This document shows, piece after piece, positions 1-64,000 of a stretch of 64,000 nt of DNA (positions are counted from its first letter, which is position 1; the number at the start of each line of letters is the position of its first letter). The stretch is from Clostridia bacterium (GTDB taxonomy: Bacteria; Bacillota; Clostridia; Oscillospirales; QAKW01): NCBI GenBank assembly GCA_017464525.1, contig JAFTZM010000037.1, positions 1-64,000 of the forward strand, written 5' to 3'. The position numbers and the translations under genes were made by a program. Under the pieces are notes generated by a model that saw nothing but the letters and a program-made list of their open reading frames with translations, did no database searches and was not told the origin of the DNA.

Positions 1-1
1 A

Positions 2-748
2 CACGAAATTGGTTTGAAGTTTGCGGAACACTTTCCCGGCCATCAGATTTTGGTGGCAACCCATTACAATACCGGTCACATTCATAATCACTTGATTATG
101 AATTCGGTGAACTACCAAAACGGTAAAAAGTTTCATCAAACCCGTGATGAACTTTTAGAGGTGAAGGCTTATTCCAATAAACTCTGTCAGGAGTATGGTG
201 TGAGCATCACCGAAGAAAAGTGCAGCTATGGTAGATGGCCGGAATGGAAAAAGTTGCTACGCCGATTTGCTTTGTATGCAATAAGCAATTCCGATACAAA
301 GGAAGAATTTATTGCGTGTATGCGCGAACACGGATACCGTGTTAAGTGGGAAAATAAATACAAATATATTACCTTCACCACACCCGACAACCATGTCTGC
401 CGTGATAAGAGTTTGTTCGATGAGCGTCTGCTCAAAGACAACCTCGAAGTCTATTTTGCACTTGGCGGTGCGAGCAGTGAACTTTATGGTGATTATAACG
501 ATTATAAAACTCCTGCGCATACACCAGAAGCAAGTATGACAGTTACAACGGGACTTATAAGTTTACTCGGCGATCTGCTTTCAATAGCTCCGCCCGAGGA
601 TGACTATGAACCGCATCCGGCAAAAGAACTAAGCACCGCCGAGAAGCTTAGACTCGAAAAAATCCTCGGCAAGAAAATTTCACCTATGGCTTACGCTTGC
701 TATTCTACTCAGGAAGAACACGAGCAAGGTATGTCGATGGTATGGTAA
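2..748 (+). CDS. Relaxase/mobilization nuclease, 5'-truncated by window edge
   Basis: C-terminal part of a MobA/VirD2-type relaxase that would nick an origin of transfer for conjugative mobilization. The frame is open to the first bases of the window (residues HEIG precede the first possible TTG start at 14), so the true start lies upstream. The visible start of the fragment reads like the family core, and HIHNHLIMNSV carries the metal-binding histidines. The rest is a long tail without a recognised domain, ending AQEEHEQG-like. It is followed by a small gene and a serine recombinase, the order seen at the end of many Clostridia mobilizable elements. The three genes are more A+T-rich than the downstream chromosome. 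The relaxase family is secure; the upstream extent cannot be judged here. Confidence 0.85.
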   Translation, partial: HEIGLKFAEHFPGHQILVATHYNTGHIHNHLIMNSVNYQNGKKFHQTRDELLEVKAYSNKLCQEYGVSITEEKCSYGRWPEWKKLLRRFALYAISNSDTKEEFIACMREHGYRVKWENKYKYITFTTPDNHVCRDKSLFDERLLKDNLEVYFALGGASSELYGDYNDYKTPAHTPEASMTVTTGLISLLGDLLSIAPPEDDYEPHPAKELSTAEKLRLEKILGKKISPMAYACYSTQEEHEQGMSMVW

Positions 749-792
749 GGAAGGAGTGGTGAATTAGAATTTACTGTGCTAACCGAAATGGC

Positions 793-1011
793 GTGAGCAT
801 AGTATGTACTATCAAGGAAAAATTTGGAAAGGCAGGTGACTTCACCGTGGGAAAAATCACTTTGAACTATACGTTCAATAATCCCAACTCGGTGGAGGAC
901 ACCGCCGAGATGCTTCTGAAACTTTTTATTGAAGCCAACAAAGCAAAGGTTGAAGAAGTAATTAAAAACGCTGTTAATGACAGCGAAAAAACAGCCAGCC
1001 ATCCTGCATAA
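793..1011 (+). CDS. Small TnpW-like element protein
   Basis: Acidic protein of 72 residues from a GTG start, between relaxase and recombinase. The core VGKITLNYTFNNPN followed by a helical segment resembles the short TnpW-type proteins that precede serine recombinases in Tn4451-like elements; this is an impression from layout and pattern, not a verified homology. The start is uncertain: the only strong ribosome site (AAGGAAGGAG, 748-757) sits just ahead of an in-frame ATT at 763, which would add ten residues (IRIYCANRNG), whereas nothing resembling a ribosome site precedes the GTG at 793. Function is unknown. It ends shortly before a hairpin that could terminate transcription. Confidence 0.6.
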   Translation: MSIVCTIKEKFGKAGDFTVGKITLNYTFNNPNSVEDTAEMLLKLFIEANKAKVEEVIKNAVNDSEKTASHPA

Positions 1012-1027
1012 AAGCGGGATGGCTTTT
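997..1027 (+). terminator. Hairpin with short T-run after the TnpW-like gene
   Basis: Inverted repeat AGCCATCCTGC (997-1007) and GCGGGATGGCT (1014-1024) with a 6-base loop, then TTTT. It overlaps the last codons of the small gene. It may be an intrinsic terminator separating relaxase and small gene from the recombinase. Confidence 0.5.
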
Positions 1028-1115
1028 ATAAAAAACAATGGTCGGCATATTCGCTGGACTTGTAAACACTTGTGTGGTATTGTGTTGTCGCAAACCACAG
1101 GAAAGGAGAAAAATT

Positions 1116-2648
1116 ATGAATATAGCAGCCTACTGCCGTGTATCAACCGAAAAGGAAGATCAGCTAAATTCACTTGAAGCACAGAAAAACTTCTTCCTTG
1201 AATACACGGGTCGTTCCGGTGATAACCTCGTTAAGCTGTATGCCGATGAAGGTTTATCGGGAACAAAAATTAAAAACCGCAAACAATTTCTGCGGATGAT
1301 GGCGGATGCCGAACTCGGTTTGTTCGATATGGTTGTGGTAAAAGATATATCACGCTTCGCCCGAAACACCGTTGACCTTTTGCAGAATATCCGCCGCCTT
1401 CGTGAACTTGGTATTGAAACCCAGTTCCTTACAGCGAATATGACAAGCATGGGCAATAGTGAATTTGTGCTGACCGTCTTCGGTGCCTTGGCTCAAGAGG
1501 AAAGCGCAAACACCTCCAAACGTGTTAAGTTCGGTAAAAGAATAAATGCCGAAAAAGGCAGAGTGCCGAATATCGTCTTCGGCTACGATAAAACCATCGG
1601 CGATTATTTTAATCTGACAATCAACAAAGCAGAAGCCGATATCATCCGACAAATTTACCGATGGTACTTGAACGAAGGACACGGTGCCGCCAAAATATCC
1701 TATATGCTTAACGAGCGCGGAATCAAAACAAAGCGAGGTTGCGAATGGTCACAAAATGCCGTTTGCCGTATCCTTGAAAACGAACTGTATACGGGGAAAA
1801 TTATAAACGGAAAAGAAGAAGTCGCCGACTTCCTTACAGGCAGACGAGCCTTAAAAAGTGAGGATGAATGGTATGTCGTTGACCGCCCCGACCTTCGCAT
1901 TATAAGTGATGAGGACTTTGCCGAAGCCGGTCGTCTCAAAGCAGAGCGTGGCAAAAAGTTCAAGGTGGACAAGGAACGGCATAGCAATCTGCACCTATTC
2001 TCAACCCTTATCAAGTGCAAAGACTGCGGATGGTCTTTCCGCCGCAGTGTACGCACCTATAAAAACACCTATGTAAAATGGGTGTGCTCAGGGCATAACC
2101 GAGGTGCAGACAGTTGCCCGAATGCTCTCTCTGTTGATGAAAACGAACTGATCGAGGTTATCGAACAGTACTTCGCCGATATACTTTCCCAAAAGAAAAA
2201 TGTTATCGGTCGTGTGGTAAACGAGTTTCAAAAGGTGTATCGTGCAAAAGATGAAAACATCGCCTACGAAAAAGAACTTCGTACAGCGATTGAAAAGTTA
2301 AAGCGCAACCGTCAAAAGTATATGGATATGTATACCGATGACCTTATCACCCGTGAAGAACTGAATGCCAAGATCGGTGGGGACAAGCAGGAACTGGAAC
2401 GGCTTGAGAGTGAATTGCGAATGGTAGAAAAGCACCTTACAAAAGGCGACCAACTGCAGATGATACTCGCTGACACCTTCAAAGAAATCGAGGATATCAG
2501 CAATTTAAGAGAGATAACCAACGCACAACTCAGGAGAGTGATAGACAGAATCGAGGTAGACCACAACGGAAACGTTGAGGTCTTCCTCAAACTCTTCCGA
2601 GAACTCGGCATTGATGAAACCGTTCCAATTTGTAACGACCACACATAA
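1116..2648 (+). CDS. Large serine recombinase (element integrase)
   Basis: Site-specific recombinase of 510 residues that would integrate and excise the mobile element. Order: N-terminal resolvase domain opening MNIAAYCRVST, where Ser10 is the predicted nucleophile, with VVKDISRFARN; a recombinase DNA-binding domain (about 160-270); a zinc ribbon with KCKDCGW and a later CSGHNRGADSCPN cysteine pair (about 300-350); and a Lys/Glu-rich coiled coil (about 375-450). The ATG at 1116 is chosen because GAAAGGAG lies 8 bases upstream and the family begins at this residue; the frame is open further upstream but without a ribosome site. Length is normal for large serine recombinases. The stop lies close to the probable right end of the element. 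Confidence 0.93.
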   Translation: MNIAAYCRVSTEKEDQLNSLEAQKNFFLEYTGRSGDNLVKLYADEGLSGTKIKNRKQFLRMMADAELGLFDMVVVKDISRFARNTVDLLQNIRRLRELGIETQFLTANMTSMGNSEFVLTVFGALAQEESANTSKRVKFGKRINAEKGRVPNIVFGYDKTIGDYFNLTINKAEADIIRQIYRWYLNEGHGAAKISYMLNERGIKTKRGCEWSQNAVCRILENELYTGKIINGKEEVADFLTGRRALKSEDEWYVVDRPDLRIISDEDFAEAGRLKAERGKKFKVDKERHSNLHLFSTLIKCKDCGWSFRRSVRTYKNTYVKWVCSGHNRGADSCPNALSVDENELIEVIEQYFADILSQKKNVIGRVVNEFQKVYRAKDENIAYEKELRTAIEKLKRNRQKYMDMYTDDLITREELNAKIGGDKQELERLESELRMVEKHLTKGDQLQMILADTFKEIEDISNLREITNAQLRRVIDRIEVDHNGNVEVFLKLFRELGIDETVPICNDHT

Positions 2649-2799
2649 GGATGTAAGCCAGCGGCTACAGAATATTGATTACAAGCTTTTCTTAAAGGTA
2701 AAATCCGTTTTAGAAAACAATCTCAGGGAACGGCACATCCGGGGAGGAATCGCCACCAAAAAGAAATACGAAGAATTAAGAAACAAGGCAGGAGCATAG
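2614..2799 (+). pseudogene. Possible 3' remnant of a gene interrupted by the element
   Basis: A frame of 61 codons that starts inside the recombinase tail and runs about 150 bases past its stop. The part beyond the recombinase (from VSQRLQNIDYKLF to KKKYEELRNKAGA) has coding-like composition, is basic and helical, and ends in a strong terminator, which suggests the 3' end of a real gene. The first codons coincide with recombinase sequence, so the original 5' part may have been displaced by integration. Alternatives are a small overlapping gene of the element or chance. The product is not recognised. Confidence 0.35.
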
Positions 2800-2813
2800 C
2801 TCCTGCCTTTTAT
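2785..2813 (+). terminator. Strong intrinsic terminator at the element/chromosome boundary
   Basis: Perfect 10-bp stem AAGGCAGGAG (2785-2794) and CTCCTGCCTT (2800-2809) with a five-base loop and a T-run. It ends the rightward frame and overlaps the stop codon of the leftward gene beginning at 3418. Confidence 0.85.
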
Positions 2814-3418
2814 TGTTCCAGATCGATCAGCTTTTGAAGAATTTCCTTTGCTAACCGTTCCTGCGTAATATAATTTTCTTTCCCCTCAAAGGTGGTTCCT
2901 TCTACCTTACGGATACAAAGATAATAATTTTGTTCCTCCATCTCAAAGGCAGGCACCGCACTCAGCACCCCGGAAGCAGTCAAATGATAACGATCCCCTT
3001 CCAAAAATTCACTTTCACCGGAAAGCTGCTGCAGCATCCCGTTTTCGCTCATGATCTTATAAGTATTGTCGGTAAGGATATACATGATCGCCTTACCGGA
3101 ATTCGCCTGCACCAGCATGGCGGCGGTACTGTAGCCGTTCCATTGATCGATGGTGGTAGTAGACATCACATGAGCGGTATTTTCACCGTCACCGTTCACA
3201 TCCTCGGCCATGCCGCCCAGCCAATCCTCCATTTCCCCCACAAGCAACGCATTGGGAGAGGTGTCCACAGCAAAAAGCACATAGAGATCCGGATCGACCT
3301 TCTGGGTGCAGCTATGAACACCTAAGAGCAGGGTGATCAGCAGTACTGCCCCACCGACCACATACCATTTATAATAATACCAAAAATTATCCAGTTTTTC
3401 CCGGGTGATCTTTTTCAA
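2810..3418 (-). CDS. Membrane-anchored protein of unknown function
   Basis: Protein of 202 residues with a short basic cytoplasmic N-terminus (MKKITREKLDNFWYYYKWY), one transmembrane helix (about 19-36, VVGGAVLLITLLLGV) and an extracytoplasmic domain of about 165 residues without recognised motifs. It is not a lipoprotein, because the Cys in VHSCTQK is not in a proper lipobox. Its own promoter and ribosome site (AAAGGAAG) lie just upstream, so it is monocistronic; it faces the mobile element tail to tail. Proteins of this layout are seen in Clostridia as hypothetical proteins. No function can be given. Confidence 0.8.
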   Translation of the reverse strand: MKKITREKLDNFWYYYKWYVVGGAVLLITLLLGVHSCTQKVDPDLYVLFAVDTSPNALLVGEMEDWLGGMAEDVNGDGENTAHVMSTTTIDQWNGYSTAAMLVQANSGKAIMYILTDNTYKIMSENGMLQQLSGESEFLEGDRYHLTASGVLSAVPAFEMEEQNYYLCIRKVEGTTFEGKENYITQERLAKEILQKLIDLEQ

Positions 3419-3448
3419 TCATTTCGCTTCCTTTAATTTGATGAAATC

Positions 3449-3477
3449 ATTTTATCACAGCAGCATCGAATATGCAA
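3449..3477 (-). promoter_or_regulatory. Sigma-A promoter for the 2810-3418 gene
   Basis: On the minus strand TTGCAT (3472-3477), a 17-base spacer and TAAAAT (3449-3454), about 30 bases before the start codon. Confidence 0.7.
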
Positions 3478-3495
3478 GTGTTGTTACAGAATGTT

Positions 3496-3527
3496 AAAAA
3501 AATAAGCCTGCAAAATGCAGGCTTATT
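3496..3527 (-). terminator. Terminator of the rpsB-tsf-greA-lysS operon
   Basis: Perfect 12-bp inverted repeat AATAAGCCTGCA/TGCAGGCTTATT (3501-3527), followed on the minus strand by a run of T, just after the lysS stop. Confidence 0.9.
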
Positions 3528-3531
3528 CTGA

Positions 3532-5469
3532 TCAATATAGCTTAGCGCCGGCGGGAATGTGATCATCTACCATCAAAAGATGGAGCTTTTCTTCCCCTTC
3601 CTCGCTGTGGATAGCAGAAAGAAGCATTCCGTTGGACTCCACGCCCATCATGGCACGGGGCGGCAGATTGGTAATGGCGATCAAAGTCTTACCCACCAGC
3701 TCCTCAGGCTCATAGTAAGCATGGATCCCGCTGAGGATGATACGGTCGGTGCCGGTACCGTCGTCCAGGGTAAACTGCAGCAGCTTCTTGGACTTCTTCA
3801 CCGCTTCGCATGCCTTGACCTTCACCGCACGGAAATCAGATTTGGAGAAGGTCTCAAAATCCACATACTCCTCAAAGAGAGGCTCGATCTCTACATTGGA
3901 GAAATCAATGACCTCCGGCTTTACAGCTGCCTCAACCGGGGCAGCCACAGGAGTTCCGTCCTTCTTAGGAGCATCCATGGGCTTCATAGTCGGGAACAGA
4001 ATAACATCCCGGATGGTATCAGCGCCGGTAAAGAGCATCACCGCACGATCGATACCGATCCCCATACCGCCGGTGGGAGGCATCCCGTATTCCATGGCGG
4101 TGAGGAAATCCTCATCCAGCATCTCTGCCTCATCATCACCGCGTTCACGCTGCTCTACCTGCTTTTCAAAACGCTCCCGCTGATCAATAGGATCGTTCAG
4201 CTCGGAGTAGGCATTGCCCATTTCGCTATGGCAGATAAAGAACTCAAACCGCTCGGTCAGGCGAGGATCCTCAGGAGAACGCTTGGTCAGCGGCGAGACC
4301 TCCACGGGATACATAGTAATAAAGGTAGGCTGGATCAAATGCTCCTCCACCTTTTGATCAAAGCAGGCATAGAGGGCATTACCCCAGGTTTTTTCAGCGG
4401 CCTCTGCCAACTCAACGCCAACAGCGGCAGCAGCAGCCACAGCCTCAGCATCATCGGTGATCGCGCCGAAATCAATGCCCACATATTTCTTAACGGCATC
4501 CACCATAGTCAGGCGGGGCCAGCCGGGGGTGAGATCAATCTTTTCGCCCATCCACTCCACCTCATAGGTGCCCAGAATTTCCCGGGCAGCACCGGTGAAG
4601 ATCCCCTCGGCGATATCCATCATATCATGAAAATCGGCATAGGACTGATACAGTTCAACAGAGGTGAACTCAGGGTTATGCTTGGGATCCATACCCTCGT
4701 TGCGGAAGATACGTCCAATTTCATACACCCGTTCCATACCGCCTACGATCAGCCGCTTTAAAGGCAGCTCAGTGGCGATACGCATATACATATCAATATC
4801 AAGGGTATTGTGATGGGTAACAAAGGGACGTGCGGAGGCACCGCCAGCGATGGTATTCAGCACCGGAGTCTCCACCTCAATATACCCCATATCATCCAGA
4901 TATTTACGGACATACTGGATGAACTTGGAGCGAATGACGAAGTTCCGCTTGACCTCAGGGTTCATCATCAGATCCACATACCGCTGGCGGTAGCGGAGAT
5001 CCTGATCCTTCAGGCCGTGAAACTTTTCAGGCAGGGGACGCAGAGATTTGGAAAGAAGGGTGATCTCCTTCGCCCGGATGGAGATCTCTCCCATTTTGGT
5101 GCGGAATACCGTACCCTTAACGCCAACAATATCGCCGATATCCAGCTTCTTAAAGGCAGCCAGAGCTTCCTGGCCCACCTCATCGATCTTCACAAATAGC
5201 TGGATCCGGCCTTCACCATCCTGGAGATCGGCGAAAACCACCTTACCCATGCCGCGCTTGCTCATCAGGCGGCCGGCAACGGAGACAGTCTTCTCCTCGA
5301 AATGCTCGAAATCTGCCTTGATCTCCTCGCTATGGTGGGTCACATCATATTTGGTGATGGTAAAGGGATCGTTGCCGGCAGTCTGGAGCTCATTGAGTTT
5401 ATCCCGACGTACCTGCAGCAGTTCATTTAAAGACAGTTCTTCATTTACGGGATTATTTACATTTTCCAT
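3532..5469 (-). CDS. lysS: Lysyl-tRNA synthetase (class II) with C-terminal tRNA-binding domain
   Basis: Charges tRNA-Lys with lysine in the cytoplasm. The 645 residues hold an OB-fold anticodon-binding domain (about 60-140), the class II core with motif 2 around GRIFRNEGMDPKHNPE (252-267) and motif 3 GGMGIGIDRAVMLF (467-480), an Ala/Pro-rich linker (about 498-522), and an extra EMAP/Arc1p-like OB domain (about 532-645, YVDFETFSKSDFRAVKV). Most bacterial LysS proteins end near residue 500, so the last 110 or so residues are an appended module related to the C-terminus of MetG. It is the last gene of the operon, three bases after greA, with no promoter of its own visible. Confidence 0.97.
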   Translation of the reverse strand: MENVNNPVNEELSLNELLQVRRDKLNELQTAGNDPFTITKYDVTHHSEEIKADFEHFEEKTVSVAGRLMSKRGMGKVVFADLQDGEGRIQLFVKIDEVGQEALAAFKKLDIGDIVGVKGTVFRTKMGEISIRAKEITLLSKSLRPLPEKFHGLKDQDLRYRQRYVDLMMNPEVKRNFVIRSKFIQYVRKYLDDMGYIEVETPVLNTIAGGASARPFVTHHNTLDIDMYMRIATELPLKRLIVGGMERVYEIGRIFRNEGMDPKHNPEFTSVELYQSYADFHDMMDIAEGIFTGAAREILGTYEVEWMGEKIDLTPGWPRLTMVDAVKKYVGIDFGAITDDAEAVAAAAAVGVELAEAAEKTWGNALYACFDQKVEEHLIQPTFITMYPVEVSPLTKRSPEDPRLTERFEFFICHSEMGNAYSELNDPIDQRERFEKQVEQRERGDDEAEMLDEDFLTAMEYGMPPTGGMGIGIDRAVMLFTGADTIRDVILFPTMKPMDAPKKDGTPVAAPVEAAVKPEVIDFSNVEIEPLFEEYVDFETFSKSDFRAVKVKACEAVKKSKKLLQFTLDDGTGTDRIILSGIHAYYEPEELVGKTLIAITNLPPRAMMGVESNGMLLSAIHSEEGEEKLHLLMVDDHIPAGAKLY

Positions 5470-5472
5470 GGT

Positions 5473-5958
5473 TTACTTCTCTACTTTCAGAATCTTATAC
5501 TGCAGCATACCGATGGGAGCCTCCACCTCGATCACATCGCCGGCTTTGCGGCCGAGCACAGCTTTACCGAGAGGGCTGTCATCAGAGATCTTGCCATTCA
5601 TAGGATCAGCCTCAATGGAGCTTACGATATCGTAGACCAGTTCTTCATCCATTTCCACATCCAGCACGGTGATCTTATTGCCCAGCCAGATGGTATCCTC
5701 ATCCTCAGAAACAACCGCATCGTCCTCAACAATAACAGCGTTCTTCAAAGTAGCCTCCAAGGTGGCGATCCGGGACTCTACAATGGCCTGCTCATTTTTG
5801 GCTTCATCATACTCACTGTTCTCGGAAAGGTCGCCGTAGGAGCGGGCAACCTTGATCTTTTCTGCGATCTCCTCACGTTTGGTTGATTTCAGCTCGGCCA
5901 GCTCAGCCTCCAGCTTTGCCTTACCTTCCAGAGTTAAAGAAACAACTTTTTGTGCCAT
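5473..5958 (-). CDS. greA: Transcription elongation factor GreA
   Basis: Rescues backtracked RNA polymerase by stimulating transcript cleavage through the secondary channel. The 161 residues show an N-terminal antiparallel coiled coil (about 1-75, with KSTKREEIAEKIKVARSYGDLSENSEYDEAK, where the acidic tip residues lie) and the C-terminal FKBP-like domain (ISDDSPLGKAVLGRKAGDVIEVEAP). Length and motifs are typical. It sits between tsf and lysS; AGGAGAG precedes the ATG. GreA-LysS adjacency is common in Firmicutes, and here the pair is joined to the rpsB-tsf transcript. Confidence 0.97.
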   Translation of the reverse strand: MAQKVVSLTLEGKAKLEAELAELKSTKREEIAEKIKVARSYGDLSENSEYDEAKNEQAIVESRIATLEATLKNAVIVEDDAVVSEDEDTIWLGNKITVLDVEMDEELVYDIVSSIEADPMNGKISDDSPLGKAVLGRKAGDVIEVEAPIGMLQYKILKVEK

Positions 5959-5982
5959 AATTCTACTCTCCTGTAATTCTGC

Positions 5983-6013
5983 AAAGCGACCCCGGAGGAT
6001 CCGAGGTCGCTTT
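5983..6013 (-). terminator. Intercistronic hairpin between tsf and greA
   Basis: Fourteen-base arms AAAGCGACCCCGGA and TCCGAGGTCGCTTT (two imperfect pairs) around a short loop. On the minus strand only TTT follows, so it may attenuate or stabilise the transcript rather than fully terminate. Confidence 0.45.
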
Positions 6014-6030
6014 GGTTCATCAAATAATAA

Positions 6031-6945
6031 TTACTTGCTCATGCTGGCAACTTCGCTGGCGAAGTCGTCAACTCTCTTCTCAAGGCCCTCGCCCTTCACA
6101 TAGGATACCATGGCCTTAATGGTGATATCCATGCCGGCCTCCTTACTTACCTGCTTCAGGTAAGCGCCAACAGTGATCTTATCGTCCTTTACATAAGCCT
6201 GCTCCAGCAAGCAGTTCTCGGTGTAGTACTTACCGATCTTACCGCCGATCATCTTCTCCAGAATGTTCTCGGGCTTATTGGCATTCTTGGGATCATTCTT
6301 GATCTGAGCCAGCAGAATGCTCTTCTCGTTCTCGATTACCTCAGCAGGAACTTCCTCACGGCAGAGATAAGCAGGATGCATAGCAACGATCTGCATACAT
6401 ACGTTGCGGGCAGCTTCCTGGAACTTCTCGTTAGCAGCATCAGCCACATCGCAAAGAACCATGGCAGCCTCGGTGCCGCCGCCGTGAACGTAACTTACGC
6501 AGGTGCCTTCCAGGCGGGTGAAGCGGCGGATGTTCATGTTCTCGCCGATCTTCAGGATCTTCTCACGCAGAATGTCCTCCACAGTGAATTCGGTGTCTTC
6601 AAACTTGCAAGTCTTCAGAGCGTCTACATCAGCGGGGTTGTAAACAGCAGCTGCCTTAGCAGCACCCTTGACCAGAGCCTGGAACTCAGCATTCTTGGCA
6701 ACAAAGTCGGTCTCGGAGTTCACTTCAATAATAACGCCCACGCCATCAGCGATGTAGGTATCAACCATACCCTCGGAAGCGATACGGCTGGCCTTCTTAG
6801 CCTGAGCAGCAAGCCCCTTTTCACGCAGGATCTCAATGGCCTTATCAACATTGCCATCAGCCTCGGTAAGAGCCTTTTTGCAATCCATCATGCCGCAGCC
6901 GGTGGTCTCACGCAGAGCGGCAACATCTTTAGCAATAAAATTCAT
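6031..6945 (-). CDS. tsf: Translation elongation factor Ts
   Basis: Guanine-nucleotide exchange factor that reloads EF-Tu with GTP. The 304 residues begin with the UBA-like module (VAALRETTGCGMMDCKKAL) and carry the signature SETDFVAKN (about 77-85) that contacts EF-Tu, followed by the two core subdomains. The length is normal for a Firmicutes EF-Ts. It lies 17 bases after rpsB, the classical pairing, with a modest ribosome site AGTAGG ahead of the ATG. Confidence 0.97.
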   Translation of the reverse strand: MNFIAKDVAALRETTGCGMMDCKKALTEADGNVDKAIEILREKGLAAQAKKASRIASEGMVDTYIADGVGVIIEVNSETDFVAKNAEFQALVKGAAKAAAVYNPADVDALKTCKFEDTEFTVEDILREKILKIGENMNIRRFTRLEGTCVSYVHGGGTEAAMVLCDVADAANEKFQEAARNVCMQIVAMHPAYLCREEVPAEVIENEKSILLAQIKNDPKNANKPENILEKMIGGKIGKYYTENCLLEQAYVKDDKITVGAYLKQVSKEAGMDITIKAMVSYVKGEGLEKRVDDFASEVASMSK

Positions 6946-6962
6946 GATTTTATACCTACTGA

Positions 6963-7691
6963 TTATTCAGCAACTTCTTCTGCCGCTTCCTCGGTATCGG
7001 TGAGCTGCTCGCCCTGCTTGCCTTCCATGATAGCGTTAGCCATGGTCTCGGCGATCAGCTTAACGGCACGGATAGCATCATCGTTGCCGGGGATGGGATA
7101 ATCCACTTCATCGGGATCGCAGTTGGTATCAACGATAGCAACAACGGGAATACCCAGCTTCTTAGCTTCGGAGATCGCAATGTGCTCCTTCTTGGGATCC
7201 ACAACGAACAAAGCAGCAGGAGCCTTCTTCATCTCCTTGATACCGCCGTAGTTCTTCTCCAGGATCTCCATCTCATGACGCAGCTTCAGAACTTCCTTTT
7301 TGGGAAGCAGATCGAAGGTGCCGTCCTCAGCCATCTTCTCCAGCTGGTTCAGACGGTTGATGGACTTGCGGATGGTCTGGAAATTGGTGAGCATACCGCC
7401 GGGCCAACGAACAGATACAAAGTACTGACCTACGCGCTGAGCCTCTTCGCGGATGGAATCCTGAGCCTGCTTCTTGGTGCCGACGAACAGCACCTCGCCG
7501 CCCTCGGCAGCGATATCACGCATGAAGTTATAGGCTTCCTCAACCTTCTTCACGGTCTTCTGCAGGTCAATGATATAAATACCATTTCTCTCGGTGAAGA
7601 TGTACTCTGCCATTTTGGGGTTCCATCTTCTGGTTTGGTGGCCAAAGTGTACACCGGCCTCTAACAGCTGTTTCATAGAAATAACGGACAT
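6963..7691 (-). CDS. rpsB: 30S ribosomal protein S2
   Basis: Structural protein of the small ribosomal subunit. The 242 residues open [19 protein letters not shown], the family N-terminus, and contain [19 protein letters not shown] and the coiled-coil protrusion (about 100-155). The ATG at 7691 is chosen over an upstream in-frame start because AAAAAGGAGG lies 8 bases before it and family members begin here. The acidic tail [12 protein letters not shown] is usual in Clostridia. It is the first gene of the operon, transcribed from a clear promoter about 110 bases upstream. Confidence 0.97.
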
Positions 7692-7801
7692 GTTTATTTC
7701 CTCCTTTTTGTTTTTTACCGCCACAACTCTCTGCTGTTGACCCCACCGGCAAGCCGGAAACAAGGGGCAGAGTGCTGTGTGAGTATTTTTACAGCCTTAA
7801 A

Positions 7802-7830
7802 AGTATACCACACCTATTTGGCAAATGCAA
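7802..7830 (-). promoter_or_regulatory. Sigma-A promoter of the rpsB operon
   Basis: On the minus strand TTGCAT (7825-7830), 17-base spacer, TATACT (7802-7807). The predicted transcript has a leader of about 100 bases before rpsB. It lies only about 20 bases after the stop of the upstream gene. Confidence 0.8.
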
Positions 7831-7849
7831 GCATTTTTTGCACTTTTTT

Positions 7850-9073
7850 TCATTGATCCCGGCAAAGGATGCAGTAACGGTCCCCGGCGGTATAAAGCCG
7901 AAGATCCACATAGCAGGGGCGGATCCATTCCTTCACCAATTCCAGCCGCTGCTGCTCGGTAATCAGCGGAAATTCCGCACAGCAGAAAATGCGGATCTTT
8001 GCGCCGTATTCCAACTCCTCCACCGCATTCCGGAGCGCTCTTTTCTCTGCATTGCCGGGCTCCCGGCTTTTAAAGTACACATCCATCCCCACCGCATCCC
8101 GGGAGGTGTCCCCGCAGGCGGGAGCAGCCTCTGCGAGCCATGGATGGTACGGGCCGTTCCCGATGGCCTCGGCAGACCGGGCAAAGGAGATTCCGCAGCT
8201 CTGCCCGACCAGGGCATACAATCCCGCTTCCGCCGTGGAATCCGCCTGAAAATACACCCCGTTCAGCTTCAGGATATTCCAGGTATGCCCCTCCTCCCCC
8301 TCCGCCGGGTCGTCGATCACATTAAAGCACTCCATTCCTGCCAGATTCATCAGCAGGGTATAGGCATTGCTGATGCCGTCACAATTGGAGGAACTATTCA
8401 TAAAAGCGTCGTAAAGATAATGAGGATCAGAATTGTTATAATCCTCCGCCTGCGTATACGCAATATGCTCTGCCACCCAATCAAAGAGCCGGCGTGCGGT
8501 CTCCTCCCCGGTGCCGGCGGGCAGCTCTGCCACGATCTTTTGTGCAGCAGCATAGGCCTGCTCCTTCTTGGCCAGGCGTTCTGCCGTGAAGCCGGAAAAC
8601 TTCAAATAATGACGTTTCAGTTCCCGGTCCCCCACGACGAGCGTAGCGCTGCCCAGATCCACCACAGAGTTTTCCTCCAGCAGGGCATGATCCAGGGAAG
8701 CAAAGCTGACGCATTGCAGCACCCGATCGGCTGTGATGATGCCGGCGGGCAGCTCCACATAATCGTAGCTATGATCCATGGCATAAAGCACCGACCGATA
8801 GGTGACCAGTTCGCTGCCGGTAAGTTTTGCAGCATAATACCCGGCAGAAGCATTGGCATAACGGTCGGTATAGCCGGCCAGCGTCTCCATCGGTAGGACT
8901 TCTGCGATCTCATCCGTCTCACCGGAATGGCCGAACCGCACAGAAGCTTCCAGCTCAGCCACCTGATGATCAATGCTCTGCCGATGGACATAGCGAAGGC
9001 CGAACCAGCCTCCTCCCAGAATCAGCAGCCAGATCACTATCACCAACAGGCTGCGCTTTAAAGATTTACTCAT
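7850..9073 (-). CDS. Membrane-anchored transglutaminase-like protein (intact triad)
   Basis: Protein of 407 residues with a basic N-terminus and a single transmembrane helix (about 8-25); the rest should be outside the cell. A transglutaminase/protease-like domain occupies the second half with the Cys-His-Asp triad visible: Cys231 in SSSNCDG, His263 in GHTWN and Asp278 in YFQADS. Such domains act as cysteine proteases or transamidases on the surface; the substrate is unknown. The start at 9073 overlaps the stop of the upstream gene by 8 bases, which implies translational coupling. An upstream in-frame start would run into the other gene. It is a paralogue of its neighbour, and the two probably work as a pair. 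Confidence 0.88.
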   Translation of the reverse strand: MSKSLKRSLLVIVIWLLILGGGWFGLRYVHRQSIDHQVAELEASVRFGHSGETDEIAEVLPMETLAGYTDRYANASAGYYAAKLTGSELVTYRSVLYAMDHSYDYVELPAGIITADRVLQCVSFASLDHALLEENSVVDLGSATLVVGDRELKRHYLKFSGFTAERLAKKEQAYAAAQKIVAELPAGTGEETARRLFDWVAEHIAYTQAEDYNNSDPHYLYDAFMNSSSNCDGISNAYTLLMNLAGMECFNVIDDPAEGEEGHTWNILKLNGVYFQADSTAEAGLYALVGQSCGISFARSAEAIGNGPYHPWLAEAAPACGDTSRDAVGMDVYFKSREPGNAEKRALRNAVEELEYGAKIRIFCCAEFPLITEQQRLELVKEWIRPCYVDLRLYTAGDRYCILCRDQ

Positions 9074-10340
9074 CTTTCGTATAAAGCACACAGGTCTGGG
9101 CGCCGGCATTGGAGACCTTGAAGCTGACCTTGCTATCGGCAAACCAGCGGCTGATGACCTTGAAGTTCTCAGTCCATTCGCTCTCAGCAAATTTCGGGCA
9201 GCGGATGGTCACATAGGGCGCCCCGTTATCCAGTTTATCACGCAGCGCGATCATCCCCTCTGCATCCTTGTAGGCCTCTTCTGTCCCGGGAACGATGGCA
9301 TCGATGTAGTCCTGATCCCGATTGGTGGCAGTGCAGTTGGGGGTAGCATCCTTAATAATGCGGTGAAAATCACCGTTTCCCATAGCATCGGCCGAAAGGG
9401 CAAAATGCAGTTTCAGATTTCCAAGCCCCAAGCTGTAAACATTCACATCGTGGGTGGCATCCGACTGATAATAATTCCCATCCGCCTTGAAGATATTCCA
9501 GGAATGGGCCAGCTTTCCGCCGCTCTCGGCACGGTAAACGGTAAAGCTTTCCACACCGCAGAGGTTCAGCAACAGGGTATAGGTACGGGCGATCCCGTCG
9601 CTGTTGGAGACCCGGCCCACCAGCGTATCATATAAGTAATAGGGACTGCCGGCCACATAAGTATCATCGGCAGTATAGCGGACATTTCGCACCAGCCAAT
9701 CGTGAAGATAGGCCGCCTTTTTTAGATCGGTATTGTTTTCCTCCGGCATAGCGGCCACCACAGCCTCCGCTTCCCGCACCGCCTGGCGCTTGAACTCCAG
9801 ATGGGTCTTGCTGCCGGTGGGCAGGTAGATGTAATACCGCTTGGAAACCGTTCCGTCTGCCAGAGTAATGGAGGACTCGGCGCCGCCGATCTCGGTATTG
9901 AGATCCATAACAGGCAGGTCGCAGTTGGCGTAGTACACCGCCTTTACCATGGTATCCTCATCATACATTGCAGAAGGAACGCTGATAAAATTAAAATTAT
10001 TATGATAGGCATAGATCAGAGCATTATAAAGGGAGACCGCCTCCGTCTCCTTGGCATCCCGCAGCTGATCCAGATAGTATTCCGAGGAGATCCTGCCCAT
10101 TTCGGCGTTATATCCTTCCAGCCCCTTAACAGAGATCAGCTCCTCCGCAAGCTCCACATCATTCACATCGCCGTAGCAGGTGCCGAAGATGAAGCTCTGA
10201 TCCACACTGGCATTCAGGTTGCCCTGGCGCAGACCGTCGCTATAGATAAATACTGCAAGTACTACAGCGGCTGCCACCAGCAAAATACCCAGAATGATCA
10301 TAATCACCTTCATGGGGCTGACCCGGTTATATTTACTCAT
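9066..10340 (-). CDS. Membrane-anchored transglutaminase-like protein, catalytic Cys replaced by Ser
   Basis: Paralogue of the next gene, 424 residues, with one transmembrane helix (about 11-33) and an extracytoplasmic transglutaminase-like domain. Aligning the two, the position of the catalytic Cys is Ser247 (VSNSDG against SSNCDG), while His279 (AHSWN) and Asp294 (YQSDAT) remain. The codon is AGC, so this is not a single ambiguous base in a Cys codon of the TGT type. The protein is therefore probably inactive as a thiol enzyme and may be a regulatory or scaffold partner, although a serine nucleophile cannot be excluded. The ATG is preceded by AGGAGG. It is first in a two-gene operon with its own promoter, divergent from glnA. 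Confidence 0.88.
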   Translation of the reverse strand: MSKYNRVSPMKVIMIILGILLVAAAVVLAVFIYSDGLRQGNLNASVDQSFIFGTCYGDVNDVELAEELISVKGLEGYNAEMGRISSEYYLDQLRDAKETEAVSLYNALIYAYHNNFNFISVPSAMYDEDTMVKAVYYANCDLPVMDLNTEIGGAESSITLADGTVSKRYYIYLPTGSKTHLEFKRQAVREAEAVVAAMPEENNTDLKKAAYLHDWLVRNVRYTADDTYVAGSPYYLYDTLVGRVSNSDGIARTYTLLLNLCGVESFTVYRAESGGKLAHSWNIFKADGNYYQSDATHDVNVYSLGLGNLKLHFALSADAMGNGDFHRIIKDATPNCTATNRDQDYIDAIVPGTEEAYKDAEGMIALRDKLDNGAPYVTIRCPKFAESEWTENFKVISRWFADSKVSFKVSNAGAQTCVLYTKDE

Positions 10341-10369
10341 GAAAGTACCTCCTAAAATATGCTGAGACC

Positions 10370-10398
10370 AGTATATCATTTTTCCCCCTCAATTGCAA
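10370..10398 (-). promoter_or_regulatory. Sigma-A promoter of the transglutaminase-like pair
   Basis: On the minus strand TTGCAA (10393-10398), 17-base spacer, TATACT (10370-10375), about 30 bases before the start. It is back to back with the glnA promoter. Confidence 0.75.
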
Positions 10399-10409
10399 CC
10401 GAAAAATAC

Positions 10410-10438
10410 TTGACATTTAATAAAATAGCCTATATAAT
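10410..10438 (+). promoter_or_regulatory. Strong sigma-A promoter of the glnA leader
   Basis: Consensus TTGACA (10410-10415), 17-base spacer, TATAAT (10433-10438). The start codon of glnA is some 350 bases further on, leaving a long leader that contains a terminator-like hairpin and a repeat element. Confidence 0.85.
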
Positions 10439-10458
10439 CTAATTCAAGAGTATTGTGT

Positions 10459-10492
10459 GGGCACCGTGGAGTTTTTCCCGTGCCTATTTTTT
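10459..10492 (+). terminator. Promoter-proximal terminator in the glnA leader
   Basis: Stem GGCAC (10460-10464) with GTGCC (10480-10484), extended by GG/CC pairs inside, then TATTTTTT. It starts only about 15 bases after the predicted transcription start, so it would release a short RNA unless read through. It could be an attenuator for glnA. Confidence 0.6.
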
Positions 10493-10502
10493 GATTAGTG
10501 AT

Positions 10503-10782
10503 TTAGGGTGAGCAAACAAGCCCGAACCCGCCGCAAAGAGGCAAAGCTCGGTGCTTTTTGCCCCGTTCGTTCTCGCAAGGCGACGGCCTTACTTCATCCA
10601 ATCGAAACAAAAATCCCTCGAAATTTGTTCGCTTTGCGGTCACAGATTTTGAAAAGAGCGGATTTTTGATCAATCAAGGTACAAAACACAGCCAATACTG
10701 CCGTATTGGCGAGTATTTTAACGAAGAGTGAGCGAAAATCCGCCTTTTCAAAACGGAGTTCAGGTTTGACTGCTCACCCTAA
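10503..10782 (+). repeat. Structured inverted-repeat element, copy A
   Basis: A 280-bp element bounded by TTAGGGTGAGCA and its exact complement TGCTCACCCTAA, with weaker similarity continuing inward for about 20 bases. The right half matches copies B and C: a GAAAAG..GCGGATTTTT arm pairs with AAAATCCGCC.TTTTC, enclosing a hairpin GCCAATAC (10691-10698) / GTATTGGC (10703-10710). No reading frame is convincing. It fills the glnA leader, and its last bases CTAA run into the ribosome site AAGGAG. Confidence 0.75.
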
Positions 10783-10794
10783 GGAGTATTTTTT

Positions 10795-12894
10795 ATGAAT
10801 GCAAAGCATATTCCCGAGCTGTTCGGCAGCATGGTCTTTAATGATAAGGCCATGAAGGAATATCTGCCGGAAGAAACCTATCTGGCATTGAAAAAAACCA
10901 TCGAAAACGGCAAAAGTCTGGATAAGACCATCGCCGGAACTGTAGCCGCCGCTATGCGGGATTGGGCACTGGAGCGAGGAGCCACCCACTTCACCCATTG
11001 GTTCCAGCCCATGACCGGCATCACCGCCGAAAAGCATGATAGCTTCATCACCCCCGACCATAACGGCGGGATCCTGATGGAGTTTTCCGGCAAGGAGCTG
11101 ATCAAGGGCGAATCAGATGCCTCCTCCTTCCCCAATGGGGGCTTACGAGCCACCTTTGAGGCCCGGGGCTACACTGCATGGGATCCTACCGCCTATGCTT
11201 TTATCAAGGACGGTACCCTTTGCATCCCCACTGTATTTTACTCTTACGGCGGCGAAGCGCTGGATAAAAAGACCCCCCTGCTCCGTTCCGATGAGGCCCT
11301 GAACCGGCAGGCCATGCGGATCCTTAAGCTCTTCGGCAATGAAGAGGTCACCAAGACCCTGACCACTGTAGGGCCCGAGCAGGAATACTTCTTAGTAGAT
11401 GAAAAGGTCTACCGGGCCCGGAAGGATCTGGTGCTTTGCGGCCGCACCCTCTTCGGTGCCATGCCGCCCAAGGGTCAAGAGATGGGCGACCATTATTTCG
11501 GTACCATCAAGCCCCGGGTACTGGCCTTTATGAAGGATCTGGATGAGGAACTCTGGAAGCTGGGCATCTACGCCAAGACTGAGCACAATGAGGCAGCCCC
11601 CGCCCAGCATGAGTTGGCACCGGTCTATTCCCGTACCAACACCGCCACCGACCACAATCAGCTGACCATTGAGCTGATGAAGAAGATCGCCGCCCGCCAC
11701 GGGATGGCCTGCCTGCTTCATGAGAAGCCCTTCGATGGCGTAAACGGCAGCGGTAAGCATAATAACTGGTCTGTTTCTACCAACACCGGCATGAATCTGC
11801 TGGATCCCGGCGATTCCCCCCGGGAAAACACTCAGTTTTTGCTCTTCTTGGCGGCTGTCATCAAGGCAGTTGACGAGCATCAGGATCTGATGCGTTTTTC
11901 CATCGCCTCTGCCGGCAACGACCACCGGCTGGGCGGCAACGAAGCACCCCCCGCCATCATCTCCATGTTTCTGGGCGATGACCTGAACGCCATTCTGAAC
12001 TCCATTGAGGAAGGCACCGTTTACGCTCCCGAAAATGCCATGGTGATGAAGGGCGGCGTACATACCCTGCCCCGGTTCAGCCGGGATGCCACCGACCGTA
12101 ACCGTACCTCCCCCTTTGCCTTTACCAACAATAAGTTTGAGTTCCGGATGCCCGGCTCCTCTGCCTCTATTGCGGAGCCCAACATTATCATCAACACCAT
12201 CATTGCCGATACCCTGGCTCAGTTTGCAGACATTCTGGAAAACGCCGAGGATCTCAATACAGCCCTGCAGGAGCTGATCCGGGATACCATCAAGCAGCAC
12301 AAGCGGATCATTTTCAATGGGGACAATTACTCCGAAGAATGGGTAAAAGAAGCCAAGCGGCGGGGGCTGTTGAATCTGCCCACCACCATGGATGTGCTGC
12401 CCCGGTTCGTGCAGCCGGAAAACATCGCGCTTTTCACCCGCCACAAGGTGTTTACCGCCGAGGAAATGTATTCCCGCTATGAGATCATGGTGGAAAACTA
12501 CTGTAAGACCCTTCATATCGAAGCCCGTACCCTCATCGATATGATCAATAGCGATATTCTGCCCGCCGTGTTCCGGGAGGAGCAGCAGCTGGCAGACACC
12601 CTCACCAAAAAGAAGGCCGCCATCGCCGGAATTCCCTGCCATGCCGAAGAAAATCTTCTGCTCCAGCTGGCGCAGCTGGCCGATCAACTGCATGAGGACT
12701 GCTGCCGCTTTGAAGACGACCTGAAAAAGGCAGAACAGATCGAGGACTTCTACGAGCAAGGACTTTTCTATAAAGAAAAGATCTTCACCGGTCTTGCGGC
12801 CCTCCGCCGGATCATTGACCGGATGGAAACGGTGATCCCTGCAGAAAACTGGCCCTTCCCCACCTATTACGACCTGCTTTTCAGCGTACAGTAA
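10795..12894 (+). CDS. glnN: Glutamine synthetase type III
   Basis: Makes glutamine from glutamate, ammonia and ATP in the cytoplasm; the main ammonia-assimilating enzyme in this kind of anaerobe. The 699 residues match the long type III class rather than the roughly 450-residue type I. Recognisable segments are [13 protein letters not shown] and HDSFITPD (about 64-87), the metal-site region [16 protein letters not shown], the ATP-binding GSGKHNNWS, and [20 protein letters not shown] near the active site. AAGGAG precedes the ATG by 8 bases. It is monocistronic behind a leader with an early terminator and repeat copy A. No PII-like or GlnR gene is nearby. Confidence 0.97.
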
Positions 12895-12900
12895 AACTCT

Positions 12901-12969
12901 AAAAAAGGCACCGACCGCAGAAAAAGAAATAACGATTATAGCACCATCTCGGTCATAGTTTGTAGGGCA
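12901..12969 (+). repeat. 69-bp direct repeat, copy 1
   Basis: Starts AAAAAAGGCACCGACCGCAG and ends GTAGGGCA. It matches 13132-13200 along its whole length with scattered substitutions. It lies just after the glnA stop and may contain the glnA 3' end signals. It is followed by GGCAGGGGTTTACTCCTGCC, a small hairpin. Confidence 0.7.
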
Positions 12970-12999
12970 GGGGTTTACTCCTGCCGTTCCCGAAATAAG

Positions 13000-13126
13000 G
13001 AAAAATCTCGCCGAAACGGGATTAATTTGAATTTTTCTGCTTTCCGCTGATCCCACCGCTCGGCGTATCACATACGCCATCGGGCGTTATCAGCGAAATC
13101 TGCACTCTTTTTTAGAGTCTTCCTGG
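13000..13126 (+). repeat. Palindromic short repeat, copy 1
   Basis: About 127 bp that match 16953-17083. Shared landmarks are the CGCCGAA.CGGGAT hairpin, AATTTTTTCTGCT, the near-palindrome CG.CGTATCACATACG, CGAAATCTGC.CTCTTTT and AGTCTT...CTGG at the end. It lies between the two 69-bp direct repeats. No coding potential is apparent. Confidence 0.7.
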
Positions 13127-13131
13127 GTGTC

Positions 13132-13200
13132 AAAAAAGCACCGACCGCAGAAAAAGGCAAATACAATTAAGGCACCATCTTGGTCTTGCTTTATAGGGCA
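13132..13200 (+). repeat. 69-bp direct repeat, copy 2
   Basis: Second copy of the repeat at 12901-12969, starting AAAAAAGCACCGACCGCAG and ending ATAGGGCA. The two copies flank the palindromic repeat, as a duplicated insertion target or a composite repeat would. Confidence 0.7.
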
Positions 13201-13216
13201 TATTCTGATACGCCGA

Positions 13217-13239
13217 GGCGCCCCCAAAGGGCGCCTTTA
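13217..13239 (+). terminator. GC-rich hairpin ahead of the thioredoxin gene
   Basis: Stem GGCGCCC (13217-13223) and GGGCGCC (13229-13235) then TTTATTT, directly before the ribosome site AAAAGGAG. It could terminate transcripts from glnA and the repeats, or attenuate the redox operon. Confidence 0.6.
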
Positions 13240-13257
13240 TTTAAAAGGAGATAACCT

Positions 13258-13767
13258 ATGAAAAAATCAGTTGCTATCCTTCTGATCGTTGTTTTATTGT
13301 TGAGTGGCTGCGCTAAGAGCGAGCCCGGCGGATTTACCGAGTTCGAAACAGTGACCCTGGCCGGGGAGGCTGCCACCGAGCAGATCTTCGAAGGCAGTAA
13401 GCTTACCATGGTCAATATCTGGGCCACCTACTGCGGCCCCTGCATCAGCGAAATGCCCGGTCTGGCCGCCATTGCCAAGGATCGGGCCGGCTCCGGCTTT
13501 CAGATCGTAGGGCTCGTTACCGACGTTGCAAACCATGAAGGCGCTCAGGCCGATACCGCCCGAAAACTGCTGAACAACGCAGGAGCCGAATACGAAAACC
13601 TCATCATCAATGAGAGCATGATCGCTCTGCTGCAGAATATAACCGCGGTGCCCACCACGGTCTTTGTGAACGAAAAGGGCGAGCAGGTGGGAGAAAGCTA
13701 CATCGGCTCCCGGGATCAGGCAGCATGGGAGAAGATCATCGATGAGTTGCTGGAGAAAGTCCAATGA
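13258..13767 (+). CDS. TlpA-like thioredoxin lipoprotein
   Basis: Extracytoplasmic thiol-disulfide oxidoreductase of 169 residues. A lipoprotein signal peptide ends in the lipobox LLSGC with Cys18 as the lipid anchor. The thioredoxin fold carries the redox motif CGPC (Cys59 and Cys62, WATYCGPC) and the cis-proline segment AVPTTVFV. TlpA/ResA relatives reduce surface proteins or apocytochromes; here the electron source is probably the membrane ferredoxin protein two genes on. AAAAGGAG precedes the ATG. It overlaps the next gene as ATGA, so the three genes are co-translated. Confidence 0.92.
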   Translation: MKKSVAILLIVVLLLSGCAKSEPGGFTEFETVTLAGEAATEQIFEGSKLTMVNIWATYCGPCISEMPGLAAIAKDRAGSGFQIVGLVTDVANHEGAQADTARKLLNNAGAEYENLIINESMIALLQNITAVPTTVFVNEKGEQVGESYIGSRDQAAWEKIIDELLEKVQ

Positions 13768-13910
13768 GGGAGCGCACCAAAAACATCATCGCCCTCTGCC
13801 TGATGGCAGGGGGGCTGGTTGCCCTCATTGCCGGCATATTACGGGGGGAGGCAGCGGATGTGCTGCGCAAAGCTACCATGATCTGTTTGGAGTGTATCGG
13901 CATTGGATAA
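13764..13910 (+). CDS. CD1871A-type CXXC micro-protein
   Basis: Forty-eight residues: a short basic start, one transmembrane segment (about 8-27, rich in Ala, Leu, Ile, Gly), then a conserved end CLECIGIG with a CxxC pair. This ending matches the small family named after C. difficile CD1871A. Start and stop overlap both neighbours (ATGA with the thioredoxin gene, TTG inside its own 3' end for the next), so it belongs to the redox operon. The CxxC probably passes electrons or disulfides at the membrane between the ferredoxin protein and the thioredoxin; that role is inference. Confidence 0.85.
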   Translation: MRERTKNIIALCLMAGGLVALIAGILRGEAADVLRKATMICLECIGIG

Positions 13911-14751
13911 GAAAAAAATAAGGCTCCGGCCGCTGATACAGGGTATCTATGCCCTCCTTTCCAACGGCTGGCTGCAAGGCTTTTTCACCGGCACCATCTT
14001 TAAAGGCAATACCAAAAGCATCTGCCTGCCGGGGCTCAACTGTTATTCCTGCCCCGGGTCCTTCGGGGCCTGCCCCATAGGAGCGCTGCAAGCCACCCTT
14101 ACAGCAGCGGAATTCAAGATCTCCCTGTATGTGACCGGCTTTTTAACCATTGTCGGTGCTGCAGTGGGGCGATTTGTCTGCGGCTTTTTATGCCCCTTTG
14201 GCTGGATCCAGGAATTATTGCATAAGCTCCCCTTCCCCAAAAAGCTAAAAAAGCTGCCGGGAGAAAAGCTTTTGCGCTGGCTGAAATACCTGATCTTAGC
14301 AGTTTTCGTGATCCTGCTGCCGATGTTTTTCATCGATGCCACCGGCATCGGTAAGCCCTGGTTCTGCGCCTATATCTGCCCGGCAGGCACGCTGGAGGCG
14401 GGGCTCCCTCTGACCATTGCCAATTCCGCCCTGCGGCAGGCTTTGGGCTTTTTGTTCACCTGGAAGGTGGCGATCCTCATTTCCGTCATCCTGCTATCCC
14501 TGCTGATCTGGCGGCCCTTCTGCCGCTACCTTTGCCCCCTTGGGGCCATCTACGGATGCTTCAACCCCATCGCTCTGCTGCGGTTTAAGATCGATGAGAA
14601 TAAATGTACCGGCTGCGGTGCCTGCCAAAAGGCCTGCCCCATGGATCTGCCGGTGCACCAAAAGCCCAACGGCATGGAATGTGTGCGGTGCGGCAAATGC
14701 AGAGAAGCATGCCCCACCGATGCAATAGAAATTTGGAGGAAGAAAAAATGA
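13903..14751 (+). CDS. Polytopic 4Fe-4S membrane protein (NapH/CcdA-like role)
   Basis: Protein of 282 residues with several membrane helices and three groups of cysteines. The N-terminus has CYSCPGSFGACPIGA (about 47-61), mid-protein loops contain CGFLCPFGW and CRYLCPLGA, and the C-terminus has two ferredoxin motifs, CTGCGACQKACP and CVRCGKCREACP. It resembles NapH/RdxA-type polyferredoxins that move electrons across the membrane. It starts with TTG at 13903, overlapping the micro-protein, with no separate ribosome site. With the thioredoxin lipoprotein it probably supplies reducing power outside the cell. Confidence 0.92.
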   Translation: MDKKKIRLRPLIQGIYALLSNGWLQGFFTGTIFKGNTKSICLPGLNCYSCPGSFGACPIGALQATLTAAEFKISLYVTGFLTIVGAAVGRFVCGFLCPFGWIQELLHKLPFPKKLKKLPGEKLLRWLKYLILAVFVILLPMFFIDATGIGKPWFCAYICPAGTLEAGLPLTIANSALRQALGFLFTWKVAILISVILLSLLIWRPFCRYLCPLGAIYGCFNPIALLRFKIDENKCTGCGACQKACPMDLPVHQKPNGMECVRCGKCREACPTDAIEIWRKKK

Positions 14752-15695
14752 AACTGAGCAACGATACCATCCGATCCATCACCTTCGGTGCAGTCCGTAT
14801 TGAAGAAAAGGCCGACGGCCTGCATTTTTACAAATGTACCCCCAAACAGATCGAAGCCTGGAGCCAATTCAACGATACTCTGGGTGCATGGTCTGCCAAC
14901 TCTACCGGCGTGCGGCTGGATTTTCATACCGATTCCCCCTGGATGACCTTCAATGCCGCTAAGGGCAATAAATTTGAGGTACTGATCAACGATCTGGCGG
15001 TTGCCCGTATTGAATTTGATCCCCTGCGCCAATCCGGCATCACCCCCAAGATCGAATTGGGCGAAGGAGAAAAGCGGGTAACGCTGGTATTTCCCAGCCA
15101 CCAGGAAGGAGGCGTGCTGACTGAGGTAGAGCTTGCCGACGGTTCCACCGTTACACCCCATCAGCACAAAGAGAAGATCCTCTTTATCGGTGATTCCATC
15201 ACCCAAGGCTGGAATTCCCATTTCGACAGTAACTCCTACGCCTGGCGAGTCACCCGGCATTTTGATGCAGATAGCATCATCGACGGCATCGGCGGTGCCT
15301 TTTACGCAGCATCCACCTTTGATCGGCCGGATTTTGAACCGAATAAGGTGATCATTGCCTACGGCACCAACGATTTCGGCCATTTTAAAACGCAAGAGGA
15401 GCTGCGGCAGCAGATGGGTGCCTATCTGGATCTCATCTCCGCCCATTATCCCAAGGCAAAGGTCTATTGCATTGCTCCCATCTTCCGCTTTGATCTGGCC
15501 AAGGAGCGCAAAATGGGAAGCTGGCCTGAATGCCGGGCGCTCATTCAGCAGGAGATCGCTAAGCGGGGCTTTCAACTCATCGATGGCTACGACCTGGTGC
15601 CGCACTTAGACTACTTTTTCGCCGATGCGGTGCACCCCAACGATATCGGCTTTGCAGAATACGCTAAAAACTTAATAAAAAACCTCGAAAAATAA
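14748..15695 (+). CDS. SGNH/GDSL-family esterase with N-terminal beta domain
   Basis: Predicted carbohydrate esterase or lipase of 315 residues without a signal peptide, so probably cytoplasmic. Residues 1-135 form a beta-rich domain as in two-domain GDSL esterases; the catalytic domain follows with GDSITQGW (Ser150), YGTND (Asn208) and the C-terminal DAVHPND pair (Asp293, His296). The ATG at 14748 overlaps the stop of the ferredoxin gene (ATGA) and has GGAGG before it; a longer upstream frame lies inside that gene and is rejected. It is last in the operon, although a link to redox chemistry is not evident. The exact substrate is unknown. Confidence 0.9.
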   Translation: MKLSNDTIRSITFGAVRIEEKADGLHFYKCTPKQIEAWSQFNDTLGAWSANSTGVRLDFHTDSPWMTFNAAKGNKFEVLINDLAVARIEFDPLRQSGITPKIELGEGEKRVTLVFPSHQEGGVLTEVELADGSTVTPHQHKEKILFIGDSITQGWNSHFDSNSYAWRVTRHFDADSIIDGIGGAFYAASTFDRPDFEPNKVIIAYGTNDFGHFKTQEELRQQMGAYLDLISAHYPKAKVYCIAPIFRFDLAKERKMGSWPECRALIQQEIAKRGFQLIDGYDLVPHLDYFFADAVHPNDIGFAEYAKNLIKNLEK

Positions 15696-15697
15696 TC

Positions 15698-15726
15698 AAA
15701 AAGCCTCGGAAAACCGAGGCTTTTTT
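15698..15726 (+). terminator. Terminator of the thioredoxin-to-esterase operon
   Basis: Stem AAAAGCCTCGG and CCGAGGCTTTT with a four-A loop and T-run, directly after the esterase stop. Confidence 0.9.
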
Positions 15727-15846
15727 GATTGAATTACGAACAAAACGAACGCCAAATCAATAACCTTACTCCGCCGCAACACCTAAAGAACAGTAATACA
15801 AAATTAGTTATTTTATTACAGCTTTATTAATTTTTTGCATAGATAC

Positions 15847-15874
15847 TTGTAAATTTTAGGAAATGTGCTATGAT
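15847..15874 (+). promoter_or_regulatory. Promoter of the DUF2804 gene
   Basis: TTGTAA (15847-15852), 16-base spacer, TATGAT (15869-15874), about 30 bases before the start. The preceding 120 bases (15727-15846) are A+T-rich and show nothing else. Confidence 0.6.
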
Positions 15875-15905
15875 GAAAGATGAAAAAACGGAAAGGAGCA
15901 TTTCC

Positions 15906-16853
15906 ATGGCCCATTTCCTGCGCAATAAACGGCCCTTGCTGAATGAGCAGGGCCAGCTGGCCGAAGCCGGCTATTCTACCTCCCCGGTACCGGAGTATGA
16001 CCGGCGGGATATCAAGGCACATTCCCTGCGGATCAAGGAATGGGATTCCTATGTGATCTCCGACGGTAAACGTGCCCTGATCCTCACAGTGGCCGATCAT
16101 TCCCATACCGGCATTACCTGCATTTCCTATATTGATTTTGAAGAGAAGTGGGAGATCACCAAAACCCCCACCGTCTTTTTCCCCATGGGCAAGACCAACC
16201 TGCCCTCCTCCCCGGAATACGGGGATCTGCGAATCAGCAAGAAGGGCTATGAGCTCTGCTTTGAAAACCATGGCAACAACCGGATCCTGACCTTCCGGAT
16301 GGAGCGATTCAAAGGCAGTAAGGCCATCAGCGGCCGGCTCCTGCTCACCTGCCCCAAGGGAGATACTGCTGTGGCGGCGGTGGCATTTCCCCGGGCGCCC
16401 AAGGACTTTTTCTACAACCAGAATATCCCCTACATGCCCGCCGAAGGCACCGTAACATTGGGTGAGAGCAGCTATACCTTTTCCAAGGCATCGGCATCCG
16501 CGGCGCTGGATTGGGGCCGGGCGGTATTGCCCCTGCGGATGAGCCGCCATTGGGCCAGCGCCTCGGGAAAGGTCAACGGCCAGCCCTTTGCCCTGAACTT
16601 CGGGCCTGAAAGCATGGTATTCTATAACGGCCAAGCCCACCTGCTGGAAGCAGTCACCTTGAAAAAGAATCAATTCCGGGATCCGGAGGGGCGGGTGGCG
16701 CTGGAATTCACTCCTCTATTTACCCACACGCCCTATCAATACCGCAGTTGCCGGTTCGGCACCCTCAGCGGTACCGTCGTCTTGACGGACGGCACCTTGC
16801 TGCAGATCGAAGATGCATTCGGATTTTTAGAAAAAACCTTCTATAAATGGTAA
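15906..16853 (+). CDS. DUF2804 family protein
   Basis: Soluble protein of 315 residues. The N-terminal MAHFLRNKRPLLNEQGQL, the central SLRIKEWDSYVI and the later AALDWGRAVLP and HWASASG segments follow the pattern of DUF2804 proteins, a beta-rich family related by fold to lipid or carotenoid-binding enzymes. No catalytic residues can be named. The ATG at 15906 is chosen because GGAAAGGAG lies before it; the upstream in-frame ATG has no ribosome site and overlaps the promoter. It is monocistronic with its own promoter and terminator. Confidence 0.8.
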   Translation: MAHFLRNKRPLLNEQGQLAEAGYSTSPVPEYDRRDIKAHSLRIKEWDSYVISDGKRALILTVADHSHTGITCISYIDFEEKWEITKTPTVFFPMGKTNLPSSPEYGDLRISKKGYELCFENHGNNRILTFRMERFKGSKAISGRLLLTCPKGDTAVAAVAFPRAPKDFFYNQNIPYMPAEGTVTLGESSYTFSKASASAALDWGRAVLPLRMSRHWASASGKVNGQPFALNFGPESMVFYNGQAHLLEAVTLKKNQFRDPEGRVALEFTPLFTHTPYQYRSCRFGTLSGTVVLTDGTLLQIEDAFGFLEKTFYKW

Positions 16854-16908
16854 AAGAGCAGATCATAGCGATCTTCACAAATAATCTCTGCCAAGCATTC
16901 AAGTTTGA

Positions 16909-16948
16909 GCCACAGAAAAGTATTCGTTCTTTTCTGTGGCTTCTTTTA
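16909..16948 (+). terminator. Terminator after the DUF2804 gene
   Basis: Perfect 12-bp stem GCCACAGAAAAG / CTTTTCTGTGGC with an 8-base loop, then TTCTTTT. Confidence 0.85.
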
Positions 16949-16952
16949 TAAT

Positions 16953-17083
16953 GAAAAATCCCGCCGAAGCGGGATTTATTCGAATTTTTTCTGCTATCCG
17001 TCAAAATGACCGCTCGACGTATCACATACGACTTCGGGATCATTTCAACGAAATCTGCGCTCTTTTTCGGCAGTCTTGTCTGG
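16953..17083 (+). repeat. Palindromic short repeat, copy 2
   Basis: Second copy of the repeat at 13000-13126. It contains the hairpin ATCCCGCCGAAGCGGGAT and the near-palindrome CGACGTATCACATACGACTTCG. It lies just after a terminator and before the 3' end of the minus-strand PHP gene, so it occupies the gap between two convergent transcription units. Confidence 0.7.
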
Positions 17084-17090
17084 AAAAAAT

Positions 17091-18494
17091 TTATTCTCTT
17101 CGTTCGTTGCCGCCGTAGATATAAAGGTTACTGCCCTTGGTGATGGGGCCGACGTTACGCTGCACCTCCAGGCAATGATCCAGAAAAGCCTTGCGGGCTT
17201 CGGAAACGACCGGCGCAGGCACCAAGCCATAGAACCGCTTATAGAAGTTCTCCACCGTGGGCTGCATAGCCGCCAGCAGATCGCCGACCTCCTCGCCCTC
17301 GGCATAGCGGCGCATCAGGATCCCCTCACCAAGGCAGAGGCGCCAGGTTTCATTGAAATAATTCTCCCAGATGAACTTTGCAAACAGCACCAGCCGCAGG
17401 GGAGCGCCGTAAAAATGGATATCGGAATCGCTATCGGCAGGGATCTCCGCCGCCAGGCTGTAGCCGCCGCGGATGGCATCCAGGATCGCCTCGGTGGTAT
17501 TTTCCTTTGCAAAGACCACCGTAAAGCGGCGGGCAAAGGATTTGCGCTTCGCATAATCATGGTCATGGGAATCGCTACTGCCCACCACCGGCAGCCGATT
17601 GCCCCGGAGGGCGTATTCCTGCCAGATGGCAAGCTGAGGGTTGACCGGCGCACCGCCTACCAGTTCAAAGGCATCAAAGATCTTTTCCTCGAACATCAGA
17701 TCGCCCAGTTCCTCGGAAACGTTATAGCGGTTAGGGCACCAGAAGGGATGAGCATAAATGGCAAGCCCGCCGGCCTCATGGATCTTTTGGCAGGCCCAAT
17801 GGGCCATGGCCACCCGCTCACGGTACTGCTCCGGCACATGGGACAGCCCCTTGGCGATCTCCGCCACCTCGGCGTTATAGGTCTCACGGTTGCGGATGTA
17901 CCGATCGCAAACACTTTCCTTGCCGCCGGCATGAACGATATGTACCAAAGAACCGGGGGTATGCACCTCTTCACCGGTCATGAGATGGAGCCCCAGGGGG
18001 ATATCCTTGTAAAGCTCCGCCGCCAGCTGAGAGGGGTACATCCGGTTATGGTCGGTAATAGAAACAAAATCAAAGCCCTCTTCCCGATAATCGGCGGGGG
18101 TCATGGCAATGCCATCCTGACCGTCGGAGTAGAAGGTATGGCTATGAAGATCACCCTTCAGGGGGCGCAGGCCGTAAAGATCTTCCTTCACCGCATAAAG
18201 GGAGATCTTCACCTCACTGCCGCCCTTTTCAGCGAAACGGATGGAATACTCCTGCTCCCGGTCAAACAGATAGGTAAACTTCAGGCATCCATCCTGCACG
18301 GTGCAGGGATGATCCAGCGCCACATGAGCGTGGTAATCCAGCTGATCCTCCCGCAGACCGACTACTACCAGCTCATACTCCCGGTCATCCCGGAACCGGC
18401 GGCTGATATCCCGGGGGAATACGGTCACTTCTGTTTCCTTGCCTACGCATACAACAGAAGGGTAACATTGATACTTCAGGTGAGCATTTCTCAT
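17091..18494 (-). CDS. PHP-domain metal-dependent phosphoesterase
   Basis: Protein of 467 residues. An N-terminal beta-rich region (about 1-115) precedes a PHP domain opening GDLHSHTFYSDGQDG and continuing with SITDHNRM, AHPFW and SSDSHDHDY, which supply the His/Asp metal ligands. Such enzymes are usually tri-metal phosphatases or phosphodiesterases. The ATG at 18494 has AAGGAGAAG upstream and begins 25 bases after the CobW-DUF1980 gene; the longer frame is rejected because it overlaps that gene. It is last in the pcrA operon. A metal-dependent enzyme behind two metallochaperone GTPases may be a client, which is inference. Confidence 0.87.
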   Translation of the reverse strand: MRNAHLKYQCYPSVVCVGKETEVTVFPRDISRRFRDDREYELVVVGLREDQLDYHAHVALDHPCTVQDGCLKFTYLFDREQEYSIRFAEKGGSEVKISLYAVKEDLYGLRPLKGDLHSHTFYSDGQDGIAMTPADYREEGFDFVSITDHNRMYPSQLAAELYKDIPLGLHLMTGEEVHTPGSLVHIVHAGGKESVCDRYIRNRETYNAEVAEIAKGLSHVPEQYRERVAMAHWACQKIHEAGGLAIYAHPFWCPNRYNVSEELGDLMFEEKIFDAFELVGGAPVNPQLAIWQEYALRGNRLPVVGSSDSHDHDYAKRKSFARRFTVVFAKENTTEAILDAIRGGYSLAAEIPADSDSDIHFYGAPLRLVLFAKFIWENYFNETWRLCLGEGILMRRYAEGEEVGDLLAAMQPTVENFYKRFYGLVPAPVVSEARKAFLDHCLEVQRNVGPITKGSNLYIYGGNERRE

Positions 18495-18519
18495 GTTTCT
18501 TCTCCTTCTATAGTTTATA

Positions 18520-19467
18520 TTAATAAAAACTTGCAACCTCTTCCTCGGGAGGAAGAGCATTTTCCACATCGATCACCGTTAGGATGGGACCCTGCCGGCC
18601 ATAGGCTTCATGGGAGCCGATATGAATCTTCGCAGTCACGGTGGCCCATTGACCGTTTTTCAGGGAAAAGGCATCGGGATAAAGGCAAACCACCCCGGCA
18701 AACTGGATATCATCCACGCAGCAGGTCATCATCTGGCGGCCGAAGACAAAGAAGCTGCCATCGCTCCGCTCATCCAGAATGATCCGCCCTTTCAGCTGCA
18801 CCGTTTTCCCTTCATAATTCTGCAGTTCCTCGGTAAGATCCCGGTACCAGATGGCATAATCCCGATCCTCGATGGCCACGAGGGGGGCATTCAGATCAAA
18901 GGGAAGGGGATCCTCGATGGTATCGGTGGTCACCTGACCGTTGATATCTTCATAAACGATATCAGCCCGGCGGGAAAGCCCCCGCACCAGCTTATGATAA
19001 GGCATGATATCTGCACTGGGCTGCAGCCGATTGAAGATGACCATTTCGGCCGTCTGCAGCTTATCGGCAACCAGATTCCGCATATTGGCATTATAGGTCA
19101 TGATGGTGGTGCTATCCATAAAGCAGAATTCCTGCACCACGATCCAGCCCTCGGGCAGGGCATCAAAGAGGTCGCCGCTGTTCCACATCCCGTTATACTC
19201 CACAAACACCCGCTGGGCACGGCTGCTTTTGACCATCCGCTCCAAAAGCTTCGGCTTAAGCTCCTCCGGCTCCTCTACCGTCTGGATGGCTACAGGATGG
19301 GGCATTTTGGAGGTATCGTATTCCTCCTCCCCTTCCTCGCAGATCAGCAGAAGGGTGGGGGTTCCGTCGTTATAACGGGGATCCTCTAAGGTTTCCCGGA
19401 TAAAACGGGTCTTGCCCGCATCCAGAAAACCGGTAAAAAGATAAACCGGAATTTGAGTCATACTCAT
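18520..19467 (-). CDS. CobW-type GTPase fused to a DUF1980-like domain
   Basis: Protein of 315 residues joining two modules usually found in separate proteins. The N-terminal G3E/CobW-like GTPase domain has the P-loop TGFLDAGKTR and a VIFNRLQ segment in place of NKxD; it lacks the CxCC metal motif of its neighbour. The C-terminus (about 215-300) resembles DUF1980 (YcgQ/TIGR03943): GKTVQLKGRI, FVFGRQMMTCCVDDIQFAGVVC. DUF1980 proteins are often linked to zinc transport or zinc-starvation responses. The start overlaps the end of the CobW gene by four bases (ATGA), so the two are coupled. It is probably a partner in metal delivery; no membrane segment is present. Confidence 0.85.
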   Translation of the reverse strand: MSMTQIPVYLFTGFLDAGKTRFIRETLEDPRYNDGTPTLLLICEEGEEEYDTSKMPHPVAIQTVEEPEELKPKLLERMVKSSRAQRVFVEYNGMWNSGDLFDALPEGWIVVQEFCFMDSTTIMTYNANMRNLVADKLQTAEMVIFNRLQPSADIMPYHKLVRGLSRRADIVYEDINGQVTTDTIEDPLPFDLNAPLVAIEDRDYAIWYRDLTEELQNYEGKTVQLKGRIILDERSDGSFFVFGRQMMTCCVDDIQFAGVVCLYPDAFSLKNGQWATVTAKIHIGSHEAYGRQGPILTVIDVENALPPEEEVASFY

Positions 19468-20570
19468 GCCTCCAATCCAAAGAGCCCGGCCAACTCATGC
19501 TCCTCCAGATCGGAGCCGATCACGCAGATACGGCCGATCACCTGCGCAGAGCCGAGGCGGATATCCTGCTCGCCGGGTACATAATCAAAGAAGATCCAGC
19601 CGGAATCTCCGGCCACCATGCCCTTGGCCCGGAGGACGGTGCCATAGCTGCCGGTATCCAGTTCGTTCAGGATCTCGGCAAGCTGCGCCTCGGTATAGCT
19701 GCGGGTAGTCTCCTTGCCCCAGCTGGCGAATACCTCATCGGCATGATGATGGTGATGATCATGATCGTGGCAGCCGCAGGTACATTCTTCCCCATGCTCA
19801 TGATGGTGCTCATGATCGTGATCGTGGTGATGGTGATGGTCATGTTCGTGACCGTGATGATGTTCATGCTCATGTTCATGGTCATGATCATGACACCCGC
19901 AGGTACACTCCTCCTCATGCTCATGGTGATGGTGCTCATGATGATGCTCCAGCTCATGAAGGATCTCTCCAAGAGAATCCTTCTGCTCCATGGCATCCAG
20001 CATCTGCTTTCCGCTCAGCTGATCCCAGGGGGTAGCGATCACGGTGGCGTTGGGGTTTTTCTCCTGGATCAGTTTCACAGCAGCAGCCAGCTTCTCCTCG
20101 CTCAAATTCTGGGCACGGCTAAGGATGATGCAGGCAGCGTGCTCCAGCTGATTATCGTAGAATTCACCGAAATTTTTGGCGTAGATCTTGCATTTTCCTG
20201 CATCGACCACGGTGGTAAAACTATTTAACTCCACCCCTTCCAATTCCAGATTGGTAACAGCGGCGATCACATCGCTGAGCTTGCCAACACCGCTGGGCTC
20301 GATGAGCACACGGTCGGGATGGTAGGTCTCAATGACCTGCTCCAGCGCCTTACCGAAATCCCCCACCAGGCTGCAGCAGATACAGCCGGAGTTCATTTCG
20401 GTGATCTCAATGCCGGCCTCCTGCAGGAACCCGCCGTCGATGCCGATCTCGCCGAATTCATTTTCGATGAGAACCAGTTTTTCGCCGGTATAGGCCTCCT
20501 CCATCAGTTTTTTGATGAGGGTGGTCTTGCCGGCCCCTAAAAATCCGCTGAAAATATCGATTTTAGTCAT
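19464..20570 (-). CDS. CobW/COG0523 metallochaperone GTPase with His/Cys-rich insert
   Basis: G3E-family GTPase of 368 residues that should bind and deliver a transition metal, most likely zinc. It has the P-loop GFLGAGKTT (9-17), the family metal motif GCICC (Cys63, Cys65, Cys66) and an SRAQ segment at the NKxD position. Residues 207-277 form an extreme His-rich insert containing two copies of CTCGCHDHDH (Cys222/224/226 and Cys263/265/267), 41 residues apart. The C-terminal CobW_C domain follows (about 286-368). It lies 22 bases after the DUF2500 gene and overlaps the next GTPase. The base composition is skewed to CAT/GAT codons across the insert. Confidence 0.93.
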   Translation of the reverse strand: MTKIDIFSGFLGAGKTTLIKKLMEEAYTGEKLVLIENEFGEIGIDGGFLQEAGIEITEMNSGCICCSLVGDFGKALEQVIETYHPDRVLIEPSGVGKLSDVIAAVTNLELEGVELNSFTTVVDAGKCKIYAKNFGEFYDNQLEHAACIILSRAQNLSEEKLAAAVKLIQEKNPNATVIATPWDQLSGKQMLDAMEQKDSLGEILHELEHHHEHHHHEHEEECTCGCHDHDHEHEHEHHHGHEHDHHHHHDHDHEHHHEHGEECTCGCHDHDHHHHHADEVFASWGKETTRSYTEAQLAEILNELDTGSYGTVLRAKGMVAGDSGWIFFDYVPGEQDIRLGSAQVIGRICVIGSDLEEHELAGLFGLEA

Positions 20571-20592
20571 TTCTTTATCCCTTCTTTATAAA

Positions 20593-20973
20593 TTATGTAC
20601 GTTGAAAGCCAAGGTATCTGGTACCCTGGAAGGTCAGCATTCCCTGATCCCCCTCCACCAGTAGACCAAAGTCCTGGCCGGACACGATCAGCTCCATCCG
20701 ATCGCCGCTTTCCACCTGAAAGGTCACATAGTAGCTGGTGGAGTGCATATGGTGATGATCGTGGTGGTGATGATGGGAAACTGAGGTACGCTTTGCCACA
20801 ATAGCAGCCGGTACGGTCAGCTTGGGGGAATTATTATTTTTGCTCCATTGGCTGATGATCTTCACAAAAACCACCACAAATACTGCGATCACCAGGATCG
20901 TAATAATAGCCGAAAAGATCCACATCAATCCAAATCCGGCAAAAAATCCGGAAAAATCAAATCCCAATCCCAT
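20593..20973 (-). CDS. DUF2500-like membrane protein with His-rich loop
   Basis: Protein of 126 residues: a glycine-rich N-terminus, one or two membrane segments (about 12-40), then a soluble domain KLTVPAAIVAKRTSV, a His cluster (residues 67-76, HHHHHDHHHM) and a beta domain STSYYVTFQVESGDRMEL. The domain pattern around the cluster fits DUF2500. The His stretch sits in a short loop between the first two beta segments and may bind the same metal as the following CobW protein. It is placed seven bases after pcrA and before the CobW gene, so the His-rich genes form a unit. Confidence 0.82.
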   Translation of the reverse strand: MGLGFDFSGFFAGFGLMWIFSAIITILVIAVFVVVFVKIISQWSKNNNSPKLTVPAAIVAKRTSVSHHHHHDHHHMHSTSYYVTFQVESGDRMELIVSGQDFGLLVEGDQGMLTFQGTRYLGFQRT

Positions 20974-20979
20974 CGTTAT

Positions 20980-23235
20980 TTACTCCTTTGTCAGTTTGGC
21001 AAAATTAGCCATGATCTTCTTGGTGCCCACCGTATCAAACTGCACCTCCAGCAAAAAGTCGCTGCCCATGGGGGTCTTGGAAAGGAGCGTGCCAGCCCCG
21101 AAGGTCTTATGCTTCACCCGGTCGCCGCAATTGAAATTAAAGGCAGCGGCAGGGGCGGCGGGAGCCTTCCGGATAGCAGGCTGAGCAGCGGGAGCAGCAA
21201 AACCTGTACGCACCGGAGATGCGGCGGTACGGCTACCGTAGGCGGTATTTTTAGTAGGCGGGGCGCTGCCGAAGGAGGGGGTAAAGGCAGTTTTGGGGGA
21301 AAGATCCTGAACCACCAGCACCGGCAGCTCCTTCAAGAAGGTGCTGGGCATACAAAACTGCGTTCGCCCATACAGCATCCTCTGGCGGGCATGAAGCAGA
21401 TACAGACACTTTCTGGCCCGGGTGACCCCCACATACATCAGCCGGCGCTCCTCCTCGATCTCTCCGTCGTCCAAGCAGCGCTGGCTGGGGAAAAGCCCTT
21501 CCTCCATGCCGATCATAAAGACATAATTGAATTCCAGGCCCTTGGCGCTGTGAAGGGTCATCAGCACCACCCGGTCGTCCTCGTCCCCCATCTGATCCAG
21601 ATCGGTCATCAGGGAAACTTCTTCTAAAAATCCGGAAAGCTTTCCCTCCGGATTATCCTGCTGGTATTGCTTGACTGAAGTGCAAAGCTCCATGATATTG
21701 TTGATACGGTCCTTGGCCTCATCGGTGCCTTCCAATTCCAGCATAGCAATATAGCCGGAATCCCGGGCCACCCGGGCCACCCATTCATCCAGCGGAGTGC
21801 GTTCCAACTGGGCGGTCAGGTGATCCATCAGCCGGGCAAATTCCATCAGAGCGGGAGCGGTACGGCTCAGAGCAGGATACTCCCCTGCCCGGCGCATTAC
21901 CTCCAGCATGGGCAGAAATTCCTGCCGGGCAATGTTCTCGATATTGGCAATGGTGGTGGCGCCGATCTTACGCTTGGGCTCATTGATGATCCGCTTCAAG
22001 CGCAGATCGTCCCGAGGGTTATTCACCACCTGCATATAGGCCAGAATATCCTTGATCTCTTTCCGCTCGTAAAAGCGGAAGCCTCCCACGACCTTATAGG
22101 GAATCCCGCTCTTCACAAAATAACGTTCCACCGAGTTGGCCTGCGCATTGGTGCGGTAAAGCACGGCAAATTCGCTGAATTTTGCCCCCTTTACCACCCG
22201 ATCCTGCACTGTTTCGGTGATAAAGCGGCTCTCCTCAAAATCATCGTTGACCCGCTTTACGTAGACAGGCTCGCCCTTTTCGCCGGCGGTCCAGAGCTCC
22301 TTGCCCTTCCGCTGGGTGTTATGGGCGATCACCGCATTGGCAGCCTCCAGAATATTGGCGGTGGAGCGGTAGTTCTGCTCCAGCCGGATGACCTTGGCAT
22401 TGGGGAAATGCTCCTCGAAAAGCAGGATATTTTCAATGGTAGCTCCCCGGAATTTATAGATACTCTGATCATCGTCGCCCACCACGCAGATATTGCGGAA
22501 TTTAGAAGAGAGCAACGAGACCAGCCGGTACTGCAGCGGGTTGGTATCCTGATACTCATCCACCATGATATAGCGGAACCGGCCGGCATATTTGGCCAGA
22601 ATTTCCGGGTGATTTTCAAAAAGCTCCACAGTCTTCAGGATCATATCGTCGAAATCCAGAGCGTTGGCTTCCCGGAGAGCGGCATCGTAGCGGGCGTAGA
22701 TCTTGGCGATCTGCTCCTCCCGGAGATCCCTGCCGAAATGCTTGCAGTAATCAGCGGGGCCCACGCGCATATCCTTGGCTCGGGAGATAGCCCACTGCAC
22801 CGACCGAGCAGGCAGGGTGGAATCCTCGATCTCCAGCGCCTTCATGGCGGCCTTGATGACCCGCTGGCCATCGTCGGTATCATAAATAGTATAGTTGCTG
22901 TTGAATACCCCGTCTACCCCGATCTCTGCCCGCAGCACCCGGCCGCAGAAGCTATGAAAGGTGGCGGCGGTGACCCCGAAGGCATCGCTGCCCATCATGG
23001 CATCGATCCGGTCACAAAGCTCCTTGGCCGCCTTATTGGTAAAGGTGATAGCCAAAATATGATAGGGAGCGCAGAGCCCCTTGGAAAGCAGATAAGCGAT
23101 GCGGTTGATCAGCACCGTGGTCTTACCGCTGCCGGCGCCGGCCAGGATCAGTAGGGGACCGTCGGTATACTCCACCGCCTCCCGCTGGCGGGGGTTCATT
23201 GCATTTAATTTTTCATCCAAAACGTGTTGAAGCAT
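20980..23235 (-). CDS. pcrA: UvrD/PcrA-type DNA helicase
   Basis: ATP-dependent 3'-5' superfamily 1 DNA helicase of 751 residues, used in repair and replication restart. Motif I AGAGSGKTT (32-40), motif II VDEYQDTNP, motif III-like VVGDDDQSIYKFRGA, EQNYRS, and motif V/VI TLHSAKGLEFNYVF and GVTRARKCLY are all present. The C-terminus carries the usual flexible Ala/Pro linker and Tudor-like domain (GDRVKHKTFGAGTLLS). The ATG at 23235 is chosen because helicase homology begins about ten residues later and AAGAGG precedes it; the longer frame extends into a repeat element. It is first gene of the operon that also carries the His-rich proteins. Confidence 0.96.
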   Translation of the reverse strand: MLQHVLDEKLNAMNPRQREAVEYTDGPLLILAGAGSGKTTVLINRIAYLLSKGLCAPYHILAITFTNKAAKELCDRIDAMMGSDAFGVTAATFHSFCGRVLRAEIGVDGVFNSNYTIYDTDDGQRVIKAAMKALEIEDSTLPARSVQWAISRAKDMRVGPADYCKHFGRDLREEQIAKIYARYDAALREANALDFDDMILKTVELFENHPEILAKYAGRFRYIMVDEYQDTNPLQYRLVSLLSSKFRNICVVGDDDQSIYKFRGATIENILLFEEHFPNAKVIRLEQNYRSTANILEAANAVIAHNTQRKGKELWTAGEKGEPVYVKRVNDDFEESRFITETVQDRVVKGAKFSEFAVLYRTNAQANSVERYFVKSGIPYKVVGGFRFYERKEIKDILAYMQVVNNPRDDLRLKRIINEPKRKIGATTIANIENIARQEFLPMLEVMRRAGEYPALSRTAPALMEFARLMDHLTAQLERTPLDEWVARVARDSGYIAMLELEGTDEAKDRINNIMELCTSVKQYQQDNPEGKLSGFLEEVSLMTDLDQMGDEDDRVVLMTLHSAKGLEFNYVFMIGMEEGLFPSQRCLDDGEIEEERRLMYVGVTRARKCLYLLHARQRMLYGRTQFCMPSTFLKELPVLVVQDLSPKTAFTPSFGSAPPTKNTAYGSRTAASPVRTGFAAPAAQPAIRKAPAAPAAAFNFNCGDRVKHKTFGAGTLLSKTPMGSDFLLEVQFDTVGTKKIMANFAKLTKE

Positions 23236-23246
23236 ATTTTTCCTCT

Positions 23247-23524
23247 TTAGCCAAAGCATTGATACTTGAACCGGATTTTGGAACACGTATTTTCCGCCGA
23301 GGCTTTGTTGAAATACTCGCAAATCCGCCAGGATTTGCTGCGTTTTACGCCGTGCTCACCGAAAAATCTGTTGTTCCAAAATTCTGCGACCTGAAAGGCG
23401 CGGCTTTTTGAATGATTTTTGGTGAAGCAGAGCCAAGAAGGCTGGCGCCTATTGGCGACAATGAGCCAAAAAGCATCGAAAATCCGCCCTTTCAGGCCGA
23501 TTCAAGTTTCAATGCTTTGGCTAA
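23247..23524 (+). repeat. Structured inverted-repeat element, copy B
   Basis: A 278-bp element bounded by TTAGCCAAAGCATTGATACTTGAA and a near-perfect complement ending in GCTTTGGCTAA. Inside, GGATTTTGGAACA pairs with TGTTCCAAAATTC, and the right half has the conserved GAAAGGCGCGG / CCGCCCTTTC arm around a hairpin GCCAA (23432-23436) / TTGGC (23452-23456). It is 11 bases upstream of the pcrA start and occupies most of the gap to the acyltransferase gene. Confidence 0.85.
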
Positions 23525-23553
23525 TTAGTCTTTAACCTAGATATTATACGCCA

Positions 23554-24516
23554 TTATTTTCTTGAAGTCAATTTAAGAAATAAAAATACCGGCAAAGCGC
23601 AAAAGGCAAAAACCGGTAACGCCCGCAGGGGAACCATATAGCAGGCGGTTTCGGCATCCCCAACGATCTCCTGCAGGAACAGGATCACCGCAGGGTGCAG
23701 CAGATAGATCCCCAGGGTGCATTTTGCCAGCCCGGAAAGAAATCTGCTTTGGAAGGGATGCCTGCGGTAAAGCTCCCGTAAAAAGAGATACAGCCCCATG
23801 GCCGCCAAAAGCACGCCGGGTGCAAAAAAACTCACCGCCAGTTCTTTATATTCCGCCGGCACCAAAAAGGCGGTCGCTACGGTAGCAGCAGCGCCGAAAG
23901 CCCCGAAAAGGTATAAAAAACCGGGCTTTTTTATGCCAAATCTGCGGTAAAAATCGCCGAAAAGATAGCAAAAAATAAAGCCGCAGGGGTAACTGACCTT
24001 CATCCGGTCGGCCACCGTTTCCAGCACCGGAAAGGCGCCGGATCGGAGCAGGACAAACAAAACCGATCCCAGCAGGAAGGCGATCCCCAGCCCATAGCAA
24101 TACTCTTTTTTTGAGGCATGGGCAGCAAAGACCCGGAGCGCAGGGGTCAGCAGATACAGCGCCATCACCGCATAAAGATACCAAAGATGGTTGGGCTGAG
24201 TCAGAAGATAGCCCAGAAGATCGGAGATACCGCTGAAGGTATGGGTATGCAGCACCGCCAGCTCGTAAAGAAAATACGCCGCCGACCAGCCCAGCATCAC
24301 CAAAAACAGCCGCCCGGTCTTTTTGATAATTTTAGAAAGGGGCTGATCCTCTGCCAGCATATAATGGCCGCTGATCATCACAAAAAGCGGCACCGCCACC
24401 ACCGCAAGCCCCCGGTACAGCCAGTTAAAGCCGTTCATAGGATAGCAGCAATGGATCACCACCACCAAAAAACAGGCCAGCACCCGGATCAGATCTGTAT
24501 CGGTATCCCGCTTCAT
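23554..24516 (-). CDS. Acyltransferase 3 family membrane protein
   Basis: Integral membrane O-acyltransferase of 320 residues with about ten hydrophobic helices. The N-terminus DTDLIRVLACFLVVVIHCCYP carries the conserved arginine and histidine of the AT3 family, followed by GLAVVAVPLFVMISGHYML. Such proteins acetylate or otherwise acylate cell-surface polymers and antibiotics. It is monocistronic with a clear promoter and GGGGGGA ahead of the start. The acceptor is unknown; proximity to the polysaccharide locus is not close enough to infer one. It follows repeat copy B. Confidence 0.88.
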   Translation of the reverse strand: MKRDTDTDLIRVLACFLVVVIHCCYPMNGFNWLYRGLAVVAVPLFVMISGHYMLAEDQPLSKIIKKTGRLFLVMLGWSAAYFLYELAVLHTHTFSGISDLLGYLLTQPNHLWYLYAVMALYLLTPALRVFAAHASKKEYCYGLGIAFLLGSVLFVLLRSGAFPVLETVADRMKVSYPCGFIFCYLFGDFYRRFGIKKPGFLYLFGAFGAAATVATAFLVPAEYKELAVSFFAPGVLLAAMGLYLFLRELYRRHPFQSRFLSGLAKCTLGIYLLHPAVILFLQEIVGDAETACYMVPLRALPVFAFCALPVFLFLKLTSRK

Positions 24517-24548
24517 GCAGCTCCCCCCTTTTCATCAAAATTACCTAT

Positions 24549-24577
24549 ATTATATTCCTTTCGGATTTTGAAGTCAA
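24549..24577 (-). promoter_or_regulatory. Promoter of the acyltransferase gene
   Basis: On the minus strand TTGACT (24572-24577), 17-base spacer, TATAAT (24549-24554), about 30 bases before the start. Confidence 0.8.
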
Positions 24578-24594
24578 TGCCCCTAAGAAACTTA

Positions 24595-24624
24595 TTGACA
24601 CCTCACCCGTGTTTCCTTTATAAT
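24595..24624 (+). promoter_or_regulatory. Promoter of the 24659 lipoprotein gene
   Basis: Consensus TTGACA (24595-24600), 18-base spacer, TATAAT (24619-24624), then GAAGGAGG before the ATG. Confidence 0.85.
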
Positions 24625-24658
24625 TTAATTGTGAAAACTATTTGAAGGAGGAAGCCCG

Positions 24659-25960
24659 ATGTACCAAAGAATGACAGCCATTTTTCTGGTCCTTCTTTTA
24701 CTGCTCAGCGGTTGCAGTGCCGCTCCGCAGCCGGAGGAACAAGCCGTGGCGGAGGTTCAGCCAGAAACCAACCCGGAAATACAGACAGAAACCGTTCCGG
24801 CGGCAAAGCCCGAAGCACAGCCGAAGCCCGAACTGCCGGAAGCTCTGCCGCTGATCAGTGCACCGGATCCGATCACCTTCACCGGCCGGACAGAGGAGGA
24901 GATCTTTCGCCGGGAAATTGCCGAGAAACGGCAGAAAAGCCGAGAGCTTTCCGAATCCATCGGCGCAGAATTTGCTTCCTATACCAATGATTTTCATGTG
25001 GCAAAAAATGCCATTTTCTATGAAGGAATCGCCAAAGGGGCATCCGCAAAAGGCTTTTTGCGGCGGGATTTTGGCACAGATAATGATGCCACGGTACTGC
25101 TGGAGGGGATGGATGAACTGCTGGGCACCGCCGATCACCTGCTCTTTTTCCTCATCAAGGAAGAGAAAGACTACCGCCTTGCCATGCTGGACGGCAACAA
25201 TGGCTGGGCCCGGACAGAGCTGGGTACCTTTAACGGCAACTCAATCTCTGACTACCGGGGATTTGTCTATGGGAATTATGCAGTGCTGTTTTGTCCCTCC
25301 GGTCGGCTGGTAGTGGAGCTTTCTGCCCAAAAGGCAACCTATACAGCAGAGCAGTACCTAACGCCGGTCTTTTGCCGGGAGGGTAAAAACCTTTGCTACA
25401 CCGTATACGGCACTGATGGCAGCCTGGAGCTCCGTCGATGCGATCTCTCCAACGGAGAGACCGAATTACTGGCACGCTTTTCCCGGGACCATTATCCCCG
25501 GGCCATTGAATATTATAATGGGAAGATCGGGTTGCTCACTTCCTGCCACGGGGAGTACACCGGAGCCCTTTACTCCACCGATCCCGAAGCTAAAACAACA
25601 AAGCTTCTGCAGGTCTTTGAAATGGCAAACGGCCACTACTCCTCCTGCGGACTTTGGGGAGGGACCGCATATATCAGTTATCTAAAAAACGGCTTGTCCT
25701 ACGGCTTTATGACAGTGGATTATCTGCAAAGCAAGGTGACGATGGATCAGGATCGGGATGTCACCTTTGTATACAGCAACGCCTACGGGCTGGTATACAG
25801 TGATGAGGATAAGCGAGAGATCCGCTTTCTGAACCGCACTGAGGACCTCAATTTTGAACGCCCCGTGCTTTGCGATTTCGGTCAGGTCTTTCTTGGACCT
25901 GAGGGATTGTTTATCAACGGATATATCAATGTTGCCCTGCAGGACGGAAAATGGCAGTAA
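24659..25960 (+). CDS. Lipoprotein of unknown function
   Basis: Surface lipoprotein of 433 residues. The signal peptide ends in LLSGC (Cys19), followed by a Glu/Pro/Ala/Gln spacer (about 22-65) that holds the domain off the membrane. The rest (about 110-433) alternates short beta-like segments with aromatic and glycine turns, such as DYRLAMLDGNNGW and LVYSDEDKREIRFL, which suggests a beta-propeller-like sensor or binding domain, but no family is recognised. It is monocistronic with a strong promoter. It resembles in layout, not clearly in sequence, the lipoprotein at 32621-33826. Confidence 0.85.
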   Translation: MYQRMTAIFLVLLLLLSGCSAAPQPEEQAVAEVQPETNPEIQTETVPAAKPEAQPKPELPEALPLISAPDPITFTGRTEEEIFRREIAEKRQKSRELSESIGAEFASYTNDFHVAKNAIFYEGIAKGASAKGFLRRDFGTDNDATVLLEGMDELLGTADHLLFFLIKEEKDYRLAMLDGNNGWARTELGTFNGNSISDYRGFVYGNYAVLFCPSGRLVVELSAQKATYTAEQYLTPVFCREGKNLCYTVYGTDGSLELRRCDLSNGETELLARFSRDHYPRAIEYYNGKIGLLTSCHGEYTGALYSTDPEAKTTKLLQVFEMANGHYSSCGLWGGTAYISYLKNGLSYGFMTVDYLQSKVTMDQDRDVTFVYSNAYGLVYSDEDKREIRFLNRTEDLNFERPVLCDFGQVFLGPEGLFINGYINVALQDGKWQ

Positions 25961-25968
25961 GAAAAAGG

Positions 25969-25997
25969 TTGCAAATTGATTTTTATGGTGTTATAAT
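25969..25997 (+). promoter_or_regulatory. Promoter of thrS
   Basis: TTGCAA (25969-25974), 17-base spacer, TATAAT (25992-25997). Only about 50 bases of leader follow, so there is no room for a T-box. Confidence 0.85.
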
Positions 25998-26051
25998 ATC
26001 ATTTATAGTTTTTTAAACTAAATTTTTATATGTGTGTGGTGAAAAAAAGAA

Positions 26052-27986
26052 ATGCAAGTTAAAATCAACGGTCAGATGATCGAAACGGAAGCCGGCGCAT
26101 CGGTTTTTGATGCCGCCTTTGCTCTCGACCCTGCAGTTGCACGGGAAGCGCTGTGCGCCGATGTCAACGGAGAGGTGCGGGAATTGACTTATGTTCCTTC
26201 GGAAGGGGATGTAATAACTACCCTGACCTTCGGGGACGAGCGGGCTAGAAAGGTCTTCTGGCACACCACATCCCATGTGCTGGCGCAGGCCGTAAAACGG
26301 CTGTTCCCCGAAGCAAAGCTGGCCATCGGCCCTGCTATTGATACCGGTTTTTACTATGATTTCGAAGTAGAAAAGCCCTTTACTGCCGAGGATCTCCAGA
26401 AGATCACCGCAGAAATGAAAAAGATCGTAAAGGAGCGGCTGAAGCTGGAACGGTTTGAGCTTTCCGCCGAGGAAGCCAAGGAATTGATGAAGGAGGAACC
26501 CTATAAGCTGGAGCTCATCGAAGAGCACGCCGGCAAGGGGGAAAAGATCTCCTTCTACCGCCAGGGTGATCTTACCGATCTTTGCGCCGGCCCCCATCTT
26601 TTTGATGTTTCCAAGATCAAGGCCATCGCCCTCTTAAGCGCCACCGGCGCATACTGGAGAGGGGATTCCAATAAGACCATGCTCCAGAGAATTTACGGCG
26701 TTTCCTTCCTGAAGGCCGCCGATCTGGAAGCCCATCTGGCGCAGCTGGAGGAGGCTCGCAAGCGGGACCACAATAAGCTGGGCCGTGAGCTGGAATATTT
26801 TACCACCTCCGACGTGGTAGGCCAGGGCTTACCCATCCTGCTGCCCAAGGGCGCCAAAGTGATCCAGACCCTGCAGCGCTGGATCGAGGACGAGGAGGAA
26901 AAGCGTGGCTATCTGCTGACCAAGACTCCCCTTATGGCCAAGAGCGATCTCTATAAGATCTCCGGCCACTGGGATCATTACCTGGACGGAATGTTTGTGC
27001 TGGGCGATCCCAACGATGAAACCAAGGAATGCTTCGCAATGCGCCCCATGACCTGCCCCTTCCAGTATCAGGTCTACCTCAACAGAATGAGATCCTACCG
27101 GGATCTGCCCATGCGGCTGGGTGAGACCTCTACCCTCTTCCGGAACGAGGACAGCGGTGAGATGCACGGCCTGATCCGTGTGCGCCAGTTCACCATTTCC
27201 GAGGGGCACTTAGTGCTTCGCCCCGATCAGCTGGAGGAAGAATTCAAGGGCTGCCTGGAGCTGGCCAAATATTGCCTGGATACTGTGGGTATGCTGGAGG
27301 ATTGCACCTTCCGCTTCTCTCAATGGGATCCCAATAACCGCGAAAAATACATCGGCACCCCCGAGCAATGGGATGAAGCCCAAGGCATTATGGGTAAGAT
27401 CCTGGATGATCTGGGTGTAGAGTATACCATCGGCATCGATGAAGCCGCTTTCTACGGCCCCAAGCTGGATATTCAATATAAGAACGTATTCGGCAAGGAG
27501 GATACCATCGTTACTATTCAGGTGGATCAGCTGCTGGCAGAGCAGTTCGATATGACTTATATCGACCAGAACGGCCAGAAGGTCCGTCCCTACATTATCC
27601 ACCGTACCTCCTTGGGCTGCTACGAGCGTACCCTGGCATACCTGATCGAAAAGTATGCCGGTGCTCTGCCCACCTGGATGGCCCCCACTCAGGTGCGGGT
27701 GCTGCCTATCAGCGAGAAGTTCATGGATAAGGCCGGCGAGGTCTATCAGCAGCTACGCGCCGCAGGTCTGCGGGTAGAGCTGGATGAGCGGAATGAAAAG
27801 ATCGGCTATAAGATCCGTGAAGCCCAGATGCAGAAGATCCCCTACATGGTGATCATCGGTGAGAAGGAAGCAGAATCCGGCACCGTTTCTGCCCGGGGAC
27901 GTCACGACGGTGACTTAGGCTCCATGCCTGTTGCCGATTTCATCTCCCTGATCAAGGAAGTTATCGATACCAAAACCAAGAAATAA
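26052..27986 (+). CDS. thrS: Threonyl-tRNA synthetase
   Basis: Charges tRNA-Thr. The 644 residues are full length: TGS domain (about 1-62), an editing domain with HTTSHVLAQA (HxxxH) and the later C..H pattern, the class II catalytic core with MRPMTCPFQ (zinc-ligand Cys), FRNEDSGEMHGLIRVRQF (motif 2) and HRTSLGCYERTLAYLIE (motif 3), and the C-terminal anticodon-binding domain (about 540-640). The ribosome site is weak (GGTGAAAAAAAG). It is monocistronic between a promoter and a strong terminator. Confidence 0.97.
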   Translation: MQVKINGQMIETEAGASVFDAAFALDPAVAREALCADVNGEVRELTYVPSEGDVITTLTFGDERARKVFWHTTSHVLAQAVKRLFPEAKLAIGPAIDTGFYYDFEVEKPFTAEDLQKITAEMKKIVKERLKLERFELSAEEAKELMKEEPYKLELIEEHAGKGEKISFYRQGDLTDLCAGPHLFDVSKIKAIALLSATGAYWRGDSNKTMLQRIYGVSFLKAADLEAHLAQLEEARKRDHNKLGRELEYFTTSDVVGQGLPILLPKGAKVIQTLQRWIEDEEEKRGYLLTKTPLMAKSDLYKISGHWDHYLDGMFVLGDPNDETKECFAMRPMTCPFQYQVYLNRMRSYRDLPMRLGETSTLFRNEDSGEMHGLIRVRQFTISEGHLVLRPDQLEEEFKGCLELAKYCLDTVGMLEDCTFRFSQWDPNNREKYIGTPEQWDEAQGIMGKILDDLGVEYTIGIDEAAFYGPKLDIQYKNVFGKEDTIVTIQVDQLLAEQFDMTYIDQNGQKVRPYIIHRTSLGCYERTLAYLIEKYAGALPTWMAPTQVRVLPISEKFMDKAGEVYQQLRAAGLRVELDERNEKIGYKIREAQMQKIPYMVIIGEKEAESGTVSARGRHDGDLGSMPVADFISLIKEVIDTKTKK

Positions 27987-27987
27987 C

Positions 27988-28020
27988 AAAAAATCGCTCC
28001 CCGCGGGGAGCGATTTTTTT
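27988..28020 (+). terminator. Terminator of thrS, usable in both directions
   Basis: Stem AAAATCGCTCCCC / GGGGAGCGATTTT with T-run on the + strand and A-run on the other side, so it can also end the convergent GH2 gene. Confidence 0.9.
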
Positions 28021-29752
28021 ATTCTTCGATCTTTGCCTTACGGGTATTGATCTCATGGAAGATCTTGGGATCAAATTTAAACTTCCGCTCATAGGTCAGC
28101 AGACCGTTGCACTCCTGCTCCACATCATAAAGTTGGGTATAGCAGAAGCCCATAATGTACTCATTGTCCAGCAACGCATCGGTGAGCCCTTTATAACGGG
28201 CAATAAATTCCTCTTCGGACTCTACCGACTTTCCATAGCCCCATGCATTGGTGTTCTTATCCGTCCACTTGATGCCGCCGTACTCGCTTACAAACACCGG
28301 GCCGCCCATATACTTGGCACGCTTGGCATATTTGGAATTCCGCATCAGTTGGCAGTTGACAATACCCTCGTTGATCTTCTCGTAATAAGAAGCAAAGGTT
28401 TCAGGATCCTGCTCATAATCATGGACATCATGAAGATCCGTCATCACATGGACAGAGCCGCTGGAATCCACCACCGGACGGGTAGGATCCGCCGCCTTGG
28501 TAGCCCGATAGACCAGCTCGATGGCCGCATCACTTTGATAAGTGCCGGTTTCCTTATTATCCCAAGTCTCGTTGAAGGGGATCCAGCCGATCATGGCAGG
28601 ATGGCTGAAATCACGCTCTACCGACTCCAGCCACTCCGGCAGGAAATTAGCCAGGCATTCAAATTCATGGGTATTCAGGCCCCAGTTACCGTGCTCTCCC
28701 CAAACGGTGTAGCCCAGCTTATCGGCCCAATAGAGGAACCGAGGCTCAAAGATCTTCTGGTGTAGCCGGGCACCGTTGAAGCCCAGCGCCATGGAATCCT
28801 CAATATCCTTCTTCAAGGCAGCATCGGAGGGGGCGGTATAGATGCCATCAGGATAATAACCCTGATCCAGCACCCAGCGGCCGAAGAAGTGCTTGCCGTT
28901 GAGGGTCATGCCCTTGCCGTCCAGCCCCACTTCGCGGAGACCGAAATAACCGGAGGCAGCATCCTCGCCTAAAACAAACTCCAGATCATACAATCTGCCG
29001 CATCCGATCTCCCAGAGATGCTTTTCCGCCAGAGGAACCGTCACGGTGACTGCATTGCCCTGCACAATGGCAGCCGCCTCGCCCATAGCCTTTCCTTCAT
29101 AGGAGGCTTTGACCTTCAGCTCCTTGCCGAAGGATTCGGGGGTCACATTGATCTGCAGAGTGATGGCACCGTTGGTCACATCGGGATAAGAGCGATAGCT
29201 TAGCACCCGAGCAGGCTCCACCGGCTCCATCCAAACCGTTTGCCAGATTCCTGTCACCCGAGTATAGCTGCACCCCGCAGAGCGAAGCGCACGGCTCTGC
29301 TTACCGGCAGGCTGCTTTCCTTCCTTTTCATGATCCACCGCATGGACCACCAGCACATTTTCACCGTCGGCCAGAAAATCGGTGATATCAAAGCAGAAGG
29401 GGGTATAGCCGCCCTTATGGGAGCCCACCTTTTGCCCGTTCACATAGACGGTGGCCAGATAATCCACCGCGCCGAAATGCAGCACAGTGCGCTTGCCCTT
29501 GAAGCTTTCGGGCAGGGTGAAGGCCTTGCGATACCAGACACAGCCGATAAAATCGGTGTGGCCGATCCCGGAAAGAACACTTTCGGGGCAGTAAGGAACG
29601 GTGATCTGACCGTCCAGAGAAGGGCGATTCCAGAATTCCTTATACCGCCCCACCTCGGGGGTGTCTATTTCAAATTCCCACTGACCGTTGAGGCACAGCC
29701 AGTCCTTCCGCACCAGAAGCGGGCGGGGATATTCCAAACGCAGATCAAACAT
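28019..29752 (-). CDS. Glycoside hydrolase family 2 enzyme
   Basis: Cytoplasmic exo-glycosidase of 577 residues, probably acting on beta-galactosides, beta-glucuronides or beta-mannosides. The three family domains are visible: an N-terminal jelly roll (about 10-175, with VYVNGQKVGSHKGGYTPF), an immunoglobulin-like domain (about 180-275) and the TIM barrel (about 280-577). The acid/base is Glu395 in FNETWDN and the nucleophile Glu490 in SEYGG. It lacks the extra domains of E. coli LacZ. No signal peptide. The ATG at 29752 has AAGGAGG 8 bases before it. No transporter is adjacent, so the substrate cannot be inferred. Confidence 0.92.
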   Translation of the reverse strand: MFDLRLEYPRPLLVRKDWLCLNGQWEFEIDTPEVGRYKEFWNRPSLDGQITVPYCPESVLSGIGHTDFIGCVWYRKAFTLPESFKGKRTVLHFGAVDYLATVYVNGQKVGSHKGGYTPFCFDITDFLADGENVLVVHAVDHEKEGKQPAGKQSRALRSAGCSYTRVTGIWQTVWMEPVEPARVLSYRSYPDVTNGAITLQINVTPESFGKELKVKASYEGKAMGEAAAIVQGNAVTVTVPLAEKHLWEIGCGRLYDLEFVLGEDAASGYFGLREVGLDGKGMTLNGKHFFGRWVLDQGYYPDGIYTAPSDAALKKDIEDSMALGFNGARLHQKIFEPRFLYWADKLGYTVWGEHGNWGLNTHEFECLANFLPEWLESVERDFSHPAMIGWIPFNETWDNKETGTYQSDAAIELVYRATKAADPTRPVVDSSGSVHVMTDLHDVHDYEQDPETFASYYEKINEGIVNCQLMRNSKYAKRAKYMGGPVFVSEYGGIKWTDKNTNAWGYGKSVESEEEFIARYKGLTDALLDNEYIMGFCYTQLYDVEQECNGLLTYERKFKFDPKIFHEINTRKAKIEE

Positions 29753-29851
29753 GAGATGATCCTCCTTATATTTTTCTTTAATATTACAATATTTCTCTTT
29801 AAAAAGCAATTGTTAAATGTTATAATTGAAGAAAAAAGGGGGATTTTTCCA

Positions 29852-30775
29852 ATGAAAGTACTTGCTGATGTTCATGTTCATAATTTTTTATCCAACTGCG
29901 GGCGGGATAACACCTCCACCGCCGCAAACTATGTAAAGCGCTATGCAGAGCTGGGGATCAAGATCTTAGGCTTTGCCAATCATATCTGGGACGACCGGGT
30001 ACCCGGCGCCAGCAGCTGGTACCATAAGCAGACGCTGGATTTTTCCATGCAGATCAAGCCCATGATCCCCAAGGATACCTTAGGGGTAAAGGTTTTAGTG
30101 GGAGCCGAAACGGAATACTGCGGAATGAGCAAGACCTTGGGCATGAGCGCCGAGGGCGCCAAGGAATTGGATTTTCTGCTGATTCCTCACTCCCATGTCC
30201 ATATGGTCAATTTTGTTATGGAGGATCCCGCCCCCTACGCCGAAGCCCGCCTTTGGCTGAAGGCACAGCTGATGCAGATCAACGGGATGACCGAGGAGCA
30301 GGCCGAAAGCTGGGTTGCCCCTCTGCGGGAACCCCTTTTGCGCCCCTTCCTGCAGCGCCCCTTTGAGGATTGGCCCGCCTATCTGGCTGATTTTCTGGTA
30401 GAAAGCTTCGATTCTCTTATGGATCATCCGGAACTGCACAAGATCCTGCAAGCCACCCCGGTTTCCATCGCCCACCCCTTCCAGCCGGTGGGCTACTGGC
30501 AGCATACCGAAGCCCTCCTCGGGCTGATTTCCGACGAGACCTTTGCCCGCCTCTTCAAAAAAGCCGCCGATCTTGGGGTTGGGCTGGAGATCAACACCCA
30601 TTGCAACAACCCGGCTATGCTGCGGATGCTGACCATTGCCAAAGATCAGGGCTGCAAATTCACCTTCGGCAGCGACACCCATTCCATTTCCGGCGCCGAA
30701 AACATTTTCAATGTTCAGCCCGCCGTGGATGCCCTTGGCCTCACCGAGGACGATCTGATGGATTTTATCAAATGA
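29852..30775 (+). CDS. PHP-domain hydrolase
   Basis: Protein of 307 residues, a compact PHP-family metalloenzyme. It opens MKVLADVHVHNFLSNCGRD, giving the HxH metal site, followed by GFANHIWD, GAETEYCG, PHSHVHM, AHPFQP and a C-terminal FGSDTHS. It is shorter and of a different subgroup from the PHP protein at 17091-18494; it lacks an N-terminal beta domain. Histidinol-phosphatase-like or phosphoesterase activity is possible. The start is set by AAAGGGGGA upstream. It is divergent from the GH2 gene, with a possible TATAAT at 29821-29826 between them. Substrate unknown. Confidence 0.88.
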   Translation: MKVLADVHVHNFLSNCGRDNTSTAANYVKRYAELGIKILGFANHIWDDRVPGASSWYHKQTLDFSMQIKPMIPKDTLGVKVLVGAETEYCGMSKTLGMSAEGAKELDFLLIPHSHVHMVNFVMEDPAPYAEARLWLKAQLMQINGMTEEQAESWVAPLREPLLRPFLQRPFEDWPAYLADFLVESFDSLMDHPELHKILQATPVSIAHPFQPVGYWQHTEALLGLISDETFARLFKKAADLGVGLEINTHCNNPAMLRMLTIAKDQGCKFTFGSDTHSISGAENIFNVQPAVDALGLTEDDLMDFIK

Positions 30776-30779
30776 TATA

Positions 30780-30815
30780 AAAGGGAAATAACCGCTTGGT
30801 TATTTCCCTTTTTTT
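30780..30815 (+). terminator. Terminator between convergent PHP and sdaA genes
   Basis: Perfect 14-bp stem AAAGGGAAATAACC / GGTTATTTCCCTTT with four-base loop and T-run. Confidence 0.9.
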
Positions 30816-32004
30816 ATATTTCAATTTTGGCCAGTCCGCCCTCGGAGGTCTCCCGGTAAGCGGAGCGGAGATCCCGGCCAGTCTCCTTCATGGCCACGAT
30901 CACCTTATCCAGCGAGATCTTGCGGGTACTGCTCAAAAAGCTTGCCAGATTGACCGCATTGATGGCCCGCATGGCCGCCACCGCATTCCGCTCGATACAG
31001 GGGATCTGCACCAGACCGCCGATGGGATCGCAGGTAAGCCCCAGATGATGCTCAATGGCGATCTCGGCGGCATATTCGATCTTATCCAGATGAAGACCGA
31101 AAAGCTCTCCCAGCGCCGCAGACGCCATGGCACAGGCGGTGCCGATCTCAGCCTGGCAGCCGCACTCCGCCCCGGAGATGGAGGCATTGGTCTTGATCAG
31201 GTTGCCGATCACCCCGGCGGAAGCCAGCGCCCGGCAGATCTGCTGATCGGTAAAATTATGTTTTTGCTGCTGATAATACAGCACCGCAGGCAGGACTCCG
31301 GAGGCTCCGCAGGTAGGGGCGGTCACAATGGTCTCCCCGGAGGCATTCTGCTCGCTCACCGCAAATGCATAGGAACAGACCACCCGATTTTCCCGGGTCT
31401 CGGCGCTTTCATCGATATGCTGCATCTCATAGAGATATTTCGCCTTTTTCTGCACCTCCAGGCCGCCGGGCAGGGTACCTTCATCCTCCAGCCCCCGCTC
31501 TACCGCCCGCTTCATGGCATTCCATACGGTCTGCAGATAGTCCCAGATCTCCGGCCCTTCATTTTCCTCCACGAATTGCCAGAGACGTATGCGTTTTTCC
31601 CGGCAATATTCGGCGATATCCTTGAACTGCTCCAGCCGATAGACCTGCGGCGCCGCCTGACCGGGATCGTTTTCCCAGGCGATCCGGCCGCCGCCCACGC
31701 TGAGCACCCGGGCCTGCCCCAGCAGTTGACCGCTCCGGTAAGCAAAAAGATCCATGGTATTGGGATGGGGCAGATCGCCGGTCTCCAGATCAAAAACCAC
31801 CTGGCAAGGCATCCCCAACGTGCGGCGGATGACCTCATCGGTGCCATGACCCTTTCCGGTCTTGGCCAGGGAGCCGTACAGAACCGCCTTATAGCGATCC
31901 GCATCATATTTTTCTTTAAAAAGTAGGCAGGCACGCTCCGGCCCCATGGTATGGGAGCTTGAAGGCCCCCGCCCGATCTTATATAACTGATTTAAAGACT
32001 CCAT
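30814..32004 (-). CDS. sdaA: L-serine dehydratase (4Fe-4S, single chain)
   Basis: Converts L-serine to pyruvate and ammonia. The 396 residues combine the two domains that are separate alpha and beta subunits in Bacillus and many Clostridia: an N-terminal GRGPSSSHTMGP region and a C-terminal domain with cysteines expected to bind the cluster in APTCGASG, GAECGCQAE and LTCDPIGG. The single-chain order beta-alpha resembles E. coli SdaA but is shorter, lacking part of the connecting region. It is transcribed after sodC with its own promoter, the -35 box of which overlaps the sodC stop codon. Confidence 0.94.
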   Translation of the reverse strand: MESLNQLYKIGRGPSSSHTMGPERACLLFKEKYDADRYKAVLYGSLAKTGKGHGTDEVIRRTLGMPCQVVFDLETGDLPHPNTMDLFAYRSGQLLGQARVLSVGGGRIAWENDPGQAAPQVYRLEQFKDIAEYCREKRIRLWQFVEENEGPEIWDYLQTVWNAMKRAVERGLEDEGTLPGGLEVQKKAKYLYEMQHIDESAETRENRVVCSYAFAVSEQNASGETIVTAPTCGASGVLPAVLYYQQQKHNFTDQQICRALASAGVIGNLIKTNASISGAECGCQAEIGTACAMASAALGELFGLHLDKIEYAAEIAIEHHLGLTCDPIGGLVQIPCIERNAVAAMRAINAVNLASFLSSTRKISLDKVIVAMKETGRDLRSAYRETSEGGLAKIEI

Positions 32005-32030
32005 TTTCGTTTCACTTTCATTTTTCTTTC

Positions 32031-32060
32031 ATTTTATCACGCTTGGCGCTCTTCTGTCAA
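32031..32060 (-). promoter_or_regulatory. Promoter of sdaA inside the sodC 3' end
   Basis: On the minus strand TTGACA (32055-32060), 18-base spacer, TAAAAT (32031-32036). The TGA within TTGACA is the sodC stop codon. Confidence 0.75.
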
Positions 32061-32560
32061 CGGGTTGGTAAAATAATCCCGCAAGCCATCTTGCGGCCGG
32101 AAGCCCCGGCGGGCTGGGTATGAAAATCATCGGGATCAGTATGAAGCACCACTGAGCGCCCCAAAATATCCCGCACCGCCAGCTGACCTGCCAGCACCGC
32201 CATAAATGCACGGCCGTCCTCCTCCATCAGCGGCGGCAGATCCCCTGCGTGCTGAGGATGCAAGCATTGATCCGGGTTGTAGTGGCTGCCGGTATCGGCA
32301 AAAGGCTCCTCCCTTGTGCCCCCGGCACACCGGCCGCCCTGGTGAATATGAAACCCGAAAAAGTGATTTTCACAAGTTCCTTCATGATGGGGCAACCCCT
32401 CGGCTTCTGCAGCGATGAGGGTTCCGAAATTGGTTTGGTAAAACCGTACCCAGCCCTGAACAGCAGGGTATTCCGGCCCGCCCCGCAGTTGGGCAATCGC
32501 ATCGGGCATCCTGCCCAGCAGCCGCCCGAAGCTCACCGTATCAAAATTCGTTCTGTACAT
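32057..32560 (-). CDS. sodC: Cu/Zn superoxide dismutase without signal peptide
   Basis: Dismutates superoxide. The 167 residues contain all expected ligands: His71 and His73 in FHIHQGG, bridging His93 in GSHYNP, His101, His104 and Asp107 in HPQHAGDLP, and His140 in VVLHTDPDD, and the cysteine pair Cys78 / Cys150 (ACGII) that normally forms the structural disulfide. Unlike most bacterial SodC it has no signal peptide or lipobox; it begins MYRTNFDTVSFGRLLGRMP, which looks soluble. AAGGAG precedes the ATG, so no missing export signal is hidden upstream. The enzyme is therefore probably cytoplasmic in a presumed anaerobe. Confidence 0.9.
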   Translation of the reverse strand: MYRTNFDTVSFGRLLGRMPDAIAQLRGGPEYPAVQGWVRFYQTNFGTLIAAEAEGLPHHEGTCENHFFGFHIHQGGRCAGGTREEPFADTGSHYNPDQCLHPQHAGDLPPLMEEDGRAFMAVLAGQLAVRDILGRSVVLHTDPDDFHTQPAGASGRKMACGIILPTR

Positions 32561-32570
32561 AGGATTCTCC

Positions 32571-32599
32571 TTGATTCTATCGTTATAATATGATATGAT
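32571..32599 (+). promoter_or_regulatory. Promoter of the 32621 lipoprotein gene
   Basis: TTGATT (32571-32576), 17-base spacer, TATGAT (32594-32599), then AAAGGAGGTG before the ATG. It is divergent from sodC. Confidence 0.7.
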
Positions 32600-32620
32600 A
32601 AAATAAAAGGAGGTGTTCCC

Positions 32621-33826
32621 ATGAAGCGACTGTTTTTACTGTTTCTTACTGCCTGCATTCTGCTCAGCGGTTGCCAAAAGCAGCAACCGCCGGAAGAAGT
32701 AACATCCCTACCCACGCAAAGCACCGGGGATGAAGCTATAACGCCTCTGCAGCTCAGCTGTTTCGGCACCGGAAGAACCCCGCCGGAGGGGGAAACCGAC
32801 CTCAGCGGCACATACGGCGGTCAAAACCACTCCGATTACCGGTTCAGTGCCTCCCAATGCCGAGCTGCTCTCTGGAACCAATATGCCTATTATGAATGTG
32901 ATCCCTTTGGATATGAGCCCTGGCAGCCCCGTATCTACCGCACAGAGTTGGGAAAGGAGACCCGCCCTTCTCTGATCTTCAACGGCGAGCTGATCGATCT
33001 CTTCGGCGATATCCTCATCGCCTGCGACAATGACCGTTACTACGCCCTAGATCTGGCGGAAGAAGGCGAAAACTGGATCCCGCTGCAGCCCGCCGGCATC
33101 ACCACCGCATGGCTGGAATACGAAGGAAAAGTCCTGATCTTCGGCCATAACAGCAGCGGCAGCTATGCAGATATTATTGATCTATCTGCCTTGACCTCCA
33201 CCCGAAGGGCCGTCAATGCTCCGGTGCGGGAATACGTTCTGGAGGGCGATATCTTATACTGCATCGCCGGAGATCAGTTCTGCCGGGCAGATCTCCGCAG
33301 CAAGACCGGCCAGGTCCTCTGCAACGTACCGGCATTTTCCGAAATGGATAAGGCCGGCAGCCGGATCCTTTTCCGCAAATCAGACTACGATCCGTTGGTT
33401 TATGATCTCACTACAGAGGCGACCTTCACCCCTAAAGAATTTCCCGCACCGATCTACCAATGCTGCGGCACCAATCCGGATCTGGGGACGGTCACCGACG
33501 GCATCGCCGCGATCCCCTATACCGATGAGGACCACCAAAACCAGACCTGGTATTACAATATCGCCACCGGCCAGGAGCTGAAAGAAGCCCCCACCCTGTC
33601 CAAGCTTTATCCTTTAGAAAACGGCCATTATACCAAATCAGAGACCGGCGAATTCCAATTTTGCATCGATGGAGAATATTTCAATGTACGCCGCCTGCCG
33701 GACGGCATGGGCGGAACGATCTACGCCAACCGATACGGTATGCTCTGCTTGAGCTTGGGCGGGATCTTTACCGCCGACCGTGAAGGGAATTCCCTCCATT
33801 TGCTTCACTACGAGATCCTGCGGTGA
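32621..33826 (+). CDS. Lipoprotein of unknown function
   Basis: Surface lipoprotein of 401 residues: signal peptide with lipobox LLSGC (Cys18), a Gln/Pro/Thr spacer (about 19-45), and a large beta-rich domain with repeated short strand-turn patterns (for example DRYYALDLAEEGENWIPL and GDILYCIAGDQFCRADLRSKTGQ) that suggest a propeller-like fold. Several extracytoplasmic cysteines are present. No family is recognised. The 3' end overlaps the 3' end of the convergent DeoR gene by 59 bases with no terminator in between. Confidence 0.82.
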   Translation: MKRLFLLFLTACILLSGCQKQQPPEEVTSLPTQSTGDEAITPLQLSCFGTGRTPPEGETDLSGTYGGQNHSDYRFSASQCRAALWNQYAYYECDPFGYEPWQPRIYRTELGKETRPSLIFNGELIDLFGDILIACDNDRYYALDLAEEGENWIPLQPAGITTAWLEYEGKVLIFGHNSSGSYADIIDLSALTSTRRAVNAPVREYVLEGDILYCIAGDQFCRADLRSKTGQVLCNVPAFSEMDKAGSRILFRKSDYDPLVYDLTTEATFTPKEFPAPIYQCCGTNPDLGTVTDGIAAIPYTDEDHQNQTWYYNIATGQELKEAPTLSKLYPLENGHYTKSETGEFQFCIDGEYFNVRRLPDGMGGTIYANRYGMLCLSLGGIFTADREGNSLHLLHYEILR

Positions 33827-34544
33827 TCCACTTCTCCTCCAGCCCCTTGGGCGCCGGAAGATCGCTGACAATATAGTCCATCTCCCCCAACGCCGCCACA
33901 TTGAAGGTGGCTGTTTTGCCCCATTTCGTGTGGTCAAACAAAAACACCTTCTTAGCCGCTTGGCGGAGCATGGTCTGGCGCAGGTAAGTCTCCGGCTCGG
34001 AATAATCGGTAATGGCCCCGGTCACCGAGGAAGTGGAAAAAAACAACCAATCTGCATTGACCGACTCCACAAACCGCTCTGCCATCCGGCCGGCGAAGCA
34101 GCCGGAGCCGGGCAGCAGATCCCCGCCGGTACATTTGGCGGAGATCTTATATTCCTGCAATAGATTCATGGCATTCAAGCCGTTGGTGATCACGGTGATC
34201 CCCTGCTTTTCCCGCAGATGGGCAATGATGGCAGCAGCCGTGGTGGAACCGTCGATGAAGATCACCGCCCCATCCGGGATCAAAGCCGCCGCCCCTTTGG
34301 CAATGCGGCGTTTTTCCTGCAGCATGGAGCCTGCCCGGAAGGCCAAGGGGCGGTAACTGTCGCTGCGGATCAGCATGGCACCGCCGTGGCTGCGCTTTAA
34401 AAAGCCCTCCTTTTCCAGAAGGGTAAGATCCCGCCGCACCGTAGGAGCGCTGGCATAAAGCAGCCGGCATAGGGTCTCCACACTAATGTATTCCCGCTCC
34501 TGCAGTAATTCAATAATTTTTTCTTTTCGTTGGTCTTTAAACAT
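33768..34544 (-). CDS. DeoR/GlpR-family transcription regulator
   Basis: Protein of 258 residues: N-terminal winged helix (MFKDQRKEKIIELLQE, SVETLCRLLYASAPTVRRDLTLLEKEGFLKRSHGGAML) and a C-terminal DeoR effector domain (about 75-235) related to sugar isomerases, with FIDGSTTAAAI and VITNGLNA, which usually binds a phosphorylated sugar. It is divergent from a HAD phosphatase gene, and three operator-like repeats lie between them, so it probably represses the phosphatase and itself. The last 20 codons overlap the convergent lipoprotein gene. Confidence 0.92.
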   Translation of the reverse strand: MFKDQRKEKIIELLQEREYISVETLCRLLYASAPTVRRDLTLLEKEGFLKRSHGGAMLIRSDSYRPLAFRAGSMLQEKRRIAKGAAALIPDGAVIFIDGSTTAAAIIAHLREKQGITVITNGLNAMNLLQEYKISAKCTGGDLLPGSGCFAGRMAERFVESVNADWLFFSTSSVTGAITDYSEPETYLRQTMLRQAAKKVFLFDHTKWGKTATFNVAALGEMDYIVSDLPAPKGLEEKWITAGSRSEANGGNSLHGRR

Positions 34545-34556
34545 GATACACCTGAT

Positions 34557-34608
34557 CGAAAATGATTGTTGATCGTATTTTTCGCCAGCACTTGACCGAA
34601 AACGATCA
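34557..34608. promoter_or_regulatory. Three operator-like repeats of the DeoR-type regulator
   Basis: CGAAAATGATTG (34557-34568), its inverted relative GATCGTATTTTTCG (34571-34584) and CGAAAACGATCA (34597-34608). The third overlaps the -35 box and spacer of the phosphatase promoter, fitting repression by the adjacent DeoR protein. Confidence 0.6.
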
Positions 34609-34620
34609 CAGTATTATTAT
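34592..34620 (+). promoter_or_regulatory. Promoter of the HAD phosphatase gene
   Basis: TTGACC (34592-34597), 17-base spacer, TATTAT (34615-34620). Operator-like sequence lies within the spacer. Confidence 0.75.
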
Positions 34621-34654
34621 AAAACCGTATCAAAATTTGTCAAGGAGAATTGCC

Positions 34655-35368
34655 ATGTATAAACTGATCGCATTTGATTTAGACGGCACCCTAAGCCAGC
34701 ACAAATCCCATCTGCCCGATGCCAACAAGGAAATGCTTTGCAGCCTGAGCAAAAAATATAAGCTGCTGATGGTAGGTGCCGGCAACTGCCCCCGCATCTA
34801 TAACCAGATGGAGGGCTTCCCCATCGATATCATCGGCAACTACGGAATGCAATACGGTGTGCACAACCCCGAGACCGGCGAGCTGGATCTGGTACGGGAC
34901 GATCATCTTCCCTGCGACCGGGACTCGGTGGAAAAGCGGGTCAACTATTTCCGGGAGAAATGCGGCTGGACCGAATTTGCCGGAGACAGCGTGGAATACC
35001 ATCCTTCCGGCTGCGTGACCTTCGCCATTTTAGGCACCAAGGCCAAGCAGGAGGATAAATTGGCCTTCGATCCCGACCGTGCCAAGCGCAGGGCCATCTA
35101 TCAGGAGGTCTGCGAAGCCTTCCCGGAGTATGTGGTATTCGTGGGCGGCTCCTCCTCCTTCGATATGGCCCCCAAGCCCTTTGATAAATACCATGCGCTG
35201 GCCCGCTATGCGGAAGAAAACGGCATCAAGCATGAAGAGATCCTTTTTGTGGGGGACGATTACGGCCCCGGCGGTAACGATGAATCGGTCTATGTTTCCG
35301 ATATCCCCTTCTGTTGCATCGACGATTTTACCACCACCCCCGAAAAGCTGGCCTTTCTTTTAGATTAA
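34655..35368 (+). CDS. HAD-superfamily sugar phosphatase
   Basis: Phosphatase of 237 residues with DLDGTLS at the start (nucleophile and acid/base aspartates of motif I), a cap domain, FDKYHALARYAEENGI and GDD (motif IV, VGDDYGPGGND). It belongs to the Cof-like/phosphomannomutase-like subgroup, which acts on sugar phosphates. The ATG at 34655 has AAGGAG before it; the upstream frame crosses the promoter and is rejected. Its control by an adjacent sugar-type DeoR regulator suggests disposal of a phosphosugar, which is inference. Confidence 0.88.
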   Translation: MYKLIAFDLDGTLSQHKSHLPDANKEMLCSLSKKYKLLMVGAGNCPRIYNQMEGFPIDIIGNYGMQYGVHNPETGELDLVRDDHLPCDRDSVEKRVNYFREKCGWTEFAGDSVEYHPSGCVTFAILGTKAKQEDKLAFDPDRAKRRAIYQEVCEAFPEYVVFVGGSSSFDMAPKPFDKYHALARYAEENGIKHEEILFVGDDYGPGGNDESVYVSDIPFCCIDDFTTTPEKLAFLLD

Positions 35369-35456
35369 AGGAAGATTAAATCCCCCGAGATTAAAAAACC
35401 TTAAGTTTAAAAACGCCTCCGTTATGCTAAAATAGAAGCAAACGGAGGTATTTTTT

Positions 35457-36140
35457 ATGACCAGAACCAAGCTCAAAGACCGGCGCCTGCCGGATTATAC
35501 CCGGGGAGAAGAGATCTTCAATATGGTCTCCCACATTGTGGGTGGCGGCTTCGGCGTCATCGCCCTTGCCACCTGCGTCATCAAAGCCTTTCTGCAAGGA
35601 AATGCCTATGATATTACCGGTGCCTTTATCTACGGCATCTCCATGATCATTCTCTATACCATGTCCAGCCTCTACCATGGCCTGAAGCCGGTGACAGCCA
35701 AAAAGGTGTTCCAGATCATCGATCACTGCACCATTTTTATCCTCATCGCCGGCACCTACACCCCCATTGTACTCTCCGCCATCCGGCCCGCCAACCCGGT
35801 AATGGGATGGAGCGTGATTGGCTTTGTCTGGGGCCTTTCCGTTTTGGGCATCGTGCTGAATGCCATCGATCTGAAACGCTATAATAAGCTCTCTATGGTG
35901 CTGTATCTGCTGCTGGGCTGGTGCATCATCTTCACCGGCAAAAGCACCATCCAGGCGGTGGAGGGTGCCGGAATGCTCTGGGTGCTACTCGGCGGTATCA
36001 GCTATACGGTGGGCGCCCTTTTCTACGGCATCGGCGGCCACGGCAAGCATCCTCTGCGGTATATGCACTCGGTGTTTCACCTCTTTGTGGTGATCGGCAG
36101 CATCCTGCAGTATATCGGTATTATCCTCTATGTTTTATAA
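35457..36140 (+). CDS. Hemolysin III / PAQR-family membrane protein
   Basis: Seven-helix membrane protein of 227 residues. The family signature is clear: EEIFNMVSHIVGGGFG near the N-terminus, MSSLYHGL, IDHCTIFILIAGTYTP and the C-terminal HPLRYMHSVFHLFVVIGS. The conserved His/Asp/Ser residues form a metal site in this superfamily, which suggests a hydrolase (ceramidase-like) fold; the bacterial function is not known, and the hemolysin name is historical. A -10-like TAAAAT lies upstream within an inverted repeat CCTCCGTT...AACGGAGG whose right arm is the ribosome site. Confidence 0.93.
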   Translation: MTRTKLKDRRLPDYTRGEEIFNMVSHIVGGGFGVIALATCVIKAFLQGNAYDITGAFIYGISMIILYTMSSLYHGLKPVTAKKVFQIIDHCTIFILIAGTYTPIVLSAIRPANPVMGWSVIGFVWGLSVLGIVLNAIDLKRYNKLSMVLYLLLGWCIIFTGKSTIQAVEGAGMLWVLLGGISYTVGALFYGIGGHGKHPLRYMHSVFHLFVVIGSILQYIGIILYVL

Positions 36141-36155
36141 CCCTCTGAAAAAAGC

Positions 36156-36191
36156 GATCCGCTTGTCCCAAAAGACAAGCGGATCTTTTTT
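36156..36191 (+). terminator. Bidirectional terminator after the PAQR gene
   Basis: Perfect stem GATCCGCTTGTC / GACAAGCGGATC followed by T6, with an A-run before it that serves the convergent gene at 36190. Confidence 0.9.
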
Positions 36192-36945
36192 AATCCTTAA
36201 GATAGGTTGCAATACTGAAAACTGCCGAAATTCCGGTGTTACGTGCTGCGATCCGTGAATTCTCGGCGGCAATGGCAGAATTCTGCGCCATGATCTCGGA
36301 ATTGATCGCCGCAAGTTCATTATACGCCAAAGATTCCTGAGCCATGCTTTCCATACGGGTCTTATGCATGATATCCTCAAATGTATTGATGGCCGATTCC
36401 AGATCATGCGCTCTTTTATTCCGGATCAGGAAATAAAGCTGATTGGCATGATCCCAATAGGCCGGCGGAATAATGCAGACCTCCTCGTTCAGCATCCTCT
36501 GCTCCAGGGCGGCAAGCTCCTGCTTCTTTTCCGTATGCAGAACACGGAGAGCAGGCATCTCTTCCTCAGCCGCGATCAGGCCCTGCTCGTATTCCTCGAA
36601 CTCCCCTTTTTTCGCCAGATAAAACAGTTGCTTAAAAACAAGCTGATAGATCAGAAACATCAGCGGTACGCTGAGCGCCCCCGCCGTATCAGGCGGAATA
36701 TTTTTAAAGATGATCGCCATCAGGCAAGCCAACCCGAAGCCCAATATGACGCTCAGGATCAAAAAAAACGTACGGGGCGCATCGGCGGCAAATGCCATCT
36801 TTTTGAATTCCTTCAAAGAGGGCAGTGAGGTATCCAGCAGATCCTCGTATTCCTCGATCTCATTTTTTAAGATATCCCGTTGATTGCAGATCTTAACAGC
36901 ATCTGCGATCAGCGCTGTTTCATTTTTAACGATTTCTTCTCCCAT
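36190..36945 (-). CDS. Coiled-coil membrane protein of unknown function
   Basis: Protein of 251 residues: an N-terminal helical region (ILKNEIEEYEDLLDTSLPSLKEFKK), two adjacent membrane segments (about 57-80 and 87-108), then long charged helices (about 110-235) likely to form a coiled coil, with a repetitive Ala/Ser/Asn tail IAAENSRIAARN. No enzymatic motif is visible. It lies 8 bases after the zinc-ribbon/TM2 gene and shares its promoter, opposite an XRE regulator. Function unknown. Confidence 0.78.
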   Translation of the reverse strand: MGEEIVKNETALIADAVKICNQRDILKNEIEEYEDLLDTSLPSLKEFKKMAFAADAPRTFFLILSVILGFGLACLMAIIFKNIPPDTAGALSVPLMFLIYQLVFKQLFYLAKKGEFEEYEQGLIAAEEEMPALRVLHTEKKQELAALEQRMLNEEVCIIPPAYWDHANQLYFLIRNKRAHDLESAINTFEDIMHKTRMESMAQESLAYNELAAINSEIMAQNSAIAAENSRIAARNTGISAVFSIATYLKD

Positions 36946-36953
36946 AGCTCACC

Positions 36954-37262
36954 TTATACCAGAGGAATGCCCTTGGCATCTGTGCTGATCGTCCCATTAA
37001 AGATCTTGATGGCATCCGCAATCTGCATCACAACGCTGCCAATAAATAATGTAAATAAACCGATGACCATTTTTTTCAAAAATCTGCCGGGATTATTCAA
37101 ATAAAGATCCCCGATCCCGAAAAGCATCAGAATTCCGGCCAAGGCCTTGCTCTTTGTCTTCCCCTGATAGGCCTCGGTGTAGCCATTCTCAATAAAGGTA
37201 CCGCAGGTGGGGCATTTCGCCGCATTCTTGGGCAGTTGTTTCCCGCAATTCACACATTTCAT
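36954..37262 (-). CDS. Zinc-ribbon and TM2-like membrane protein
   Basis: Protein of 102 residues: an N-terminal zinc ribbon MKCVNCGKQLPKNAAKCPTCG (two CxxC pairs) and a C-terminal region with two hydrophobic segments containing GILMLFGIGDLYLNNPGRFLKK, similar to the TM2 domain where a turn with D and N residues joins two helices. Such proteins are common and uncharacterised. First of a two-gene operon with a clear promoter, divergent from a small XRE regulator. AGAGGAAAAAC precedes the ATG. Confidence 0.8.
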   Translation of the reverse strand: MKCVNCGKQLPKNAAKCPTCGTFIENGYTEAYQGKTKSKALAGILMLFGIGDLYLNNPGRFLKKMVIGLFTLFIGSVVMQIADAIKIFNGTISTDAKGIPLV

Positions 37263-37315
37263 TTGTTTTTCCTCTTTTCTTCAAAATAATATCGAAAGAT
37301 GTTTCTTTCAGGGGT

Positions 37316-37344
37316 ATTATACATCTTAATTTCTAAGATATCAA
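37316..37344 (-). promoter_or_regulatory. Promoter of the zinc-ribbon operon
   Basis: On the minus strand TTGATA (37339-37344), 17-base spacer, TATAAT (37316-37321). TTTCTAAGA occurs near this promoter and again 50 bases away before the XRE gene, possibly as operator sites. Confidence 0.7.
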
Positions 37345-37423
37345 CAATTGTTTCGTAATTATTAAGAAGTTCTGCTCATTTCTAAGAATCCGGATTACAA
37401 TATAAGCATAGAGGAGGTTCATT

Positions 37424-37753
37424 ATGAAAAGAATCGGAGAAGTCCTCAGATATGCACGCGAAGATCTGGATCTGACTCAGCTGGACGTTATGAAGCAGAC
37501 CGGGATCAATAACAAAACCTTGTCCGGATACGAAAATGAAGTATCGGAGCCCGATCTGGCGACCTTTGCAAAGCTTTTGACCCTTTATCATCTTTCTGCA
37601 GATGAGGTGCTGGAGATCCCGGGCTGTTCCGGAAAGAATCCTGCTCTGCTATCTGCCGAGGAGAGAGCACTGCTTCAGAATTTCAGAAGGCTGAGCGAGC
37701 AGCAACGGGCGGATTTTTGCACCATGCTTTCTGCCATAGTGCAAAAGAAATAA
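37424..37753 (+). CDS. XRE-family transcription regulator
   Basis: Small DNA-binding protein of 109 residues with a Cro/CI-type helix-turn-helix in residues 1-60 (RYAREDLDLTQLDVMKQTGINNKTLSGYENEVSEPDLATFAKLL) and a short C-terminal tail LLSAEERALLQNFRRLSEQQRADF, a common end in Clostridia XRE regulators. AGGAGG precedes the ATG. It is divergent from the zinc-ribbon/coiled-coil operon and probably controls it and itself, given the repeated TTTCTAAGA in the gap. Confidence 0.9.
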   Translation: MKRIGEVLRYAREDLDLTQLDVMKQTGINNKTLSGYENEVSEPDLATFAKLLTLYHLSADEVLEIPGCSGKNPALLSAEERALLQNFRRLSEQQRADFCTMLSAIVQKK

Positions 37754-37768
37754 TGTAAAATTGGGGTA

Positions 37769-37796
37769 TTGACAAAAATCTGCAAAGTGCTATAAT
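37769..37796 (+). promoter_or_regulatory. Strong promoter of the Ldh2/malic enzyme operon
   Basis: TTGACA (37769-37774), 16-base spacer, TATAAT (37791-37796). A leader of about 120 bases follows. Confidence 0.85.
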
Positions 37797-37831
37797 TAAT
37801 GTAGTTTAATATGAGCACATGAGATTTTTGA

Positions 37832-37887
37832 GAGTGCACGGAAAAAGTAAGGCAGTTAGTGCCTCCCTTTTTGCGTGCTCTTTTTTT
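37832..37887 (+). terminator. Leader terminator ahead of the Ldh2/malic enzyme operon
   Basis: Long stem: GAG.GCACG pairs with CGTGC.TC, AAAAAG with CTTTTT, and GGCA with TGCC around the loop GTTAG, followed by seven T. A GAGCAC at 37813-37818 could pair with the distal arm instead and form an antiterminator. It is not recognised as a known riboswitch class. Confidence 0.75.
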
Positions 37888-37926
37888 ATGCTCGGGAGGC
37901 TCAAAAAAATTAGGAGGAAGAAAACC

Positions 37927-39039
37927 ATGGCAAAGACCAACATTGTAAACTGGGAAACGATCACCAGCTTCGTGATCGACGCGTTCAAGGGCTACGGCAT
38001 TCCCGAAGAGGATGCCAAGATCTGCGCAGACGTTCTGCTGGAATCCGATAAGAGAGGGATTGAATCTCACGGTGTAAACCGCTTCAAGCCCGTTTATCTG
38101 GACCGTATCAAGGCGGGGATCCAGAACCCCGTAACCAACTTTGAGATCATCAAAGAGACCCCCACCACCGCTGTTGTGGACGGTCACGACGGTATGGGTC
38201 AGGTAATCGGCCACAAGGCCATGAGCATGGCCATCGCCAAGGCCAAGGAATACGGCATGGGTATGGTCGTTGTCCGTAACTCCTGCCACTACGGTATTGC
38301 CGGCTACTACACCTCCATGGCTGCCAAGGCCGGTTGCATCGGTCTCACCGGCACCAACGCCCGCCCCACCGTTGCCCCCACCTTTGGCGTTGAGGGTATG
38401 TTCGGTACCAACCCCCTGACTCTGGGCGTGCCCACCGACGAAGAGTTTGACTTCAACTTCGACGGTGCTTCCTCCACCTACCAGAACGGCAAGCTGGAGT
38501 ACTATGCCCGTATCGGCAAGGATGCCCCCAAGGGTGCCCTGATCGGTGTGGACGGCAAGGCCTACGAAGGCACCTCCGCTGATGCACTCAAGACCATGGC
38601 CCGCGGCGAGGCTGCTCTCTGCACCTTGGGCGGCCCCGGCGAAGAGCAGTGCGGCTACAAAGGCTACGGCTACGCCATGTTTGTTGAACTGCTGTCCGCT
38701 GTTCTGCAGGACGGTAGTTACGGCAAGAGCCTGACCGGTCTGGACGAGAATGGCAACAAGGTGCCCTTCCGTCTCGGTCACTTCTTCATCGCCATCGACA
38801 CCGATCACTTCCTGGGCGAAGATGTCTGCCGCAAGAAGGCAGGCGATATCCTGCGGGATGTCCGTGCTTCCAAGAAGGCTCCCGGCGAGGAGCGCATCTA
38901 CACCGCCGGCGAGAAGGAGTATTTGGTTCGCCTGGCCCGTAAGGACGGTGTACCCATCAATGAGTCTGTTCAGGCTGAGATGGTCGCAGTTCGCGACGAA
39001 CTTGGTCTGACCCAGTACAAGTTCCCCTGGGAGGAGTAA
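37927..39039 (+). CDS. Ldh2-family malate/L-lactate dehydrogenase
   Basis: NAD(P)-dependent 2-hydroxyacid dehydrogenase of 370 residues in the Ldh2 (malate/L-lactate/ureidoglycolate) family, which is unrelated to classical LDH/MDH. Family segments: ESDKRGIESHGVNRF (about 38-52), VVRNSCHYGIAGYYTSMAAK, GTNARPTVAPTFG and MFGTNPLTLGVPT. Next to a malic enzyme, malate is the likely substrate. The ATG at 37927 has AGGAGG; an upstream in-frame start would lie in the leader hairpin. Preferred codons are strong, suggesting high expression. The malic enzyme follows after four bases. Confidence 0.92.
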   Translation: MAKTNIVNWETITSFVIDAFKGYGIPEEDAKICADVLLESDKRGIESHGVNRFKPVYLDRIKAGIQNPVTNFEIIKETPTTAVVDGHDGMGQVIGHKAMSMAIAKAKEYGMGMVVVRNSCHYGIAGYYTSMAAKAGCIGLTGTNARPTVAPTFGVEGMFGTNPLTLGVPTDEEFDFNFDGASSTYQNGKLEYYARIGKDAPKGALIGVDGKAYEGTSADALKTMARGEAALCTLGGPGEEQCGYKGYGYAMFVELLSAVLQDGSYGKSLTGLDENGNKVPFRLGHFFIAIDTDHFLGEDVCRKKAGDILRDVRASKKAPGEERIYTAGEKEYLVRLARKDGVPINESVQAEMVAVRDELGLTQYKFPWEE

Positions 39040-39043
39040 GAAT

Positions 39044-40216
39044 ATGGATATCAGACAGGAATCTTTAAAGAAACACTACGAGTGGAACGGCAAAATCGAA
39101 GTCGTTACCCGCTGCCCCATCGAGACCCGCGAGGATCTTTCCTTGGCCTACACCCCCGGCGTTGCCGAGGCTTGCCTGGAGATCCAGAAGGACTACAATA
39201 AGAGCTACGAGCTGACCCGGCGGAACAACATGGTTGCCGTTATTACCGACGGTACTGCCATTCTGGGTCTGGGCGATATCGGCCCCGAAGCCGGTATGCC
39301 TGTTATGGAAGGTAAATGCGCCCTCTTCAAGGCCTTCGCCGATGTGGACGCATTCCCCATCTGCATCCGCAGCAAGGATGTAGACGAGCTGGTTCGCACC
39401 ATCTACCTGATCTCCGGTTCCTTCGGCGGTATCAACCTGGAGGATATTGGCGCCCCCCGCTGCTTCGAGGTGGAGCGCAAGCTGAAAGAGATCTGCGATA
39501 TTCCCATCTTCCACGATGACCAGCACGGCACCGCTATCGTCGTAGCCGCCGCCCTGATCAATGCGCTGAAGGTCGTTAAGAAGAACATCGGCGAGGTGAA
39601 GGTTGTGATCAACGGTGCCGGTTCCGCCGGTATCGCCATCGGCAAGCACCTTTTGAACATGGGCGTTAAGAACCTGACCATGGTGGATCGTTTCGGCATC
39701 ATCTGCAAGGGAATGCCCGATCTGAACGATGCCCACGCAGAGATCGCCGAGGTCACCAACCTGGAGCATAAGATGGGTACCCTGGCTGATGCTATGAAGG
39801 GGGCCGATGTATTCATCGGTGTTTCCGCTCCCAACATTGTGAGTGAGGAAATGGTTGCCTCCATGGCTGCCGATGCCATCATGTTCCCCATGGCCAACCC
39901 CACCCCCGAGATCATGCCTGATAAGGCCAAGGCTGCCGGCGCACGGATCGTGGGTACCGGCCGCTCCGACTTCCCCAACCAAATCAATAACGTTCTGGCT
40001 TTCCCCGGCATCTTCCGCGGTGCTCTGGATTGCCGTGCTTCCTGCATCAATGAGGAAATGAAGGTGGCCACCTCCTATGCGCTGGCTTCTCTCATCCCCG
40101 ATGAAGAACTGAATGAGGAAAATATCATCATCGGCGCTCTGGATAAGCGTGTTGCTCCCGCCGTTGCCAAGGCAGTTGTTGAAGCTGCCAAGGAGACCGG
40201 CGTAGCCCGCATCTGA
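39044..40216 (+). CDS. NAD-type malic enzyme
   Basis: Oxidatively decarboxylates malate to pyruvate. The 390 residues are the short bacterial form: LAYTPGVAEACLEI (about 28-41), VITDGTAILGLGDIG, the catalytic and metal-binding IFHDDQHGTA, the dinucleotide site NGAGSAGIAIGKHLL, and NPTPEIMPDKA near the end. With the preceding dehydrogenase it forms a malate-oxaloacetate/pyruvate pair that could balance NAD(P)H. The C-terminal phosphotransacetylase-like domain of some malic enzymes is absent. Codon use is strongly biased, as in the previous gene. Confidence 0.95.
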   Translation: MDIRQESLKKHYEWNGKIEVVTRCPIETREDLSLAYTPGVAEACLEIQKDYNKSYELTRRNNMVAVITDGTAILGLGDIGPEAGMPVMEGKCALFKAFADVDAFPICIRSKDVDELVRTIYLISGSFGGINLEDIGAPRCFEVERKLKEICDIPIFHDDQHGTAIVVAAALINALKVVKKNIGEVKVVINGAGSAGIAIGKHLLNMGVKNLTMVDRFGIICKGMPDLNDAHAEIAEVTNLEHKMGTLADAMKGADVFIGVSAPNIVSEEMVASMAADAIMFPMANPTPEIMPDKAKAAGARIVGTGRSDFPNQINNVLAFPGIFRGALDCRASCINEEMKVATSYALASLIPDEELNEENIIIGALDKRVAPAVAKAVVEAAKETGVARI

Positions 40217-40230
40217 GACCCCCGACATCA

Positions 40231-40263
40231 AAAATAGCAGCCCGGGTGGGCTGCTATTTTTTT
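40231..40263 (+). terminator. Terminator of the Ldh2/malic enzyme operon
   Basis: Perfect stem AAAATAGCAGCCC / GGGCTGCTATTTT and T-run; its 3' part reaches the stop codon of the convergent TIR-TPR gene. Confidence 0.9.
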
Positions 40264-43200
40264 ACATATTCCGTATTTTGTTCAGCATATCCTCATAGGC
40301 CTTCACGCCGGGGCATTGCTGTACCAGTTCTTCGCAAAGGGTCAGGGCGGTGCGGTAATACTTTTGCCGCTTTAAAAATCCGCTTACTGAAGCCATTTTC
40401 AAGTTTGCTACCGCCAGATCGGCTTTGCTTTCCGGTGTGTTCTGGGCGGCCATTTCCACCGCAGCATTATACAGGCTTTCATAGTAAAGCTTGGCCTCCC
40501 GGGCGTTGCCCTCATAAACGGCCACATCGCCCAGCTTATCATAGATCACAAGCACATCCCGGCGAGCCTCAGCGGTATGGACCTCCCGCAGCAGCTCCTC
40601 TGCCATGGGCAGCGCCTTGGTATAATAATTTTTCATCCCCGTGGGGTCCTGCGCAAAGGCACAGATCTCCCCCAATCTGGTATACGCCAGCATCCGCAGC
40701 CGTTTCAGATCAGCGGTACCGGCTTCCTTGGCTAGCTCCTCCGCCAACGAAAGCATCATCAGATAATCCTGCCGGGCGGCCTGCAGATCACCCTTCTGGG
40801 TATGGATCATTCCTAAATTCTGGTAGCAGATGGCATGATCCCGCCGCAGCTGGATGGTGGGGGTTTCCTCTGCCATCTGCGCTGAAATACGCAGACATTC
40901 TTCATAGCATTGCTCTGCCGGGGCGATCTCGCCCATGCTGCGGTAAAGGTCCCCCAGCCGGGCATTCATCTGCGCTGCACGGGTGCGGTTGCGGGCCGTC
41001 TCCGCCTGCTGCACCGCCCTCAGCGCTTCTTCATAATACCGCTTGGCCTCCCCCATATTCCCCAGCCTGAGAAAGAGGGTCCCCAGACATTCGCAGGAAA
41101 GCGAATAGGCTTCTCCTTTTTCCGGAATTTCTTCTGCCGCAGCCAATGCCTTTTTATAATACCCAAGGGCATTTCCGCCGTCTCCCTCCTTCATCCGCTG
41201 ATCTCCCAGCGAACGGTAATTGCGGGAAAGATCCTCCCGGAACTGTTGCTTTTCCGATTGCCGCACCAGATCCTCCAGGATCTCTGTGCTATGAAGCAGG
41301 TTCTGCTCACCGGAGCCGTTTTCTCCCACAGCCAGCTGCGCCGCCCCTAATTTATAGTAGGCCATGGCCAGATCACGTAGATTATCGGGATTTTCTGTCC
41401 GGCGGGCGATGGTCTCCTGCAGCTGAGCTGTCAGTTCATAATAGCGGATCGCCCCCTGCAGATCTCCCTCCACCTGGCAAAGAACACCCCGGGAATCATA
41501 GGCCACCGCCAGAATGATCTGATCGGCTACCACAGCAGTCTCTTTGACCAACACCTCGGCGATCTCCAGATATCGGTTCAGAAGATCCCGGGCCGCCATC
41601 AGCTTGTTTTCCCGCATCATCAGCTGCCCAAGATCCCCCAAGGTCCTTCCCAGAAAGCGCTTGGTCTCCGGCGTTTCCAAAGCCTGATCCAGCAGCTCTG
41701 CCTGCTCCAGTTTCCGCCGGAAATATCTCTCGGCCGCCCCGGCATCCTGATCCATGCAAAGAGTCCCCAAATTTCCGCAGATATTCGCCAGATTGCGGCG
41801 GTACAGCAGAATCTCTTCATCCTCCCGATCCAGCGCCCGCTGCAGCAGCATTTCACGGATCTGCAGGCATTTTTCAAACATTTCCCGAGCCTGCTCCTGC
41901 TCCCCAAAATCTGCCAGCACCAGACCTAATTGTTCATAGGTACTGTCCCTATCTGTGTCTTCTCTGGAAATCTCCAGACTTTTTTCAAGATATTCCTTCG
42001 CCTTGGAAAGATTGCCCTCCTTCCAGCAGATCCCACCCAGTCGAAGCAAAGCGACCGCCAGATCCCGCTCATTAAAGATCTTATCCTTGGCCTGATCAAA
42101 TTCAAACCGTTCCAGATGCTCATGGTAATCGGCAAGCCATTGCTCGATCTCCCGATAGATCCGCTCATACGCCTCCCGGGCCTTGATCAGTTGACCTTCC
42201 CCCTCCCAGATGGATGCGATCTTCTGCTCATAAAGCATCCCATCCCGCAAAATAAAGGAAAAATCAAATTTTTCAGCGATCTCCCGCACCAATATGGCGG
42301 CTTCTTCATATTTTTTGATAGCTTCCTCCGGCCGCCCCAGCTCCAGAAGATAATCCCCCCATTGGGCGACCTCCGTATAGTACGGGCAGCCGGTGCGGGT
42401 ATCGGGATTTTCCTCATAAGCCTTCCCCATCAAGGCAACCTTCCGCCCCTGCCAGATCAGCGCCTGCTCATGGCTGCGGGCAACGCCCTTGCCGGTACGG
42501 TACATCAGCACCAATTCCCCGGCCGCCTCCACCAGACCGGCATCTGCCGCAGAGGCCAGCAAGGCTACCGCCCGCTCCTGATCGACCTCCACATCGATCC
42601 CGTCCCGGTAAGCCAGACCGATCAGAAAATTATGGGCAGGATCGGTATCGTTGGAGCGCAGAGCAATATCCTGCAAGGCCTGCAGCAGCGCCGCTCCCAA
42701 GGCAGGGTCGTCATAGGCATCCACTGCCTCCGGCAAGGCATCATAGCAACCCAGCAGTGCCTCCCGGTCGGTGGCTACCAGTTCCGCCGGTACGATGGCC
42801 TTTTCTGCCTTCCGAGCCATAGGATATTCCAGACGCATGATGTAGTTATCCTGTTCCAAAAGGCTGGGGGTCACCGCCAGAGCAAAAAGCTTGCTCTTAT
42901 CCAAAGCATCGGCGATCTCCCGGTTAAAATCCTCGCCGGGGGTCAAGAATTCATCAAACCAGATGGCAATATCCCGAAAGCTCTCATTCTGATGGATCAG
43001 CCGGATCAGCTCCCGGGCATACTTCCGGTCCTTTTTGCGGTAGCTCAAAAAGATATAAGCATCAAAAGCCGCCCGCACCTTAGCCGCCAGCTCATCCCCG
43101 ATCAGGACCGTCGCCAGGAATTTTTCCAGCTTCTCTTCAAAGCCGATGGCGGTCTCGTCCTGCTGGTAAGGATCCAGAAACTGCAGATCCCCGCATTTTT

Positions 43201-43513
43201 CCGCAAAAAGCTCCACCAATCCCGCCTGCTGCATCAGCGGCAGTACCGGGATGTGGTGATCAATGGCGTAGTGAAACTCCTTCATCCCCCGGTTTTCGGT
43301 GGTGAGAAGCTTTTGAGTCACCGGCATCACAAAAAGCTGCATCTCCTGCAGTTCCTCTTCCTCCGGCTCCCCATACCAGACAGCGCAATTCTGGTATTTT
43401 AAAATCAAATCGGAAATTCCGTCAAAAAAGCGGGTATCCTCCGGATGGCAGCAAAAATAGACCCGTGCCTTTCCCCGGGGTGTACTTCCTTCTCTTGTTT
43501 TGTAATGCAGCAT
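40262..43513 (-). CDS. TIR-domain protein with Sel1/TPR repeats
   Basis: Large soluble protein of 1083 residues. Residues about 17-145 look like a degenerate TIR-like fold (ARVYFCCHPEDTRFF, IPVLPLM). Residues about 152-245 are a clear TIR domain (AYIFLSYRKKDRKYARELI, WFDEFLTPGEDFNREI, NYIMRLEYPMA), with Glu229 at the position expected for a catalytic glutamate. Then one or two Sel1-like repeats (about 293-350) and about 700 residues of tetratricopeptide repeats (for example LGNMGEAKRYYEEALRAV). TIR domains can act as NADases or as interaction modules; TPRs suggest ligand or partner sensing. It is alone, with GGAGG before the ATG. No effector or helper gene is adjacent. Confidence 0.9.
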   Translation of the reverse strand: MLHYKTREGSTPRGKARVYFCCHPEDTRFFDGISDLILKYQNCAVWYGEPEEEELQEMQLFVMPVTQKLLTTENRGMKEFHYAIDHHIPVLPLMQQAGLVELFAEKCGDLQFLDPYQQDETAIGFEEKLEKFLATVLIGDELAAKVRAAFDAYIFLSYRKKDRKYARELIRLIHQNESFRDIAIWFDEFLTPGEDFNREIADALDKSKLFALAVTPSLLEQDNYIMRLEYPMARKAEKAIVPAELVATDREALLGCYDALPEAVDAYDDPALGAALLQALQDIALRSNDTDPAHNFLIGLAYRDGIDVEVDQERAVALLASAADAGLVEAAGELVLMYRTGKGVARSHEQALIWQGRKVALMGKAYEENPDTRTGCPYYTEVAQWGDYLLELGRPEEAIKKYEEAAILVREIAEKFDFSFILRDGMLYEQKIASIWEGEGQLIKAREAYERIYREIEQWLADYHEHLERFEFDQAKDKIFNERDLAVALLRLGGICWKEGNLSKAKEYLEKSLEISREDTDRDSTYEQLGLVLADFGEQEQAREMFEKCLQIREMLLQRALDREDEEILLYRRNLANICGNLGTLCMDQDAGAAERYFRRKLEQAELLDQALETPETKRFLGRTLGDLGQLMMRENKLMAARDLLNRYLEIAEVLVKETAVVADQIILAVAYDSRGVLCQVEGDLQGAIRYYELTAQLQETIARRTENPDNLRDLAMAYYKLGAAQLAVGENGSGEQNLLHSTEILEDLVRQSEKQQFREDLSRNYRSLGDQRMKEGDGGNALGYYKKALAAAEEIPEKGEAYSLSCECLGTLFLRLGNMGEAKRYYEEALRAVQQAETARNRTRAAQMNARLGDLYRSMGEIAPAEQCYEECLRISAQMAEETPTIQLRRDHAICYQNLGMIHTQKGDLQAARQDYLMMLSLAEELAKEAGTADLKRLRMLAYTRLGEICAFAQDPTGMKNYYTKALPMAEELLREVHTAEARRDVLVIYDKLGDVAVYEGNAREAKLYYESLYNAAVEMAAQNTPESKADLAVANLKMASVSGFLKRQKYYRTALTLCEELVQQCPGVKAYEDMLNKIRNM

Positions 43514-43583
43514 AGCGACCTCCGTAAATCTTTTTACCCATTATAACATAAAAACCAAGATATTTTTCGCAAATTATAAAATA

Positions 43584-43612
43584 TTGCAAGATTTATTTTT
43601 TTCATGTATAAT
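43584..43612 (+). promoter_or_regulatory. Promoter of trmO
   Basis: TTGCAA (43584-43589), 17-base spacer, TATAAT (43607-43612). The predicted transcript begins only about a dozen bases before the ATG. Confidence 0.75.
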
Positions 43613-43630
43613 AAAAGCAGGTGATAAAAG

Positions 43631-44293
43631 ATGAATTTAAAAGTAATTGCCCATATCCGCAATGATTTTACCGCAAAATTCGGGATTCCCCGCCAGAGCG
43701 GGCTGGTAAGCGAGGTATGTTCCACAATTGAATTTACCCCCGAATACCGCAACGCTGATGCCCTTCGGGGGCTGGATGGCTATAGCCACCTCTGGCTGAT
43801 CTGGGAGTTTTCCAAAGCGGTGCAGGAGGGCTGGAGCCCCACTGTACGCCCGCCCCGGCTGGGAGGCAACACCCGGATGGGCGTTTTTGCCACCCGCTCC
43901 CCCTATCGCCCCAATTCTCTGGGTCTTTCCTCGGTGAAGATCGAAAAGATCGATCTTAAACGGGTGGAGATCACCGTCTCCGGCGCCGATCTGCTGAACG
44001 GAACCCCCATCTTCGATATCAAGCCCTACCTTCCCTATACGGATTCCCATCCCGACGCTAAGGGCGGCTTTGCCTTCGGCCCCGGAGAGGGCACGGTGGA
44101 GGTGGATTGCCCCGCAGAATTACTGGAGCCCGTCCCCGCCGAAAAGCGGGCGGGTCTGCTGGCTCTGCTGGCGCAGGATCCCCGCCCCGGCTACGCCGAC
44201 GATCCCCACCGGATCTATGGCATGGAATATGCCGGCTTTGAAGTAAAATTCACCGTATCAGGCGGCAGGCTGACGGTTCTGGAAATACAGTAA
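43631..44293 (+). CDS. trmO: tRNA m6t6A methyltransferase TrmO (TsaA family)
   Basis: Methylates N6 of threonylcarbamoyladenosine at tRNA position 37 using S-adenosylmethionine. The 220 residues have the YaeB/TsaA beta-barrel signatures: IAHIRNDFTAKFGIPRQSG, LWLIWEF, GVFATRSPYRPNSLGLSSVKI and DIKPYLPYTDS. A C-terminal segment with DPRPGYADDPHRIYGMEYAGFEVKF completes the family. Length is typical. The ribosome site is AGGTGAT and the leader is very short. It is monocistronic between the TIR-TPR gene and the lysine operon. Confidence 0.95.
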   Translation: MNLKVIAHIRNDFTAKFGIPRQSGLVSEVCSTIEFTPEYRNADALRGLDGYSHLWLIWEFSKAVQEGWSPTVRPPRLGGNTRMGVFATRSPYRPNSLGLSSVKIEKIDLKRVEITVSGADLLNGTPIFDIKPYLPYTDSHPDAKGGFAFGPGEGTVEVDCPAELLEPVPAEKRAGLLALLAQDPRPGYADDPHRIYGMEYAGFEVKFTVSGGRLTVLEIQ

Positions 44294-44365
44294 TCGGCAT
44301 TTTGCCCATATTTTTGCGGTGGTTTCCCTTTTTGTTGGCAGGGTAAACGAAAAGCAGTTTTGCTA

Positions 44366-44394
44366 TTGACTTTTCCTGCAATTTATGATAATGT
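44366..44394 (+). promoter_or_regulatory. Promoter of the lysine operon
   Basis: TTGACT (44366-44371), 17-base spacer, TAATGT (44389-44394), overlapping GATAAT. Riboswitch sequence starts about ten bases downstream. Confidence 0.65.
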
Positions 44395-44403
44395 ATATCT
44401 ATC

Positions 44404-44646
44404 GATAGAGGTGCATTGCATCAAGAGTACACCGGCCTTTTTCGCCTTTGCCAAGGCGCAGCCGGGGGAAAGGGATGGGTGCCGAAGACGGTTCGCGGCA
44501 AAGGACCGATCTGGCAGCAGGAAATAAGATTCCTGATGCTGTCGCAGAAATGCGGAGCGCTATCTGGCTTATATTTTTGGCGGGGGATCCCTGCCAAAGG
44601 CTTTGCTTTGTAAGGGATAGTTGCCGCCGCGCAGCTATCTTTTTTT
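44404..44646 (+). promoter_or_regulatory. Lysine riboswitch (L box) with terminator
   Basis: Aptamer at 44404-44564: P1 pairs GATAG with CTATC, enclosing AGAGGTGC, AAGAGTA, CGGGGGAAAGGG, TGCCGAAG, ATCTGGCA and TGTCGCAGAAATGCGGAG, the conserved L-box elements in order. An expression platform follows, ending in the terminator GATAGTTGC (44616-44624) / GCAGCTATC (44631-44639) with T7. CTATC of P1 can alternatively pair with GATAG of the terminator, giving the antiterminator. Lysine binding should shut off dapA and the genes below. Confidence 0.95.
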
Positions 44647-44668
44647 AATTTTCGAGGAGGATGTAAAA

Positions 44669-45556
44669 ATGACCAATCCGATTTTCAAGGGCGTAGGTAC
44701 CGCAATCGTTACTCCCATGACTAAAATGGGGGTAGACTATGAAAGCTTCGGCCGCCTGCTGAACTGGCAGATCGAAAGCGGCGTAAACGCCATTATTGCC
44801 GCCGGCACCACCGGCGAAGGCTCCACCTTAAGCGATCAGGAGCATAAGGAACTGCTGGACTTCACCGTGCGCACCGTAGACGGCCGGGTACCGGTCATCG
44901 CCGGCACCGGCTCCAATGATACCTCCTATGCCATCGAGTTGAGCAAATTTGCTTGCTCTGCCGGCGTGGACGGCCTTCTGGTAGTGACCCCCTATTATAA
45001 TAAAGCCACTCAGGGCGGCCTGATCCAGTCCTATACCGCCATTGCCGACGCAGTGGATAAACCCATCATCCTCTATAACGTACCCAGCCGTACCGGCTGT
45101 AACATTCAGCCTGCCACCGCTGCTAAGCTGGCCGAGCACCCCAATATTGTGGGCCTGAAGGCCGCCAGCGGTGATATCTCCCAGATCGCAGATACTGCGG
45201 CTCTGGTGCAGGGCAAGATGGATATCTATTCCGGTAACGATGATCAGATCGTCCCCATCATGTCCTTGGGCGGTATCGGCGTGATCTCTGTTCTTTCCAA
45301 CGTTTTCCCCAAGGAGACCGTTGCCATCTGCGATAAGTTCTTCGCCGGGGATATTGCCGGCAGCCGGGATCTGCAGCTGCACTTCCTGCCCATGATCCAC
45401 GCCCTTTTCAGCGAGGTCAATCCCATCCCCGCCAAGGCAGCAGCAGCCGCCATGGGCTTCGGCGAGAATTATCTCCGCCTGCCCCTCACCCCCATGGAGC
45501 CCGCCAATGAGGAAAAGCTGCTGAAGCTGATGCGTGCTGAGGGTCTGAAGGTATGA
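44669..45556 (+). CDS. dapA: 4-hydroxy-tetrahydrodipicolinate synthase
   Basis: Condenses pyruvate with aspartate semialdehyde, the first committed step to lysine and diaminopimelate. The 295 residues form a TIM barrel with AAGTTGEGSTLSDQEH, YYNKATQGGLIQSY, ILYNVPSRTGCN (tyrosine of the active site) and VGLKAASGDI, which contains the Schiff-base lysine. The ATG at 44669 follows the ribosome site GAGGAGG. First gene under the lysine riboswitch; its end overlaps dapB by four bases. Confidence 0.97.
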   Translation: MTNPIFKGVGTAIVTPMTKMGVDYESFGRLLNWQIESGVNAIIAAGTTGEGSTLSDQEHKELLDFTVRTVDGRVPVIAGTGSNDTSYAIELSKFACSAGVDGLLVVTPYYNKATQGGLIQSYTAIADAVDKPIILYNVPSRTGCNIQPATAAKLAEHPNIVGLKAASGDISQIADTAALVQGKMDIYSGNDDQIVPIMSLGGIGVISVLSNVFPKETVAICDKFFAGDIAGSRDLQLHFLPMIHALFSEVNPIPAKAAAAAMGFGENYLRLPLTPMEPANEEKLLKLMRAEGLKV

Positions 45557-46296
45557 AAATAATCATTTACGGTATTAACGGCCGGATGGGCACCGAGGTG
45601 CGCAAGCTGACCGAAAGCAATTTCCGGGGCGCTGAGCTTCATGCCGGCGTGGATATGGGCGGCAATGAAAGCGGGTTCCCCTGCTTTGAAAAGTTGGAGC
45701 AGGTACCTGCCGGAGCAGATTGTATTGTAGATTTTTCCCACCATACCGCCACCAAGGCGCTGCTGACCGCCGCCGTGAAGGCAAAGCTACCGGTGATCCT
45801 AGCCACCACCGGCCATACCGATAAGGAGCTGGCCATGATCCGGGAGGCCGCCAAGGAGATCCCTGTTTTCTTCTCCTATAATATGTCCATGGGCGTGGCC
45901 CTTCTGGCTGAACTGGCCAAAAAGACCGCCGCCTTTTATCCCAATGCAAACATTGAGATCGTGGAAACTCATCACAACCGCAAATTAGATGCCCCCAGCG
46001 GCACCGCCATCCTCATCGCCAATGCCATCAAGGAAGTCCGTAAGGCAGCCACTACCCTGGTAGGCCGCAGCGGCCACGGTAAGCGCACCGAGGAGGAGAT
46101 CGGGATCCATTCCGTCCGCCGGGGCAATATCGTGGGCATCCACGAGGTTCTGGTGTCTACCGACGCCGAGACCATCACCCTGAAGCACGAAGCCCACAGC
46201 CGCGCCCTTTTTGCCGAAGGTGCGTTAGCCGCCGCTGAGTATCTTTGCGGCAAGCCGGCAGGCTTATATAATATGCAAAACTTGATCAAGGAGTAA
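45553..46296 (+). CDS. dapB: 4-hydroxy-tetrahydrodipicolinate reductase
   Basis: NAD(P)H-dependent second step of the diaminopimelate pathway. The 247 residues have the dinucleotide site IYGINGRMG at the start, ATTGHTDKEL, YNMSMGVALLAELAKK, and the substrate segment ETHHNRKLDAPSGTA with the catalytic His-His and Lys. Length is normal. ATGA overlap with dapA and two bases to the aspartokinase indicate tight coupling. Genes for later steps (dapL or dapD-E-F) are not in the window. Confidence 0.96.
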   Translation: MKIIIYGINGRMGTEVRKLTESNFRGAELHAGVDMGGNESGFPCFEKLEQVPAGADCIVDFSHHTATKALLTAAVKAKLPVILATTGHTDKELAMIREAAKEIPVFFSYNMSMGVALLAELAKKTAAFYPNANIEIVETHHNRKLDAPSGTAILIANAIKEVRKAATTLVGRSGHGKRTEEEIGIHSVRRGNIVGIHEVLVSTDAETITLKHEAHSRALFAEGALAAAEYLCGKPAGLYNMQNLIKE

Positions 46297-46298
46297 GT

Positions 46299-47618
46299 AT
46301 GTTAAAGGTATTAAAGTTCGGTGGCAGTTCCCTTGCAGATGCTGAGCAGTTCCGCAAGGTAAAAGCCATCGTAGAGGCAGAGCCGGAGCGCCGTTATGTG
46401 ATCGCCTCCGCCCCTGGCAAACGTTTTTTTGAGGATGAAAAGGTCACCGACCTTCTGCTGCGCTGCCATGCGCTGAATAAGGATCGAAACCCCTTCGACG
46501 ATACATTTCAGAGGATCTCTGACCGTTTTCACGGTATCATCCGGGATCTGGGGCTGAAGCTGTCCATCGAGGATGAGCTGGAAACAGTCAAAAAAGCCAT
46601 TGCCAACGGCGTGAGCGTGGATTATGTTGCCAGCCGGGGGGAGTATTTCAACTCCATGATCTTGGCTGATTTTCTGGGGATCCCCTTCCTGGATGCAGAG
46701 GAATGTATCTTTTTCACCGCAGACGGTAAGCTGGATAGTAAAAAAACCAATACCGTCATCGAAAACCGCCTTGCCATGATGCCCCGTGCCGTCATCCCCG
46801 GCTTTTACGGCGTGCTCCCCGGCGGGGAGATCAAAACCTTCTCCCGAGGCGGGTCGGACATTACCGGCTCCATCGTGGCTGAGGCTGTAGATGCCGACCT
46901 TTATGAAAACTGGACCGATGTGAACGGTATGCTGATGGCCGACCCCCGCATCATCGACGATCCTGCTCCCATCGATATCATCACCTACCGGGAACTGCGG
47001 GAGCTTTCCTACATGGGCGCCACCGTGCTCCATGAGGATGCAGTATTCCCCGTTCGCCGCAGCGGGATCCCCATCAACATCCGAAATACCAATGATCCCG
47101 CCGATAAAGGCACCATGATCGTGCCCCATACGGATGAAAAAAGCGAGGATCGGGTGGTAACCGGCATTGCAGGCAAGACAGGCTTTACCGCCATTTACAT
47201 CGAAAAGGATATGATGAACTCCGAGCTGGGCTACGGCCGCCGGGTATTGGAAACGCTGGAACGCCGGGGCATCAGCTTTGAGCATCTCCCCTCCGGCATT
47301 GATACTGTTACCGTAGTGGTTCACACCTCCGCTCTGGAAGGCAAGCTGGATGCAGTCGTGGCGGATCTGAAGCGTAATGTACGCCCCGATACCATCCGGG
47401 TCTATGATAACCTGGCGCTGCTGGCAGTTGTAGGCCGGAGCATGGTCAGCTCCCCCGGCGTGGCTGCCCGGGTATTTGCCACCCTGGCCCGGGAAAATAT
47501 CAACATCCGGATGATCGATCAAGGCTCCAGCGAGTTGAATATTATCGTGGGCATTGCGGATAAGGACCGCATTCCCGCACTCAAAGCACTTTATAAGGAA
47601 TTTGCACCAAAAAAATGA
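46299..47618 (+). CDS. lysC: Aspartate kinase
   Basis: Phosphorylates aspartate at the entry to the lysine, threonine and methionine branch. The 439 residues have the kinase domain start VLKFGGSSLADAEQF, SRGEYFNSMILADFLG, FSRGGSDITGSIVAEAV and WTDVNGMLMADPRI, and two ACT domains at the C-terminus (about 295-435; TGFTAIYIEKDMMNSELG, NINIRMIDQGSSELNIIVG). Because it is under a lysine riboswitch and lies within the DAP operon, this isoenzyme is probably the lysine-responsive one. No internal start for a separate beta subunit is obvious. Confidence 0.95.
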   Translation: MLKVLKFGGSSLADAEQFRKVKAIVEAEPERRYVIASAPGKRFFEDEKVTDLLLRCHALNKDRNPFDDTFQRISDRFHGIIRDLGLKLSIEDELETVKKAIANGVSVDYVASRGEYFNSMILADFLGIPFLDAEECIFFTADGKLDSKKTNTVIENRLAMMPRAVIPGFYGVLPGGEIKTFSRGGSDITGSIVAEAVDADLYENWTDVNGMLMADPRIIDDPAPIDIITYRELRELSYMGATVLHEDAVFPVRRSGIPINIRNTNDPADKGTMIVPHTDEKSEDRVVTGIAGKTGFTAIYIEKDMMNSELGYGRRVLETLERRGISFEHLPSGIDTVTVVVHTSALEGKLDAVVADLKRNVRPDTIRVYDNLALLAVVGRSMVSSPGVAARVFATLARENINIRMIDQGSSELNIIVGIADKDRIPALKALYKEFAPKK

Positions 47619-48910
47619 TCTGCAAAAATATTACCATTCAAAACGGCCGCCTGCTCTTCGCCGGGCAGAATGCCGCCGCATTACTCCGGCAATACGGCTC
47701 CCCTCTCTACCTGATGGATGAGGATCGGATCCGGGAAAACTGCCGCACCTACTATACCGCCATGAAGGAGGCCTTCGGCGAGGCAGCGTTGCCCCTCTAC
47801 GCCAGCAAGGCTGCTTCCTTTAAGGAGATCTACCGCATCGTAAACAGCGAGCATTTAGGCATCGATGTGGTCTCCTGCGGCGAAATTTATACCGCTGTCC
47901 AAACCGGCTTCCCCATGGAGAAGGCTTATTTTCACAGCAACAATAAAACTGATGAGGATATCGCCTTTGCCATTGAAAACGGCATCGGCTATTTTGTGGC
48001 CGATAACGAAGAAGAGGTCCGGGCGGTCAACACCATTGCCGGCCAAAAGGGGATCCGCCAGCCCATCCTGCTGCGGCTGACCCCCGGCATCGATACCCAT
48101 ACCTACGAAGCCATCAATACCGGTAAGGTAGATTCCAAATTCGGCTCTGCCATCGAGACCGGCCAGGCCGAAGCAATCACCAAGCTGGCCCTGGAGCTGC
48201 CCCACATCGAGCTGGCAGGCTTCCATTGCCATGTAGGATCTCAGGTATTCGATTCCGATACCTTCCTGCGCTCTGCTGAAATTATGCTGGAATTTATCGC
48301 TGCCATTAAGGCGAAATACGGCTATACCGCCCCTCAGCTGGATCTGGGCGGCGGCTACGGCGTGCGCTATCTGGAAAGCGATCCCGTTATTGACATTGCG
48401 GAAAATATCCGTGAGGTGGCAAAATTCGTAAAGAAAAAATGCGCCGCCTTGGGCCTCCCCCTTCCTGCGATCCGCATGGAGCCGGGCCGGAGCATTGTGG
48501 CCGACGCCGGTATGACCCTCTATACCGTGGGAACCATCAAGCAGATCCCCGGTTACAAGAATTATGTTTCTGTGGATGGCGGCATGGGCGATAACCCCCG
48601 CTTTGCCCTTTACGGCGCCGATTATACCATTCTTGCCGCAGAAAAGATGGATGAGCGCTGCGATTTTGAATGCTCGGTGGTTGGCCGTTGCTGCGAAAGC
48701 GGCGATATTATTCAGGAAAATGTCAAGCTCCCCGCCTCGGTAAAACGGGGTGATATTCTGGCGGTTCTTACCACCGGAGCCTACAATTATTCCATGGCCT
48801 CCAATTACAACCGCATCCCCCGCCTGCCGGTGGTGATGCTGAAGGAAGGAACCAGCCGGATCGTTGTAAAACGTGAGAGTTTGTTCGATATTGTTCGGAA
48901 TGACCTATAA
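47615..48910 (+). CDS. lysA: Diaminopimelate decarboxylase
   Basis: PLP enzyme that converts meso-diaminopimelate to lysine. The 431 residues have a barrel domain with LYASKAASFKEIYRI (Schiff-base Lys), GFHCHVGSQVFDSD, DLGGGYGVRY and MEPGRSIVADAG, and a C-terminal beta domain with CCESGDIIQENVKLP, the Cys of the dimer-interface active site, and GAYNYSMASNYN. It overlaps lysC by four bases and is the last gene of the operon. Confidence 0.96.
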   Translation: MICKNITIQNGRLLFAGQNAAALLRQYGSPLYLMDEDRIRENCRTYYTAMKEAFGEAALPLYASKAASFKEIYRIVNSEHLGIDVVSCGEIYTAVQTGFPMEKAYFHSNNKTDEDIAFAIENGIGYFVADNEEEVRAVNTIAGQKGIRQPILLRLTPGIDTHTYEAINTGKVDSKFGSAIETGQAEAITKLALELPHIELAGFHCHVGSQVFDSDTFLRSAEIMLEFIAAIKAKYGYTAPQLDLGGGYGVRYLESDPVIDIAENIREVAKFVKKKCAALGLPLPAIRMEPGRSIVADAGMTLYTVGTIKQIPGYKNYVSVDGGMGDNPRFALYGADYTILAAEKMDERCDFECSVVGRCCESGDIIQENVKLPASVKRGDILAVLTTGAYNYSMASNYNRIPRLPVVMLKEGTSRIVVKRESLFDIVRNDL

Positions 48911-48925
48911 AAATCGCAATTTTTA

Positions 48926-48980
48926 CCGCCGAAAAACGCAAAAATGCATTTGTTTTTTGCCCTTTTTTCGGCGGTTTTTT
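48926..48980 (+). terminator. Terminator of the lysine operon
   Basis: Stem CCGCCGAAAAA / TTTTTTCGGCGG with an inner GCAAAAA / TTTTTTGC pair and a T6 tail. The ribosome site of the next gene begins immediately after the T-run. Confidence 0.85.
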
Positions 48981-48994
48981 AAAGGAGTAGCAGA

Positions 48995-49744
48995 ATGAGA
49001 AAATTACTTGCCAGCGATCTGGACGGCACCATCTACCGCAACCGCAAGACCCTCCCTGAGGACATCGAGGCCATCACCGAATGGCAACGGCAGGGAAATA
49101 TCTTTTGCCTTTGCAGCGGACGCGCCCCTTTATCGGGAATTCAGGAGATGCAAAAATGCGGCCTGCACCCAGATCTGCTGATTACCGGAAACGGCGCCGC
49201 CGCCCTGGATATGGAGGGCAAATTTCTGTACCGCAAGCTGCTGCCGAAAGGAGTGCACCGCAGGATCTTTGCCCTGGCTCACGAATACCGGGTCACCGCG
49301 GTGAATGGGCAATCCCCGGAGGGCGAATTATTCCAGTATTCTTACATTGATCCCAGCCGGGTGAACATTTCCATCGAAGATTTGCTGGCGATGGAGGAAT
49401 TTCTTCAATTCAACGCCGTTTTTAAGGAGTCCCCGGAGGATGCCCGTGCCTTCTCTGATCGGGTGGACCGGGAGATCGATGGAGCCGCCGCCCAGCGCAA
49501 TGGGGTCTACATCGATTGCTCTGCTGAGGGCGTAGACAAGGGTGCCGGTGTGGCTGCCGCAGCAGCCCATTTCGACATCCCTGCCGAGCAGTGCTACACC
49601 ATTGGTGATAATAACAACGACCTTTCTATGCTTCTTCCCTACCACGGCGCTGTGATCAGCGACGGGAACCCGGAAACCATCGAAAAGGTCGGTCATGCTG
49701 TTCCAAATATTGCAGCATTTATCGAAGAAATATTAAAAGACTGA
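48995..49744 (+). CDS. Cof-type HAD phosphatase
   Basis: Phosphatase of 249 residues, class IIB HAD. It has DLDGTIYRN (motif I), CSGRAPLSG (motif II), a cap domain, and DKGAGVAAAAAHFDIPAEQCYTIGDNNNDLSML (motifs III and IV). Such enzymes act on sugar phosphates or cofactor intermediates. It sits directly behind the lysine terminator, without a clear promoter of its own, so it may depend on readthrough. A role in lysine biosynthesis is not implied. AAAGGAG precedes the ATG. Confidence 0.9.
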   Translation: MRKLLASDLDGTIYRNRKTLPEDIEAITEWQRQGNIFCLCSGRAPLSGIQEMQKCGLHPDLLITGNGAAALDMEGKFLYRKLLPKGVHRRIFALAHEYRVTAVNGQSPEGELFQYSYIDPSRVNISIEDLLAMEEFLQFNAVFKESPEDARAFSDRVDREIDGAAAQRNGVYIDCSAEGVDKGAGVAAAAAHFDIPAEQCYTIGDNNNDLSMLLPYHGAVISDGNPETIEKVGHAVPNIAAFIEEILKD

Positions 49745-49764
49745 AGGGATTCCTTCAGTCTTTT
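49735..49764 (+). terminator. Terminator shared by convergent HAD and propeller-like genes
   Basis: Stem AAAAGACTGAAGG / CCTTCAGTCTTTT with a four-base loop; both stop codons lie inside or beside the hairpin. Confidence 0.85.
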
Positions 49765-50753
49765 AATATAAAACCATATTTTTCATCAAATACATAGGTA
49801 TGGATGATGCCGCATTGGCCGGACTGGCTGACGGCATTATGGCTGATGAGCCAATCACCGTTGCCATAAGAGTACAGCCCGGTGGAGCCATATTTGAAAT
49901 TCCATCCGTAGGTGTTGCTGGCCTCATGATAATTTCCCATCTTCTTCAAGGACAGGCGCCCCTTTTCCGGGGCTTTAGCCGCATCCACCGCAAAGAGGTA
50001 ATAGTTGGGGAACTGCGGCTTTTTACCGGGATAAACCGCCATAAAATAGGCATTCTGCGCCGCATCATACTCTAAGTTCTGCACACCGTAAGTGGTATTG
50101 CCGGTATATACAAACAACTTTTCCTTGGGCGCTGCCGGGCCGTTTTTGTGCATGGAGCGCTGGGAAAGAGGGCTTTCGAAGCCGGCCCAATCGGCGGTAT
50201 CGTAGCATAGGAGCACTTGACAGTCGTTATCCTCCCGGGTCACATCGCTGTAAATACCGTAAGCCACAAAAAGATACTGTTTCCCATCGGAGGCGCCGGG
50301 CATGGGGCCGAAGGTGGTTCCATCAATGCCGCTGCAGCCGAAGCGGTGGCCGGGCGCATTATAATCCTCCACCACCTCCCGGAGGTAAACGCTGGTCATG
50401 ATGCCATCCTTTTCTGCATCCATATCCATCCGGTCGATGCGGTCCACATCAAAAATGGCCATATAAAAGGCATCCTCCAGGGCCGCATCGCTGCCCAGAC
50501 TTTTGAGAATTCCCTTCCCGATGGAATCATTTTTATACTCCAGAGAGCCATAGACCCTTCCGTCCTGCCGATTGAAGGCAATACAGCCCAGATGCCCCAT
50601 GAGACCGTCCACACAGCCCACAATGGTACCATCCATTCTGGCCTTCACCAACTTGGTGGTAAAGGAATAGTAGATATAGCCTTTTTCGGGATCCGCGGCA
50701 ATGCCCTGGATATGGCATTTGCCCCATGAGCCGGTTAAAATAGGTTGCTTCAT
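49755..50753 (-). CDS. Protein of unknown function, propeller-like
   Basis: Soluble protein of 332 residues without signal peptide. Repeated strand-like segments (GIAADPEKGYIYYSF, NRQDGRVYGSLEYKN, YLFVAYGIYSD, KLFVYTGNTTYGVQNLEYDAAQNAYF, YSYGNGDWLISHN) look like blades of a beta-propeller with aspartate-rich turns. No family is recognised and no catalytic motif stands out. It lies ten bases after the sortase gene and is translated from the same transcript; a cytoplasmic protein behind a surface sortase has no obvious reason. Confidence 0.78.
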   Translation of the reverse strand: MKQPILTGSWGKCHIQGIAADPEKGYIYYSFTTKLVKARMDGTIVGCVDGLMGHLGCIAFNRQDGRVYGSLEYKNDSIGKGILKSLGSDAALEDAFYMAIFDVDRIDRMDMDAEKDGIMTSVYLREVVEDYNAPGHRFGCSGIDGTTFGPMPGASDGKQYLFVAYGIYSDVTREDNDCQVLLCYDTADWAGFESPLSQRSMHKNGPAAPKEKLFVYTGNTTYGVQNLEYDAAQNAYFMAVYPGKKPQFPNYYLFAVDAAKAPEKGRLSLKKMGNYHEASNTYGWNFKYGSTGLYSYGNGDWLISHNAVSQSGQCGIIHTYVFDEKYGFILKD

Positions 50754-50763
50754 ATAAAATACC

Positions 50764-51504
50764 TCAGTTGATTTTTTTAGCCACCACCGCCAGGCGGCCG
50801 TTATCCTTGGAATACTCGCAGGTGGAAAGGGTGATCAGCCGATCTCCGTAGGTGACTGGAATTTTGATCTCGTAAAGGGAAAGTGCTTTACACTTCTCAA
50901 TATAGGAATTAAACCGCTCTTCATTGCCGTCGGCAAAGCGGAAATAGGCGAATTCATCATCAGAGCCCGCCACCGTTTTAAAAACAGCCACGATCTGGTA
51001 GGTACCGAAGCCCTCCAGCGTATCAAACTGGATATAGGGATGCGCTTCGTAAAACTGATAGGAATAATACTTCTCCAGATCGGAAAACATACTGCCGTTA
51101 TTCATATTATGGCCGTAGATCACCACATTGGAGGAAGTATTCACATTACAGTTTTCGGCCGCATAGGGCACGCCGTAATAGCTATATTTTTTATCAAAGC
51201 CCCGGCGGATATAATAATTGGGGGAATCGGGGGTCTGCATTACCGGATAATCAATGCGGGTTCCTTCAATTTTGATCCAGCCAACAAAATCACTGTTCTG
51301 GGCTGCGATAGCTCCGTAGGTCTCGGCGGCGGTGGGGGCGGTCTCTTCCTCCGGAGCAGGCTCCTCCGGCACCAGCGCGTTAAGCTGATCAAAGCTTTCG
51401 GCACTTTTTCTGGCATCATAATAATGCCGGAATATCATGAATGCTGCAAAGAGAAATACGGCTGCCAGCAAAATGATTGCAAGCCAATACAAAAATTTTT
51501 TCAT
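50764..51504 (-). CDS. srtB: Class B sortase
   Basis: Membrane-bound transpeptidase of 246 residues that links proteins to the cell wall. One N-terminal membrane helix (about 5-25), a Pro/Glu stalk, then the sortase barrel with FVGWIKIEGTRIDYPVMQ, NNVVIYGHN-type motif (His132), TLSTCEYS (catalytic Cys229) and NGRLAVVAKK (Arg237). Domain pattern and the N-terminal helix order match class B. A candidate substrate with an SPDTG signal lies 1.4 kb upstream. The gene starts after the LCP terminator, without a visible promoter, with AAGGAAG ahead of the ATG. Confidence 0.93.
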   Translation of the reverse strand: MKKFLYWLAIILLAAVFLFAAFMIFRHYYDARKSAESFDQLNALVPEEPAPEEETAPTAAETYGAIAAQNSDFVGWIKIEGTRIDYPVMQTPDSPNYYIRRGFDKKYSYYGVPYAAENCNVNTSSNVVIYGHNMNNGSMFSDLEKYYSYQFYEAHPYIQFDTLEGFGTYQIVAVFKTVAGSDDEFAYFRFADGNEERFNSYIEKCKALSLYEIKIPVTYGDRLITLSTCEYSKDNGRLAVVAKKIN

Positions 51505-51516
51505 ATATCTTCCTTT

Positions 51517-51547
51517 AGAAAAACCCGCGCAGAGCGCGGGTTTTTCT
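51517..51547 (-). terminator. Terminator after the LCP gene
   Basis: Perfect 14-bp stem AGAAAAACCCGCGC / GCGCGGGTTTTTCT with a three-base loop; the T-run on the minus strand is within the 3' arm. Confidence 0.8.
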
Positions 51548-51550
51548 CCA

Positions 51551-52540
51551 TTAAAATTTCTTTTCGGAATAGAAAAGATTCAGCACTAAAGTATCCAGCT
51601 TTTCCTCGTCCACATGATATTCCATGAATTCACCGGTCATGACATTCTCGCCCTCGGGGGTCTGAATTCCGGTAAACTCATAATCTGAATAACGGTTCAG
51701 CATAGAGCTGAGGGTGGTGACTGAGCAATTTGTCACCACATAGCTCTCAATCTTATTATAGGTATCCACAACAAAGGTTTCGCTGGCATCCAGCTTGGTA
51801 TTCAGCGCATCCAGAAAACCGTTGATATAGGACTTTTGCCGCTCCATACGGGATAGGTTCATCTGGTTTCCGATCCCTTTCCGGTTCTGTACAAAGTTGA
51901 AGGCCTGCTCTCCGTTCAGCACCACCTCACCCATAGGGATGGTGGCATCCACGGCGGAAAAATCATCGGTTACTGTAACCTTAACGCCGCCCACAGCATC
52001 ATTGAGCATGGAGATGGCATCCATATTCATGGAAAAGTAATGATCGATCTCGATGCCGTACAAAAAGCCGGAAACAGCACTTTTGATATTTTCACAGCTA
52101 TCCTTCAGGCCGGTGCCGTAGGTATGGGCCAGCGCCAATTGCCCGACAGTGGTACCTGCCGGGCGTCCGCCGATGCCCAGTACGGGCATTTCCATAACGG
52201 TATCACGGTTCAGCATCAGAACGCTATAGCTTTCATTGGTTTCATCGAAGACAGCCAGAGCCACCATATCGGCAGCACCCTCATTATTATAGGAGGTGCT
52301 GGCCTCCACGGGACCGTAGCGGTCGATGCCCATCAGCATGAACACGGTAATATCTTGGCGGGGGAAGTACTCAACCCCATCTCTGGTGATAGTTTTTGAG
52401 CCGGCAGATTGGGTACTCACAGGCGCCTTGGGCGCAACAAGGGTACCAACGGTCCGAAAACCACTGTAGGCAAAAACCAGAACCAGTATTAGGATGAGGA
52501 TGATGAGAATCGCACGAAACTGGGTTTGGTGTTTATTCAT
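51551..52540 (-). CDS. LytR-CpsA-Psr (LCP) family glycopolymer ligase
   Basis: Membrane-anchored enzyme of 329 residues that attaches wall glycopolymers to peptidoglycan from lipid-linked precursors. A basic N-terminus, one membrane helix (about 10-29) and an extracellular LCP domain are visible: FMLMGIDRYGP, SVLMLNRDTVMEMP, and a conserved basic residue set with QLALAHTYG, VGGVKVTVTDDFSA and FVQNRKGIGNQMNLSRMERQKSYI. It may serve the capsule locus 11 kb away. The ATG at 52540 is chosen because a longer frame enters a repeat element. AGGAT is its weak ribosome site. Confidence 0.92.
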   Translation of the reverse strand: MNKHQTQFRAILIILILILVLVFAYSGFRTVGTLVAPKAPVSTQSAGSKTITRDGVEYFPRQDITVFMLMGIDRYGPVEASTSYNNEGAADMVALAVFDETNESYSVLMLNRDTVMEMPVLGIGGRPAGTTVGQLALAHTYGTGLKDSCENIKSAVSGFLYGIEIDHYFSMNMDAISMLNDAVGGVKVTVTDDFSAVDATIPMGEVVLNGEQAFNFVQNRKGIGNQMNLSRMERQKSYINGFLDALNTKLDASETFVVDTYNKIESYVVTNCSVTTLSSMLNRYSDYEFTGIQTPEGENVMTGEFMEYHVDEEKLDTLVLNLFYSEKKF

Positions 52541-52577
52541 ACTCACACATCCTGATTTTATTTTTTTACTCTTCTCT

Positions 52578-52904
52578 CTAGCCAAAGCAATGATACTTGA
52601 ACCGGATTTTGGAACACGTATTTTCTGCTAAGGCTTTGTTTTCTCTGCATAAGTTCCACCAACCAAATCGAAGATTTGGGGTGTCACTTAAAAATACTCG
52701 CAAATCTGTCAGGATTTGCTCCGTTTTGTACCGTGCCCACCGAAAAATCCGTTGTTCCAAAATTCTGCGACCTAAAAGGCGCAGTTTTCTGAATGATTTT
52801 TGGTGAAGTGGAGCTAATAAGGCTGGCGCCTATTAGCGACAATGAGGCGAAAAGCATCGAAAAGCCGCTCTTTCAGACCAATTCATGTCTCATTGCTTCG
52901 GCTC
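52578..52904 (+). repeat. Structured inverted-repeat element, copy C
   Basis: About 327 bp, closely similar to copy B over its whole length but with about 50 extra bases (around 52645-52692, holding the hairpin CCAAATC.GATTTGG). Ends are CTAGCCAAAGCAATGATACTTGAA and an imperfect complement finishing GCTTCGGCT. The inner hairpin reads GCTAA (52813-52817) / TTAGC (52833-52837). It sits 38 bases before the LCP start, and its right end provides the last codons and stop of the neighbouring gene. Confidence 0.85.
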
Positions 52905-53641
52905 CGCCGGGCAAATACCACCAGCACCACGATCAGCGCCAAAGAAACAGCCATCAGGGCGATCCACAAAGCCAGATCCGAGGCAGAATGATCACCGGTA
53001 TCGGGGCTCTGGCCGGCCACATCAGCCTCTACCAGGAAGGCAACGGGGCACAGCGCCTCGAAATAAGCGGTCACAGTACCGTCACCGTTGTTCACCACCT
53101 TGGGCAGGGGCTTCCAGGCGCCATCCACATAGACCATGGCAGTTACAAAAGCATCCTTGCCAAGGCCAAGCTTAAAGGTCAGATCCAGCACATTTCCTTC
53201 CTTGGCTAAGTGCTGATCCAGATCGCTACAGACAGAGGTTACATCAAAAAGATCTCTGACCACCAGATCGTCGGCAGTTTTATTTTCGCCCAACTCAGCG
53301 GCAACCGCCTTTTTGAGCTCGGGGCATTCCTCGGAAAGCTTGGTGCCGGGCTTGCTCAGTTCCTCATAAACCTGCAGCAGGATATCCCGGGCATCCTCGG
53401 GGATCTCGGTAGAGGTATTGGCCTCGGCAACGGGGGTAATAATGAGGCAGTCGGTGTGCTCCGTAGAAAGGATATCCCCCTCTGGATTGCGAACATGGCC
53501 GATCACATCGCCATCCACCACCAGCTCGGGAGCTCCCTTATTGCCGATACTGGGCACAAACTCTACATCTGCAGCCATAGCGGTTACAGAGAAGGTAAAG
53601 AGAGTTACCAAAATCATCAAAACGCTTACTATTTTCTTCAT
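52883..53641 (-). CDS. Secreted protein with SPDTG sortase signal
   Basis: Surface protein of 252 residues: signal peptide (1-23, ending AMAA), an extracellular region (about 24-205) without recognised domain, and a cell-wall sorting signal SPDTG (212-216), followed by a hydrophobic stretch of about 20 residues and RRSR. The SPxTG pattern matches the signal of class B sortases in Clostridia such as C. difficile. The start is the second ATG because the first ATG abuts AGGAG with no spacing. The final residues SRSNET and the stop codon lie in repeat copy C, so the original C-terminus may have been longer or different. Confidence 0.85.
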   Translation of the reverse strand: MKKIVSVLMILVTLFTFSVTAMAADVEFVPSIGNKGAPELVVDGDVIGHVRNPEGDILSTEHTDCLIITPVAEANTSTEIPEDARDILLQVYEELSKPGTKLSEECPELKKAVAAELGENKTADDLVVRDLFDVTSVCSDLDQHLAKEGNVLDLTFKLGLGKDAFVTAMVYVDGAWKPLPKVVNNGDGTVTAYFEALCPVAFLVEADVAGQSPDTGDHSASDLALWIALMAVSLALIVVLVVFARRSRSNET

Positions 53642-53688
53642 TTCTACCATCTCCTAAAAATAGTATTTAAACATTGCGATGCAATGCA

Positions 53689-54396
53689 TTAAACCAAATT
53701 CATGATCTTACTTTCCAAGTGGTTGATCCGGGAAAGCGCATCGGGCAAGACCCGCTGAATGATCCTCACCGCAGCCTCCAGATCGGGGGCACGGGAATCC
53801 AAATTATGGCAATCAGAGCCCAGCAGGTGGATCTTTCCCTCCCGCAACAGCCGCAGCGCCATACGCTGGGTGGACTTTTTTTCAAAAAAGCCCGCATTAG
53901 CCTGCACATAAACCGGCAGTTCCGCCAGCCGCTGAGGAATTCCGTGGGTCTGCAACGGACGGATATACCGATCCACATGGGCCACGATCGGGGTCAACTT
54001 TAACTTCTGGCGGATCCCTACCAGTTCCTGCAGATTACGATCCGACCAATGATCCATGGGCATTTCGATCATCACGCAATCGGTGCCTTCTATGGCCATT
54101 TCCCTGAGAAATTCGCAATCGCTGATTCCTTCGAAGAAATAGACCTCGGCACCCACCAGCAGCTTCGGCAGACCGGGAATCTCTTCCATGGCCGCCCGAA
54201 GCCTTTCCTCCGATTCCCTGCGCCGGGCAAGAAATCGCCGGGGAGAATCGTGGCTGGGATAAAAATGCGGCGTTGCCACCACAACCTCCACCCCCTGCTC
54301 CGCCTGACGGCGCAGCATTTCAAGGGATTGCGCGGTGTGATTAGCGCCATCGTCGATCCCGGGGAGGATGTGGGTGTGAAAATCTACAACACTCAT
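53689..54396 (-). CDS. CpsB/CapC-type PHP tyrosine-protein phosphatase
   Basis: Manganese-dependent phosphatase of 235 residues, partner of BY-kinases in capsule control. The PHP signature VDFHTHILPGIDDGA opens the protein; further ligands are in VVATPHFYPSHD, AEVYF, VAHVDRY and LGSDCHNLDSR. It dephosphorylates the tyrosine cluster of the kinase. The start at 54396 is chosen over a TTG at 54405 overlapping the kinase stop. Only a few bases separate the two genes, so both are cotranscribed. Confidence 0.93.
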   Translation of the reverse strand: MSVVDFHTHILPGIDDGANHTAQSLEMLRRQAEQGVEVVVATPHFYPSHDSPRRFLARRRESEERLRAAMEEIPGLPKLLVGAEVYFFEGISDCEFLREMAIEGTDCVMIEMPMDHWSDRNLQELVGIRQKLKLTPIVAHVDRYIRPLQTHGIPQRLAELPVYVQANAGFFEKKSTQRMALRLLREGKIHLLGSDCHNLDSRAPDLEAAVRIIQRVLPDALSRINHLESKIMNLV

Positions 54397-54401
54397 AGCC
54401 T

Positions 54402-55991
54402 TCAATCCTTTTTCTCGGTGTCCTGAGGTTGGTAGCCGTAGCCATAACCGTAATAACGGTGATATTTACTGTACTTCTTATAATACCGCTTGCCGTAGCC
54501 GTAGTAGCGGTAGCCCACGCCATGCTCACCCACACAGTTCATCACGATGCCCAGAATTCTCGAATCGATAAACTCGAACTGGCTTATAGCACTATTCAAG
54601 GCGGTGGTATTACAATAATCCTGACGTACCACCAGCAGAATGCCATCCACCAGCTTAGCAGCCACCATGGCATCGCTGACCTCGCCCACCGGGGGAAGGT
54701 CCAGAATGATATAATCAAAGTATTCCCGTAGCTTGGCAATGGCCTTGCCCATCTTGGCTGAACTGAGCAGCTCGATGGGGTTAGGCGGGTTACGGCCGGA
54801 GGCGATGACGGCGAAGCCGCCTTCTTCATCCACCCGGCAGGCCTGCAGAGCATCGTCCATACTGGTCTGGCCGGTGAGATAATCAGAAAGACCGGGGGTC
54901 TTTTGAACGGGCAGTTTAGTGCAAAGGGAGGGGCGGCGCATATCGCAGTCGATGAGCAGTACCTTTTTATCCAACTGAGCCAGAGAGTAGGCCAGGTTGA
55001 TGGAGGATAAACTCTTACCTTCCCCTGCCAGAGCGCTGGAAACGCCGATCACAGGGCATTCGATATCGTCCACAAAGGAGAACTGCAGTTTGGTACGCAG
55101 CAGCTTATAGGCCTCGGAGGCGGCAAAGCTGATATCCTTACCGATATTGGGCTTTTCCTCCGCAGCAGGCGCCGAAGCGTCCTTCTTCTTTTTGCTCTTC
55201 TTCGCAGCGTCGCTATAGGCGTAATTATAATACTTCTTCCGGCGGCGGCCGTAGCCATAGTAGTAGTACCCGCCCTTGGAATGAGCATTCATATCCGGCA
55301 CAGCAGCCAGAATGGGGTGGCTGGTGCACTGCTCGATATCCTCTTCATTGCGGATGGTCACATCATACAACGCCCGCAGCACGATCACGCAGACCGAAAG
55401 GCCAAGCCCCACCAAAAAACCGAGAAAAGTATTCTTACTATAGTCCGGAGAGCTGGGGGCAGAGGCTGCCACCGCGTAATCCACGATTTTTGCAGAGGTT
55501 CCTTCCACAATATCGGTGATCTGATTAGGCAGGATATAAGCGATGGCGTTCGCGATTCGTTCCGCCTCGGTGGGATCAGGGCTGGTAACCACCACCTGGA
55601 ACACCTCTGTCTCATTCACAGAGGAGGCGGAGATCATGCCCCGGAGCTGGCCGTAGCTATAGTCCAGATTTGCATAATCGATCACGTCGTTCAGGCAGGA
55701 GCGGGATTGCAGAATGACCGCATAGGTCTTAACCAGATTTTTGGAGGCCGAAATATCTGCCGAGGAAATGCTCAGAGAGGCATCTCCCATGGAGATAGAA
55801 CTATTGTTCACATAGAACATCGCCGAGGATTTATACAGAGGGGTGACCATATAGATCGTCCAGGCCAGGGCCGCTGCAGCGCCCAGAATGGATACGATAC
55901 AGATGAGCCAAACCTTTCGCCATACCGCCTTCAGCAAACGCTTTAGATCGATATCCACGACCTCATTCTTTTTGTTAATATTTTCGTTCAT
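54402..55991 (-). CDS. Wzz-BY-kinase fusion with two tyrosine clusters
   Basis: Polysaccharide co-polymerase and tyrosine autokinase of 529 residues. Wzz-like region with membrane helices (about 28-48 and 189-208), then a cytoplasmic kinase with Walker A (LAGEGKS, 321-327), Walker A' VLLIDCDMRRPS (344-355) and Walker B YIILDLPP (427-434). In most Firmicutes these are two proteins; here they are one, as in Proteobacteria. The C-terminal tail (494-520) has 13 tyrosines, the expected autophosphorylation cluster, and a second cluster (nine tyrosines, 242-259) lies between membrane helix 2 and the kinase. A strong promoter precedes it. Confidence 0.93.
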   Translation of the reverse strand: MNENINKKNEVVDIDLKRLLKAVWRKVWLICIVSILGAAAALAWTIYMVTPLYKSSAMFYVNNSSISMGDASLSISSADISASKNLVKTYAVILQSRSCLNDVIDYANLDYSYGQLRGMISASSVNETEVFQVVVTSPDPTEAERIANAIAYILPNQITDIVEGTSAKIVDYAVAASAPSSPDYSKNTFLGFLVGLGLSVCVIVLRALYDVTIRNEEDIEQCTSHPILAAVPDMNAHSKGGYYYYGYGRRRKKYYNYAYSDAAKKSKKKKDASAPAAEEKPNIGKDISFAASEAYKLLRTKLQFSFVDDIECPVIGVSSALAGEGKSLSSINLAYSLAQLDKKVLLIDCDMRRPSLCTKLPVQKTPGLSDYLTGQTSMDDALQACRVDEEGGFAVIASGRNPPNPIELLSSAKMGKAIAKLREYFDYIILDLPPVGEVSDAMVAAKLVDGILLVVRQDYCNTTALNSAISQFEFIDSRILGIVMNCVGEHGVGYRYYGYGKRYYKKYSKYHRYYGYGYGYQPQDTEKKD

Positions 55992-56057
55992 CTATTCTCC
56001 CAAATTTTGTCGTTTTTTTCAAAACAACACTATTAGTCCAGTGTATTTTACTGTACT

Positions 56058-56086
56058 ATTATAGCACGTTGTATAGGGTTCGTCAA
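56058..56086 (-). promoter_or_regulatory. Promoter of the kinase-phosphatase pair
   Basis: On the minus strand TTGACG (56081-56086), 17-base spacer, TATAAT (56058-56063), about 65 bases before the kinase start. The rest of the gap (55992-56145) is A+T-rich. Confidence 0.8.
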
Positions 56087-56145
56087 TTAAATGAGACGAT
56101 AAATCTTATTATTTTTATAGGAAATTTTTGTTTTTTTATACAAAA

Positions 56146-57555
56146 TCAGTAAGCATAGCTCCGATCAACACCCACGCCTAAGCGTACCAGGCTCACTTTT
56201 CCGTTTTTTCGATTGATCACCACAAAGTCCATGGCGGTCTCGGTATCGGTACCGATCATCCGTTCTTCTTCCGTCTCATCGGTTGAATCGGGGCCGCTGG
56301 AGGTGATGGAAAGCACGGGGCAGGCAGCATTTTCCGCCAGACGATCCCGATGAAGGCTACCGGAGAACCAACCCATCAACTGCGCGGCGGGAGTACCGGT
56401 AAAATTCGCCGAGATCTCCACATGATCCCAGCTGCCTGCGGTGCCATAGCTGCCCTGATAGGCGGTTTTATTTTTGAAGGCATTCAGGATACCCTCAGCG
56501 ATGGCACCGTCCCGCAAATCGGCATCATCCAAGGGACTGTGGGCAACAACAACAACGCCCCAGCCGGCTTCCTCAAAGCGCAGCGCCGTATCGACCAACC
56601 ATTGCAGCTGAGCCTGACCAAAGCCCCGGGTCTGCGTCTTATTGTTTTTGGCACAGCCGTCAAGAGTTTCTTCATAAGCGGTCCAGGCGGAATTCAGCAT
56701 GATAAAACGGGTCTTAGAGGTGGTATCATCCAGATAGTACCAATCCCCCTCGCTGCCGTATACCCGGCGGCTATCCCCGGCGTGCTGCCGGAACATTAGG
56801 TTATAAAGCTGCTCCTCCGGCAGATTATAGCAATACTCTTCATAGCTTTCGATCTTACCGTTCAGATCCAGATCGGCGGAGCCATAGGTTCCATCGTGGC
56901 TGCCGGCCACCTGCAGCAGCCGCTCCTCCCCAATGGGGGCCAGCATAGCATAGGCATTAGCATAGGCCGATTTAACCTCCTCCGAAGAGGAAAGCACCGC
57001 TTCGGTCAGCAGATCGCCGGAATGGATCGCATAAGGGATGTTGCAGGCATCCATTACCGCAGCAGCCAAAGCGCCGGTATACTGGTTACGGCCCACACCG
57101 GTACTATACTGCACATCGGAGAACCAGGCAAAGGCCACTGCATCTCGGCCGCCTTCATCCAGCAAAGCCTGCACCTTTTTAATCGCATTTTCAGTGCTCT
57201 TTTCCCAATAATCCGGCACAGAATAGGAGATCTTGGAGCTGCCGGCAAATTCCTCCAGCTGCTCGGTAGCACTCTGGAGATTAGCCGCCTGCTGCGCATT
57301 GCGGGCCACCAGGACCAGCACCCCCACGATCAGCAGGGCGCAGACCGCCATAATGATCCGGTTATCCATCCCCTTTAATTTCTGGAAAACAGAGGTTTTT
57401 TTACTTTTTTTCTTGGAATCAGATTCGGAGTGGGAGCTATGGTGATGATGATGGCGGTGATGATGCGCTTCGCTTCGGCGGGGCTCTTCCCCCTCTACCG
57501 GAGTATTCAGCAGCTCCTCCACTTTCTTTTCAAGATCCTGATCGTGACGTTCCAT
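56146..57555 (-). CDS. Membrane-anchored metallophosphoesterase-like protein
   Basis: Protein of 469 residues. The cytoplasmic N-terminus (1-64) has a His cluster (residues 31-39, eight of nine His) and a Lys/Ser-rich stretch; one membrane helix (about 66-84) follows, and a large extracellular domain with calcineurin-like phosphoesterase signatures WFSDVQYS (metal ligands D and Q), HSGDLL (GD), AGSHDGTYG (GNHD variant, with S for N) and VVAHSPLDD. Similar proteins hydrolyse phosphoester bonds in surface polymers. It is in the capsule operon after a PglF-like gene. Confidence 0.82.
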   Translation of the reverse strand: MERHDQDLEKKVEELLNTPVEGEEPRRSEAHHHRHHHHHSSHSESDSKKKSKKTSVFQKLKGMDNRIIMAVCALLIVGVLVLVARNAQQAANLQSATEQLEEFAGSSKISYSVPDYWEKSTENAIKKVQALLDEGGRDAVAFAWFSDVQYSTGVGRNQYTGALAAAVMDACNIPYAIHSGDLLTEAVLSSSEEVKSAYANAYAMLAPIGEERLLQVAGSHDGTYGSADLDLNGKIESYEEYCYNLPEEQLYNLMFRQHAGDSRRVYGSEGDWYYLDDTTSKTRFIMLNSAWTAYEETLDGCAKNNKTQTRGFGQAQLQWLVDTALRFEEAGWGVVVVAHSPLDDADLRDGAIAEGILNAFKNKTAYQGSYGTAGSWDHVEISANFTGTPAAQLMGWFSGSLHRDRLAENAACPVLSITSSGPDSTDETEEERMIGTDTETAMDFVVINRKNGKVSLVRLGVGVDRSYAY

Positions 57556-57568
57556 AATAGGGTTCCTT

Positions 57569-59512
57569 TCAATTCTGGTGCAGCGCCTTCATTTCGGCGG
57601 CCTGCTCGGCATTTTTATTCAGTTCCTCCGGATTCCGGAAGGTGGGAACAGTACGGCGGATGGCCTCTTTGATATACGGAGAGCCGGAATGATCCTCCGC
57701 CTTTTCCAGCGCACCGGCCAGGATCTGCAGCTTTTCCTCTGCCTCTTCCCGGGAGAGGGGCTTATCCCGCTCGATGAAGATCAGCTCATTTTCGGTCTTA
57801 TCCAACGTCTCATCCTTCATCAGCAACTCTTCGTAAAGCTTTTCCCCGGGGCGCAGGCCGATCTCTTCGATCTTGATATCCACATTGGGCTTCAGGCCGG
57901 AAAGCCGGATCATATTTACTGCAAGATCGTAGATCCGCACCGGTTTCCCCATATCCAGCACAAACAATTCGCCGTTTTTCGCCATAGCACCCGCCTCCAT
58001 CACCAGCTGGCTGGCCTCGGAGATGGTCATAAAATAGCGAATGATCCGTTTATCGGTCACCGTGACCGGGCCGCCGGCCTCGATCTGCCGCTTGAAGAGG
58101 GGGATCACGCTGCCGTTGGAGCCCAGCACATTCCCAAACCGGACAGCGGCAAAGGAGGTCTTACTGCCGGTACGGCATTGTACCATCATTTCGCACAGCC
58201 GCTTGGAGGCACCCATGATATTGGTGGGATTGACCGCCTTATCGGTCGAGATGAGAATAAACTTCTCCACCCCGTATTTTTCCGCCATATCAGCGGTATT
58301 CACCGTGCCGAACACGTTATTTTTAATGGCTTCGCAGCCGCTGTGCTCCATCAAGGGCACATGCTTATGGGCCGCCGCATGGAATACGATCTCCGGCCGA
58401 TGAATGGCAAACACCGCATCCATCCGTTCACGATCCCGCACAGAGCCGATCTCCACCGCAAGATCCAGCCTTTCGCCGTATTTATATTTCAGCTCCTGCT
58501 GGATCTCATAGGCATTATTTTCATAGATATCAAAGATGATCAGCTTTTTCGGCTTACAGCCGGCGATCTGGCGGCAAAGCTCGCTGCCGATGGAGCCACC
58601 CCCGCCGGTCACCAGTACAGTTTTTCCATGGTAATAGTTCCGCTCGGCCTTGCCGTTGAGGCTCACCGAATCCCGCAGCAGCAGATCCTCGATCTGCACA
58701 TCCTTCAATTTCTGCACGCTGACCTCACCGTTGACCAACTGATAAATGCCGGGCAGCGCCCGCAGCTTACAATCGGTCTTATTGCAAAGCTCCAGGATCT
58801 CCACACGACGCTTTTCGGAGGCGCTGGGGATGGCAAAAACAATCTCCTCCACCCGAAACCGCTGCGCCAGGGCAATGATCTCGCCGGTGGAACCAGCTAC
58901 CGGGATCCCGTACATATAGCGGCCGATCTTATTCCGATCGTCATCAATGAGGCAGACCACTTTATTCTGAGAATAGCGGCTCCGCTGCAGCTCCCGCACA
59001 ATGGTAGCTCCCGCATCACCGGCGCCGATCACCATAGTACGACGGGCTTCTTCGGCGGTGCTATGCTGATATTTCTCTTTCTGCTTTCTTACAAAACGGT
59101 AGGAAAACCGGGTTAGAAGGGTGAACAGCAGCAAAAACAAAAACTGCAGGATCACAAAGCTTCTGGGGATGCCCAGCCGCACCATAAAGAGCAGCAAGGT
59201 GTGGGTCACAGAGGTAGCCGCCGCACCGATAACGATCATGACCATCTCTCGCTCCCCGGCAAATTCCCACAGGCTGTTATACAGTCCCAGCAGCCAGTAG
59301 ATCACGACCATCACCGGGAGAGAGCCGGGCAGCATATACAGCACATGGTGCAAAAATCTAGCGTTCAGCAGCTCATCAATATCGAATTCATGCCGCAGCC
59401 ACAGCGCCAGAAAGGCCGCCGTTGCAAAGGAAAGGATATCTGCGGCGATCAACAGCAGCTGCCGCAGAAGGAGCTGCTTATTGATAGGGGCTTTATTCTT
59501 CCATTTGAACAT
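57569..59512 (-). CDS. PglF/CapD-type nucleotide-sugar 4,6-dehydratase
   Basis: Membrane-bound UDP-GlcNAc 4,6-dehydratase of 647 residues. Four N-terminal membrane helices (about 15-140) and a Rossmann-like first domain precede the short-chain dehydrogenase/reductase domain with VTGGGGSIGSEL (NAD site, about 300) and STDKAVNPTNIMGASK (catalytic region). Products enter bacillosamine-type or other amino-sugar pathways. It differs from the soluble CapE-type gene at 62294 in having the membrane part, so the locus has two separate 4,6-dehydratases. It lies two bases after the epimerase gene. Confidence 0.92.
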   Translation of the reverse strand: MFKWKNKAPINKQLLLRQLLLIAADILSFATAAFLALWLRHEFDIDELLNARFLHHVLYMLPGSLPVMVVIYWLLGLYNSLWEFAGEREMVMIVIGAAATSVTHTLLLFMVRLGIPRSFVILQFLFLLLFTLLTRFSYRFVRKQKEKYQHSTAEEARRTMVIGAGDAGATIVRELQRSRYSQNKVVCLIDDDRNKIGRYMYGIPVAGSTGEIIALAQRFRVEEIVFAIPSASEKRRVEILELCNKTDCKLRALPGIYQLVNGEVSVQKLKDVQIEDLLLRDSVSLNGKAERNYYHGKTVLVTGGGGSIGSELCRQIAGCKPKKLIIFDIYENNAYEIQQELKYKYGERLDLAVEIGSVRDRERMDAVFAIHRPEIVFHAAAHKHVPLMEHSGCEAIKNNVFGTVNTADMAEKYGVEKFILISTDKAVNPTNIMGASKRLCEMMVQCRTGSKTSFAAVRFGNVLGSNGSVIPLFKRQIEAGGPVTVTDKRIIRYFMTISEASQLVMEAGAMAKNGELFVLDMGKPVRIYDLAVNMIRLSGLKPNVDIKIEEIGLRPGEKLYEELLMKDETLDKTENELIFIERDKPLSREEAEEKLQILAGALEKAEDHSGSPYIKEAIRRTVPTFRNPEELNKNAEQAAEMKALHQN

Positions 59513-59513
59513 C

Positions 59514-60698
59514 TTAAAACTTTCTCCAAACCATTTTATTCACCACGCCGGTGTAGCTCTGAATGATCTTGACTACCTTGGCGGAAACGTTTTCTTCGGT
59601 ATAATCGGGCACCGGGATACCGAAATCCCCTGCATCATGCATAGCGATGGCAGTTTCCACCGCCTGAACCAAAGAATTTTCATCGATTCCAGCCAACACA
59701 AAACAACCCTTATCCAGCGCCTCAGGGCGCTCGGTAGAGGTACGGATGCAGACCGCCGGGAAGGGGTTCCCCACCGAGGTAAAAAAGCTGCTTTCCTCCG
59801 GAAGGGTGCCACTATCGGAGATCACGGCATAGGCATTCATCTGCAGATGGTTATAATCATGGAAGCCCAGGGGTTCATGCTGAATGACCCGGGGATCCAG
59901 AGAAAAACCGCTCTCGGCGATCCGTTTTTTGCTACGGGGATGGCAGGAATAAAGAATGGGCATATCATAGATCTCTGCGATCTTATTGATGGCATGAAAC
60001 AGGGAGAAAAAATTCTTTTCCGTATCGATATTCTCTTCCCGGTGAGCTGAAAGCAGGATATACTTTTTCTTCTCCAGCCCTAACTTTTCAAGGATCCCGC
60101 TCTTTTGGATCTCCTCCAGATTGGCATGAAGCACCTCGGCCATGGGGGAGCCGGTCACATAAGTACGCTCCTTAGGCAGGCCGCACTCGGCCAGATACCG
60201 CCGGGCGTGCTCGGAATAGGCCATATTAACATCGGAGATGATATCCACGATCCGCCGGTTAGTCTCCTCCGGCAGGCACTCATCCTTACAACGATTTCCT
60301 GCCTCCATATGGAAAATAGGAATATGCAGCCGCTTGGCCGAAATGGCAGAAAGGCAGGAATTGGTATCCCCCAGGATTAGCAGGGCATCGGGCTTGATGG
60401 TATTCATCAACTTATAGGAGCCGCTGATGATATTGCCCACCGTTTCGCCCAGATCCTCACCTACCGCATCCATATAGACCTCGGGAGCAGCAATCTTCAG
60501 GTCCTTGAAAAACACGCCGTTGAGGGTATAATCATAGTTCTGGCCGGTATGGGCCAGAATACAATCAAAATATTGCCGGCATTTTCCGATCACCGCCGCC
60601 AGCCGGATGATCTCCGGGCGGGTACCCACGATGATCAGTAGCTTCAGTTTGCCGTTTTCCTGAAAATGAATATCCGAATAATCCTTTTTAAGTTCCAT
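59514..60698 (-). CDS. UDP-GlcNAc 2-epimerase-like enzyme, probably CapG-type
   Basis: Non-hydrolysing 2-epimerase fold of 394 residues with IIVGTRPEIIRLAAV, HTGQNYD, ILGDTNSC, HMEAGNRC, PEETNRRIVD, SAHREENID and SDSGTLPEES, the WecB-family motifs. In the presence of CapE- and CapF-like neighbours it is more likely CapG/WbjD, which epimerises UDP-N-acetyl-L-talosamine to UDP-N-acetyl-L-fucosamine, than WecB making UDP-ManNAc; this is inference from context. The start lies in the end of the VanZ gene (11-base overlap). Confidence 0.9.
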   Translation of the reverse strand: MELKKDYSDIHFQENGKLKLLIIVGTRPEIIRLAAVIGKCRQYFDCILAHTGQNYDYTLNGVFFKDLKIAAPEVYMDAVGEDLGETVGNIISGSYKLMNTIKPDALLILGDTNSCLSAISAKRLHIPIFHMEAGNRCKDECLPEETNRRIVDIISDVNMAYSEHARRYLAECGLPKERTYVTGSPMAEVLHANLEEIQKSGILEKLGLEKKKYILLSAHREENIDTEKNFFSLFHAINKIAEIYDMPILYSCHPRSKKRIAESGFSLDPRVIQHEPLGFHDYNHLQMNAYAVISDSGTLPEESSFFTSVGNPFPAVCIRTSTERPEALDKGCFVLAGIDENSLVQAVETAIAMHDAGDFGIPVPDYTEENVSAKVVKIIQSYTGVVNKMVWRKF

Positions 60699-61137
60699 TT
60701 TTCTTCCTCTTTTGTAATTTTGTGATCAAAAACACAATGCCGAAGCCCAGCAGCGCACCGGAAAAATCGATCAGCACATCCTTGATCTGGCTGGTGCGGC
60801 CGGTGAAGCTTTGGATGAATTCATCCACCACCGCCACCGCCAGCGCATAGAAAAACTCATAGCCCCGCAGGCTCTTTTTCAGCGCCAGCACCAGGCAAGA
60901 GACCAGCACCCCCAGCAAGGCAAACTCCACTACATGGGCAGATTTCCGCACCGCGTAGTTCAGATGATCCGCCGCCCCTTGGCCGAAGAGCCGCTCTACT
61001 AAAGGTTGGATCAGAGCGATGATAGAGTCGCTGTCCCGATTAGAGGCCTCGGCTCCCTTCAAAGAATTGGAAAAGATAAAGGCTGTGACAGCCAGCACCA
61101 AAAGCACCAGAAGAATGATCAGCCGTTTCCGCTTCAT
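60688..61137 (-). CDS. VanZ-family membrane protein
   Basis: Small integral membrane protein of 149 residues with four to five helices and the VanZ-like motif KSAHVVEFALLGVL and AVVDEFIQSFTGRTSQIKDVLIDFSGALLGF. VanZ proteins are implicated in teicoplanin tolerance and lipid-II-like binding, but most occur in polysaccharide or envelope operons without a known role. It overlaps both neighbours (four bases with CapF and eleven with CapG), so it is translated in register with the amino-sugar enzymes. Confidence 0.9.
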   Translation of the reverse strand: MKRKRLIILLVLLVLAVTAFIFSNSLKGAEASNRDSDSIIALIQPLVERLFGQGAADHLNYAVRKSAHVVEFALLGVLVSCLVLALKKSLRGYEFFYALAVAVVDEFIQSFTGRTSQIKDVLIDFSGALLGFGIVFLITKLQKRKKNGT

Positions 61138-62297
61138 TCGACCACCTCAAAAAAAGTATCGGGATGGGCCGGATCAAAGGGCTCATTGGCCCACATCACT
61201 GTTACCAGATCTTCAGTATCACTCAAATTAATAATATTATGAGTATAGCCGGGCAGCATATAAATCGCTTGAATTTCCCTGCCGCTCACCTCGAATCTCA
61301 GTATCTCATCGCTACCGATCTTGCGCATCTGAATTAGCCCGTGACCGGCCACCACCATAAAGAATTCCCATTTTGTATGATGCCAATGCTGGCCTTTGGT
61401 GATGCCGGGCTTGGAGATATTCACCGAAACCTGCCCGTGATCGGCGGTACGCAGCAGTTCGGTAAAGCTGCCCCGGTCATCCACATTCATTTTCAGCGGG
61501 AAGGCGATCTTCTCCTTGGGCAGATAGGAAAGATATGTAGCATAAAGCTTTTTGGCGAAGGAGCCCGCCGGCATAGAGGGCAGCATCAAGGTGCGGGGCT
61601 GATCGGCAATGGCACGCAGCAGCTCTACGATCTCCCCCAGGGTCACCCGGTGGGTCACCGGAGCGGTGCAGAAATTCCCCTCCGGATGAACCTTCCCTTC
61701 CAGCGCCAGCAACAGCTCGTCCACCAGGTCGTCGATATATAAAAGTTCCAGCTCCGCCGCCGGATCGTTTATCGTGATAGGCAGATCATGGGCAATATTA
61801 TGGCAGAAGGTGGCCACCACCGAATTGTAATTGGGGCGGCACCATTTCCCGAAAAGGTTAGGCAGGCGGTACACCAGCACCTTTGCGCCGGTCTCTGCCG
61901 CATAGGAGAAGAAAAGCTCCTCCCCCGCTCGCTTACTGCGGCCGTAATCGTTATTATAACGCCCCTCCAGGGTGGCCTGAACAGAAGAAGAGACCGCCAC
62001 CGGGCAGGTGTTGCCGTATTTTTTCAATTTTTCCAGCAGTTCCGCCGCAAAGCCACAGTTTCCGGCCATAAACTCTGCCGGATCCTTCGGGCGATTGACC
62101 CCTGCCAGATGGACCACAAAATCTGCCCGGGCACACCCCTCCTCCAGAAGTTCTGCCGGAGAATTCAGGTCATAAAGATAAAGGGCATCCACCGTCAGGC
62201 CGGGGTGGGCCCGATCCTTCCCCTCTTGAATATTGCGAAGCGCTGCGGCCAGATTTCTGCCCACAAAGCCCTCTGCGCCGGTAATCAGTATCTTCAT
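61134..62297 (-). CDS. CapF/WbjC-type bifunctional reductase with cupin domain
   Basis: Enzyme of 387 residues for the second step to UDP-L-FucNAc: the N-terminal SDR domain (LITGAEGFVGRNLAAAL, LAGVNRP, NNDYGRSKRAGEEL with the Y..K pair) reduces the 4-keto sugar, and the C-terminal cupin domain (about 265-387, GQHWHHTKWEFFMVVAGHGLIQMR) carries zinc-binding His residues and acts at C3. It starts four bases inside the end of the CapE gene. Two-domain architecture and gene order match CapE-CapF-CapG. Confidence 0.92.
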   Translation of the reverse strand: MKILITGAEGFVGRNLAAALRNIQEGKDRAHPGLTVDALYLYDLNSPAELLEEGCARADFVVHLAGVNRPKDPAEFMAGNCGFAAELLEKLKKYGNTCPVAVSSSVQATLEGRYNNDYGRSKRAGEELFFSYAAETGAKVLVYRLPNLFGKWCRPNYNSVVATFCHNIAHDLPITINDPAAELELLYIDDLVDELLLALEGKVHPEGNFCTAPVTHRVTLGEIVELLRAIADQPRTLMLPSMPAGSFAKKLYATYLSYLPKEKIAFPLKMNVDDRGSFTELLRTADHGQVSVNISKPGITKGQHWHHTKWEFFMVVAGHGLIQMRKIGSDEILRFEVSGREIQAIYMLPGYTHNIINLSDTEDLVTVMWANEPFDPAHPDTFFEVVE

Positions 62298-63328
62298 GAT
62301 TCCAGCTCCTCACGGATGTATTGGAGGGAAAGGAGTTTTTCCTTCACAGCCTCCACATCCAGCAGCTGGGTATTGTTGGAATTGAATTCGGTCAAATGAT
62401 TGCGTTCCACATCGCCGTTGCTGAAGAATTTATCGTAGTTCAGATCCCGTTTATCGCAGGGCACCCGGTAGAAATTCCCCATATCGGTGGCATTGGCGCA
62501 TTCCTCGTTGGTCAGCAGGGTCTCATACATCTTTTCACCATGGCGGATGCCGATGACCTTGATCTCTGCATCCGGCTTAAACAGCTCGGAAACGGCTTTT
62601 GCCAGCGTCTCAATGGTGCAGGCCGGGGCCTTTTGCACCAGGATATCACCGGAAACCCCGTGTTCAAAGGCAAACAGCACCAGATCCACCGCCTCGTCCA
62701 GGGACATGATAAAACGGGTCATGGCGGGCTCGGTGACGGTGATGGGATTGCCGGCCTTCAGCTGCTCGATCCAGAGCGGGATCACCGACCCCCGGCTACA
62801 CATCACGTTGCCGTAGCGGGTACAGCAAATGGTGGTTTTTTCCGGCGCAACGGTGCGGGATTTGGCCACCACGACCTTTTCCATCATGGCTTTGGAGGTT
62901 CCCATGGCATTGACCGGATAGGCGGCCTTATCGGTGGAAAGGCAGATCACCCGCTGAACTCCCGCCTCAATGGCGGCGGTCAGCACATTATCAGTGCCCA
63001 GCACATTGGTTTTTACAGCCTCCACCGGGAAAAATTCGCAGGATGGGACCTGCTTCAGCGCCGCCGCATGAAAGACATAGTCCACCCCGTGCATGGCGTT
63101 CTTTACCGAGGCCAGATCCCGTACATCGCCGATGTAAAACTTGATCTTCCCGGCCACCTCCGGCATCCGGGCCTGAAACTCATGGCGCATATCGTCCTGC
63201 TTCTTCTCGTCCCGGGAAAAGATCCGGATCTCACCGATGTCCGTCCCCAGAAAGCGGTTCAAAACCGCATTGCCGAAGGAACCGGTCCCGCCGGTGATCA
63301 TTAATGTTTTATTGGAAAATACTGACAT
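62294..63328 (-). CDS. CapE/WbjB-type UDP-GlcNAc inverting 4,6-dehydratase
   Basis: Soluble SDR of 344 residues that converts UDP-GlcNAc to a 4-keto-hexulose with inversion at C5, the first step to UDP-L-FucNAc. NAD site ITGGTGSFGNAVL (about 11-23), HAAALKQVPSCEFFPVEAVKTNVLGTDNV, and STDKAAYPVNAMGTSKAMMEK with methionine in the YxxxK position as in CapE. It follows the flippase by one base and overlaps CapF. Confidence 0.93.
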   Translation of the reverse strand: MSVFSNKTLMITGGTGSFGNAVLNRFLGTDIGEIRIFSRDEKKQDDMRHEFQARMPEVAGKIKFYIGDVRDLASVKNAMHGVDYVFHAAALKQVPSCEFFPVEAVKTNVLGTDNVLTAAIEAGVQRVICLSTDKAAYPVNAMGTSKAMMEKVVVAKSRTVAPEKTTICCTRYGNVMCSRGSVIPLWIEQLKAGNPITVTEPAMTRFIMSLDEAVDLVLFAFEHGVSGDILVQKAPACTIETLAKAVSELFKPDAEIKVIGIRHGEKMYETLLTNEECANATDMGNFYRVPCDKRDLNYDKFFSNGDVERNHLTEFNSNNTQLLDVEAVKEKLLSLQYIREELES

Positions 63329-63329
63329 A

Positions 63330-64000
63330 TTACCTCCGAAGTTGTTTTACATTCCTTAAAAATTCCAGCAAACTACTGCCGGCCTTTTTATGAATCAAAA
63401 AGTTCACAGCAAGTTGGGCCGGAACCATTATAATACACACCACTATTGCAGTCAAGATAACCGATACGTAATTATCCAAATGCAAGGGAAGCATATTAAA
63501 CAGAAAGACAGCCAGACATCCCCATACCACATTCACTATCACTGTTCTGTATACAGGGAAAGCACTTCGATTTAAAATCTTATGGTTACTATACAATATA
63601 ATATCGTTTGCACGATACAACAAAGCCACTACTGTTCCAATCAAAACACCATATATTCCCAGAAAATATACTAATGCCAGCGACAAAACAAGGTTGATTG
63701 CAGATTCCAGCAGAGACCTCCACTGGGTCTCTTTAAAATGCCCCGCATAGATTATCACATTTTGGGAAGGAATCCGCATATAACTCAGAATTTCCACAGA
63801 AACCACCAGCAATGGCATATAGGTTAAAAGATAATTTGCATCCATGCCTTCTGTATATAGCGCTAAAAAAGGCACAAAAAACATATAGGTGATCGTACAA
63901 AGGGAAAATGTCAACGTTATATGAAATGTTTCATAAACATCATGAAGTTTAATAAACCGCTCTCTTTGACCAAAAATTTGACCCATGCGGAAATTAATAC
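63330..64000 (-). CDS. Polysaccharide flippase (Wzx-like), 5'-truncated by window edge
   Basis: C-terminal part of a multi-pass polysaccharide transporter: residues visible from INFRMGQIFGQRERF onward include six to seven membrane helices (LTFSLCTITYMFFVPF, AINLVLSLALVYFLGIYGVLIGTVVALLY, VSVILTAIVVCIIMVPAQ). The frame continues past the window, so the true start is not seen. It is richer in A+T than the rest of the operon, as is common for capsule transporters. It should translocate the lipid-linked repeat unit made by the downstream enzymes. Confidence 0.88.
   Translation of the reverse strand, partial: INFRMGQIFGQRERFIKLHDVYETFHITLTFSLCTITYMFFVPFLALYTEGMDANYLLTYMPLLVVSVEILSYMRIPSQNVIIYAGHFKETQWRSLLESAINLVLSLALVYFLGIYGVLIGTVVALLYRANDIILYSNHKILNRSAFPVYRTVIVNVVWGCLAVFLFNMLPLHLDNYVSVILTAIVVCIIMVPAQLAVNFLIHKKAGSSLLEFLRNVKQLRR

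Follow-up and report, generated by a model that had tools for sequence, protein, structure and literature searches.

YcgR and YcgQ belong to the DUF318/ArsP_1 permease and DUF1980 (TIGR03943) families. Their homologues ScfA and ScfB matter for streptococcal fitness, and offer no function that could be borrowed (PMC5584981). The COG0523 zinc GTPases (ZagA/YciC, ZigA, and YjiA) have a G3E fold, a P-loop, a Walker B glutamate, a CxCC motif, and a histidine stretch that separates the G domain from the C-terminal one, and an intact NKXD is named as a COG0523/G3E feature by Haas et al. (PMC2770081). The nickel insertases HypB and UreG are likewise G3E NTPases, and the histidine stretches of UreG stand in for a separate metallochaperone, UreE (PMC2770081). 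CooC, a metallochaperone NTPase of MinD type that uses ATP and serves nickel, has lost NKXD (PMC9164220). In the literature found, which covers few subscription papers, no paper joins DUF1980 and COG0523, and the gene pair reported here is undescribed.

The window, a 64,000-nt stretch of a Clostridia bacterium genome (positions 1 to 64,000 of contig JAFTZM010000037.1), had been read in an initial annotation as containing a His/Cys-rich metal-handling operon attached to pcrA. The genes and their tight spacing are as that annotation described. All lie on the minus strand, with gaps of 6 nt between pcrA and the DUF2500 gene, 22 nt between the DUF2500 gene and CobW, and 25 nt between the fusion gene and the PHP gene, and CobW overlaps the fusion gene by 4 nt. 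The listed TTG start of pcrA (23322) falls inside a repeat element, and its corrected start is the ATG at 23235; the PHP gene starts at the ATG at 18494, not at the listed ORF start (18569). Because a strong terminator-like hairpin follows the PHP gene and pcrA is preceded by an 11/12 promoter match, a single transcript from pcrA to the PHP gene is plausible. The features of the locus are:

23543..23571, minus strand: promoter-like site, 11/12 match, 5' of pcrA and of the repeat
20980..23235, minus strand: pcrA helicase, from the ATG at 23235 to the stop at 20980
20593..20973, minus strand: DUF2500 protein with a His run
19464..20570, minus strand: His-rich CobW, a COG0523-type G3E NTPase of 368 aa
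20373..20384, minus strand: CICC metal-site motif of CobW, residues 63-66, from motif conservation
20109..20120, minus strand: G4 position of CobW, SRAQ in place of the expected NKXD, from the column tally
19743..19958, minus strand: His/Cys-rich arm of CobW, predicted disordered, from His content and model pLDDT
19878..19907, minus strand: CTCGCHDHDH module 1 of CobW, residues 222-231
19755..19784, minus strand: CTCGCHDHDH module 2 of CobW, residues 263-272
18520..19467, minus strand: fusion of a G3E-like domain with a DUF1980_C OB domain, soluble, 315 aa
18709..18723, minus strand: CCxxD motif of the DUF1980_C domain, residues 249-253, from motif conservation
17091..18494, minus strand: PHP-domain (CehA/McbA-like) metallohydrolase
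16956..16977, minus strand: strong terminator-like hairpin 3' of the PHP gene

The repeat is a MITE-like element of about 280 bp (window positions 23245-23525) with terminal inverted repeats TTAGCCAAAGCATTGA..., which sits between the promoter-like site and pcrA. The genome holds about 14 near full-length copies with 77-96% identity (G000:C7:63550-63827, and also on C22, C17, C27, C14, C6, C21, C29, and others), and another copy lies just 5' of zur-znuACB.

Gene-order comparison supports CobW and the fusion as a co-conserved, tightly coupled gene pair of metal type. The fusion is carried by 11 of 12 genomes of the family and was matched in 90 of 295 genomes of the order. In 88 of the 89 order loci, it is directly preceded by a co-oriented CobW gene, with a median gap of 7 nt; the pair is present in about 30% of the sampled order genomes (88/295). 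CobW also occupies position -1 in 166 of 168 loci and lies upstream of the fusion in 80 of 80 named loci from GTDB species, which come mostly from Oscillospiraceae/Ruminococcus-type gut clostridia and include a few that repeat the first locus set. Overall, the two genes are adjacent, with CobW first, in about 188 of 189 loci. As no other gene recurs in more than about one-tenth of the pair loci, the unit consists of these two genes. The proposed metal operon thus survives in part: the His-rich CobW is co-conserved with the fusion, while the His-rich DUF2500 protein is not, and membership of the PHP gene and of pcrA is not supported. Among 398 genomes sampled across the phylum, just two yielded full-length matches outside the class. 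One pair locus (L199) comes from a Ruminococcus flavefaciens strain. Another (L202) sits on a contig labelled Alistipes senegalensis (MAG), which is likely mislabelled or a contaminant because the other matches are clostridial.

The CobW protein matches Pfam cobW with 125 bits, and its best solved relative by sequence is YjiA (4ixm/1nij). Like the COG0523 zinc GTPases, it has a G3E fold and carries its histidine stretch after the G domain and ahead of the C-terminal domain. Its CobW_C domain scores 19.9 bits against a Pfam cut-off of 22, a value that is exceeded in L120 and L236, two membrane-form relatives described below; the protein also scores below the ZigA and CobW equivalog cut-offs of NCBIfam. 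The COG0523 CxCC motif is present as GCICC in 81-82 of 82 orthologues, with C63 and C65 invariant and C66 kept in 81 of 82 (alignment column tally), and the Walker A (SGFLGAGKT) and the Walker B with its glutamate (IEPSG) are conserved as in COG0523/G3E proteins. Unlike the COG0523 zinc GTPases, CobW has S[RH]Tx at the position of NKXD. The intact motif is absent, and the G4 columns of the 82 orthologues hold S in 78, R in 58 or H in 24, T in 77, and then a variable residue with no conserved Asp. A further difference from these GTPases is the nearly obligatory second G3E-like partner gene.

That partner, the fusion protein, matches Pfam cobW (23.5 bits, cut-off 20.7) and DUF1980_C (75 bits, cut-off 25.9). 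It has an AlphaFold2 model with a pLDDT of 91, in which Foldseek matches domain 1 to HypB (top hit 2hf8) and YjiA and domain 2 to OB folds. The fusion's G domain is a homologue of the G domain of CobW (hhalign probability 97%). Among 88 orthologues of the fusion, the P-loop residues G13, G18, and K19 and the Walker B glutamate E90 are invariant, and the NKXD position reads NRxx in 86. A CxCC motif is absent from the fusion, where the CICC of CobW has no counterpart in the profile alignment. Since both G domains lack the guanine-recognition motif NKXD, the pair perhaps uses ATP or another nucleotide; loss of NKXD is shared with CooC, which is of MinD type, unlike the G3E-like pair with its ordinary P-loop. 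The DUF1980_C domain of the fusion, which is common to the YcgR/YcgQ system, carries the CC of TIGR03943/DUF1980 as an invariant pair (C249 and C250 in 88/88 and D253 in 87/88 orthologues). Unlike YcgR/YcgQ, the window has neither a permease nor the DUF1980 membrane segment: the fusion scores 77.2 against TIGR03943 (cut-off 88.8), no DUF1980_N membrane part was found by Pfam, and no related permease was found in the window genome at E 1e-10. The pair also differs from HypB and UreG, which have no OB domain or CCxxD site, and no hydrogenase or urease context is seen at the pair.

Membrane relatives of the pair consist of ArsP_1 and DUF1980 proteins, again as in YcgR/YcgQ. In two distant relatives in the order (L120 and L121), one protein contains both the G3E-like domain and an ArsP_1 permease, and a membrane DUF1980 protein comes next. 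The permease was found in 2 of 295 order genomes, exactly the two without the soluble fusion. We collected 21 further membrane-type loci in the class, 3 of which have the G domain and the permease as separate genes, giving a membrane set of 23 loci for comparison with 187 soluble loci. In the membrane form, CobW is poor in histidine, the G3E-like domain adjoins the ArsP_1 permease or is joined to it, and the DUF1980 protein is a membrane protein. The soluble form, which the window has, lacks the permease; here the G3E-like domain and the DUF1980_C OB-fold make up a single protein, and CobW carries a large His/Cys arm that is predicted to be disordered. The literature found contains no paper on the fusion of a G3E domain with a permease. 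A single branch with support of 98 separates the two forms in the midpoint-rooted G-domain tree, and the CobW tree agrees (support 86) when the L255 protein is set aside. The soluble form looks like a derivative or a sister of a membrane zinc module linked to Zur, the direction being our inference, as midpoint rooting is no proof of it. Because both forms coexist in some genomes (G457, G534, and G529), the soluble form is not simply a replacement of the membrane form.

Zinc is the likely metal of the pair, judging from the genes around it. A Fur-family/zur gene lies in the flanks of 13 of 23 membrane loci versus 3 of 187 soluble loci (Fisher 3e-12, relatedness ignored), and znuA/znuB in those of 8 of 23 versus 1 of 187 (Fisher 5e-8, relatedness ignored); linkage to zur/znu is thus nearly absent in the soluble form (4/187). 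In L193, a soluble exception, the pair is divergent from znuA with TGAAAATCATTCTCA between them, a 13/14 match to TGAGAATCATTCTCA, the operator that precedes zur-znuA-znuC-znuB in the window genome. Because zur/znu genes stand beside the membrane loci and L193 is divergent from znuA with this operator, both architectures are, by genomic association, tied to zinc. Complete zinc islands with zur, znuABC, CobW, G3E-permease, and DUF1980 adjoining occur in Clostridia (L236, L237, L238, L239, L241, and L266), and Pfam confirms FUR, ZnuA, ABC-3, ArsP_1, and DUF1980_C in L236. The last gene of the zur-znuA-znuC-znuB operon of the window genome (L207, G000:C7:60500-70000, positions 3422-6779) encodes a 143-aa lipoprotein with a GCC motif. 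Its profile weakly resembles that of the DUF1980_C OB domain (hhalign E 8e-4, probability 25%), and it is perhaps an extracytoplasmic counterpart.

The Zur boxes that the initial annotation had suggested seeking upstream did not appear at the locus: its genes have no operator of the TGAGAATCATTCTCA type, and the best match 5' of CobW is 9/14, which is chance level, although other operator shapes are possible. The B. subtilis-type, Fur-type, and own-genome Zur consensus sequences likewise match at chance level upstream in 154 soluble loci; as the same consensus set fails in membrane loci with adjoining zur, the test has little power beyond the genome of the window. Transcription with pcrA from the promoter at 23571-23543 could make the pair constitutive in the genus, as far as gene arrangement can be extrapolated. 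A Zur-like box with one mismatch (TCGTAATTATTAAGA, window positions 37353-37367) lies upstream of a distant XRE-type regulator and is probably due to chance.

The His/Cys arm of the window CobW holds 30 His in 60 residues and is predicted to be disordered (pLDDT below 50). The two CTCGCHDHDH modules noticed in the CobW insert were found at residues 222 and 263, exactly 41 apart, and the 30-nt stretches that encode them are identical except at 4 positions. Across 152 soluble partners, the median arm counts are 37 for His, 6 for Cys, and 27 for acidic residues. The richest 60 residues contain 1-13 His in CobW proteins of membrane loci, versus at least 12, and usually 20-36, over all soluble loci (15-36 in the tree sample of soluble loci, leaving out L255, whose CobW is no orthologue). 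L255 was considered as a counter-example, a His-poor CobW beside a soluble fusion, and was rejected since its CobW is a very distant homologue on a branch of 7-9 changes per column. In that locus, the soluble fusion lies next to this unrelated CobW and a Fur-family gene, and the gene order is reversed. The association between a long arm and the soluble form, as read from these sequences, is strong, yet it rests on few independent events, largely one, because a single branch separates the forms.

The reading we favour, with moderate confidence, is that CobW and the fusion act as a pair in the cytosol to buffer and transfer zinc, and that they descend from the membrane zinc module or are its sister; we infer zinc as the metal, contact between the partners, the directions of transfer and of evolution, and the clients. 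The His/Cys arm of CobW would hold and load zinc as a reservoir, by analogy with the UreG His stretches that replace UreE (PMC2770081), and the CICC in the nucleotide-switched CobW domain would take zinc up in one nucleotide state. Transfer would be driven when CobW, probably together with the G3E-like domain of the fusion, binds nucleotide, and the zinc may pass either to the invariant CCxxD in the OB domain of the fusion or to client enzymes. In the membrane form, zinc at the membrane would be handled by the permease module; the soluble form has no permease, and its His arm is expanded. A bolder version is tentative: a heterodimer of two unlike, NKXD-less G3E domains, perhaps using ATP or another nucleotide, may relay zinc from the arm through CICC to the CC of the OB-fold, in which case gut clostridia would have converted a membrane zinc module into a soluble machine for metal insertion.

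The same pair could instead store or chaperone nickel, cobalt, or copper, like the His stretches of HypB. The HypB His-rich arms bind nickel, as cited in PMC2770081, other COG0523 members serve cobalt (CobW) and iron (Nha3) (PMC9164220), and the membrane-form permease scores weakly against Cu/Zn and SaoE efflux families. However, the membrane form adjoins zur and znuABC, one soluble pair adjoins znuA, and no urease, hydrogenase, or cobalamin cluster is seen among the recurring neighbours, and we consider a metal other than zinc unlikely. A sponge against zinc or copper excess, in which the arm would be a metallothionein-like buffer and delivery would play no part, is quite improbable. Arms reaching about 76 His, the window without a Zur operator, and soluble loci nearly without zur/znu linkage would suit such a sponge, but the NTPase core and CICC are strictly conserved beyond what a sponge needs, and no efflux gene recurs near the pair. 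It is very improbable that the arm is a drifting low-complexity expansion without function. Its length, composition, and module copy number (0 to 10 CxCxxH per arm over the 152 soluble partners) do vary greatly between orthologues, but all full-length soluble partners examined, apart from the non-orthologous L255, retain a His-rich arm (12 or more His per 60 aa), and a CxC lies no more than 30 residues from the arm end in 116 of 152 soluble orthologues.

The remaining genes of the locus show no lasting link to the pair. The pcrA-CobW-fusion order is kept only in the window's genus among the 12 family genomes compared, so the link to the helicase is not a conserved one. The DUF2500 protein (Pfam DUF2500, 128 bits) and the PHP protein (NCBIfam CehA/McbA metallohydrolase, 86.1 against a cut-off of 80; Pfam PHP, 22.2 bits, under the cut-off of 26.4) are linked to the pair only in this species, homologues of either being detected next to it in no other locus examined, and both occur elsewhere without it. 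DUF2500 is present in 27 of 147 order genomes and was found in no other sampled genome of the genus or family; only G025 gives a weak match, about 3 kb from the pair. Its His run was rejected as part of the system because it recurs in six or so DUF2500 relatives sited elsewhere, and is, judging from these relatives, a feature of part of that family. Relatives of the PHP protein are present in 32 of 147 order genomes; those in the same family sit on contigs other than that of the pair, and several of the genomes with such relatives yielded no pair. DUF2500 and PHP stand next to the pair either by chance or because the operon grew locally. The idea of the initial annotation that all five genes form a metal cassette with the PHP enzyme as its client fits the tight spacing, the common terminator, and the metal dependence of PHP enzymes, but it was rejected by the gene-order comparison and deserves next to no credence, because the PHP gene is unlinked to the pair elsewhere and has homologues at sites without it and in genomes where none was found.

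The zinc buffering and transfer pair would join two poorly understood families, the COG0523 NTPases and the DUF1980/DUF318 membrane proteins, in one traceable system, and this linkage predicts a shared zinc role for them. The pair offers a natural experiment on His-rich arms, which are long where the permease is absent, and a test case of G3E metallochaperones without the guanine-specificity motif.
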